This document shows positions 1 through 34,963 of a stretch of DNA of 34,963 nucleotides, one piece after another. Source of the DNA: Pseudomonadales bacterium. GTDB taxonomy: Bacteria; Pseudomonadota; Gammaproteobacteria; Pseudomonadales; Azotimanducaceae. The position numbers and the translations under genes were made by a program. The stretch is taken from positions 1 through 34,963 of the forward strand of contig JADHNT010000018.1 in assembly GCA_016779385.1 (NCBI GenBank), written 5' to 3'. The notes below the pieces were generated by a model, which saw nothing but the letters and a program-made list of their open reading frames with translations, was not told the DNA's origin and searched no databases. Position 1 is the stretch's first letter; the number at the start of each line of letters is the position of its first letter.

Positions 1-378
1 AGCGCCCATGGGAACCCGGGTCATCATTTCGACGCCCGCGGCGATGACGCAGTCCATGGCGCCGGACATGACGGCCTGAGCAGCAAAATGGAGCGCCTGC
101 TGGGACGACCCACACTGGCGATCCACGGAGGTCCCGGGGACGCTTTCGGGGAGGCTGGAGCAGAGGATCGCGTTGCGGGCGATGTTCGTGCTCTGTTCCC
201 CGGCCTGGCTGACGCAGCCCATGATCACGTCGTCAACGAGGGCCGGATCGGCCTTGGCCTGGGCGATGACGCCATCGAGCACCTTGCCTGCGAGATCCGC
301 GGCATGCCAATCCTTGAGACGACCGTTGCGACGGCCTCCAGCGGTGCGGCTTGCCGCAACGATATATGCTTCTCCCAT
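1..378 (-). CDS. Acetyl-CoA acetyltransferase (thiolase family), N-terminal part
   Basis: This is the first 126 residues of a thiolase; the gene continues beyond position 1. The start ATG at 378 has a GGAGAG ribosome-binding site just upstream. The N-terminal pattern IVAASRTAGGRRNGRL and the motif SVDRQCGSSQQAL, which carries the nucleophilic cysteine at about residue 89, are typical of the family. Thiolases cleave 3-ketoacyl-CoA with CoA in beta-oxidation, or condense two acetyl-CoA. The opening resembles the degradative FadA-like acetyltransferases more than PhaA, but the specificity loops lie outside the window. The acyl-CoA dehydrogenase and crotonase further along fit a degradative role. 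The gene diverges from the SRAP gene at 481. Confidence 0.93.
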   Translation of the reverse strand, partial: MGEAYIVAASRTAGGRRNGRLKDWHAADLAGKVLDGVIAQAKADPALVDDVIMGCVSQAGEQSTNIARNAILCSSLPESVPGTSVDRQCGSSQQALHFAAQAVMSGAMDCVIAAGVEMMTRVPMGA

Positions 379-480
379 GAGGGCTCTCCATTAAGGCAAC
401 ATTCTTCGGGCGATGGTGATGTTTAAAGCAGGCCGATTATGCCGACCTTGCTCCGGCGGCGCCACGCTTGGGACCGGGCC

Positions 481-1233
481 ATGTGCGGACGGGTGAATAT
501 CGAGGGCCCCGCCCTGGCGGAAGCGCTTGCGGCCGCCTGGCCCGAGGCTGCGGACTGGCCTCTGGCGGAGCTCTACGGGCATGCGCAAATCAACGTGGCG
601 CCGCAGGCGTGGGTGCCGGTTCTACGCCAAGACGGGACCCTTGTGCGGCAGCGCTGGTGGTTTCCAACCCCGCCCTCGGCCGGGGCAGGGCTCACCACCT
701 TCAACGCCCGGTGCGAACGGGCCCTGGCGAGTCCTCTCTACGGGCCCTGGCTGCCGACCCATCGCTGCGTCCTTCCTGTCACCAGCTTTATGGAGTGGTG
801 GCACCTCCCGGATGGACGTCGCTTGCCCTACCTGCTGCGGCCCCAGGCGTCGGGGCCCCTGTACCTTGCTGGGGTAGGGCGCCCCGCCCCAAGGGCGAGC
901 GCCCCGGGGGACCGCGGCGGGGATGCGGCCGGCGGCTTTGCCGTGCTCACCTGTCCGACTCGTCCCGAATTAAAGTGGCTTCATCACCGTGAGCCGCGGC
1001 TTCTGACCCTTGCCGGCGCCCGAGCCTGGCTGGGGGCCCTGGCGCCAGAGGTGCTTGCCCGAGGCCTATCTGCGCCCCAGGCCGCCGTGCCTCTGGAGGT
1101 GCTGCCCTTGGGGGCAGCGGTGGGTGATGCGCGGCGGCAGGATCCGGAGCTGCTCGATCCCCTTGGCCCGCCCTGGGCCTTCGGTGATCCGCCCCCCGAC
1201 CCCCCGGCGGCGCCCCAGGGCGGGCTGTTCTAA
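481..1233 (+). CDS. SRAP domain protein (YedK/HMCES family)
   Basis: The product is 250 residues. SRAP proteins crosslink covalently to abasic sites in single-stranded DNA through the N-terminal cysteine and shield them from breakage. The start is fixed by that chemistry: ATG at 481 gives Met-Cys-Gly-Arg, so Cys becomes residue 1 after Met removal. An ATG at 439 would bury the cysteine and is rejected. Other active-site elements are visible: FNARCE (Asn75), SFMEWW (Glu105) and LHHREP (His168, matching the usual HDRMP). After about residue 225 there is a proline-rich tail. No LexA-type box was seen upstream. The gene is followed by a methyltransferase-like gene after an 87-base gap and is probably independent of it. 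Confidence 0.92.
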   Translation: MCGRVNIEGPALAEALAAAWPEAADWPLAELYGHAQINVAPQAWVPVLRQDGTLVRQRWWFPTPPSAGAGLTTFNARCERALASPLYGPWLPTHRCVLPVTSFMEWWHLPDGRRLPYLLRPQASGPLYLAGVGRPAPRASAPGDRGGDAAGGFAVLTCPTRPELKWLHHREPRLLTLAGARAWLGALAPEVLARGLSAPQAAVPLEVLPLGAAVGDARRQDPELLDPLGPPWAFGDPPPDPPAAPQGGLF

Positions 1234-1320
1234 GCGGAGCTATGGCCACGCTTGCGCGCCCTGGAGCAGGACCGGACAATGCGTCGCGGAGGCATCGCCG
1301 CTTCCCCTGAGGAGACCGTC

Positions 1321-2232
1321 ATGAGCTTCAATCCCTTGTTTACCCTGCTGGCCCGCGGCTTGGTTGATTTGGTGGAGCCGTCCCCTGATGTAATCGAGCT
1401 GGGCAACCAAACGCTGAATGCCGATCAGCGGGCTCTGCGCACGGTGCTGGCGCGCTCGAAAGGGCATGGTGGAATTGATCAAGCGGGCATAGAGGGGCTC
1501 CTGGCGAAAACTCCGGAGGCGCGCCGGGATCAGGCCGGAGCTTACATGCGCATGCTCGGGTTTCAGGATTACCAGGCGATCGACGTGAACGATCTCTATG
1601 GCAGCTTGGTGATGGATCTGAACAAGGATCTAGCGGCCACCTACGGCTACCACCGTACCTTCTCCCTGTGCACCAACAACGGCACGGGGGAGCACGTCTT
1701 TAACCAGGATGCGATTTTCCGGAACGTGCACGCCTTAACCAAGGTGGGAGGCGTGATGATTCACGTTATGCCCTTCATCGAGTACGTGAACCACGGCTTC
1801 TTCTCCTTTCACCCGAATCTTTACTACGCCGTGGCCGAGGCCAATGGCTACCGCATGCTGGCCATGGGCGTAGGGGCCCGCACCGGCCACGGCTTTTTGG
1901 CCGTGTCGCCCCAAAGCAAGGAACCTATCCCCGAGATGCTGCTCGATGAGCGGCGGGTGCCGCTGCGCTGGCTCTTGGCCGGGGCAAAGCCGCCGAAGGC
2001 GACCCTGCTCGATCAGCTGGGTTTCTACTTTCGCCCCCAGGATGACGGGCGCCGTTTCCACCGCGAGCTCCGCCGCCTTCAGCGCAAGCGTCCCAAGCTT
2101 TTGCTCTTCACCATCATGCGCAAGCTTGAGGACGCCCCCTTCAAAACCCCCATTCAGCTGCGCTACGCCGAGGATATCGGTGATGAGAGCCTGGCGAAGG
2201 AGTACGGCACCACCGCGGGGGCAGAGGCATGA
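1321..2232 (+). CDS. SAM-dependent methyltransferase-like protein
   Basis: The product is 303 residues. ATG at 1321 is chosen because it follows GAGGAGA and opens the conserved part; the frame is open from 1252. Features of a class I Rossmann methyltransferase are visible: a motif I-like VIELGNQ near residue 22, an acidic strand end in QAIDVNDLYG, then CTNNGTGEHVFNQ followed by FRNVHALTKVGGVMIHVMP and a long HGFFSFHPNLYYAVAEANGY segment. The pattern of an asparagine-rich GT-EH motif followed by FRN-H and HGF is one I associate with a poorly characterised methyltransferase family of marine bacteria and phages. The substrate is unknown. The ATGA junction (2229-2232) couples it to the oxygenase gene, suggesting that both act on the same molecule. 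Confidence 0.72.
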   Translation: MSFNPLFTLLARGLVDLVEPSPDVIELGNQTLNADQRALRTVLARSKGHGGIDQAGIEGLLAKTPEARRDQAGAYMRMLGFQDYQAIDVNDLYGSLVMDLNKDLAATYGYHRTFSLCTNNGTGEHVFNQDAIFRNVHALTKVGGVMIHVMPFIEYVNHGFFSFHPNLYYAVAEANGYRMLAMGVGARTGHGFLAVSPQSKEPIPEMLLDERRVPLRWLLAGAKPPKATLLDQLGFYFRPQDDGRRFHRELRRLQRKRPKLLLFTIMRKLEDAPFKTPIQLRYAEDIGDESLAKEYGTTAGAEA

Positions 2233-3068
2233 CCACGGTTCTGGATCGCCTGACGTCCGCCCATCTGCATCGCGAGCCCTTCGATCACTACGCCATTGAA
2301 GGGGCGCTTCCCGAGCACCTCTTTAGGGAGCTCGCGGAGAGTTTTCCGAGCCTTGAGTACGTGGCGGGTACGGGGACGCTCGAGAACAATCGCCCCTACC
2401 TTAAGTCGGCGTCGGAAGTGCTCGCCGACGAGGCCCTTCCCGTCGCCTGGCGAGCCTTCTTCGAGGCCCACACGGTGCCGGCCTTCTTCAAGCAGCTCCT
2501 GGCGCTCTGGGGAGATGCGATGCGCGCGGCCCATCCGCGCCTTGAGGACAATTTTGGGAAGCCCCTTGAAGCCTTCACCGTTGGCGTGCGCGCCCCGGGC
2601 AAGTGGGACAGCGCCGCGAATCGGCAGACGGACGTCGTGCTCGATTGCCTCTTTGGGGTGAACAGCCCGGTGAAAACGCCGACCCCGGCGCGGGGTCCGC
2701 ACGTCGATAGTCCGGCCAAGCTGTTTTCGACGCTACTTTATCTTCGGGACCCGGAGGATGATTGCGAGGGCGGGGCCTTCGAGCTCTACGCACCGAAGGG
2801 ACGGCTCTATCCGAAGCGCCAGTACAAGAAGATCCCCGATCATCGGGTGACCCGGGTCAAGCAGGTCCCTTATCAGGCCAACACGCTAGTGGGCTGGCTG
2901 AACGGCGCGAGGGCGATCCACGCCGTGGAGCCCCGTTCCGTGACCGAGCGGCCTCGGCGCTACATTGCAATTACCGCCGAGTGCTACGGCGGGCGCGAGT
3001 CCCAGGGGCACTTCCTTCACGACCCAAGCTGGTCATCTCTGACCGGGCGCCTACGAAACCTGTTCTAG
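2229..3068 (+). CDS. 2-oxoglutarate/Fe(II)-dependent oxygenase
   Basis: The product is 279 residues. The double-stranded beta-helix iron site is readable: His158-x-Asp160 in RGPHVDSP, the distal His231 in ARAIHAVEP and a candidate 2-oxoglutarate-binding Arg at 241-244 (RPRR). Between them lie LLYLRDPEDDCEGGAFELY and NTLVGWLN, the usual strand pattern of prolyl-hydroxylase-like enzymes. Such enzymes hydroxylate proteins, small molecules or glycans; the substrate cannot be read here. The start ATG overlaps the upstream stop by four bases. The stop overlaps the end of the convergent HAD gene by 18 bases. About 120 residues before the iron site show no recognised domain. Confidence 0.85.
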   Translation: MTTVLDRLTSAHLHREPFDHYAIEGALPEHLFRELAESFPSLEYVAGTGTLENNRPYLKSASEVLADEALPVAWRAFFEAHTVPAFFKQLLALWGDAMRAAHPRLEDNFGKPLEAFTVGVRAPGKWDSAANRQTDVVLDCLFGVNSPVKTPTPARGPHVDSPAKLFSTLLYLRDPEDDCEGGAFELYAPKGRLYPKRQYKKIPDHRVTRVKQVPYQANTLVGWLNGARAIHAVEPRSVTERPRRYIAITAECYGGRESQGHFLHDPSWSSLTGRLRNLF

Positions 3069-3689
3069 GGGCCCGCCGGCCAGCCACCGTTCCAGCTTGG
3101 CAATCGCGGCGTCGGCCTGCGTGGGGGTGGGCAGGTGCAGCCCCGCCATTCCCAGGGCCTCGCTTGCCGCAAGGTTCTCCTGACGATCATCGATAAACAC
3201 CGCGTCCTCCGGCGCAAAGGCGCCGGCGGCAAAGCTGTGGGCATAGATGCACTCTGCAGGCTTATTCACGCCCACGACGTAGGACAGGGTCATGCTTTGG
3301 AAGTAGCGGGGAAAGGCGTAGCGCTGGCATACGGCCCGCCAGGTATCGCGAGCGATGTTGGAGAGGAGGTGGCAGGGATGGTGGGCAGCGACCTGGGAAA
3401 GGAATGCCAGCATGGGCGTGACCGGCACGAGGCTGGCGGGCATGGCCTCAATAAGGGCCGAAAACAGCGCTTGAGGGTGCCCCGTGTCCTCGCTGCACTG
3501 GGCTGCGAGGGATTCCGCGGATAGGACGCCAGCGTCAAAGGCCTGCCAGCCCGGGCCCAGGAAGAGGGTCTCCCGAGCAGCGCTTTGGCTGGCCTCGTCC
3601 CATTGCCCGGCCAGCGCCGGGGGCAGGGTAACGGTTAACGGATCCCAGGCCAGGAGCACGTTGCCCAGGTCGAATACCAGATGCCGCAC
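3051..3689 (-). CDS. HAD-superfamily hydrolase, YihX-like
   Basis: The product is 212 residues. The four HAD motifs are present: the nucleophile Asp7 in VFDLGNVL, Ser110-Asn in HLLSNIARD, Lys143 in VNKPAE and the acidic pair in VFIDDRQENL (167-168). The DLGN version of motif I, with Asn where many HADs have a second Asp-Gly, is seen in the E. coli YihX group, which dephosphorylates sugar phosphates such as glucose-1-phosphate. A sugar-phosphate substrate would fit the glycosyltransferase-type genes upstream, from which it is separated by 15 bases, and it is probably the last gene of that - strand operon. Its 3' end overlaps the convergent oxygenase gene. Confidence 0.87.
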   Translation of the reverse strand: MRHLVFDLGNVLLAWDPLTVTLPPALAGQWDEASQSAARETLFLGPGWQAFDAGVLSAESLAAQCSEDTGHPQALFSALIEAMPASLVPVTPMLAFLSQVAAHHPCHLLSNIARDTWRAVCQRYAFPRYFQSMTLSYVVGVNKPAECIYAHSFAAGAFAPEDAVFIDDRQENLAASEALGMAGLHLPTPTQADAAIAKLERWLAGGPLEQVS

Positions 3690-3704
3690 CAGGGGGCTCA
3701 GGCC

Positions 3705-5144
3705 TTAGCCAACCCCTTCGAAATAGCGGCTCCGAACGCCCTTCTTAGTGAGCTTCTTGCGCTGCTCAAAGCTCCAGAGGCTCTTCTCCTGAGTGCAGAG
3801 CACCCAGCGAATGCCGGGGTTCCGGCGCGCGGCCAGAGCGATTTGCCCTGCCCACCAGGCCGGAGGTTGGTTGGTGCAGTGGGCATTGGTGCCGTCGGGC
3901 ATGATCTTTTTTGCCGGGTAGCAGGCCGCTACGGCATAGATAAATTTCTCGGCCTGGGCGAAGAGGTCGTCTAGGACCCAGGGGATGTCTTCCTCGGGGA
4001 TGTGCTCGAGCACGTCCGTGCTGATCACGCCGTCATAGGCTCCCTCGTAGGGATCGGAGAAGGGGGCGTAGCCCGGGTCATAGCAGGTTACGGAAACGCC
4101 GGGCCAGGCGTCCATGTGCTTATGGCGCGTTCCCGGCTGGCTGGGATCGTCCTTGTAGAGCTGGCCCTTGCCCGCGCCGAAATCCAAGAGCGTTCGGCTA
4201 TCCGTGCGCTTGAGGAGCTTCGCGACCGGCGCGATATGTTCCGTGAGGGAAATGCCCTTGAAGGTGTCCTTGGCTGCATGGCCCGATTCCGGCCGACCGT
4301 CCTCGTGCATGGAGGCATACATGGCGAGGAGCTCATGGTAGCGGGTGCTGGGCTCGGCCTTCTTGAAGAGGGTGTAGTTCGCTTCGTCTGCTTCCCGCTC
4401 CAGGGCATGCCACAGCTCACCGTTGGCGTTCGCGCCGTAGCGAAGCTGCTCCGGGAAGGGGGCCCAAGGCTGGGTGTGCAAGATGGTGTAGTGGAGAAGC
4501 TTGCTCTCCCCGGCCACGTATTCGTGATCCCGGGCGTTCCAAACGCCGGTCATGTGGCCCCAGAGCCCGGCATCGTGGACCAGCCCTCGATAGTGCTTAT
4601 GCTTCTGCAGCCGCTGCGTTTCTTCGAGGCGCCAAAGGGGCGCGAGCTTTTCGCAGTCCAGCAGCATCACGGACGTTTCCTTGTCGTTGATGCTGAGAAC
4701 CGCGGCGTCGCCCATGGGCGCATCAAAAAGCTCGGCGGGGTCGGCGAGGTATATCTGGTCGACATCATTGTAGATCGCCCGGCCTTGGTTGCCGGCAAGC
4801 GCCGGAATGGCATAGCGATAGTTGGTAAAGCCGGTTTTCCACTTGCTTCGGTCGAAGCCTTCGAGATCTTTCATGAGGTAGATCTCGTAGCGGCGACTGG
4901 GGTCGCGGTGCTTTTTCACGGACCAGACAAACACCCGCTCTGCTCGGTATTGGGCGGGCTCCGAGCCCAGGTAGATGCGCACCGGGGGCTTGTCCGAGGG
5001 GGTGACGCCGGGGTCCGGGTCCAGGGCCACAAGCACCGGGGCCTTCCGATCGCCGGGGCGTCGCACGCCCTCCATGCCGAGGGCCCCGCGAAGGGTCTTA
5101 TGGTAGGGGCGCGTTTTGAACTGGCCTTTTGCCGCTGCTTTCAC
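3705..5144 (-). CDS. GT8-like glycosyltransferase fused to SAM methyltransferase
   Basis: The product is 479 residues with two enzymatic domains. Residues about 54-235 look like a GT-A glycosyltransferase related to family GT8: VRIYLGSEP at the start, a metal-binding DxD in AIYNDVDQIYL (127-129), and a late HYTILHTQPW, resembling the HxxGxxKPW end of GT8 enzymes. Residues about 275-420 are a class I methyltransferase: motif I LLDFGAGKGQLY (319-330), an acidic strand end CYDPGY and ISTDVLEHIPEEDI. The start codon is GTG at 5144, which overlaps the upstream stop as GTGA. Known: GT8 enzymes transfer sugars from nucleotide donors. Inferred: the fusion adds a sugar and then methylates the same surface glycan or glycolipid. 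Donor and acceptor are unknown. Confidence 0.8.
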   Translation of the reverse strand: MKAAAKGQFKTRPYHKTLRGALGMEGVRRPGDRKAPVLVALDPDPGVTPSDKPPVRIYLGSEPAQYRAERVFVWSVKKHRDPSRRYEIYLMKDLEGFDRSKWKTGFTNYRYAIPALAGNQGRAIYNDVDQIYLADPAELFDAPMGDAAVLSINDKETSVMLLDCEKLAPLWRLEETQRLQKHKHYRGLVHDAGLWGHMTGVWNARDHEYVAGESKLLHYTILHTQPWAPFPEQLRYGANANGELWHALEREADEANYTLFKKAEPSTRYHELLAMYASMHEDGRPESGHAAKDTFKGISLTEHIAPVAKLLKRTDSRTLLDFGAGKGQLYKDDPSQPGTRHKHMDAWPGVSVTCYDPGYAPFSDPYEGAYDGVISTDVLEHIPEEDIPWVLDDLFAQAEKFIYAVAACYPAKKIMPDGTNAHCTNQPPAWWAGQIALAARRNPGIRWVLCTQEKSLWSFEQRKKLTKKGVRSRYFEGVG

Positions 5145-6262
5145 CGGGGGTCCTCATTTTCTTGCGTGACGTCGTTAACGATTAGCCCGCGCTCGGCCAA
5201 TGCGGAATTGAGCACGGGGCTGGTGGTCTCTAGCGTGCCCTCATAACGCGAAAGCTGGGCGGCCAAAAAGGACAGCTCATCCTGGCGGTCGTGGGCGACG
5301 GTGTAGGCGTTCGGCGTTGCTTCGTCCCCAGGGTAGGCTCCCGCTGGGTGGGCGAAGAGGTCCATGCCCGCGATCCGCAAACGCTTAGGCGCGAGCGCTA
5401 CGGCCACCGCAATCATGATCGCACCATTTGTGGGGCGGAACACCCCCCCGGTGTCCGGGAAGAGCCCGAGCTGCTCTGCTGTCATGAAGCGCCGCCGGCC
5501 GGGCAGGAACGCACAGCGAGGCAAAAGGGCTTCGAAATCAGCCTCACGTTGGAAGATCAGGAGGGTATTACCGGGCACGGCGGCTACCGTGCCCCGAAGT
5601 CCGGTAAATACCACCTCCGGCCTGCTCAGAAAGCCCCGGGCTTTCCAGCTGTGGTTGACCCGAAACAGGCTGTCGTAGGCGGCCCGTGCAAGGGTTGGGT
5701 CTTCGCTGGACGGCCCATTGCCCAGCGCCCAGATCACCTCCGGATGGCCAAGGGCTTCTCGGAGCTCCGACAAGTCCCGGAGTCGTTCAAAGCGCCAGCG
5801 GGCAAGGGCTCGGAGAAGGCGATCGCCTCGCCGAGCGCGGGCGCTCCGTGCGGGCCCTTGGGCGAGAGCGCGCTCGAAGCGGGCGAGGAGGGCATCGGCG
5901 CTGCCTTCCCGAGTCCCCCCCGGGGCGGTCCAGGTGCCCCCCGGGGCCGCCACAAAAAGCGGAAGGTTAAGCGCCTCACAGGCCTCCGCCAGCCCCGGGG
6001 GAGGGCGGCCCCCGGCGAGGAATACGCCGTGGGCTTTGGCCCGAAGGAGCAATCGGGACCAGGCCCGGGGTACCGGGAGGGCGCCTAGAGGGGTTCCCTG
6101 AGCGAGGCCGTAGCTGTACCAGCGAAGCCGGGGAAAGCGCTGCGTCAGCGCTTCGAAGAGGGGCCCCCAGGGCTCAGCCTCTTCGGGCCCGAGCTGAAGA
6201 CATAGCACGCTTCGACCCTTCCGGCGCCGGAGCCAGCCCCAGCGCTGGAGCATGCGAGCCAT
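5141..6262 (-). CDS. Sialyltransferase-fold (GT29/GT42-like) protein with extra N-terminal domain
   Basis: The product is 373 residues. The C-terminal half (about 170-365) carries marks of the sialyltransferase superfamily: VIWALGNGPSSED (177-188), DSLFRVNHSW (197-206), and a later TNGAIMIAVAVAL followed by LRIAGMDLF (278-303), which matches the second conserved block of GT42/GT29 enzymes. The N-terminal 15-110 (LCLQLGPEEAEPWGPLFEAL, then RLRWYSYG) weakly resembles the N-terminal domain of Kdo transferase KdtA; this is uncertain. No signal peptide is seen, although the basic N-terminus could be membrane-peripheral. It sits 24 bases after the RidA gene and overlaps the GT-methyltransferase start by four bases. 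Either a glycosyltransferase using a CMP-sugar or a non-catalytic relative is possible. Confidence 0.66.
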   Translation of the reverse strand: MARMLQRWGWLRRRKGRSVLCLQLGPEEAEPWGPLFEALTQRFPRLRWYSYGLAQGTPLGALPVPRAWSRLLLRAKAHGVFLAGGRPPPGLAEACEALNLPLFVAAPGGTWTAPGGTREGSADALLARFERALAQGPARSARARRGDRLLRALARWRFERLRDLSELREALGHPEVIWALGNGPSSEDPTLARAAYDSLFRVNHSWKARGFLSRPEVVFTGLRGTVAAVPGNTLLIFQREADFEALLPRCAFLPGRRRFMTAEQLGLFPDTGGVFRPTNGAIMIAVAVALAPKRLRIAGMDLFAHPAGAYPGDEATPNAYTVAHDRQDELSFLAAQLSRYEGTLETTSPVLNSALAERGLIVNDVTQENEDPR

Positions 6263-6286
6263 GGGTGGCGCAGCCCGTTCTCGCCG

Positions 6287-7693
6287 CTAGCGCGGCGCCA
6301 CCGCCGTGGCCTCGATCTCGATGAGGGCTTGCCCCGGCAGGGCGACCACGGGGAGGGCCGTGCGCACGGGGCGGTGGGGATTGGCTTCGTTATTGAAAAA
6401 GGCCCCGTAGGCTCGGTTCCAGGCCTGGAACTGCCCCGGGAAATCGTCACCCACGTCGAGGTAGGCCCGAAGCTGTGCCACATCCTCAAAGCCCAGGCCT
6501 TGGGAGGCGAGGCGCTCCCCGAGGGTTTCCAGGGCTGAGCGCGCTTGCGCTTCCATGCCTGCGTCCCGCGGCACTCCGGCCTTGGCGATGCTGCCGGAGA
6601 CCAAGGTCAGGCTGGCATGGCGGGCGACGGACATGCTGTCGGCGAGGAAGCTCTTAGGGTCCCCGTGGGCCAAGAGGTTCGGATTGGCCCCGGTGCTGAC
6701 GCCGTGCGCATGGGCGCCCCGGGCGTCCGGGTAGGCCGCATAGGCCTCGATCTCGATGATGCGATTCGAGCTGTTGAACCCTGGCGCTGCCATGGTGGTG
6801 CGCGCCGGACGATGGGGATTTTCAGCATTGTTAAAGAACTCGTCGTAGGCCGTATTCCAGGCGGCAAAGTCCACGGCGCCGTCCTCGCGCAGATCCGGGG
6901 CCAGCATGGCTCGGAGGAAATAGACGTCCCGGAAGGTCAGGCCCTGGGCCCGAAGATTTGCATCGAGCTTTTGCAGCGCAGAGCGCGCCTGCGCGCTCAT
7001 GGGTCCCATGTGCGCGGGATCGCTTGTAGAGGCTTCGGGGTTCGCCGGATCCGCGAGCATGCCGGAGGTGAAGTAGAGGGGCGCGTTGCCGTTCATGGAA
7101 ACGGCCTGGGCGATGCGGCTGCCCGGGCGCGTCAGCGGGGACAGCATGGGATTGAGGGCCCGGGTGGCGGTCGCCCCTTTCCCGTCGGGATAGGCGGCGA
7201 GGAGCTCGATCTCGATGAGCAGCTCCGGCCGGCCCAGGCGGCTAATGCCAAGCGTCGTCCGGGTTGGGCGATGCTGCGTACCGTCGTCCAGGGCAAAGAA
7301 TTCCGTGAAGGCGCGATCCCAACCGCTCCAGTCAAAGCCCCCACCCTTCCCCGCATCGGCAACAAGATAGGCCCGGGCGTAGACCACGTCCTCCGGGCCT
7401 AGGCCGAGCGCCGCGAGGGTTTGGGCATGACCCTGGAGGGCCGAGCGGGCTTGTAGGTAGGTGTCGCCGTAGCGCGCCGGATCGTCGGCAGAGCGCCGGG
7501 GATCCTGGGGTTGGGCAATGCCACCGGAGGTCATCACGAAATCGCTGCCCACCGACAGGCGAGCGGCTGCGGAATAGGGTCGGCCTCCGCTCGGGGTGAA
7601 GTCCGTGGCCTGGGCAAGGCTGGCCCAGCCGAGGGCGGCGATGCCGATGAGGGTGTAGACGCTGTGAAGGCGGTAAAATCGGCGAAGGTTCAT
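6287..7693 (-). CDS. Exported protein with three tandem RidA (YjgF/UK114) domains
   Basis: The product is 468 residues. ATG at 7693 is chosen because GGGGAG precedes it and it places a signal peptide at the N-terminus: basic MNLRRFYR, hydrophobic LIGIAALGWASL, cleavage after AQA (about residue 29). Three RidA-like modules follow at about 30-170, 175-315 and 320-467. Each starts near a VTSGG/ITSG-type strand and ends with the family's R-x-x-R-T then IEIE block (RPTRTTLG, RPARTTMA, RPVRTALP), so the arginine that binds the substrate carboxylate in RidA is kept in all three. RidA proteins are normally single-domain cytosolic trimers that hydrolyse reactive enamines or imines. Three modules in one chain could mimic that trimer in the periplasm. 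It heads the - strand operon. Confidence 0.82.
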   Translation of the reverse strand: MNLRRFYRLHSVYTLIGIAALGWASLAQATDFTPSGGRPYSAAARLSVGSDFVMTSGGIAQPQDPRRSADDPARYGDTYLQARSALQGHAQTLAALGLGPEDVVYARAYLVADAGKGGGFDWSGWDRAFTEFFALDDGTQHRPTRTTLGISRLGRPELLIEIELLAAYPDGKGATATRALNPMLSPLTRPGSRIAQAVSMNGNAPLYFTSGMLADPANPEASTSDPAHMGPMSAQARSALQKLDANLRAQGLTFRDVYFLRAMLAPDLREDGAVDFAAWNTAYDEFFNNAENPHRPARTTMAAPGFNSSNRIIEIEAYAAYPDARGAHAHGVSTGANPNLLAHGDPKSFLADSMSVARHASLTLVSGSIAKAGVPRDAGMEAQARSALETLGERLASQGLGFEDVAQLRAYLDVGDDFPGQFQAWNRAYGAFFNNEANPHRPVRTALPVVALPGQALIEIEATAVAPR

Positions 7694-7820
7694 GGCCCGG
7701 ACTCCCCAAGGATAAGGGGCAAAGTGTAGCACCGGTGTCGCCGCGCCAAAAAACGGGTTCATGGCAGATGAGGGGGATCTAGGGAGAAGTGGAGGCGAGC
7801 GGCTGCGCTCATTGAGGGCG

Positions 7821-7868
7821 GCGTCGGGTGAGCCCTTATTGGCAAAATTCTCGGTACCTACGTGAACG
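7821..7868. repeat. Diverged repeat unit, copy 1
   Basis: This contains GCGTCGGGTGAGCCCTTATT followed by GGCAAAATTC (7821-7850), then TACCTACGTGAACG. Copy 2 at 7929-7987 has the same two blocks in the same orientation but in the opposite order. The shared cores are GCGTCGG, CCCTTATT and AATTC in one block, and TA-CTAC-GAACG in the other. Confidence 0.45.
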
Positions 7869-7928
7869 CCGCATAAGGTGGTGGCCGGGCCAGCATTGGC
7901 GGGGCTTTGTGCCCAGCTAGGGCATGTT

Positions 7929-7987
7929 CTGTGTATCTACACGAACGGGAAAGCGTCGGCTTAGAAAACCCTTATTAGTGCCAATTC
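7929..7987. repeat. Diverged repeat unit, copy 2, with near-palindrome
   Basis: This holds TATCTACACGAACG inside a short palindrome GTGTA-TC-TACAC (7931-7942), then a block starting GCGTCGGCTTAG and ending in CCCTTATTAGTGCCAATTC (7953-7987). The paired blocks match copy 1 at 7821-7868. They could be paired operators for the RidA operon or the remains of a duplicated element. Confidence 0.45.
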
Positions 7988-8011
7988 TTCGTTTCAATGG
8001 GATCTAAACTT

Positions 8012-8042
8012 CCATTCAGAAATTGCATTCCCCCCTGAATGG
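8012..8042. promoter_or_regulatory. Inverted repeat CCATTCAG-N15-CTGAATGG
   Basis: A perfect 8-bp inverted repeat (8012-8019 and 8035-8042) is separated by 15 bases. It lies upstream of the RidA operon on the - strand. It has no T-run, so it is more likely a protein-binding dyad than a terminator. The binding protein is unknown. Confidence 0.35.
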
Positions 8043-8128
8043 CCTGCTAAAACCCACTTCATTTGAGGCCAGGTATTTTCCTAAAATTTGGCGCAAAGGG
8101 CTTTCCCTGGAAAGGCGCGATGAACTAA

Positions 8129-8160
8129 AAAAAGGCCGACCCCTGGGGACCGGCCTTTTT
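8129..8160 (-). terminator. Rho-independent terminator, bidirectional form
   Basis: The stem AAAAAGGCCG (8129-8138) pairs with CGGCCTTTTT (8151-8160), with further pairing of CCCC/GGGG inside the loop. It lies 18 bases past the stop of the acyl-CoA dehydrogenase gene on the - strand. The A-run and T-run on opposite sides would let it act in either direction. Confidence 0.88.
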
Positions 8161-8178
8161 GCCGTCGGCCAAGGGCGC

Positions 8179-9444
8179 TTAGGCGGCGCCGAGGCCCAAC
8201 GGGTTGCCATACTGATGGTCCACGGGAACCGCCGGATCGATATCCGGGTATTTGCCCAGCTCGAGGCGGGCGACGGTGCGACGGTGCACCTCGTCCGGAC
8301 CGTCGGCGAGGCGGAGGGTCCGCTGCCCGGCGTACATCTTCGCCAGGGGGAAGACCTGGGATACCCCAGCGCCGCCGTGGATCTGAATGGCGTCGTCAAT
8401 CACCTGAAGGGCGATGTTCGGCACCGCGACCTTGATTTGGGCGATTTCCGAGCGGGCGACTTTGTTGCCCACCGTATCCATCATCCAGGCGGCCTTGAGG
8501 GTCAGGAGGCGCGCCATTTCGATGTTGATCCGGGCGTCGGCAATCTTGTCGTAGTTACCGCCAAGGTCGGCGAGGCGCTTACCGAAGGCTTCCTTGGAAA
8601 GGCCTCGGCGGCACATCAGCTCGAGGGCACGCTCGGCGACCCCGATGGACCGCATGCAGTGGTGGATGCGGCCTGGGCCAAGGCGCCCCTGGGCAATTTC
8701 GAAGCCCCGGCCGGATCCGAGGATCATGTTTTCCTTGGGTACGCGGACGTTGGTGAAGCGCACGTGGCCGTGGCCGTGGGGCGCATCGTCGTAGCCGAAG
8801 ACGTGCTGCATCTTCAGGATTTCGATCCCCGGGGTATCCCGCGGTACGAGAATCTGCGACTGCCGCGCGTGCTTCGGTGCATCCGGCTCGGTGACGCACA
8901 TGACGATGAGGATTTTGCAGCGGGGGTCACCGATACCGGAGGACCACCACTTCTCGCCATTGAGTACCCACTCATCTCCGTCGAGGCGTGCTTCCAGAGA
9001 GATCTGGGTGGCGTCGGAGGAGGCCGAGTAGGGCTCGGTCATGCAGAAAGCGCTGCGAATCTTGCCGGCGAGCAGGGGCTCGAGCCATTCCTTCTTTTGC
9101 TCTTCGCTGCCGTAGCGCTCGATGACTTCCATGTTCCCCGTATCCGGGGCTGCGCAGTTGAAGACCTCGGAGGACAGGGGGTATTTGCCCATCTGCTCCG
9201 CAAGGTGCGCGTAGTCCACGTTGGTGAGTCCCGCGCCGCGCTCAGACTCGGGGAGGAAAAAGTTCCACAGCCCCTTGGCCCGGGCCTTTTCCTTGAGCTC
9301 TTCCATAATCGGCGTTTCGCACCAACGGCCGCCGGCCTCTACCTGGTCGGCAAAGGTCTTCTCGTTGGGAACGATGTGTTCGTTGATGAAAGCGGTGACG
9401 TCATCAAGCAGGGGCCTGACGTGATCGGATACTCCAAGATCCAT
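8179..9444 (-). CDS. Acyl-CoA dehydrogenase, ACAD11-like
   Basis: The product is 421 residues, full length for the family. Acyl-CoA dehydrogenases oxidise acyl-CoA to 2-enoyl-CoA with FAD and pass electrons to ETF. The FAD and substrate segment [16 protein letters not shown] (133-148), [12 protein letters not shown] (166-176), [21 protein letters not shown] (245-265), [11 protein letters not shown] (353-363) and ADGPDEVHR (380-388) all match the ACAD10/ACAD11 branch rather than short-chain FadE enzymes. In that branch the ADGPDEVH Asp/Glu region supplies the catalytic base; I infer this here. Chain length cannot be read. It is followed by its own terminator and diverges from the phosphatase-crotonase-reductase operon across 229 bases. 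Confidence 0.93.
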
Positions 9445-9612
9445 GGCGATACATCCTCTCTCCGATGGCCCGGCGAGCCCTCAAGGGCGCCGAGCGGATC
9501 CCTCCTGGAGTGCGGGAGCGCCCATCGCTCGCCGCACGTCGTCAGTCTAGCCCGGGGGCGTGTCATGAGGCGAATAAAAGTTCTTGATGCCGATTATGCG
9601 CTCCGCGAATAA

Positions 9613-9668
9613 CAGGGAGGCCCTTCCCTGGGCCCGGCGCTCTGCTATAGCCTTCGGGCCGGGGAGAG
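9613..9668 (+). promoter_or_regulatory. Possible extended -10 promoter and RBS for the phosphatase operon
   Basis: TGCTATAGC (9643-9651) resembles an extended -10 (TGnTATAAT), but no good -35 is seen. GGGGAGAG (9661-9668) is a clear ribosome-binding site five bases before the ATG at 9674. A small dyad CAGGGA/TCCCTG (9613-9618 and 9625-9630) lies just upstream. Confidence 0.35.
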
Positions 9669-9673
9669 ATTTC

Positions 9674-10381
9674 ATGACCAAAGACGCTTACGGGGATCGT
9701 ACCCTCGCCGTGCTCGGTACGCTGGAAAACGCCGGCGTGACCCGAGCAGCCCTCATCATGCGCCACTCGGCCCGGGAGTACGTGGCCGGGCGCCACGACC
9801 TCGCGAATCCCTTAACCGATGCGGGGCGCGCCTATGCGCGCCACTTCGGGGAGAATCTTGGCCCAGGCTGGGCCCTTCGGGCCTACAGCTCCCCTGCGGG
9901 GCGCTGCGTGGAAACCGCTGAACTGATTTGCCAGGGGCAGCATGCCTCGCCCCTGGGGCGAGTGCGCCCCGTCGAGGCCCTAGGGGTGTTCTACGCGCTC
10001 GATCAGCAGCGCATGTTCAAGGCCATGACCGAGATCAGCATGAATCTGCCAAGCTTTGTCGCCGCCTGGCAGGCCGGGGCCGTTGCAGAGGACATCATGA
10101 TGAACGCCGAGCAGGCGGCGATGACCCTCCTGCGGCTCCTGTGGGTACGCTTGCGGGCGCGCCCGGAGGGAGACGGGCGGGCGTTGCTCGACGTCCACGT
10201 GAGTCATGATTTGACCCTTTATCTGCTCCGAGCTGTGGCCGGGGCCCTCCCGCCCTCAGAGGACGCCCCAGTGCGCTATCTCGATGGACTCCTGCTCTTC
10301 GAGGCCGACGGGCAGGCTTTCCTAACGACCCATGACCTTCCGCCGAGGCCCCTGCCTCGGCTGACTGAGGAGACTTCCTGA
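9674..10381 (+). CDS. Histidine phosphatase (phosphoglycerate mutase-like) family protein
   Basis: The product is 235 residues. ATG at 9674 is chosen for its GGGGAGAG site; starts at 9584 and 9587 lack one. The phosphate-accepting His31 lies in IMRHSAREY (28-36), a variant of the RHG motif with Ser for Gly. YSSPAGRCVETAEL matches the second arginine/helix block, and VHVSHDLTLYLL near residue 180 carries the second catalytic histidine. The family transfers or removes phosphate through a phosphohistidine; substrates range from sugar phosphates to proteins, and none can be named here. The stop overlaps the crotonase ATG as TGATG, so the two are translated together. Confidence 0.83.
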   Translation: MTKDAYGDRTLAVLGTLENAGVTRAALIMRHSAREYVAGRHDLANPLTDAGRAYARHFGENLGPGWALRAYSSPAGRCVETAELICQGQHASPLGRVRPVEALGVFYALDQQRMFKAMTEISMNLPSFVAAWQAGAVAEDIMMNAEQAAMTLLRLLWVRLRARPEGDGRALLDVHVSHDLTLYLLRAVAGALPPSEDAPVRYLDGLLLFEADGQAFLTTHDLPPRPLPRLTEETS

Positions 10382-11217
10382 TGGCCGATCCGAGCCTCTA
10401 TCGCCCAAAGCCCCCGCAGGACAGCGCCTATGAGACCTTTACCGTGGAGCATCGGGGCGGCGCCCACTGGGTTACGCTAAATCGTCCGGAAAGCCTCAAT
10501 GCCATGAGCCGCACCATGATGCTGGAGCTTCAGCACTATTTCGGTGAGCTCTATACGCGGCCGGAAATCCGCGCCGTGGTGCTCCAGGGGGCTGGGAAAG
10601 CTTTCTGCGCGGGGCTTGACCTTAAGGAGCGGCGGGAGCCCGGGGAGGGCGGCCCCGTGAACGGGCTGCGGGTGCAGCGCCGAGTGTCGGAAATTGTCAT
10701 GCGCATGCGCCGGGCGCCTCAGCCGATCATTTCTCTCATTCACGGCGCCGCGAGCGGCGGCGGCTTCGCCCTGGCCCTCGCTTCCGATATCCGCTTGGCG
10801 GGCCCTCGGGCGCGCATGAACGCGGCGTTTATTCGCATCGGGCTGACGGCCTGCGATGTGGGCGTGTCCTATTTCCTCCCGCGGCTCGTGGGGAGCGCGC
10901 TGGCTTCGGAGCTGCTGCTTACCGGTGCCTTCATCGATGCGGAGCGGGCGCTTAAGGTGGGCCTCGTTTCCGATGTGGTCCCGGAGGCGGATCTTGAGGC
11001 CCGGGGCCAGGCCATGGTCGAGGCGATCCTGGCGAACTCGCCCCTGGGGGTGCGGCTCACGAAGGAGGCGCTGAACATGAATATTGACGCCCAAAGCCTC
11101 GAAGCCGCCATCGCCCTAGAGGATCGGCAGCAGATTCTCTGCGCCCAAACGGACGACATGCGGGAGGGCATTGGCGCCTTCCTCGAAAAACGCGATCCCG
11201 CTTACCAAGACGCCTAA
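10381..11217 (+). CDS. Enoyl-CoA hydratase/isomerase (crotonase) family protein
   Basis: The product is 278 residues. Oxyanion-hole segments FCAGLDLKER (75-84) and HGAASGGGFALA (121-132) and the C-terminal LVSDVV block mark the crotonase fold. Where hydratases usually carry a catalytic Glu in a G-x-x-P-G-G segment, this protein has ACDVGVSYFLPRLVG (157-171). The Asp159 position resembles the ADVG of dienoyl-CoA isomerases (ECH1), but the second acidic residue seen there is not evident. It is therefore probably an isomerase-type or otherwise modified crotonase and not a plain hydratase. The start overlaps the phosphatase stop. The reductase gene follows after 11 bases. Confidence 0.88.
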   Translation: MADPSLYRPKPPQDSAYETFTVEHRGGAHWVTLNRPESLNAMSRTMMLELQHYFGELYTRPEIRAVVLQGAGKAFCAGLDLKERREPGEGGPVNGLRVQRRVSEIVMRMRRAPQPIISLIHGAASGGGFALALASDIRLAGPRARMNAAFIRIGLTACDVGVSYFLPRLVGSALASELLLTGAFIDAERALKVGLVSDVVPEADLEARGQAMVEAILANSPLGVRLTKEALNMNIDAQSLEAAIALEDRQQILCAQTDDMREGIGAFLEKRDPAYQDA

Positions 11218-11228
11218 GGACTGTACCA

Positions 11229-12305
11229 ATGACCGATGCTCATGTGCCCCTCACCCTTTCCCGCGGCCCCGTCATGCCCAACCGGCTGATGCTAGCGCCC
11301 CTCACCAATCTCCAGAGCCATGCCGATGGCACGCTCTCCGACGACGAGTTCACCTGGCTGACCAAGCGGGCGGAAGGGGGCTTTGGGCTCACCATGACCT
11401 GCGCAGCTCACGTTCAGGCCGTCGGCCAGGGCTTTCCTGGGCAGCTGGGTATCTTCTCCGATGACCACCTGCCGGGGCTCACCCGCCTCGCCGCCGCGCT
11501 GAATGCCCAGGGTGGGCTCTCCTCCGTGCAGCTGCACCACGCGGGCATGCGGTCCCCGGCGGAGTTGATTGGGGAGGCCCCGGTGAGCGCTTCGGCGCAG
11601 GAGGAATTTGGTGCTCGAGCCCTGACGGAAGACGAAGTGGAGGCCATGATTGAGGCCTTCATTCGCGGCGCCGAGCGCGCTGAACAGGCGGGCTTTCATG
11701 GCGTGGAGCTTCATGGCGCCCACGGCTATCTGCTTTGCCAGTTTCTGAGCGCGGAGACGAATCGGCGGGACGACCGCTTCGGGGGCAGCCTTGAGAATCG
11801 TATGGTGCCCCTTCAGCGCATCATCGATGGCATTCGCGCGCGCTGCGGCGCCGCGTTCCAGCTCGGGGTTCGTTTGTCGCCGGAGCGTTTTGGCATGACC
11901 CTGGATGACGCCACGGAGATTGCTCGTCGTTTGCTGGCTGAGGGGAAGATCGATTACCTCGATCTATCTCTTTGGGATATCCGGAAGGACGCGCTCGACG
12001 CCCCCGATACGCCCCTCATTGCACCGTTTATGGCGCTGCCTCGAGGGAACGTCGCCGTGGGTGTAGCAGGAAAAATCAACGGCGGTGAGGATGTGCGCTT
12101 TGCCCTCCAGCAGGGGGCGGACTTCGTGCTGCTCGGGCGCGCGGCCATCCTCCATCACGATTTTCCAAAGCGCCTTGCGGCCGATGGGAACTTTCAGGCG
12201 GCGACGCTGCCGGTGTCCCGAGCGCACCTCGTGGCCGAGGGGCTCGGACCCAAGTTCGTCGATTACATGGCCACCTGGAAGGGCTTCGTATCAGAAAACG
12301 GCTAA
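11229..12305 (+). CDS. Old Yellow Enzyme-type NADH:flavin oxidoreductase
   Basis: The product is 358 residues forming a single TIM-barrel OYE domain. FMN enzymes of this family reduce activated C=C bonds, as in alpha,beta-unsaturated carbonyls or, when fused to other domains, 2,4-dienoyl-CoA. Visible marks are APLTNLQSHADGTLS near the N-terminus, VQLHHAGMR (about 97-105), VELHGAHGYLLCQFLS with NRRDDRFGGSLENR (about 157-190), and VGVAGKINGGEDV then DFVLLGRAAILHHDFP, the phosphate-binding end. There is no C-terminal FeS or FAD domain, so it is not a FadH-type complete dienoyl-CoA reductase. An AAGGAC site precedes the ATG. Position after a crotonase suggests action on unsaturated acyl-CoA or enoate substrates. 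Confidence 0.9.
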   Translation: MTDAHVPLTLSRGPVMPNRLMLAPLTNLQSHADGTLSDDEFTWLTKRAEGGFGLTMTCAAHVQAVGQGFPGQLGIFSDDHLPGLTRLAAALNAQGGLSSVQLHHAGMRSPAELIGEAPVSASAQEEFGARALTEDEVEAMIEAFIRGAERAEQAGFHGVELHGAHGYLLCQFLSAETNRRDDRFGGSLENRMVPLQRIIDGIRARCGAAFQLGVRLSPERFGMTLDDATEIARRLLAEGKIDYLDLSLWDIRKDALDAPDTPLIAPFMALPRGNVAVGVAGKINGGEDVRFALQQGADFVLLGRAAILHHDFPKRLAADGNFQAATLPVSRAHLVAEGLGPKFVDYMATWKGFVSENG

Positions 12306-12312
12306 GGGTGTC

Positions 12313-13179
12313 CTAGGGCTCCGCGCCTTCCCGCATAGGGAGGCTCGGATCCGCGACCCATTCGCTCATGGAACCGTCGTAGACCGCCACCTTCTCGTGG
12401 CCCAGAGCCACGAGAGCGAAGGCGTCACAGGTGGCCGAGATGCCGCCTCCGCAGTAGCAGATCACCTCTTGGTCGAAGGCCTTCACGGTCTCGAAGGCGC
12501 CTTTCAGCGTCGCTGCGTCGGCAAACTCCAGGGCAGGCCCTTGGAAGAGGGCGGCGAAGGGCACGTTGACGGACCCCGTAATATGGCCCCGGCGTCCGTA
12601 GTTGGCGCCGCCGTCCCCGCGGTAGACCTCCGGCGCCAGCGCGTTGATGGTGCAGACTCCAGGGGCGTCGATGGCGCCGAGCACCGCCGTTTGATCGGCC
12701 CAAAGCGCAGGCGTCGGCGCGATGGCTAGGGCGCCAGGTGCATAGCGCTCCTGTCCCGTGGTCAGGGGCGCACCCGCGGCTTTCCAGGCCGCAAGGCCCC
12801 CGTCGAGCACCTTGGCGGAGACCCCGAGGGCCCGGAGCATCCACCACACTCGGGTGGCCCACATGGGATGGCCGCTGCTATAGAGCACAATCTCGGCGTC
12901 ATCCACCACCCCCTCGGCAGCGAAGGCTGCTCCCAGTGCTTCGTCTTCCAGGCGGGTGAAGCGGTGCGGGGCGTCGTTGTCCGAAAGCGTGCCCTGAAGG
13001 TCGAGGAAGGCGGCCCCGGGAATGTGGCCGGCCTCGTAGTCCGCAAGGCCACTTTCGACCCGGTAGGCCCGGGGTGGGTCCGGGCGCAGGTGAACAGTGC
13101 AGTCAAAAACCCGCGCTGGGCCCTCGGCGTTTTGAAGCTCGGCGACGGTGATGAGCTGCGTAGGTGCATGTAGTGCCAT
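12313..13179 (-). CDS. Two-domain rhodanese-type sulfurtransferase (SseA-like)
   Basis: The product is 288 residues. ATG at 13179 follows GGGGAGAG; a longer frame from 13308 has no site. The N-terminal inactive rhodanese domain shows VFDCTVHLRP, YEAGHIPGAAFLDL and LYSSGHPMWATRVWWMLR. The C-terminal active domain has VICYCGGGISATC, with the persulfide-forming cysteine near residue 243. The six-residue loop CGGGIS differs from the CGSGVT of 3-mercaptopyruvate sulfurtransferases and the CRKGVT of thiosulfate sulfurtransferases, so the sulfur donor is not clear. There is no signal peptide, so it should be cytosolic. It follows the Tat-signal class V aminotransferase by 19 bases. It converges on the reductase gene with a seven-base gap and no visible terminator. 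Confidence 0.88.
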   Translation of the reverse strand: MALHAPTQLITVAELQNAEGPARVFDCTVHLRPDPPRAYRVESGLADYEAGHIPGAAFLDLQGTLSDNDAPHRFTRLEDEALGAAFAAEGVVDDAEIVLYSSGHPMWATRVWWMLRALGVSAKVLDGGLAAWKAAGAPLTTGQERYAPGALAIAPTPALWADQTAVLGAIDAPGVCTINALAPEVYRGDGGANYGRRGHITGSVNVPFAALFQGPALEFADAATLKGAFETVKAFDQEVICYCGGGISATCDAFALVALGHEKVAVYDGSMSEWVADPSLPMREGAEP

Positions 13180-13198
13180 GGTGTTCTCTCCCCTGTGC

Positions 13199-14482
13199 TT
13201 AGGCCCAGAGGGCCCGTTCCTCGGCCACGGCCTCAAGGGCGCGGCGAATGTGATCGTCCGTGTTGTACACGTGGGGGGACAGGCGCAGGCCCCCGGTGGG
13301 TGCGGCAATCAAGCCGTGCTTTTCATAGAGCGCCTGGAACAGGGCCCGACGGTTTGGGCCTGGTACGGAAACAATGCACACCCCGGCGCTGAAGCGGTCC
13401 GCCTCGGGGGTGAGGACCGGGGCCCCGAGATCTCGGAGCCCCGCCTTAAGCGTGCGGACATAAGCCTTCAGCTGCGCTTCGATGGCCTTGGGCCCCAGCG
13501 TACGATGGAGCGCTGCGGCTTCCACCATGGCGCCAAGGGCGGCGTCGTCCCGCTGGCCGAGGGATTCAAATTTTCGCGCGCCCACCGGGTCTGGGTCCGC
13601 GTCGTCGCCCCAGCCCGGCGCCACCACGGAGGGCCAGAGGCTTTGAATGCGGTCTTCCCGCACCCACAGGATGCCGACCTCCTTGGGCCCCATGAACCAC
13701 TTGTGTGCGCTCCCGCTATAGCTGTGGGCGCCGCTCGCCTCAAGATCGACCGCGAGTGCCCCAAAACTTTGCGCGCCATCAACGTGGAAGTGGGGTACGC
13801 CCCGGGCGGCGAGGCGCGCACCGATCACGGGAAGGGGGAGGGCTAGACCGCTGACGTTGGATACATGGCTCAGGGCCACCACGCGGGTGCGCGGTGTCAG
13901 GGCCGCTTCCAGGGGAACAAGGAGTTCCTCCTCGTCTCCAGGGTTGGCTGGGAAGGCGATGATTTTCAGGCCGAAGCCGTGGCGTGCGGCGCGCACCTTC
14001 CAGGCCACGAGGTTTGTGGGATGGTTTTGGTCCCATAGCACCACCTCATCGCCGGGGCCCAGATCGAGGCCGGCGTTGACGATGTTGTTGGCTTCGCTGG
14101 TGTTGCGGACCAGGGCAAGGTGATCGGATTGGGCGCCGAGCAGGGCCGCGACCACGCGTCGAGCGTCCTCCCGTAGGGCTTCGATGGGGCCTCGGTTTTG
14201 GAAGGAGCAATCGGCGTCGATGGCTGCCCCCAGGGCGTGCTGGCGCTGGGTCACACGGAGCGGGGCGGGGCAGAGATTAGCGGCATTCATGGGGACGTGG
14301 CGCTCGTCGAAGGTAAAGGCCGCGCGCACCCCCCGGAGTCCCGCTTCTCCCACTCCTGCTGGGGCCAGGGTCGCTGCGCGGCCTTCGGCCCCCAGGGCCG
14401 TGTGCACAAGGCCTCCGCTAAGCCCCGTGGTCAGGGCGCCCAGGGCGCCCCCCTTCAAAACATCGCGTCTTCGCAGCGTCAT
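13199..14482 (-). CDS. Tat-exported class V aminotransferase (cysteine desulfurase/isopenicillin-N-epimerase-like)
   Basis: The product is 427 residues. ATG at 14482 with GGGAGG upstream gives a twin-arginine signal: LRRRDVLKGG, then a hydrophobic stretch, cleavage probably after LGA near residue 32. The PLP fold is clear: NTSEANNIVNAGL (127-139), Asp235 in HVDGAQS, and the Schiff-base Lys261 in SGSAHKWFMGPKEVG. This arrangement is typical of isopenicillin-N-epimerase-like and desulfurase-like class V enzymes. No desulfurase cysteine loop is obvious, so sulfur mobilisation is only suggested by the sulfurtransferase downstream. The Tat signal fits a PLP protein that folds before export. It lies in the same operon direction as PhoD, 73 bases after that gene. 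Confidence 0.88.
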   Translation of the reverse strand: MTLRRRDVLKGGALGALTTGLSGGLVHTALGAEGRAATLAPAGVGEAGLRGVRAAFTFDERHVPMNAANLCPAPLRVTQRQHALGAAIDADCSFQNRGPIEALREDARRVVAALLGAQSDHLALVRNTSEANNIVNAGLDLGPGDEVVLWDQNHPTNLVAWKVRAARHGFGLKIIAFPANPGDEEELLVPLEAALTPRTRVVALSHVSNVSGLALPLPVIGARLAARGVPHFHVDGAQSFGALAVDLEASGAHSYSGSAHKWFMGPKEVGILWVREDRIQSLWPSVVAPGWGDDADPDPVGARKFESLGQRDDAALGAMVEAAALHRTLGPKAIEAQLKAYVRTLKAGLRDLGAPVLTPEADRFSAGVCIVSVPGPNRRALFQALYEKHGLIAAPTGGLRLSPHVYNTDDHIRRALEAVAEERALWA

Positions 14483-14555
14483 AGTCCCGCCTCCCCGGTG
14501 TCGGCACCCCTGTGCGTCATTTCCCTGGAGTGTAGACCCCGCGGCGCGACCCTGC

Positions 14556-16160
14556 CTAGGCGGCGGGTTCCCGGAGGTCGGCGGGGGCGCTGGCGCCCCG
14601 AGCGGCCTCGAGGTGGTTGTTGCCCCGGGCCGTGAAGTAGGCTGCCGCAAGCCGCTCTTCGCGGCGCTTTTCCGTGATTGTCGCCAGGTGCCAGAATTCC
14701 CCCTGGAGCCGGTCCCGGGTGATATCGAGCAGCACGTAGCCCTTGTGGAAAAGGTCGATAAACCGCATGTGGGGGTGGGCGTCAAGGCCGTGAGCCGCCC
14801 GCGCTTCCGCGGCCTTCCGATCCGTGAGGAAGGGCGAGGTGACCGAGGGGGTGACGAATTCCACGGCTAGGCTGCCCTTGCCGGAGCTGGTGTTGTAGGC
14901 CGCGCCGAAAGGGTCCCGGGCCACGTCCATGGCCCAGGAGGAGTGGATATCCCCGGTGAGCACGGCGACGTTGTCGATGCCCCCCTCCTCAAGCACGTCC
15001 AGGAGCCGGGTGCGGGCGTGGGGGTAACCGTCCCACTGGTCCGTGTTCAGGATGGGGGTGTCGCCGTAGCCTCCGAGCTGCCCCAGCATTACCTGCTGGC
15101 CGAGGATTCGCCAGCTCACCCCGTCTCCCTTGGAGCGCTGAAGCTGATCGTAAAGCCAGGCTTCCTGGGTGGGGCCGAGAAGGCTGCGCTTAGGGTCCTG
15201 AATGACGGCTTGGTCCTTGGGGTTGGCCGCTTCCTGATCTCGGCCATAGAGACGCGTATCGAGCATGGTGAGATCGAGCAGATCCCCGAAGCGGAAACTG
15301 CGCCAAATTTGTGTGTCCCCCGGGCTTTGGGCTTCCCGGGTGGGCAGCCACTCGTGCCATGCCTTCACTGCTGCGCCTTTTCGTGCGGCCCAGGCGCCTT
15401 CTCCCTCGTTGTGATTCTCGGCGCCATCGCGCCAGCTGTTGTTGGCGGATTCGTGGTCATCCCAGATCACCACCATGGGGTGTTGACGGTGCAGTTCTTG
15501 CAAATCCTCGTCCGTGCGATAGAGGGCGTAGCGTTCCCGGTAATCAGCAAGGGTTGTGATTTCTCGATCCGGCGCATGGTGCCGCCCGAGGGCGGTCCCG
15601 TCGCCGTATTGGCGGTTGCCATACTCGTAGATGTAGTCGCCGAGGTGGAGTACGAGGTCGAGGTCGTTGCGCCGGGCCATCGCGCCATAGGCGTTGAAGT
15701 AGCCGAAGAGCCAGTGGGAGCAGGAGCTGTAGGCAATGCGCAGGCGATCGACGCCAGGGCCCGGGAGGGTGCGGGTCCGACCCAGCGAAGACGCTTCCCC
15801 CGCGGCGATGAAGCGATAATAGTAGGTGCGCCCGGGCGTCAGACCGTCGACAATGACCTTCACGGTGTAATCGCGACCGCCATGGGTGCTCACCTCGCCT
15901 TGCTGAAGCGGCCGGCGACCTTGCGGATCGGCATAAAGGGTCCAGCCGACCGTGAGGGGGGCGCCATCCTGCTGCGGGGTGGCCCGGGTCCAGAGTACGA
16001 TGCTGTCCTGGCTGGGGTCCCCGGAGGCAACGCCGTGGAGGAACACCTTGCGGCCAGCGTCGGCAGCGCGCGGCGCCAGCGGACTCGCGCAGGCGCCGAG
16101 GAGCGGCAGCGTCAGGCTTGCGGCGGAGCTGCGGAGTAGATGACGGCGGGTGACGGCCAT
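14556..16160 (-). CDS. PhoD-like alkaline phosphatase, Tat lipoprotein
   Basis: The product is 534 residues. PhoD enzymes are Fe/Ca-dependent phosphomono- and phosphodiesterases secreted to gain phosphate. The start is ATG 16160 (a GTG three codons earlier is possible) behind GAAGAGAG. The N-terminus combines a twin arginine (TRRHLLRSSA) with a lipobox LGAC, Cys24, so it should be Tat-exported and lipid-anchored. Metal ligands are visible in YSSCSHWLFGYF (144-155), HLGDYIYEYGN (172-182), VIWDDHESANNSW (231-243) and LTGDIHSSWAMD. The N-terminal Ig-like PhoD domain (VFLHGVASGDPSQDSIVLWTR) is also present. No Pho box was identified upstream. Confidence 0.92.
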   Translation of the reverse strand: MAVTRRHLLRSSAASLTLPLLGACASPLAPRAADAGRKVFLHGVASGDPSQDSIVLWTRATPQQDGAPLTVGWTLYADPQGRRPLQQGEVSTHGGRDYTVKVIVDGLTPGRTYYYRFIAAGEASSLGRTRTLPGPGVDRLRIAYSSCSHWLFGYFNAYGAMARRNDLDLVLHLGDYIYEYGNRQYGDGTALGRHHAPDREITTLADYRERYALYRTDEDLQELHRQHPMVVIWDDHESANNSWRDGAENHNEGEGAWAARKGAAVKAWHEWLPTREAQSPGDTQIWRSFRFGDLLDLTMLDTRLYGRDQEAANPKDQAVIQDPKRSLLGPTQEAWLYDQLQRSKGDGVSWRILGQQVMLGQLGGYGDTPILNTDQWDGYPHARTRLLDVLEEGGIDNVAVLTGDIHSSWAMDVARDPFGAAYNTSSGKGSLAVEFVTPSVTSPFLTDRKAAEARAAHGLDAHPHMRFIDLFHKGYVLLDITRDRLQGEFWHLATITEKRREERLAAAYFTARGNNHLEAARGASAPADLREPAA

Positions 16161-16237
16161 GGCGTGCACTCTCTTCTTTGGAAACGAAAATCTTGGGTGG
16201 GGCGGAGTATGCCGGGAACTCCCTGGGGCGTGGATGA

Positions 16238-16256
16238 CCGTCCCGTGACAGGACGG
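16238..16256. promoter_or_regulatory. Inverted repeat CCGTCC-N7-GGACGG upstream of the ATP-grasp cluster
   Basis: A perfect 6-bp dyad (16238-16243, 16251-16256) lies 24 bases before the first ATG of the amidoligase cluster and between two divergent genes. It could be an operator or an mRNA hairpin; it has no T-run. The match is short and could arise by chance in GC-rich DNA. Confidence 0.25.
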
Positions 16257-16279
16257 AGCGAGAAAGGGCCGGTGCGCGC

Positions 16280-18817
16280 ATGAACGCGCTCGATCGCTCG
16301 GGACCGAGCGTGCTCCACAGCGCCTACGGCGCAGAGATGGGCGCCTTTGACGAATTGCTCGGGGGGGACGGGGCGCCTCGGACCCACTGGGCGCGGCTGC
16401 TCCATGCCTTTGGGCAGTTGGGCCCTGAAGATCTGGAGCAGCGGCGCCGCGATGCCCGGCGACTGTTTCGGGAAAACGGCCTGACCTTCAGCGCCGGCCC
16501 GGGGGCGGCGAGCCGCCCCTACGATCTCGATCCCATTCCCCATCTCGTACCCCCGGACGCCTGGGCCGTGCTCGAAAGCGGCCTGCGGCAGCGCGCCCAG
16601 CTGCTCGATGCGGTGCTCCAGGATCTCTATGGCCCTCGGCATCTATTGCGCCAGGGAGTCCTTCCTGCCGATCTTATTTATCGGCACCGGGGCTATCTTC
16701 AGGGCCTCCTAGGAGCCGGCGGCATGGAGCAGGCCTTGGCCTTCTACGGCGCGGATGTGGTGCGCCGGGGGGATGGTTCCTTTGCCGTACTTGGGGACCG
16801 CACCCAGGCACCTGCAGGCGTGGGGCTCGCCCTGGAGACGCGCATTGTCACCTCGCGCATTCTCCCGAACCTGATTCGTGCCAGCCATGTGCATCGCCTC
16901 GCCAGCTTCTTTGAACACCTTCGGGGCGCCGTGGTGGACCTTGCGCCGCACCAGCGGTTGCGCCCGCGGATTGCTGTGCTCGCCTCAGGAATTAGCGATC
17001 CCCACTATTTTGACCACGCTTACTTGGCGAGCTATCTAGGCTTTCCTTTGCTTCAGGCGGGGGATCTCACGGTCCGGGAGGGCCGGGTCTGGCTGCGCAC
17101 CATCGGGGGGTTGAAGCTTCTTGATGTGGTGCTCCGTCGAACCGGCGATCACGAGAGCGACGCGCTTCTCGTTCCCGATGGGGAAACGGGGGTTCCGGGG
17201 CTTGGAGAAGCGGCCCTCCGAGGGGAGGTGGCGCTGGCGAACGGGCTCGGGGTGTCGATCCTTGAGCACCCGGGGCTCATGCCCTACCTGCCCCAGCTCG
17301 CTCGTCAGGTTCTTGGAGAAGATTTGAAGCTCCCGTCCGTGGAAACTTGGTGGTGTGGGACGGCCCAGGGACGGCAGCACGTACTCGCAAACCTTGAATT
17401 GATGGTCATCAAGCCCATTGATCGCAGCGGTCAGGCACTGTGGGGGGGCGCCCTCTCTACCGAGGCCCGGGACAACCTTCGGCGGCAAATTGAAGCGGAC
17501 CCGGAGATCTTCGTGGGTCAGCCTGCAGCCTTGGAGGGGACGGCAGCGACCTTGGTGGACGGGCAGCTGCGTCCCCAGGCCGTGCTCACCCGCTTCTTTG
17601 CCACCCGCCAGGGCCGGGACTTTGAGGTGATGACCGGCGGCTTCACCCGCGTCGCGGGGCCCCGGGGCGGTCCCCTGGCCCTGGGCAGCGAGCTCCGCGG
17701 CCTGTGCAAGGACACCTGGGTGCTTGCGGACGAGACGGAGCGTCATTTGATTCGCTGGCCCCGCGCCGTCCCGGAGGTGGGGCCGGGGGCCCCGGAGCAG
17801 CTCCCTAGCCGGGTCGCGGACAATCTGTACTGGGTAGGACGCTATGCGGAGCGGGCCGAGGGGCTCGCGCGCATGGCCCGGGCCGTGCTGCGCCACGCCC
17901 GGGAGGTTCGGGATTACGGGGATCCCGCCGATGCTGTGGCCCTCGGGCGCCTCATCGACGGTTTCTGCGCCCTGGCGGGGGTGGCCTCCGATGCCTTCCC
18001 CCACCGGGATGAGGTGCTGCTCACCCTGCTGCTTGATGAGCAGCAACCAGGCAGCCTCCCCCAAACGCTCTTACGCCTCGGACAGGCCGCGGAGCAGTTG
18101 AAGGATCGCTGGGCCCCGGACGCCAGCCGCGTGCTCGATGAGATCGGGCAGCGCCTCGTGCAAGCCCAGGGGCTGTCTCCTCAGGTCCTCGGGGCCGTCG
18201 AGGAGGCTCTTGATCCGTTGATTACGGCACTTTTGACCTTCTCCGGGCTGAGCCTGGAGAGCATGACCCGGGAGCAGGGGTGGCGCTTTTTGATGATCGG
18301 GCGTCGCCTCGAACGGGCCCAGGGGACGGCTACGCTGCTGCTGGAAACCCTTGCTGAGGCTCCCGACAGCGCAGCGGAGCCACTCCTTCTCGAAAGCCTC
18401 TTGCGTGCCCACGATAGCGTGATGACGCACCGTCGTCGCTACCGCGCGCTTCTTGATCCGGCCTCGTTCCTCGAGGTGCTTCTGCTCGATGAGCAAAACC
18501 CCCGGAGCGTGGCCTTCCAGCTCGTCGAGCTAGAGGCCCTGCTTCAAGCATTGCCCCGAAGCGGCCCGGGGCTGGCCCCGGAGCAGCGGGCCCTTTTGGA
18601 AGTCCGCACCGCCCTGCGCCTTGCCGAGGCGGAGGCCCTCGCGGCTCAGCCCGTGACGGGTGGGGCCGAATCGCGGCAGCGGCGGGCCCTGCAAAGCCTG
18701 CTCTGGACCCTGCTCACGGGGCTTTCTCAAACCAGCAGCGCCGTCGGCGACGCCTATTTCCTTCATTTGGAGGCGGCTCGATCCATGGCGCTCCGGGGCC
18801 AGGGGGGCAAGGCGTGA
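16280..18817 (+). CDS. Circularly permuted ATP-grasp fused to alpha-E domain
   Basis: The product is 845 residues. Residues about 20-490 align by eye with the stand-alone permuted ATP-grasp encoded at 19718 (DUF404/DUF407 type), and about 507-845 with the alpha-E (DUF403) protein at 21169, starting at SRVADNLYWVGRYAERAEGL. The family is predicted to join a carboxylate to an amine using ATP. In this copy several motif residues differ from the stand-alone protein: LGDRTQAPAG (171-180) replaces LEDNLRVPSG, and KPIDRSGQALWGG (378-390) replaces KPVNESGGYGM, losing the glycine-rich turn and an acidic Glu. It may be a non-catalytic or altered partner subunit; this is inference. The stop overlaps the transglutaminase start as GTGA. 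Confidence 0.88.
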   Translation: MNALDRSGPSVLHSAYGAEMGAFDELLGGDGAPRTHWARLLHAFGQLGPEDLEQRRRDARRLFRENGLTFSAGPGAASRPYDLDPIPHLVPPDAWAVLESGLRQRAQLLDAVLQDLYGPRHLLRQGVLPADLIYRHRGYLQGLLGAGGMEQALAFYGADVVRRGDGSFAVLGDRTQAPAGVGLALETRIVTSRILPNLIRASHVHRLASFFEHLRGAVVDLAPHQRLRPRIAVLASGISDPHYFDHAYLASYLGFPLLQAGDLTVREGRVWLRTIGGLKLLDVVLRRTGDHESDALLVPDGETGVPGLGEAALRGEVALANGLGVSILEHPGLMPYLPQLARQVLGEDLKLPSVETWWCGTAQGRQHVLANLELMVIKPIDRSGQALWGGALSTEARDNLRRQIEADPEIFVGQPAALEGTAATLVDGQLRPQAVLTRFFATRQGRDFEVMTGGFTRVAGPRGGPLALGSELRGLCKDTWVLADETERHLIRWPRAVPEVGPGAPEQLPSRVADNLYWVGRYAERAEGLARMARAVLRHAREVRDYGDPADAVALGRLIDGFCALAGVASDAFPHRDEVLLTLLLDEQQPGSLPQTLLRLGQAAEQLKDRWAPDASRVLDEIGQRLVQAQGLSPQVLGAVEEALDPLITALLTFSGLSLESMTREQGWRFLMIGRRLERAQGTATLLLETLAEAPDSAAEPLLLESLLRAHDSVMTHRRRYRALLDPASFLEVLLLDEQNPRSVAFQLVELEALLQALPRSGPGLAPEQRALLEVRTALRLAEAEALAAQPVTGGAESRQRRALQSLLWTLLTGLSQTSSAVGDAYFLHLEAARSMALRGQGGKA

Positions 18818-19728
18818 GGCTTCAGGTTCGTCATCGCACTACCTATCACTACAGTGAGCCGGTCACCCTGGGGCATACGGAGGCGCGGCTGACGCCCCCA
18901 GACCGGGGCCGGCAGCGCCGCCTTAGCTTCGATCTACAGGTTTCCCCCGTGCCCAAGGTACTTCATTGCCGGGAGGACGCCTTCGGCAATGCGGTGACCC
19001 GCTTCTCCGTGGAAACGCCCCACAGTCAGCTTGTGGTGGAGGCCCTCTCGTTGCTGGAGATTGCTCCGGCGGAGGCAGAGCTGCCTCTGGCGGGCCCGCG
19101 CAGCGTCGCCGAGGTTCAGGCGGCCTTCCGCGATCCGCAAACAGAGGCGCAGCGGCTCCAACGGCTCTTTTGTCTGCCCTCGGCCTACGTGCCCCAGCTC
19201 CCCGAGCTTCGTGATTACGGGTTAGAAAGCTTCCATCCGCAGCGCGACGTGGTGGCGGCCACGCAGGAGCTTATGGAGCGTATTCACGACGATTTCCATT
19301 ACGACCCCACGGCGACGGAGGTCGAGACCCCCCTGCGCGAGGTGTTCGAAGGGCGCCGCGGCGTCTGCCAGGACTTCGCCCATTGTGCCCTCGGCGTGCT
19401 CCGGGCCCTGGGCTTGCCCGCGGCTTACTACTCGGGCTATCTGGAAACGGACCCGCCGCCGGGGGGTGAAGAGCTGGTGGGCGCCGACGCATCCCACGCC
19501 TGGTTCGCCTTGTACGTGCCCGAGCAGGGTTGGCTTGAGTTTGACCCGACGAACCGCCAACGGCCGACGGAGCGCTATGTGTTTCTCGGGCAGGGTCGGG
19601 ATTACGGTGATGCAGCGCCGCTCCGCGGGATTGTGCAGGGGGGAGGGAATCACGAGGTGCAGGTGAGCGTCGACGTCCACGCCTCGCCGCTCGCGGCGCC
19701 AGGGGAGGAAGGTGGCCATGACCATTAA
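18814..19728 (+). CDS. Transglutaminase-like cysteine protease/amidase with bacterial N-terminal domain
   Basis: The product is 304 residues. GTG at 18814 is the start, overlapping the previous stop by four bases. Residues 1-90 form the Bact_transglu_N beta-domain (MRLQVRHRTTYHYSEPVTLG at the very N-terminus). The core carries the papain-like triad: Cys185 in GRRGVCQDFAH, His228 in ADASHAWF and Asp244 in LEFDPTN. Proteins of this type hydrolyse or rearrange amide bonds. There is no signal peptide, so it should act in the cytosol together with the ATP-grasp proteins on either side. Its last 11 bases overlap the next gene. It could trim, transfer or cross-link the product of the ATP-grasp ligase. 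Confidence 0.92.
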   Translation: MRLQVRHRTTYHYSEPVTLGHTEARLTPPDRGRQRRLSFDLQVSPVPKVLHCREDAFGNAVTRFSVETPHSQLVVEALSLLEIAPAEAELPLAGPRSVAEVQAAFRDPQTEAQRLQRLFCLPSAYVPQLPELRDYGLESFHPQRDVVAATQELMERIHDDFHYDPTATEVETPLREVFEGRRGVCQDFAHCALGVLRALGLPAAYYSGYLETDPPPGGEELVGADASHAWFALYVPEQGWLEFDPTNRQRPTERYVFLGQGRDYGDAAPLRGIVQGGGNHEVQVSVDVHASPLAAPGEEGGHDH

Positions 19729-21169
19729 TTGGGGTAGCTATGCCCAGCCTGGGCTTTTTGATGAGTGGGTGACGGAGAAGGGTCGCCTGCGCGCCGGCTT
19801 CAGGCAGTTGGGCAAGCGCTTCTCCACTTACTCCATGGACGCGCTCCATGATCGCAGCGCGAGCCTCGAGCGAGCGATTAAGGAGCAGGGGGTGACCTTC
19901 ACGGTCTATTCCGAGGCCCACGGGTCTATTGATCGCAGCTGGCCCCTGGATTTGATGCCCCGAATCCTTCGGCGTCAGGAATGGCTCACCATCGAAGCGG
20001 GCCTGGCCCAGCGAGTGAAGGCCCTCAACTGCCTCATCGATGATCTCTATCACGATCAGCGCTGCATCAAGGATGGGGTGTTGCCGGCTTTCCTTCTGGA
20101 AAACTCCGCCAACTTCCGTCCTCAGTGCGTGGGGGTGAATCCGCCCCTCGGGGTGTGGGCCCATATCTGCGGCAGCGACCTGGTTCGCCACGAGGACGGG
20201 CAGATGTACGTCCTTGAGGATAACCTCCGGGTGCCCTCGGGGGTTTCCTACATGCTGGAAAACCGCGGCGTGATGAAGCGGACCTTCCCCGAGCTCTTTG
20301 CGAATTTTGCCATCGAGCCCGTAGACGCCTATCCCTCCCAGCTCTACGACACGCTTTGCGCCCTGGCGCCGCACCGGGCCCAGCCCGAGGTGGTGGTGCT
20401 CACTCCCGGAGTCTTCAACTCCGCCTATTTTGAACACGCCTACCTCGCGCAGCAGATGGGCTGCGAGCTGGTGGAGGGTCGGGATCTAGTGGTGAATAGC
20501 CAGGACGAGGTGTTCATGCTGACCACCCGGGGGCGGGCGCGGGTGGATGTGATCTACCGCAGGATTGACGATGCCTTCCTCGATCCCGAGGCCTTTAACA
20601 AGGATTCCCTTCTTGGCGTGCCGGGACTCATGCGCGCTTGGAAGGCCGGAAAGGTGGCGCTCGCGAATGCCCCCGGGGCCGGGGTTGCGGATGACAAAGC
20701 GGTGTATTGCTTCGTGCCTGACCTCATTCGCTATTACCTTGGTGAAGCCCCTCTGCTGCCGAACGTGCCGAGCTATATCTGCGCGCGGAAGGAGGAGCGG
20801 GAGTACGTGCTCGACCATATCGATGAGCTGGTGGTGAAACCGGTGAACGAGTCCGGGGGCTACGGCATGCTCCTGGGCCCTCAGGCCACCCCCAAGGCTC
20901 GGGAGGCCTTCCGAAAAAAGATTCAGCGTAATCCGCGAAACTACATGGCCCAGCCCATGCTGAACCTGTCCACCGTTCCGACCTTCCTTGGCCAGGCGGT
21001 GGAGCCGCGTCACGTGGATCTGCGCCCCTTTATCCTGTCCGGAGAGTCCGTGCAGGTCACCACAGGAGGGCTCACGCGGGTCGCAATGCGTAAGGGTTCC
21101 CTGGTGGTGAACTCTTCCCAGGGGGGCGGCAGTAAGGACACCTGGGTGATCGACGAGGGGGGACGCTGA
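19718..21169 (+). CDS. Circularly permuted ATP-grasp protein (DUF404/DUF407 type)
   Basis: The product is 483 residues. ATG at 19718 is preferred over GTG at 19712 because AGGAAGG sits at the right distance. Family hallmarks are intact: YHDQRCIKDGVLP, VRHEDGQMYVLEDNLRVPSG (LEDNLRVPSG at 166-175), VLTPGVFNSAYFEHAYLAQ, VVKPVNESGGYGM (372-384) and DLRPF then VTTGGLTRVA. The ATP-grasp motifs therefore look competent, unlike the fused copy upstream. The predicted role is ATP-dependent amide or peptide ligation; the substrates are unknown. The start overlaps the transglutaminase gene and the stop overlaps the alpha-E start as TGATG, so it is the third gene of a coupled operon. Confidence 0.93.
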   Translation: MTINWGSYAQPGLFDEWVTEKGRLRAGFRQLGKRFSTYSMDALHDRSASLERAIKEQGVTFTVYSEAHGSIDRSWPLDLMPRILRRQEWLTIEAGLAQRVKALNCLIDDLYHDQRCIKDGVLPAFLLENSANFRPQCVGVNPPLGVWAHICGSDLVRHEDGQMYVLEDNLRVPSGVSYMLENRGVMKRTFPELFANFAIEPVDAYPSQLYDTLCALAPHRAQPEVVVLTPGVFNSAYFEHAYLAQQMGCELVEGRDLVVNSQDEVFMLTTRGRARVDVIYRRIDDAFLDPEAFNKDSLLGVPGLMRAWKAGKVALANAPGAGVADDKAVYCFVPDLIRYYLGEAPLLPNVPSYICARKEEREYVLDHIDELVVKPVNESGGYGMLLGPQATPKAREAFRKKIQRNPRNYMAQPMLNLSTVPTFLGQAVEPRHVDLRPFILSGESVQVTTGGLTRVAMRKGSLVVNSSQGGGSKDTWVIDEGGR

Positions 21170-22128
21170 TGCTCGCGCGGGTTGCGGAAAATATGTATTG
21201 GATGGCGCGCTACCTTGAGCGCGCCGAGGATCTCGCGCGGTTGATCGACGTGACGACGCACCTTCACCTCGATTTACCCCGGGGTAGCACGCCCAGCTGG
21301 GGGACGCTGCTAACGCTCGTTGGGGCTGAGGAAAGTTACCGGGAAAAGCACGGTACGGCCGAAGACGAAGGGCGCGTGCTGCGTTTTTTGCTTGGCGATA
21401 AGGACCACCCCCAATCCCTCCGAGCCGCCATTGCCGCGGCCCGGTCGAACGCCCGGGGCTTCCGGGAAGTCTTTCCCCGGGAAGCCTGGGAGGACATTAA
21501 CGGCCTGTACCACTTTAGCCAGGAGCAGCTGAAGAGCGGCCTGAGTAAGCGGGGGCGCCATACCTACCTCCGGGGAATTATCACGCGGGTGCAGACCGTG
21601 GTGGGGCGCCTCGAGGGGGCCATGAACCGCGATGAGGCCTATTACTTTATCGAGCTTGGGCGCCAGCTTGAGCGCGCGGACATGACCACTCGGCTCATCG
21701 ACAGCAGCAGCGCGCGCCTCGTCCCCCAGGAAGGTAGTGGTGGGGCACGCTTTGACGATTTGCAGTGGATGAGCGTGCTAAAAAGCTTAACCGGGTATCA
21801 GATGTATCGTCTGGAGATGCAGCGCGCCATTCGCTCTGAGTCTGTACTGGCGTTCCTTTTTCAGTCCTCGCGCTTTCCCCGATCCGTGGCGGGGGCTCTG
21901 TTGGCCCTTCGCCGCAGTCTCGAAGCGCTTGATCCAGACGCCTCCCTGCCTCGGCGTCTCCCCCAGGTGCTGCGCCAGGTGAGCCAGCTCGAGCCCGAGG
22001 GGTTGGCTGGGGAAAAGCTTCACGCTCTGATCGATGAATTGCAGCAGGGATTTGCGGACATTCATGGCCAGCTCGAGCGTCGCTATTTCCGCCCCTCTCG
22101 GAGCGCGGATCCGGAAACGGCAAGCTAG
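21169..22128 (+). CDS. Alpha-E domain protein (DUF403)
   Basis: The product is 319 residues, predicted to be all helical. The N-terminal signature LARVAENMYWMARYLERAEDLARLIDV matches the alpha-E family and recurs in the fused protein at 16280. Later conserved segments include YFIELGRQLERADMTTRLID and QSSRFPRSVAGAL. Alpha-E proteins nearly always occur beside permuted ATP-grasp ligases; their function is not established, with scaffold or substrate binding as suggestions. ATG overlaps the ATP-grasp stop. The end overlaps the convergent TrkH gene by four bases, closing the operon. Confidence 0.93.
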   Translation: MLARVAENMYWMARYLERAEDLARLIDVTTHLHLDLPRGSTPSWGTLLTLVGAEESYREKHGTAEDEGRVLRFLLGDKDHPQSLRAAIAAARSNARGFREVFPREAWEDINGLYHFSQEQLKSGLSKRGRHTYLRGIITRVQTVVGRLEGAMNRDEAYYFIELGRQLERADMTTRLIDSSSARLVPQEGSGGARFDDLQWMSVLKSLTGYQMYRLEMQRAIRSESVLAFLFQSSRFPRSVAGALLALRRSLEALDPDASLPRRLPQVLRQVSQLEPEGLAGEKLHALIDELQQGFADIHGQLERRYFRPSRSADPETAS

Positions 22129-23582
22129 CCCCGCCAAAAGCTGGGGGTGAGGAGCACCATTACGGTCATGATCTCGAGGCGCCCAAGAAGCATGCCGAGG
22201 GTCAGAAGGCCCTTGGCAGCGTCCGGTAGCGTCGCAAAGTTCCCCGCGGGGCCAATAATGCTGCCGAGCCCCGGGCCCACGTTAGCCACGGCGGTGGCCG
22301 CGCCGGAAAGGGCCGTGAGGAAGTCGAGGCCCAGCGCCGAGAGGGCGAGGGCAATGACGCCAATGGTGGCCATGAAGAAGAAGGCAAAGCCCGTCACGGA
22401 ATGAAGGACCTCCTCCGGCACCCGGCGACCGTTAAACCGCACGGGGAAGAGCCCCCGGGGATGGACAAGGCGCTTCAGTTGGTTGGTCAGCACGGCGAAG
22501 CCGAGCTGCAGACGGAATACCTTCATGCTGCCGCTTGTGGAGCCAGAGCAAGCGCCGATGAAGAGGGCGAAGAAAAACAGCATGACTGCTGTTTGACCCC
22601 AGCTGTTGTAGTCGCTCACGGCGTAACCCGTGGTGGTCAGAATCGAAACCGTGTTAAAGAAAATCCAAAGCCAGCTGCTGTCCGCACTTGGCCCGCCTCC
22701 AAGCTTTAGCAGCAGGATAAAAGCTCCGTAAAACAGGAGGACGAGCAGGAAGAAGGTGCGCACCTGCTGGTCCCGAACGAGGTTCCGCAGGGCGGAGCGC
22801 ACGCCTCGAAGGTAGAGGGAGAAGGGCAGGGCCGAGGCCAGCATAAAGAGGCAGGCGGTCAGCAAGAGTGCCGGTTGCTGCCCGAAGGTGCCGAAGGACG
22901 CGTCGTAGTTGGCGAAGCCTCCGGTGGCGACCGTGGTCATGCCGTGGCACAGGGCATCAAAGGGCGCCATGCCAAAGAGGGCGTAGGTGCCTACGCAAAG
23001 CGCGGTCATGCCTAGGTAGACAAGGCCAATGCCTCCGGCCATGCGATTGGTGCGGGGCAGGGCCTTGTCGGACCAGTCCGAGGATTCGGTCTGGAATAGG
23101 CGCATCCCCCCCACCCGGAGGAAGGGGAGGATGGCGATGCCGATCACGATGATCCCCACGCCCCCTAACCATTGGAGCATGGCGCGCCAGAGCTTGAGGC
23201 TGCGGGGCAGCGCTTCAAGGTGGGTGATGATGGTGGACCCGGTTGTGGTGATCCCCGAGGCCGCTTCAAAGATAGCGTTCACCGCGCCCAGCTCTGGGCG
23301 CCCTAGATAAAAGGGCAGGGCGGCAAAAAGGGCCAGGGCCGTCCAGGTACTGGTGGTGGCTAGGAACAGGCTTTGGGGCTTTAAGCGGAAATCCTGCCGT
23401 AGGCCAGGCAGAAAGAGGACCAAGCCCGCGCCAAGGGTTAGGGCTGCGGCCTCCCCCAAGGCAGCGGTGTGCCCGTCTCCATCCAAATAGGCGAGGAGCA
23501 CGGGCGGCATCATCAGCAGCGCCAGCAGGCACAGGAGCGCTCCGCTAAGGAAGAGCGCAGGCGAATAGCGGCGTCTGGGCAA
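22125..23582 (-). CDS. trkH: TrkH-type potassium uptake membrane subunit
   Basis: The product is 485 residues, close to E. coli TrkH (483). No ATG fits: the frame runs open far upstream, but homologous sequence begins at about PRRRYSPALFLSGALL. TTG at 23582 with GAGG eight bases earlier is therefore chosen; this start is uncertain. Four pore loops with filter-like glycines are visible: GITTTGST, TTVATGGF, ILTTTGYAVSDY and VANVGPGLG. Many hydrophobic helices surround them. TrkH conducts K+ inward and is gated by cytosolic TrkA, which is not in this window. It diverges across 70 bases from a K+ channel gene, suggesting shared control of K+ traffic. Confidence 0.92.
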   Translation of the reverse strand: MPRRRYSPALFLSGALLCLLALLMMPPVLLAYLDGDGHTAALGEAAALTLGAGLVLFLPGLRQDFRLKPQSLFLATTSTWTALALFAALPFYLGRPELGAVNAIFEAASGITTTGSTIITHLEALPRSLKLWRAMLQWLGGVGIIVIGIAILPFLRVGGMRLFQTESSDWSDKALPRTNRMAGGIGLVYLGMTALCVGTYALFGMAPFDALCHGMTTVATGGFANYDASFGTFGQQPALLLTACLFMLASALPFSLYLRGVRSALRNLVRDQQVRTFFLLVLLFYGAFILLLKLGGGPSADSSWLWIFFNTVSILTTTGYAVSDYNSWGQTAVMLFFFALFIGACSGSTSGSMKVFRLQLGFAVLTNQLKRLVHPRGLFPVRFNGRRVPEEVLHSVTGFAFFFMATIGVIALALSALGLDFLTALSGAATAVANVGPGLGSIIGPAGNFATLPDAAKGLLTLGMLLGRLEIMTVMVLLTPSFWRG

Positions 23583-23652
23583 GGCGTGACCCTCGTTTTG
23601 CTTGCCGCCGCATTGTACGCTCGCCAGAGCAGAAGGACAGGGTGGGGAAGGC

Positions 23653-24471
23653 ATGGGGGAGCGCAGCGGCATGGGCCTTCGGGCGCGCCTAGGGGAGATT
23701 ATTTTCGAATCTACGGCAGGGGCGCCCCGGCGTTTCGACCTAGCGCTCATGGTCGCCATTGTGGTGTCCGTGCTCGCTGTGCTGCTCGATAGCGTGGCCT
23801 CCGTGCATGCGCGCTTCGGGGAGGTGCTGCGCCTGCTCGAGTGGGCCTTCACCGTTTTGTTTACCCTGGAGTACTTCCTTCGACTCTGGGTGACGGATCG
23901 CCCCTGGCGCTATGCTCGGTCGTTCTACGGCATTGTCGATGCGCTGAGTGCGCTGCCCACCTGGCTCAGCCTGTTTATCCAGGGCACGGAATACATGATG
24001 GTGGTGCGCCTACTCCGCGTGCTGCGCATCTTCCGCGTGCTGCGTATGGCGCGCTGGCTCGAGGAGTCGCGGCTCTTGATCTCTGCCCTCCGCGGTGCCT
24101 GGCGAAAGATCTTCGTCTTTCTACTTACCATACTGACCCTGATCACGATCTTCGCTGCGCTGCTGTATGTCATTGAGGGGCCCGAGCACGGCTTCACGAG
24201 CATTCCGATTGCCATGTACTGGGCCATCGTGACCTTGACCACCGTGGGCTATGGGGATCTCGTTCCTCAAACGGGCCTGGGCAAGGCCATCGCGGCCTGC
24301 GCCATGATTGCGGGCTACGCGATCATTGCCGTGCCCACGGGTATTGTCACGGTGGAACTCAACCAGGCCCTGCGCCAGAGGAGCGGGACCCTCCGCCGTT
24401 GCGATCGCTGCGCGAGTCCCGTGGATCGCCCAGAGGCGCGCTATTGCTGGGGCTGCGGCGGCGGCCTTTAG
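23653..24471 (+). CDS. Voltage-sensor-type potassium channel with C-terminal zinc ribbon
   Basis: The product is 272 residues. ATG at 23653 follows GGGAAGG. It has a six-helix Kv architecture: S1 at about 28-48, S2 at 58-78, S3 at 92-108, an arginine-rich S4 VVRLLRVLRIFRVLRMARW (117-135), S5 at 153-173, pore helix and K+ filter TLTTVGYGDLVP (194-205), S6 at 212-235. A short tail ends with two cysteine pairs, CDRC (250-253) and CWGC (265-268), 11 residues apart, which looks like a rubredoxin-type zinc ribbon. This ending replaces the usual tetramerisation or RCK module. It could sense metal or redox state; that is inference. It converges on the LysR gene with a four-base overlap. Confidence 0.92.
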   Translation: MGERSGMGLRARLGEIIFESTAGAPRRFDLALMVAIVVSVLAVLLDSVASVHARFGEVLRLLEWAFTVLFTLEYFLRLWVTDRPWRYARSFYGIVDALSALPTWLSLFIQGTEYMMVVRLLRVLRIFRVLRMARWLEESRLLISALRGAWRKIFVFLLTILTLITIFAALLYVIEGPEHGFTSIPIAMYWAIVTLTTVGYGDLVPQTGLGKAIAACAMIAGYAIIAVPTGIVTVELNQALRQRSGTLRRCDRCASPVDRPEARYCWGCGGGL

Positions 24472-25346
24472 GGGGCTTCCCGCAGGAGCTGGCTTCGAAA
24501 GTTTTGCGCCGCGGGGGAGAGCGTGCGCCCCTTCCGCTCGGCCAGGGCCAGCTTCCGACTAATCCGAAGCCCGACCACCGGGACCTCCTGCACCAGATCT
24601 TGTCCCTGCACTCCCAGGCGGCTCACGAAGGCGAGGCTCTTCGTGGTGGCCACCATGCGCAGAATCGCGGGGATGGAGCGCAGCTCCATCACCACGTTGA
24701 TTTCTACCCCGGCCTGGCGAAGGCTGTCATCGACGATCTGGCGGATGGCGCTGCCCCCCTCGAAGCCGACGAAGTTCTCCCCGTCGATGGCTTCCAGGGA
24801 GACCCGGCCGAGGTGGGTGAGGGGATGGCCCGCGGCGGCAATGAGGACGATCTGGTCGTCTAGGAGCGGCGCGATAGCGACGCCCGTTTTCCGGATGGGG
24901 AGGGTGACGAGCCCGAGCTCGAGGCGTCCCGAGACCACGTCCTCAGCGATATCGCTTGAGCTGCCTTCCTTCACCTGGAAATGGACGTTGGGATAGTGGG
25001 TCTGGAAGCGAGCGATTTCCCCGGGGAGGAGAAAGGAGACGGCGGTGGCGCCGCCTCCGAGGCGAATGGTGCCTCCCGTGGCGGCGGTGTGCCGGGCTAC
25101 CTCTCGCTTCGCCCCTTCATAGCGTTCAATCAGTTGACGGGCCTCGCCTACGAGAAGACTGCCCGCTTCCGTAAGGGTCGCCCCGTTACGCCCGCGCTGG
25201 AGTAGCGTGGTTCCAAACTCGCTTTCCAGCTGCTGCAGCCGTCGCGTTAGGGCGGGCTGGGTGAGCCCGAGGCGCCGAGCCGCTTCCGTGATGGCCCCGG
25301 CCTCGGCGACGGCGACGAGGCTGCGCAGGTTGGCCAAATCATGCAT
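24468..25346 (-). CDS. LysR-family transcriptional regulator
   Basis: The product is 292 residues. A winged-helix domain occupies 1-60 ([38 protein letters not shown], with the recognition helix around 27-38), followed by a linker helix and a periplasmic-binding-like effector domain. The effector domain resembles the CynR/CbbR-like group by its [19 protein letters not shown] start, but the effector cannot be named. It is transcribed away from acnB with 94 bases between the starts. LysR proteins commonly regulate the divergent neighbour, so control of aconitase B is likely, perhaps sensing citrate, isocitrate or a related acid. Confidence 0.93.
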
Positions 25347-25440
25347 GAAAAAAACCTATATGAAGCATAATTTATATCCATTATACGCATGCAAATTCCT
25401 TTGCTACAGTCGCGGCCTCATTGATCAGGAGGAGAGTCCC
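25347..25440. promoter_or_regulatory. AT-rich divergent control region between the LysR gene and acnB
   Basis: This segment stands out as AT-rich against a GC-rich background. It contains a partial dyad ATG-N4-ATAA-N9-TTAT-N3-CAT (about 25361-25390) that could hold LysR T-N11-A boxes, with TATATCCATTATA inside. GGAGGAGAG (25428-25436) is a strong ribosome-binding site for acnB. No confident -35/-10 pair could be assigned for either gene. Confidence 0.6.
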
Positions 25441-28038
25441 ATGCTCGAAGCGTATCGCGCCCATGTCGCGGAGCGTGCCAAGGAGGGGTTGCCCCCGAAG
25501 GCGCTGTCTGCAGAACAGGTTTCCCAGCTGGTTGAGCTCTTGAAGGCGCCCCCCGCCGGGGAAGAGGCGACGCTCCTCGAGCTGCTCACGGAGCGCGTGC
25601 CCCCGGGGGTGGACGACGCGGCCTACGTGAAGGCGGCCTTCCTGGCAGACCTTGCTAAGGGCGAAGCCAGCTCTCCGCTCATTAGCGCGGAAGAGGCGGT
25701 CCGCCTGCTCGGCACCATGCTCGGCGGCTACAACATCATGCCCCTCGTGGAGCTTCTTGATCACGACACCCTCGACGACAACGCGGCCGCCGAGCTTAAG
25801 AACACCCTGCTGATGTTCGACGCCTTCCATGATGTGGCCGAACTGGCGAAGAACGGCAATGCGCACGCGAAAGCGGTGCTGAAATCCTGGGCCGACGCCG
25901 AGTGGTTTACGCGTCGGGAGGATCTCCCGGAGACCATCAAGATGGTGGTCTTCAAGGTCACCGGGGAAACGAACACGGACGATCTTTCGCCGGCGCAGGA
26001 TGCCTGGTCCCGTCCGGACATTCCGCTCCACGCCCTGGCCATGTTGAAGAATCCTCGGGAGGGCATCACCAACGCCATCGAACAGATCAACGGCCTGAAG
26101 GAAACGGGGCTCCCCGTCGCCTACGTGGGGGATGTGGTGGGAACCGGTTCTTCCCGGAAGAGCGCCACCAACTCCGTGCTTTGGCACATGGGTAATGACA
26201 TTCCCTTCGTCCCCAACAAGCGCCAGGGGGGCGTGGTGCTGGGCTCGAAGATCGCGCCGATCTTCTTCAACACCGTGGAAGATTCCGGGGCCCTGCCCAT
26301 CGAGTGCCCCGTGGACCATATGAACATGGGCGACGTTATCGTCATCAAGCCCTACGCCGGAGTGGTGGAGAACGAGGCTGGGGAAGTCATCTCCGAGTTC
26401 GCCCTGAAAACTCCGGTGCTTCTGGATGAGGTGAAGGCCGGGGGGCGCATTCCCCTGATCATCGGTCGCAGCCTCACAGAGCGGGCCCGGGAAGCCCTGG
26501 GCCTTGGTCCGAGCGAAGTTTTCCGTCGTCCGGAAAGCCCTAAGGACAGCAGCGCCGGCTTCACCCTGGCGCAAAAAATCGTGGGCCGGGCCTGTGGCCT
26601 AGCTGAAGGGCAGGGCGTACGTCCGGGTACCTACTGCGAGCCCCGCATGGGCACGGTGGGCTCCCAGGATACGACGGGCCCCATGACCCGGGACGAGCTC
26701 AAGGAGCTGGCCTGCCTGGGCTTCTCTGCGGATCTTGTGATGCAGAGCTTCTGCCACACCGCGGCCTATCCCAAGCCCGTGGATATTGAAACGCAGCACA
26801 CGCTCCCGGATTTCATCAAGAACCGCGGCGGCGTGTCCCTGCGCCCCGGGGACGGCATCATCCACAGCTGGCTGAACCGCATGCTCCTGCCGGACCAGGT
26901 GGGCACCGGCGGCGACTCCCACACCCGCTTCCCCCTAGGGATTTCCTTCCCAGCGGGCTCTGGCCTCGTTGCCTTCGCGGCGGCCCTCGGCGTCATGCCC
27001 CTGGATATGCCCGAATCCGTGCTGGTGAAGTTCACCGGGGAAATGCAGCCGGGCATCACGCTCCGGGATCTTGTGAACGCCATTCCCTACGCGGCGCTAA
27101 AGCGCGGCCTCCTGACGGTAGAGAAGAAAAGCAAGAAGAACGTCTATAACGGCCGCATCCTTGAAATTCAGGGGCTTCCGAACCTCACCGTGGAGCAGGC
27201 CTTTGAGCTCTCCGATGCCTCCGCCGAGCGTTCCGCGGGCGGCTGCACCATCGATCTGTCGGAAGAGTCCGTGGTCGAGTATCTCCGCTCCAACGTGGTG
27301 ATGCTGCGCTGGATGATCGCCAACGGCTATGGCGACGTGCGCACCCTCGAGCGGCGGGCGGAAGCCATGGAAAAGTGGCTGGCCAATCCCACCCTGCTGC
27401 GCGCTGACGAGAATGCCGAGTACGCCGAAGTCATCGAAATCAACATGTCTGAGATCACCGAGCCGCTCCTGGCGTGCCCGAACGATCCCGACGACGTGAA
27501 GCCCCTCTCGGAGGTGACGGGAACGGAAATCGAAGAGGTCTTCATCGGCTCCTGCATGACCAACATTGGTCACTTCCGGGCCGCCGGCAAGCTGCTCCAG
27601 GCCTCCGGGGAGAGCATCCCGAGCCGGCTTTGGATTGCACCGCCGACGCGCATGGACGAAAGCCAGCTCATGGAAGAGGGCTACTACAACATCTACGCCC
27701 AGGCCGGGGCGCGCACGGAAATGCCGGGCTGCAGCCTGTGCATGGGGAACCAGGCGCGGATTCGAGCGGGCTCCACCTGCGTATCAACCTCCACCCGGAA
27801 CTTCCCGAACCGGCTAGGGCAGGGGTCGAACGTCTTCCTCGCTTCGGCGGAGCTAGCGGCGGTGGCGGCCATCCTCGGCCGTCTGCCGACGAACGAGGAG
27901 TACCAAGGCTACGCGTCGAAGATTAATTCCATGGCCCCGGAGATCTACAACTACTTGAATTTCGATCAGGTGCCCGAGTTCCTGTCCGCAGCGGAGGAAG
28001 GTCGCTCCATCGCCAAGGAAATCGTGGTTTCTGCCTAG
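25441..28038 (+). CDS. acnB: Aconitate hydratase B
   Basis: The product is 865 residues, the same length as E. coli AcnB. The enzyme interconverts citrate and isocitrate in the TCA cycle; AcnB is also known as an mRNA-binding iron sensor. The N-terminal HEAT-like domain starts [13 protein letters not shown]. The swivel and catalytic domains follow, with [38 protein letters not shown] and [21 protein letters not shown]. The 4Fe-4S ligands are Cys705 ([10 protein letters not shown]) and Cys764/Cys767 (GCSLCMGNQ), each offset by five from E. coli. ATG at 25441 follows GGAGGAGAG. It ends four bases before the convergent photolyase stop and has a strong hairpin terminator. Confidence 0.98.
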
Positions 28039-28041
28039 GGC

Positions 28042-29616
28042 CTAAAATAGCTCGCCCTGAAACGGCCCCTCTTGAGGGGCCGTTTTTAGTTTGGGCCGGG
28101 GATTTTGCCCCCAGTTTTTCCTGCTGCCGTGGGCCATCAGCACGCGGCGACTTTCTTGCCGGCTGGCTTCCTGACGCTGGGCGCCCCCCATGCGGGCCCG
28201 GGCGCTGCGGGCGGCCTGGGTGGCGTCCACGAGGGGCCGGGGATAGGCCGGGTTCGCCCTGAGCGCCTCGGGTCCCGGGGCGCGAAGACGCACCCCCGCT
28301 TGCGCCAAGCGCCGGGCGGATAAAAGCCAGGGCTGGTGAATTTCATCATCGCGCAGGGGCGCGAGCTCCGGCACAAAGGCGCGAATGAAGGTCCCCCTGG
28401 GATCCAGCCGCTGTCCCTGGAGTAGGGGGTTATAGATGCGCAGGGCGTTGATGCCCGTCACCCCGGACTGCATTTGAAGCTGGCTGATGTGGATGCCCGG
28501 CTCGTAATCGATAAATTGCCGGGCCAGGGGGTGGTTGAGGTCCCGCCAGTCGATCCAGAGGTGGTAAGCCGCCACGGACACGAGCATGGCCCGCATGCGG
28601 AAGTTGATCCAACCCCAATGCTGAAGCGCGCGCATGGCTGCATCCACAAAGGGCCAGCCCGTTTGCCCTCGCAGCCAGGCGTCAAGGGCGTCGCTAGGCC
28701 CCTGGGGGCGCAGGGTATCGAGGGCCCGGTTAAAGCTCATGGTCTCGAGCGCCGGCTCCGCTTCTAGCTTCTGAATAAAATGGCAATGCCAATGGAGTCG
28801 AGCTTCAAAGGCGCTCCGGGCCCTAGGAGAGAGGGCCGGGGCCTGCTCTGGCTGTTTCTTCGCCGCCCGCACCCGTTGCACGACGCGGCGCAGGGACAGG
28901 CTGCCCCAGGCCAGATGATGGGAAAGGCGAGAGCCGCTGTGCACCGCTTGGGATGGGGCAGACATGCGTCGGTGATAGTCCGCCCCCGCGTCCTCTAGGA
29001 ACTCGGTCAGGCGCGCCTGGGCGGCGTGTTCCCCCGCTGCCAGGGGGGCTCCGCGGTGGGGAACGGCGGGATGAAAGGCGCTCGCCGGGAGATTCCGGAA
29101 CAGCTGGGTCCAGGGCTCCGCCGGGGCGGGCGGACCCGGTACTTGGGCCGGCGCGGGGCACGTCGGGCCGGTCATGTGCCCCTCCCAGCCGCGGCTAAAG
29201 CGGTTTCGGTTCCGAAGGCCCCGGGTTACGCCAAAGGTTTGATGCTCCCCCCAGGGAATGCCCTGGCCCCGGCACCAGGCGCTGACCGCGCGATCCCGGG
29301 CGTAGGTCCAGCTATTCCCCGTTTCCTCGTGGCTTTCGAGGTGAGTCATGCCCTCGTTGCGTCGAAGATCTTCAAGCACTGCGACTGCGTCGCCTTCCCG
29401 CACCCAAAGTCCCGCGCCCCGAGCGCGAAGGTCCTGATCGAGGGCGCTTAAGCTCGCTTCAATAAAACGTGCATGCTGAAGGTCAAGGTCGCCCTGCCGC
29501 CAAAGGTCCGGTTCAAGGATATAGAGGGGGAGCACGGGGCCCCGGGCCAGGGCGGCCTGAAGGGCTTCGTGATCGTCGAGGCGCAGATCGCGCTTGAACC
29601 AGAGGACCGTGAGCAC
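28042..29616 (-). CDS. Cryptochrome/deoxyribodipyrimidine photolyase family protein
   Basis: The product is about 524 residues. GTG at 29616 is chosen because the family begins at LTVLWFKRDLRLDDHEAL; an ATG at 29661 adds 15 atypical residues and neither has a strong ribosome-binding site. The N-terminal antenna domain (VLPLYILEPDLW) is followed by the FAD-binding helical domain: HLAWGSLSLRRVVQRVR, QTGWPFVDAAMRALQHWGWI with NFRMRAMLVSVAAYHLW, then DYEPGIHISQLQMQSG and RIYNPLLQGQRLDP. These enzymes repair UV-induced pyrimidine dimers using light, or act as photoreceptors; the two cannot be separated here. After the fold ends there is a basic tail of about 70 residues including MAHGSRKNWG. It diverges from the DUF2237 gene. 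Confidence 0.92.
   Translation of the reverse strand: MLTVLWFKRDLRLDDHEALQAALARGPVLPLYILEPDLWRQGDLDLQHARFIEASLSALDQDLRARGAGLWVREGDAVAVLEDLRRNEGMTHLESHEETGNSWTYARDRAVSAWCRGQGIPWGEHQTFGVTRGLRNRNRFSRGWEGHMTGPTCPAPAQVPGPPAPAEPWTQLFRNLPASAFHPAVPHRGAPLAAGEHAAQARLTEFLEDAGADYHRRMSAPSQAVHSGSRLSHHLAWGSLSLRRVVQRVRAAKKQPEQAPALSPRARSAFEARLHWHCHFIQKLEAEPALETMSFNRALDTLRPQGPSDALDAWLRGQTGWPFVDAAMRALQHWGWINFRMRAMLVSVAAYHLWIDWRDLNHPLARQFIDYEPGIHISQLQMQSGVTGINALRIYNPLLQGQRLDPRGTFIRAFVPELAPLRDDEIHQPWLLSARRLAQAGVRLRAPGPEALRANPAYPRPLVDATQAARSARARMGGAQRQEASRQESRRVLMAHGSRKNWGQNPRPKLKTAPQEGPFQGELF
28060..28086 (+). terminator. Rho-independent terminator of acnB, inside the photolyase 3' end
   Basis: AAACGGCCCCT (28060-28070) pairs with AGGGGCCGTTT (28075-28085) around a CTTG loop, followed by T residues. 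It sits 22 bases past the acnB stop. The same bases encode the last residues of the opposing photolyase gene, so the hairpin is also coding DNA. Confidence 0.88.
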
Positions 29617-29726
29617 GGCAAAGCTCGCTATTGTCTGACGCGCCCGCGACTGCGGTAGCATGCCATGGCGTGCCAGCGCAGCCTAGAAACGACGGCATCG
29701 AGCAACGATCAGGAGGGAGACGGTCT

Positions 29727-30134
29727 ATGGCCTATGACAGCAGTGGCGCAGGGGGCGGCGGGGCGCGAAACGTGCTCGGAGGGCCGCTGCGGTTGTGCTC
29801 TGAGGCGCCTCTCACCGGCTTCTACCGCGATGGCTGTTGCCACACGGGCCCGGAGGATCTCGGGCGCCACGTGGTGTGCGCCGTTATGACCGAGGCCTTC
29901 TTGCAGTTCTCCAGTGCCGTAGGGAACGATCTACAAACGCCCCGCCCCGAATTTGCCTTCCCGGGGCTCCGCCCCGGGGATCGGTGGTGCCTCTGCGCCG
30001 ATCGCTGGCGGGAAGCGGACGAGGCGGGCTGTGCTCCGCAGGTGGTGCTGGCGGCGACGCACCAGAATGCCCTGGCTCGCATTGATCGGGCCCGGCTCCT
30101 GGCCCTGGCGGTGGACGCCCCGGCCCAGGGTTAG
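29727..30134 (+). CDS. DUF2237 family protein
   Basis: The product is 135 residues. ATG at 29727 follows AGGAGGGAG; an earlier ATG at 29631 lacks a site and lies outside the conserved part. Nearly the whole protein matches DUF2237: ARNVLGGPLRLCSEAPLTGF, YRDGCCHTGPEDLGRHVVC, GNDLQTPRPEFAFPGLRPGD and RWCLCADRWREA. Six conserved cysteines (24, 37, 38, 51, 88, 90) hint at metal binding or disulfides, but no function is established. There is no signal peptide. It diverges from the photolyase gene across 110 bases and overlaps the end of the next gene on the opposite strand. Confidence 0.92.
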   Translation: MAYDSSGAGGGGARNVLGGPLRLCSEAPLTGFYRDGCCHTGPEDLGRHVVCAVMTEAFLQFSSAVGNDLQTPRPEFAFPGLRPGDRWCLCADRWREADEAGCAPQVVLAATHQNALARIDRARLLALAVDAPAQG

Positions 30135-31576
30135 GGTCGGGGATAGAGCGCGGCGACGTTTACCGGGCCCCCGGAGGCCTGCGCGACGCTGGCGTGGTGA
30201 CGCTCGAAGGCTCGAGCGTCCGAGAGCCCGCAGGCGTGGGCCAGCTGCTCTACTTCCTTCACTAGGTTCCTGTGGTAGTGAGCGACCCGTTCGGCCTTGT
30301 CGCTTGGCACCAGGCCTCGCTGGAGCCGGGGATCGTGGGTGGTGATGCCCGTGGGGCAGGTGTTTTGGTTACACTGAAGGGCCTGAATGCAGCCAAGGGA
30401 GAACATGAAACCCCGGGCCGTCACGCACACGTCGGCGCCGAGGCACAGGGCAAAGGCGACGTCCGTGGGGGTAATGAGTTTTCCCGAGGCGATCAGCCGG
30501 ATCCGATCCCGGAGCCCCGCTGCCCGGAGGGCGTTGTCCACCAGGGGCAGGCTGTCCCGCAGCAGCAGGCCCACGTCATCGAGCAGCCCCATGGGCGCGG
30601 CCCCCGTGCCCCCGTCGCCGCAGTCTAGGCTGAGGAAATCGGGGGCGCTCTCGAGGCCCCGGCGCTTAATCTCATCGCAGAAAATTTGGAGCCAAGCGTC
30701 GCTGCCGAGGACGAATTTCAGCCCCGTGGGTTTTCCCGTGATCTCCCGCACCCGAGTCACAAAGTCCAGGCAACTGGGGACGTCGGTAATTTCCGGATGG
30801 CGGTTTGGAGAGAGGGAATCCCGGCCCTCGGGGATGCCCCGGACCCGAGCAATGGTTTGGGTGACCTTCGCCCCCGGGAGCACCCCGCCCTTTCCGGGTT
30901 TAGCGCCCTGGGACAGCTTGACCTCAAACATGCGCACCTGCCGGTGCTGGGCTAGGGCGGCGAGCTTGGCTTCGTCAAGGCGCCCCTCTGCCGTCCGCAC
31001 ACCGTACTTGGCCGTACCCATCTGAAATACGATGTCCGCGCCGCTTTCCAGGTGCAGCGGGGCAAGGCCCCCTTCCCCCGTGTTCACCCAGCAGCCGGCC
31101 TTGGCGGCGCCGAGGCCCAGGGCGCGGATGGCGACGTCGGAAAGGGCGCCGTAGCTCATGCCTGACATGTGGAAAAAACTCTTGGCTTCATAGGGCTGGC
31201 GGCATCCGGGGCCAAAGGTGAGGGGCGGGGTTTCCTGGCATTCCTCATCGAGGCGGGCGAAGGGGGCGTTGAGAAAGCGAACCGTACCTGGCGTGGCGGC
31301 GATTTTAGTGCTGCCGAAGGCCACCGTGTTATCGAGGTTCTTCGCCGCCCGGTAGACCCAGCTTCGCTGGGCGCGGTTGAAGGGCATTTCCTCCCGGTCC
31401 ATGGCGAAAAAATACTGCCGCAGAAAGATGCCGAGATGTTCGAGCTGATAGCGGGCTCGCCCCAGCACGGGGTAGTTCCGAAGTAGGGTATGGGCTGTTT
31501 GCTGCCTATCTTGCAAATAGGCCTTGAGGAGAAGGGCCGCGCCAATAAGTAGGCCAAGCCAGAGCACCGTGCTCAT
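30131..31576 (-). CDS. FMN-binding glutamate synthase-like protein
   Basis: The product is 481 residues. One N-terminal membrane helix (about 4-20, TVLWLGLLIGAALLLKAYL) precedes a glutamate-synthase central barrel. Visible marks are FHMSGMSYGALSDVAIRALG, WVNTGEGGLAPLH, FEVKLSQGAKPGKGGVLPG, LSLDCGDGGTGAAPMGL and, near residues 392-405, the cysteine cluster CIQALQCNQNTCPTGI, which binds a 3Fe-4S centre in GltB. It lacks the amidotransferase domain, so it is not a complete glutamate synthase; membrane-tethered relatives are common and their reaction is not established. ATG at 31576. The MFS transporter gene lies 17 bases upstream in the same direction. Confidence 0.9.
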   Translation of the reverse strand: MSTVLWLGLLIGAALLLKAYLQDRQQTAHTLLRNYPVLGRARYQLEHLGIFLRQYFFAMDREEMPFNRAQRSWVYRAAKNLDNTVAFGSTKIAATPGTVRFLNAPFARLDEECQETPPLTFGPGCRQPYEAKSFFHMSGMSYGALSDVAIRALGLGAAKAGCWVNTGEGGLAPLHLESGADIVFQMGTAKYGVRTAEGRLDEAKLAALAQHRQVRMFEVKLSQGAKPGKGGVLPGAKVTQTIARVRGIPEGRDSLSPNRHPEITDVPSCLDFVTRVREITGKPTGLKFVLGSDAWLQIFCDEIKRRGLESAPDFLSLDCGDGGTGAAPMGLLDDVGLLLRDSLPLVDNALRAAGLRDRIRLIASGKLITPTDVAFALCLGADVCVTARGFMFSLGCIQALQCNQNTCPTGITTHDPRLQRGLVPSDKAERVAHYHRNLVKEVEQLAHACGLSDARAFERHHASVAQASGGPVNVAALYPRP

Positions 31577-31593
31577 GGGTTCACAATCCTTCG

Positions 31594-32880
31594 TTAAGGC
31601 TGGGCGCCATCGGAGGCATAGCCCGAGGGCGCGTTTACCCGATCATCATCCGCCGATTCCGCACGCGGGTCGAGTTCAAGCCCCGCGGGCGTGAGACTCG
31701 CGGCGAGGACGAATTGTTCCGTTTCTTCCAGCACCGGCCGGGGTTTTTGTTGCCGCTGCTGGGCAAGGCCAAGGGCAAAGAGCAGCAGGGCCGCCCCGCT
31801 AAACCACCACAGCCCCTCGGGTCCGACGAGGTGCATGGCGTAGGCGGCGAGGGGTGCGCCCAGGGCCGAGGTGGCGCCGTAGGTGAGCAGTAGGCTCGTT
31901 CCGACCATCACGAACTGGGAGGGTTCGGCGCGATCGTTCGCATGGGCATTGCAAACGGCGTAGAGGGTGAGCACAAAGCCCCCCCAGAGCGTGCTGAGGG
32001 CGATGACCAATGCTGGGCGCGTTGCTTCGGAAAAAAGGGCCAGGGCAAAGGCTGTGCCGGCGCCGGCCAAGCAGGAGAACAGGAGGACCAAGCGTCGATC
32101 CAGATGATCAGACAGGCGCCCCAGGGGGTATTGGAATAGGGCTGCGCCGAGGGTGGCTCCGCTAATGACCCAGGTTACCGCCTGCGTATCGAGCCCTAGG
32201 GTCCGCCCAAACACTGGGCCGAGGGCCCAGAAGCTTCCCGTGATCAGGCCCAGCATGGCCGCGCCCCCGAGGCCCACGGGGCTGATGCGCCAGAGGGCGC
32301 GCAGGTCCAACTGCACGTCGGCCAGGGGTGCCGGGGCCGTGGCCCCGGACAGGGAGACGGGGATGACCGCAAGGGACAGGAGTACCGCGGCGCTGGCGAA
32401 GAGCATGGGGTCCTGGGCGGGCGCCAAGTTCACCGCCTGCTGGCCAAGAATGATCATCACGAGATTGATGATGGTGTAGACGGATAGGAGAGCCCCCCGG
32501 TTATCGCTCGAGGCCCGCTCGTTCAGCCAGCTTTCGATGATCATATAGAGGCCCGACATGCACACCCCGGTAGCGGCCCTCAGGAGCGTCCAGCTGATGA
32601 CCTCGGGCACCATGGGGAACAGGAGCACGAGGGCAGAGAAGGCGCTTGAGAGCACGGCAAAGCTGCGGATATGCCCGACCTGCCGCACGACCCTTGGGGT
32701 AAGCAGGCAGCCGCCGACAAAGCCCACAAAATAGGCGGAGCCGGTGATGGCGATGGCGCCGTCGCTGAAGCCTTCGGCCACGGCTCGGAGGGGCAGGACG
32801 GTGAAAGAGAGTCCGTGACCCACCAATAGGAGCGCGTCCGAAAGCAGCAGGGCTGCGACGGGTAGAAGCATGGCGGGCAT
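31594..32880 (-). CDS. MFS transporter, YcaD-like
   Basis: The product is 428 residues (425 if the second ATG at 32871 is used). It has the twelve hydrophobic helices of a major facilitator. GVCMSGLYMIIESWLNERAS near residue 107-126 and a loop FQYPLGRLSDHLDRR in the second half match the YcaD branch, whose substrates are unknown. After the last helix (about residue 375) there is a 55-residue hydrophilic tail rich in Glu, Asp and Ala. It probably shares a transcript with the glutamate synthase-like gene 17 bases downstream. Confidence 0.9.
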   Translation of the reverse strand: MPAMLLPVAALLLSDALLLVGHGLSFTVLPLRAVAEGFSDGAIAITGSAYFVGFVGGCLLTPRVVRQVGHIRSFAVLSSAFSALVLLFPMVPEVISWTLLRAATGVCMSGLYMIIESWLNERASSDNRGALLSVYTIINLVMIILGQQAVNLAPAQDPMLFASAAVLLSLAVIPVSLSGATAPAPLADVQLDLRALWRISPVGLGGAAMLGLITGSFWALGPVFGRTLGLDTQAVTWVISGATLGAALFQYPLGRLSDHLDRRLVLLFSCLAGAGTAFALALFSEATRPALVIALSTLWGGFVLTLYAVCNAHANDRAEPSQFVMVGTSLLLTYGATSALGAPLAAYAMHLVGPEGLWWFSGAALLLFALGLAQQRQQKPRPVLEETEQFVLAASLTPAGLELDPRAESADDDRVNAPSGYASDGAQP

Positions 32881-32911
32881 GGGGGCGACTCACGCAATGA
32901 GGGAGCAAGAG

Positions 32912-33682
32912 CTATTCTGGCGGTGCCTCGTGAATCGTGTCTGAATAAATCAGCGCCCGGCCTGCTTCCTGAGCTAAAACGAAGCTGGGCTTACGCACCT
33001 CGAAGAAGGGGGATAGGTCGAAATCCCGGGGCGCGACGAGGGAATGGTGACGCGCTTGAAGGGGGAGGGGTTCGCCTCGGCGGAGGGCCACCGCGTCTAG
33101 GAGCTCAGGCAGAATGGGGTAGACCTGGGACTGGAAAGCTTCGGCGATGAGGGTGGAGCAAATGGCGCGGGTCGGGTCTCCGGAACCGAGGGTGATCAGC
33201 CGACGGCGCCAGGGAGAGGGCACGGGGGGCACGGGGAGAAGGTAGCGGGCCAGATCGACGATATTCCGCAGATCGTACTGGTGCCCAAGGCGGGCCAGGG
33301 CGTGATCCACAACGGCCTTGCGCTGCGTCGCATCGAGTCCCCAGGGGCGGCAAATACGCACGTTGCTGCCGAGATAGTGGGCCGCAGGGACGCAGCGGAC
33401 CCCTTCCTTTACGTCGGCTTCCACCAGATGTACCGCATCCTTCGGTCCGGGATGGGGGCCCAGCACAAGCGCCGCATGGGACCAGGTGGACTGGGTAAGG
33501 TACTTGATGGCCGTGGAAATGCGGCTGCTGCCCTCCACGAGCAGCACATCCCCCGTTTCCAAATAGGGAAGCCAGGAGCCCAGCCCGGAAACTGGGGCGG
33601 CGCCCTTGCCGGGCCGGGGAACGGTCAGAAAATGGGCAAGCCGCCCCCCCGCACGCTCAAGCCACTGTCCCCGTCCTGCCAT
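32912..33682 (-). CDS. YiiX/NlpC-like permuted papain-fold hydrolase
   Basis: The product is 256 residues. GGGGAAGG precedes the ATG at 33682. The core resembles the YaeF/YiiX (C92) permuted NlpC/P60 group: GDVLLVEGSSRISTAIKYLT, then WSHAALVLG with the catalytic His near residue 68, HLVEAD with an acidic residue, GHQYDLRNIVDLARYL, and AICSTLIAEAFQ with the nucleophilic Cys near residue 171. In permuted members the His comes before the Cys, as here. Possible activities are amide hydrolysis in lipids or peptides or transacylation. No signal peptide or lipobox is visible. Its first 26 bases overlap the end of the upstream Lon-like frame. Confidence 0.82.
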   Translation of the reverse strand: MAGRGQWLERAGGRLAHFLTVPRPGKGAAPVSGLGSWLPYLETGDVLLVEGSSRISTAIKYLTQSTWSHAALVLGPHPGPKDAVHLVEADVKEGVRCVPAAHYLGSNVRICRPWGLDATQRKAVVDHALARLGHQYDLRNIVDLARYLLPVPPVPSPWRRRLITLGSGDPTRAICSTLIAEAFQSQVYPILPELLDAVALRRGEPLPLQARHHSLVAPRDFDLSPFFEVRKPSFVLAQEAGRALIYSDTIHEAPPE

Positions 33683-33917
33683 GGTGCCTTCCCCGCTTCG
33701 CCAAGGATCCTCCCTTGAATCGGGAGGGAAAGACGAGCTTAGCGACTTCTTCGAAGCGGCTCACGTAGTGATTGGTGAGCCCTCGGGTCGCGGCAGCGCG
33801 GAGGGGCTTCACATCCCGAGCATTGGCGGCGAGCAGGATAACCGTCTTCACCCCTTCCCGCTGCGCCGCCATGAGCTTGTCCTCGGCCAGGTATCCCGAA
33901 AGGGTGGTGGGCTCCAT
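33657..33917 (-). pseudogene. Fragment resembling the C-terminal end of Lon protease
   Basis: This is an open frame of 86 residues with no ribosome-binding site at its ATG (33917). The segment MEPTTLSGYLAEDKLMAAQR and the following EGVKTVILLAANARDV align by eye with the end of Lon proteases, which read roughly TLSG-VLPVGG-KEK-LAA-RAGIKTV. About five residues of the VGG-K stretch, with the catalytic lysine, are missing. The catalytic serine region is also absent, because a DUF6482 gene lies immediately upstream. The same frame continues back to that gene's stop at 33969. It is most likely a remnant, but a small non-catalytic Lon-like adaptor cannot be excluded. Only moderate confidence in the homology. 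Confidence 0.45.
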
Positions 33918-33968
33918 GCGATAGAGCAGGGGGGCGGGATATGGGGGTGGGAGGCGGCGCTTAAAGGG

Positions 33969-34271
33969 TCAGACGGCGGAAAAGCGCAGGGGCGTGCGCA
34001 GGGGCGCCGGGGGCGGGCCGTCATCGCCGCGGCCGATCATCTCGTCGTAGGGGGAGTGGTGACGCAGCCAGCCCTCTCGAAGGCCCAGGGCGTGGAGGGC
34101 CCGGCCCGCGGCGTGGGCGCTGGGGAAGGACGCCGCCGCACCGTCGGCGTCGCGCTTTTTCAAGGGCTCGTCGTTAATGAGCGCGAGGTAGATCACGCCA
34201 TCAAGGGAAAGGATCTCTGCGTTGACCGCCTCCCCGCAGGCGACGGCCTTTCGGACCCATCGGTAATCCAT
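33969..34271 (-). CDS. DUF6482 family small protein
   Basis: The product is 100 residues. ATG at 34271 follows AAGGA at a good distance; the longer frame to 34535 is antisense to thrS and is rejected. The pattern EILSLDGVIYLALI, followed by LRHHSPYDEMIG and PLRTPLRF at the end, matches a small gammaproteobacterial family (DUF6482) with a conserved DEM(I/C)G motif. The function is unknown; there is no signal peptide or membrane helix. It diverges from thrS across 127 bases. The frame after its stop continues without another stop into the Lon-like fragment. Confidence 0.75.
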   Translation of the reverse strand: MDYRWVRKAVACGEAVNAEILSLDGVIYLALINDEPLKKRDADGAAASFPSAHAAGRALHALGLREGWLRHHSPYDEMIGRGDDGPPPAPLRTPLRFSAV

Positions 34272-34398
34272 GAGCTGATCCTTGGCGGCGCATCGGGAGG
34301 AAGCGCAGCGATAATCGAGGGGGCCCGCGTAGCGGTGGCATAATAGGGGCTGAGCGCTATGATGCAACGCCAGCGCACCACCAGACCAGCGAGGACCT

Positions 34399-34963
34399 AT
34401 GGCACGCTTTGAGCACAGCGGCGAAGAAGATCGGGACCGCCCCCTGTACCGAATCCGACATTCCCTGGCCCACGTCCTGGCCCAGGCCGTGCTAGAGCTC
34501 CGTCCTGGTTCGACGCTGGGCTTTGGTCCGCCCATTGACGACGGCTTTTACTACGACTTCCAGCTGTCCGAGCCTTTGACGGATGCGGACTTTCCGGAAA
34601 TCGAACGGCGCATGCGTAAGATCATCAAAAAGGGTCAGCGCTTCGATTGCGAAAACCTCCCCTACGCCGCTGCCATGGCGCGCCTCGAGGAGATGGGGGA
34701 GCCCTACAAGCGGGAATACGCGGAAACGTTGTTTGAGCGCCACAACCTTTCCGATCTGACCTTCTATCGCAATGGTCCCTTCGTGGATATGTGCGAAGGA
34801 CCCCACGTGGATACCACGAAGGCTATCCCCCGGGATGCCTTCAAGCTGCGCAGCCTCGCCGGCGCCTATTGGCGCGGTGATTCCCGCAACGTGATGATGA
34901 CGCGCATCTATGCTTGGGCCTTTGAGACCAAGGAAGAGCTCGACGCCCACGTGAACGCCTACG
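34399..34963 (+). CDS. thrS: Threonyl-tRNA synthetase lacking the TGS domain, N-terminal part
   Basis: The first 188 residues are present; the gene runs off the right edge. The protein opens almost directly at the editing domain: YRIRHSLAHVLAQAV supplies the H-x-x-x-H pair, and FVDMCEGPHV supplies the Cys and His that, with the first pair, form the Ser-tRNA(Thr) editing site in E. coli ThrRS (H73, H77, C182, H186). GFGPPIDDGFYYDF and LAGAYWRGDSRN also match. The usual N-terminal TGS domain of about 60 residues is missing, and an in-frame TGA at 34360-34362, 13 codons upstream of the ATG, rules out a longer start. The catalytic core is outside the window. No downstream gene is visible. Confidence 0.95.
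   Translation, partial: MARFEHSGEEDRDRPLYRIRHSLAHVLAQAVLELRPGSTLGFGPPIDDGFYYDFQLSEPLTDADFPEIERRMRKIIKKGQRFDCENLPYAAAMARLEEMGEPYKREYAETLFERHNLSDLTFYRNGPFVDMCEGPHVDTTKAIPRDAFKLRSLAGAYWRGDSRNVMMTRIYAWAFETKEELDAHVNAY

Follow-up and report, generated by a model that had tools for sequence, protein, structure and literature searches.

A four-gene module with a GT42-like protein and a GT8-like/methyltransferase fusion as candidate for sphingolipid headgroup decoration in a genus of Pseudomonadales

We report a four-gene module, consisting of a GT42-like protein, a GT8-like/methyltransferase fusion, a 2OG-Fe(II) oxygenase and a methyltransferase-like protein (MTlike), in the window, i.e. the whole stretch of 34,963 nucleotides analysed here (contig JADHNT010000018.1 of the Pseudomonadales bacterium assembly GCA_016779385.1). 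We propose that this module makes and modifies the sugars at the head of an outer-membrane sphingolipid which in this genus probably stands in for LPS, a proposal which we regard as evenly poised between right and wrong. Many sphingolipid-making Proteobacteria carry the GT42-like/fusion pair, and the window's genus, judged by its gene content, seems to have lost the usual LPS. The genomic island in which the module resides looks like two things, namely the GT42-like/fusion core with the 2OG oxygenase and MTlike on the one hand, and HAD and RidA passengers on the other. All six reading frames are present where the first-pass annotation had placed them, and their order and gaps agree with its description of two convergent sets of short-spaced genes:

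1321..2232, + strand: MTlike, 303 aa; methyltransferase-like by motif reading only; rare
2229..3068, + strand: 2OG-Fe(II) oxygenase (PF13640); module member
3051..3689, - strand: HAD-IA hydrolase (TIGR01509); probable passenger
3705..5144, - strand: GT8-like/methyltransferase fusion; core; GTG start; assigned by predicted fold and PHROG profile
5141..6262, - strand: GT42-like protein; core; N-terminal Rossmann-like domain and GT42-like sialyltransferase-fold domain
6287..7693, - strand: triple-RidA protein; secreted-looking; possible ORF start at 7762; probable passenger

Overlaps of 4 bases join 1321-2232 to 2229-3068 and 3705-5144 to 5141-6262, the intergenic gaps on the (-) strand side of the island are 15 and 24 bases, and the convergent 2OG oxygenase and HAD genes overlap by 18 bases. 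All six look like genuine genes kept by purifying selection, with dN/dS values of 0.03-0.17 (0.03 for MTlike; one pairwise comparison with a congener for each gene). A tRNA scan of the window found none.

The product of 5141-6262 had been annotated as sialyltransferase-like, which holds for residues ~160-372, where the predicted structure (pLDDT 81.4) has a sialyltransferase-fold domain of the GT42 kind; residues ~16-138 form a Rossmann-like domain instead. The top structural match to the model is Cst-I (Z 13.6, rmsd 4.3, 201 residues), followed by eight more Cst-I/Cst-II entries and a Pasteurella sialyltransferase (Z 10.8-12.6), with an archaeal HPPK (Z 11.1), SteA (Z 10.7) and a mammalian sialyltransferase (Z 10.5) close behind. 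Foldseek reported SteA as the top match, with GT42 absent among the best 50 matches. The profile comparison with Cst gave a weak match (E-value 2.2e-4 for a 4-row alignment, 1.8e-3 for a 20-row alignment), and the Pfam CST-I family scored below its threshold (12.7 bits, cut-off 25). The residues G181-N-G-P184, F200-R201, N203, D301, Y310 and H324 are invariant in 20/20 rows of the alignment; in Cst-II a His and two Tyr are catalytic, H324 may correspond to this His, and F303 aligns with one of the Tyr in the profile alignment. Two GT42-like relatives match the WaaA N-terminal domain (PF04413) with 24.6-25.3 bits in a six-frame search (cut-off 23.9), and with 22.5 and 23.8 bits, just below the cut-off, when searched as proteins; PF04413 gave no match to the protein from the window. 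Sialic acid as the donor in the window's genus was set aside on the grounds of a negative NeuB search: none was found in G000-G004, G007, G016 and G029, and 3 of the 17 genomes examined have it (G065, G080, G091), in which sialic acid may still be the donor.

The earlier reading of 3705-5144 as a glycosyltransferase-methyltransferase fusion was corroborated for both halves. The protein comprises a GT8-like part (residues ~50-258) and a methyltransferase domain (~260-480), the best match to its predicted structure (pLDDT 81.7) is a GT8 protein (Z 15.9, rmsd 2.8, 186 residues), LgtC scores Z 14.6, and a DxD-type motif (NDVD) is present in 14/14 rows of the fusion alignment; no Pfam GT family matched. 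The PDB matches fall mostly within the GT8-like half, so that the methyltransferase assignment depends on a PHROG methyltransferase profile (E-value 5e-22) and a sub-threshold Pfam match. The assignment of 2229-3068 as a 2OG oxygenase is likewise borne out by PF13640 (27.8 bits, cut-off 27) and by the metal-binding-type residues H158, D160, H231 and R243/R244, kept in 3/3 rows. Its alignment had no match among PDB sequences, and it is a remote relative of the 2OG oxygenases found near the fusion in other loci (hhalign 95.6%, E-value 1.3e-8, 229 columns). The reading of 1321-2232 as a methyltransferase stands as a motif reading, with no family found for it in Pfam, NCBIfam, PHROGs or PDB sequences. 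Sampling of 194 genomes of the order turned up MTlike in a single one, that of the window; in G001, G004 and G029 an orthologue adjoins the 2OG gene.

Among the window's proteins, the PHROGs search matched the HAD and the fusion, and none of the other four. The HAD is confirmed as HAD-IA (TIGR01509, 32.8 bits, cut-off 29.4), and the RidA assignment as three PF01042 stretches in a single chain, which looks secreted from a reading of its N-terminus alone. The first-pass annotation had made both proteins part of the pathway and had itself named scattering in related genomes as the sign against membership; both occur at 3 of the 44 fusion loci, each of which belongs to the window's genus, and they are probably passengers.

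Comparison of 44 fusion loci revealed a GT42-like gene within 1.3 kb of the fusion and on the same strand in 28 of them, and a single further genus, represented by G029, has all four module genes together (45-64% identity). Thus, the earlier suggestion of a pathway for decoration of a glycan or glycolipid gains support for these four genes, and loses it for HAD and RidA. The neighborhoods of the loci suggest a sphingolipid as the acceptor. The fetched stretch of 18/44 loci contains one or more ceramide/phosphosphingolipid-type markers, a count that takes in single markers (an NTP transferase in L074, an acyl-AMP ligase in L067) and close relatives (Pelagibius, Roseovarius, Hansschlegelia and Salinisphaera groups); the remaining 26/44 show no such marker, and many of these are short contigs. 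Within the fetched stretches we found an ELM1-type glycosyltransferase in 22 loci, a 2OG oxygenase in 17, an ABC exporter in 16 (an upper bound, as generic ABC genes are counted in) and serine palmitoyltransferase (Spt) in 6, namely two Salinisphaera, two Hansschlegelia, Limibaculum and Thermohalobaculum. TupA-like and glycerophosphotransferase-like genes occur in several Roseovarius-type loci. The neighbor genes were called by our own crude codon-position score; an earlier clustering of ORFs had been noisy (reverse-strand ORFs in high-GC DNA).

At the level of whole genomes, Spt is present in 32 of the 44 fusion carriers. It was found in 11/13 gammaproteobacterial carriers vs 16/274 sampled genomes (Fisher 4e-11; 8/10 and 2e-8 after removal of congeners) and in 20/24 alphaproteobacterial carriers vs 39/289 sampled genomes (Fisher 2e-13), all without phylogeny correction; the 7 loci from neither class, one of which has Spt, were left out of these tests. 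The presence cut of 380 bits was chosen after we had seen the gap between 386 and 290 bits, so that scores of 290, 282, 274 and 242 bits (Binatia, Deltaproteobacteria, Myxococcales) and those of up to 225 bits elsewhere count as absence. A clear Spt is absent from 12/44 genomes, including three Neomegalonema genomes, Methylopila and G029. The window's own genome has Spt on contig C127 (NF047599, 567 bits, cut-off 500), in a locus that also contains a fatty acyl-AMP ligase, a CerR-like protein, a DAGK-type kinase (DAGK_cat 44.5 bits, cut-off 23.6; 39% to the kinase of fusion locus L045), an NTP-transferase, a phosphoesterase, three ELM1 genes, a sulfotransferase, an LptF/G-type permease, ABC genes and a gene distantly paralogous to the GT8-like half of the fusion. 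The two stretches of C127 that were fetched, both beyond its first 5 kb, showed no GNAT-type ceramide synthase. The module and the spt locus are unlinked in this genome, on separate contigs.

The first-pass annotation had found no standard LPS gene near the island, and this reaches beyond the window: neither LpxC nor WaaA was found in five genomes of the genus. LpxC is present in 50 of 58 relatives and missing in 8, including all five of the window's genus (six of the 44 fusion records, L040, L041, L042, L044, L060 and L079, are also among the 58). WaaA was not found in G016 and G029 either; the 17 genomes searched for it include no LpxC-positive, fusion-free relatives for comparison. The fusion is present in 6/8 LpxC-less relatives vs 1/50 others (Fisher 5e-6), or by genus in 3/4 vs 1/50 (Fisher 6e-4), both without phylogeny correction. 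The gene run exbB-exbD-msbA-lpxK-kdsB of G007 appears as exbB-exbD-kdsB in G000, G003 and G029. The kdsB-type gene is kept in 4/5 genomes of the genus, and LptD in 5/5 and in 7/8 of the LpxC-less relatives. G003 (of the window's genus) and G044 lack LpxC, have Spt and do without the fusion, which is therefore not required for life without LPS. Nor does the module imply LPS loss, since G007 carries the GT42-like/fusion pair alongside LpxC and msbA-lpxK, and 4 of 5 fusion-bearing alphaproteobacteria tested have WaaA. In G029, which has all four module genes, neither Spt nor LpxC nor LptD was matched, and so its acceptor may differ or the genes may be missing from the assembly.

We envisage that the C127 locus would make ceramide and ceramide-phosphate, one of which would be the lipid base, in this genus probably in place of LPS. 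The GT8-like half of the fusion would add a sugar to be methylated by the fused domain, the GT42-like enzyme would add a CMP-activated acidic sugar, and the 2OG oxygenase would hydroxylate. The finished lipid may exit via the Lpt route, which we propose because LptD is kept and the C127 locus has an LptF/G-type permease. A more specific variant, which we consider rather improbable, is that with lipid A lost and the CMP-Kdo pathway kept, the GT42-like protein moves Kdo, rather than sialic acid, onto a ceramide-phosphate glycolipid that serves as an Lpt-exported LPS substitute. The kdsB-type gene retained where msbA-lpxK is gone, the missing NeuB, the retained LptD, the WaaA-domain resemblance (the GT42-like protein is the sole WaaA-domain match in G007) and a plant precedent (see below) speak for Kdo; its weak point is G003, which keeps the kdsB-type gene without the fusion.

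A chance assembly of six genes for unrelated enzymes is very unlikely: the restriction of HAD and RidA to congeneric loci fits such a view, but the recurrence of four genes in another genus and the proximity of two of them in 28/44 loci largely refute it for the four-gene core. A different acceptor, such as a capsule or exopolysaccharide, a glycoprotein or another glycolipid with loose sphingolipid ties only, is possible though doubtful. It would account for the 26 marker-free loci, for the 12 genomes (G029 among them) without a clear Spt and for the TupA-like and glycerophosphotransferase-like neighbors, but not readily for the enrichment of Spt among carriers of two classes, nor for Spt within the fusion stretch in the four genera named above. 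Tailoring of LPS core or lipid A, with the enzymes acting on the inner core like those of many LPS loci, was favored at first in view of the G022 and G029 neighborhoods described next, and was moved to second place when the genus gave no LpxC and no WaaA match; we now deem it improbable. A lipid A acyltransferase-like (LpxL-like) gene adjoins the four-gene set in G029, but members of the same family also belong to the Salinisphaera sphingolipid cluster. G022 has a remote homologue of the methyltransferase domain amid genes that by eye look like LPS-core genes (waaA, hldE), and G007 and the WaaA-bearing alphaproteobacteria combine the fusion with LPS genes; against this stands the loss of msbA-lpxK at the kdsB site of G000 and G003. 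A sphingolipid headgroup remains our preferred reading.

Among known systems, the GT42 enzymes Cst-I and Cst-II of Campylobacter resemble the protein from the window in the fold of residues ~160-372 and in the G-N-G-P, F-R-x-N, T-x-G and G-x-D stretches, but lack its N-terminal Rossmann-like domain and are only 16-19% identical, and NeuB was not found in the genus. GT30 WaaA is approached in its N-terminal domain by the two relatives near the cut-off, and differs in that the C-terminal half of the window's protein is GT42-like. The plant precedent is RCKT1, a sialyltransferase-like protein of GT29 for which there is evidence of CMP-beta-Kdo transfer and of which a model has been superposed on Cst-II (PMC11288761); it belongs to another family and kingdom and has another acceptor (pectin). 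Sphingomonas is described as making sphingolipids and as naturally without lipid A (PMC10964400); it belongs to Alphaproteobacteria, and the likeness concerns these traits of the taxon. Why some Gram-negative bacteria can do without LPS has yet to be answered (PMC10964400). The GT42-like/fusion pair is undescribed in the titles and abstract openings of the best-ranked open-licence literature; it also occurs in cultured, named isolates (Roseovarius marisflavi DSM 29327, Hansschlegelia beijingensis DSM 25481 and Pelagibius litoralis DSM 21314), and therefore the idea can be tested. The closest parallel is the ceramide (di)phosphoglycerate pathway of Caulobacter crescentus (spt, cerR, aasR, cerS, the ceramide kinase CpgB/CC_1160, CC_1161, CC_1153, CC_1158 and LptF2/G2), several families of which are united in the C127 locus, where labels such as CC1161-like reflect gene order and similarity to fusion loci rather than comparison with the Caulobacter proteins. 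Unlike in Caulobacter, no ceramide synthase turned up in the C127 stretches that were fetched, and the available part of PMC11324152 names no GT42-like, GT8-methyltransferase or PF13640 gene. The anionic sphingolipids of Caulobacter help it to survive without LPS (PMC12275187, PMC11324152), a way of life that they sustain in part (PMC12275187). Next to this known sphingolipid-helped case, the window's genus would be a gammaproteobacterial one that seems to have switched from LPS naturally, and the two conserved glycosyltransferases would be candidates for building the headgroup of the replacement lipid.

The six genes that the first-pass annotation had placed in one island are all present as described, in two convergent sets:

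1321-2232, plus strand: putative methyltransferase (MTlike), unrecognised by every library searched
2229-3068, plus strand: 2OG-Fe(II) oxygenase, with a Pfam match barely above the cut-off
3051-3689, minus strand: HAD-IA protein, by family match
3705-5144, minus strand: fusion of a GT8-like GT-A domain (first half) and a methyltransferase (second half, by PHROG profile)
5141-6262, minus strand: GT42-like protein, whose C-terminal half resembles GT42 sialyltransferases and whose N-terminal domain is Rossmann-like (AlphaFold model, pLDDT 81.4)
6287-7693, minus strand: RidA protein, with three RidA stretches

The genes are spaced by 4-base overlaps and by gaps of 15 and 24 bases, and all six are under purifying selection (dN/dS 0.03-0.17, from a single congener comparison per gene). 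They lie on contig C14 of a draft genome (2.42 Mb, 127 contigs, 90.6% complete), and the fusion recurs with 96-97% identity in records from uncultured Gammaproteobacteria. Comparison of the models matched the C-terminal half of the GT42-like protein to Cst-I (Z 13.6, rmsd 4.3, 201 residues), and profiles built from its relatives matched the Cst enzymes weakly (E 2e-4 and 2e-3). Structure comparison likewise supported the GT8-like half of the fusion (Z 15.9, rmsd 2.8, 186 residues), in which an NDVD motif is present in 14/14 alignment rows. RidA proteins are usually separate trimers; the island's member carries three RidA domains in a single chain behind a signal-like N-terminus and looks like a single-chain trimer. 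The enzymes are individually ordinary, their combination is unusual. Elsewhere in the window, a run at 16280-22125 that combines a pair of circularly permuted ATP-grasp genes with Alpha-E domains and a transglutaminase is a possible peptide-modifying cluster.

The six genes had been proposed to form one pathway, and the neighborhood comparison supported this for four of them. The fusion query matched 16 of 58 genomes (our own and relatives), with the fusion proper in seven (the congeners G000, G001, G002 and G004, and G007, G016 and G029, the G007 copy being counted although truncated at a contig end), the methyltransferase half alone in three and a distant glycosyltransferase paralogue alone in six. 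G029, from another genus, possesses all four core genes (GT42-like, fusion, 2OG oxygenase and MTlike; 45-64% identity), with neither HAD nor RidA in that stretch, while G016 and G007 share the GT42-like/fusion pair. A pattern scan of named genomes yielded 44 fusion loci, in 28 of which the GT42-like gene accompanies the fusion. The two genes share a strand in every case and are 0-1,274 bases apart, and the GT42-like gene comes before the fusion in some loci and after it in others; in locus L061 a sulfotransferase-like gene lies between the two. The window-type 2OG gene and MTlike are near the fusion in 3/44 loci (two congeners and G029's own record), and another 2OG oxygenase, remotely related to the window type (hhalign 95.6%), in 17/44. 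HAD and RidA are near it in three loci, congeners only, and are best left out of the module.

Fusion neighborhoods in Salinisphaera, Hansschlegelia, Limibaculum, Thermohalobaculum, Pelagibius, Roseovarius and others hold varying sets of sphingolipid-type genes: fatty acyl-AMP ligase, CerR-like epimerase, serine palmitoyltransferase (Spt), GNAT acyltransferase of the ceramide-synthase type, DAGK-type kinase, NTP transferase, phosphoesterase, ELM1 glycosyltransferases and ABC exporter. At least one such marker occurs in 18 of the 44 fetched stretches, Spt itself in six. Counted at a threshold of at least 380 bits, Spt is encoded somewhere in the genome of 32/44 carriers. Among Gammaproteobacteria it is present in 11/13 carriers vs 16/274 sampled genomes, our own included (Fisher 4e-11; without congeners 8/10, Fisher 2e-8), and among Alphaproteobacteria in 20/24 vs 39/289 (Fisher 2e-13, four carriers being taken out of the background); phylogeny is not corrected for in these tests, whose carriers came from the pattern scan.

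LpxC had no match in 8 of the 58 genomes, namely the five genomes from the window's genus together with G016, G029 and G044. The fusion is found in six of these eight vs 1/50 genomes with LpxC (Fisher 5e-6; by genus 3/4 vs 1/50, Fisher 6e-4), and a clear Spt in 7/8 vs 9/50 (Fisher 3e-4). Among 17 genomes tested, WaaA had no match in the five congeners, G016, G029 and G080. G007 exhibits the run exbB-exbD-msbA-lpxK-kdsB (L125), whereas in G029 and two of the five congeners, G000 and G003 (together loci L121 to L123), the kdsB-type gene directly follows exbD and msbA-lpxK is gone from that site, which is a footprint of the loss of the lipid A pathway. Genes of the kdsB type are kept in G000, G002, G003, G004, G007, G016 and G029, with a sub-threshold match only in G001. 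LptD is kept in 7/8 LpxC-less genomes, and had no match in G029 or G007. Draft assemblies can mimic absence of LPS genes, yet the five congeners concur, and in two of them the loss of msbA-lpxK is visible at the kdsB site. G044, from a different family of the same order, is rated 100% complete and combines Spt and LptD with the lack of LpxC and of the fusion, which makes it a second LPS-less candidate. In G007, which has LpxC and msbA-lpxK but no LptD match, the sole WaaA-domain match is the GT42-like protein itself, a hint at either a draft gap or this protein standing in for WaaA. G080 (Hansschlegelia, locus L062), without a WaaA N-domain match, has six cytidylyltransferase-family matches.

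The simplest account is that the core enzymes would make the headgroup of an outer-membrane sphingolipid and modify it, and that this lipid would take the place of LPS in this lineage. Against it, G029 carries the module yet has no Spt, LpxC or LptD match; G003 and G044 have Spt and no LpxC match, yet lack the fusion; G007 combines the GT42-like/fusion pair with LpxC and msbA-lpxK; and WaaA is kept in 4/5 alphaproteobacterial carriers tested. Moreover, 12 of the 44 carrier genomes have no clear Spt, 26 of the 44 loci have no sphingolipid-type marker in the fetched stretch, and the module is not linked to spt in our own genome. The GT42-like enzyme may use CMP-Kdo as donor. Of two CMP-acidic-sugar routes checked, only that to Kdo is represented in the genus, with the kdsB-type gene kept and NeuB absent; two GT42-like relatives reached the WaaA N-domain cut-off in one search and fell slightly below it in another; and evidence for CMP-Kdo transfer has been reported for a plant sialyltransferase-like enzyme (PMC11288761). 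Kdo transfer is a guess, if one with a measure of support.

Spt of our own genome, which exceeds the NCBIfam cut-off, is encoded on another contig, C127, with a fatty acyl-AMP ligase, CerR-like protein, NTP transferase, phosphoesterase, DAGK-type kinase, sulfotransferase, GT8-like paralogue, LptF/G, ABC genes and three ELM1 proteins, of which Pfam identified two and BLAST one. The stretches of C127 that were fetched showed no ceramide synthase gene. The sulfotransferase (L104, 7890-8810) lies beside the ELM1-type genes and resembles that of L061. Gene names borrowed from the Caulobacter sphingolipid pathway, as outlined in PMC11324152 and PMC12275187, were assigned by family and gene order, not by matching Caulobacter proteins. 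The four-gene core probably represents a novel form of sphingolipid decoration in bacteria, and its lineage seems to have abandoned LPS.
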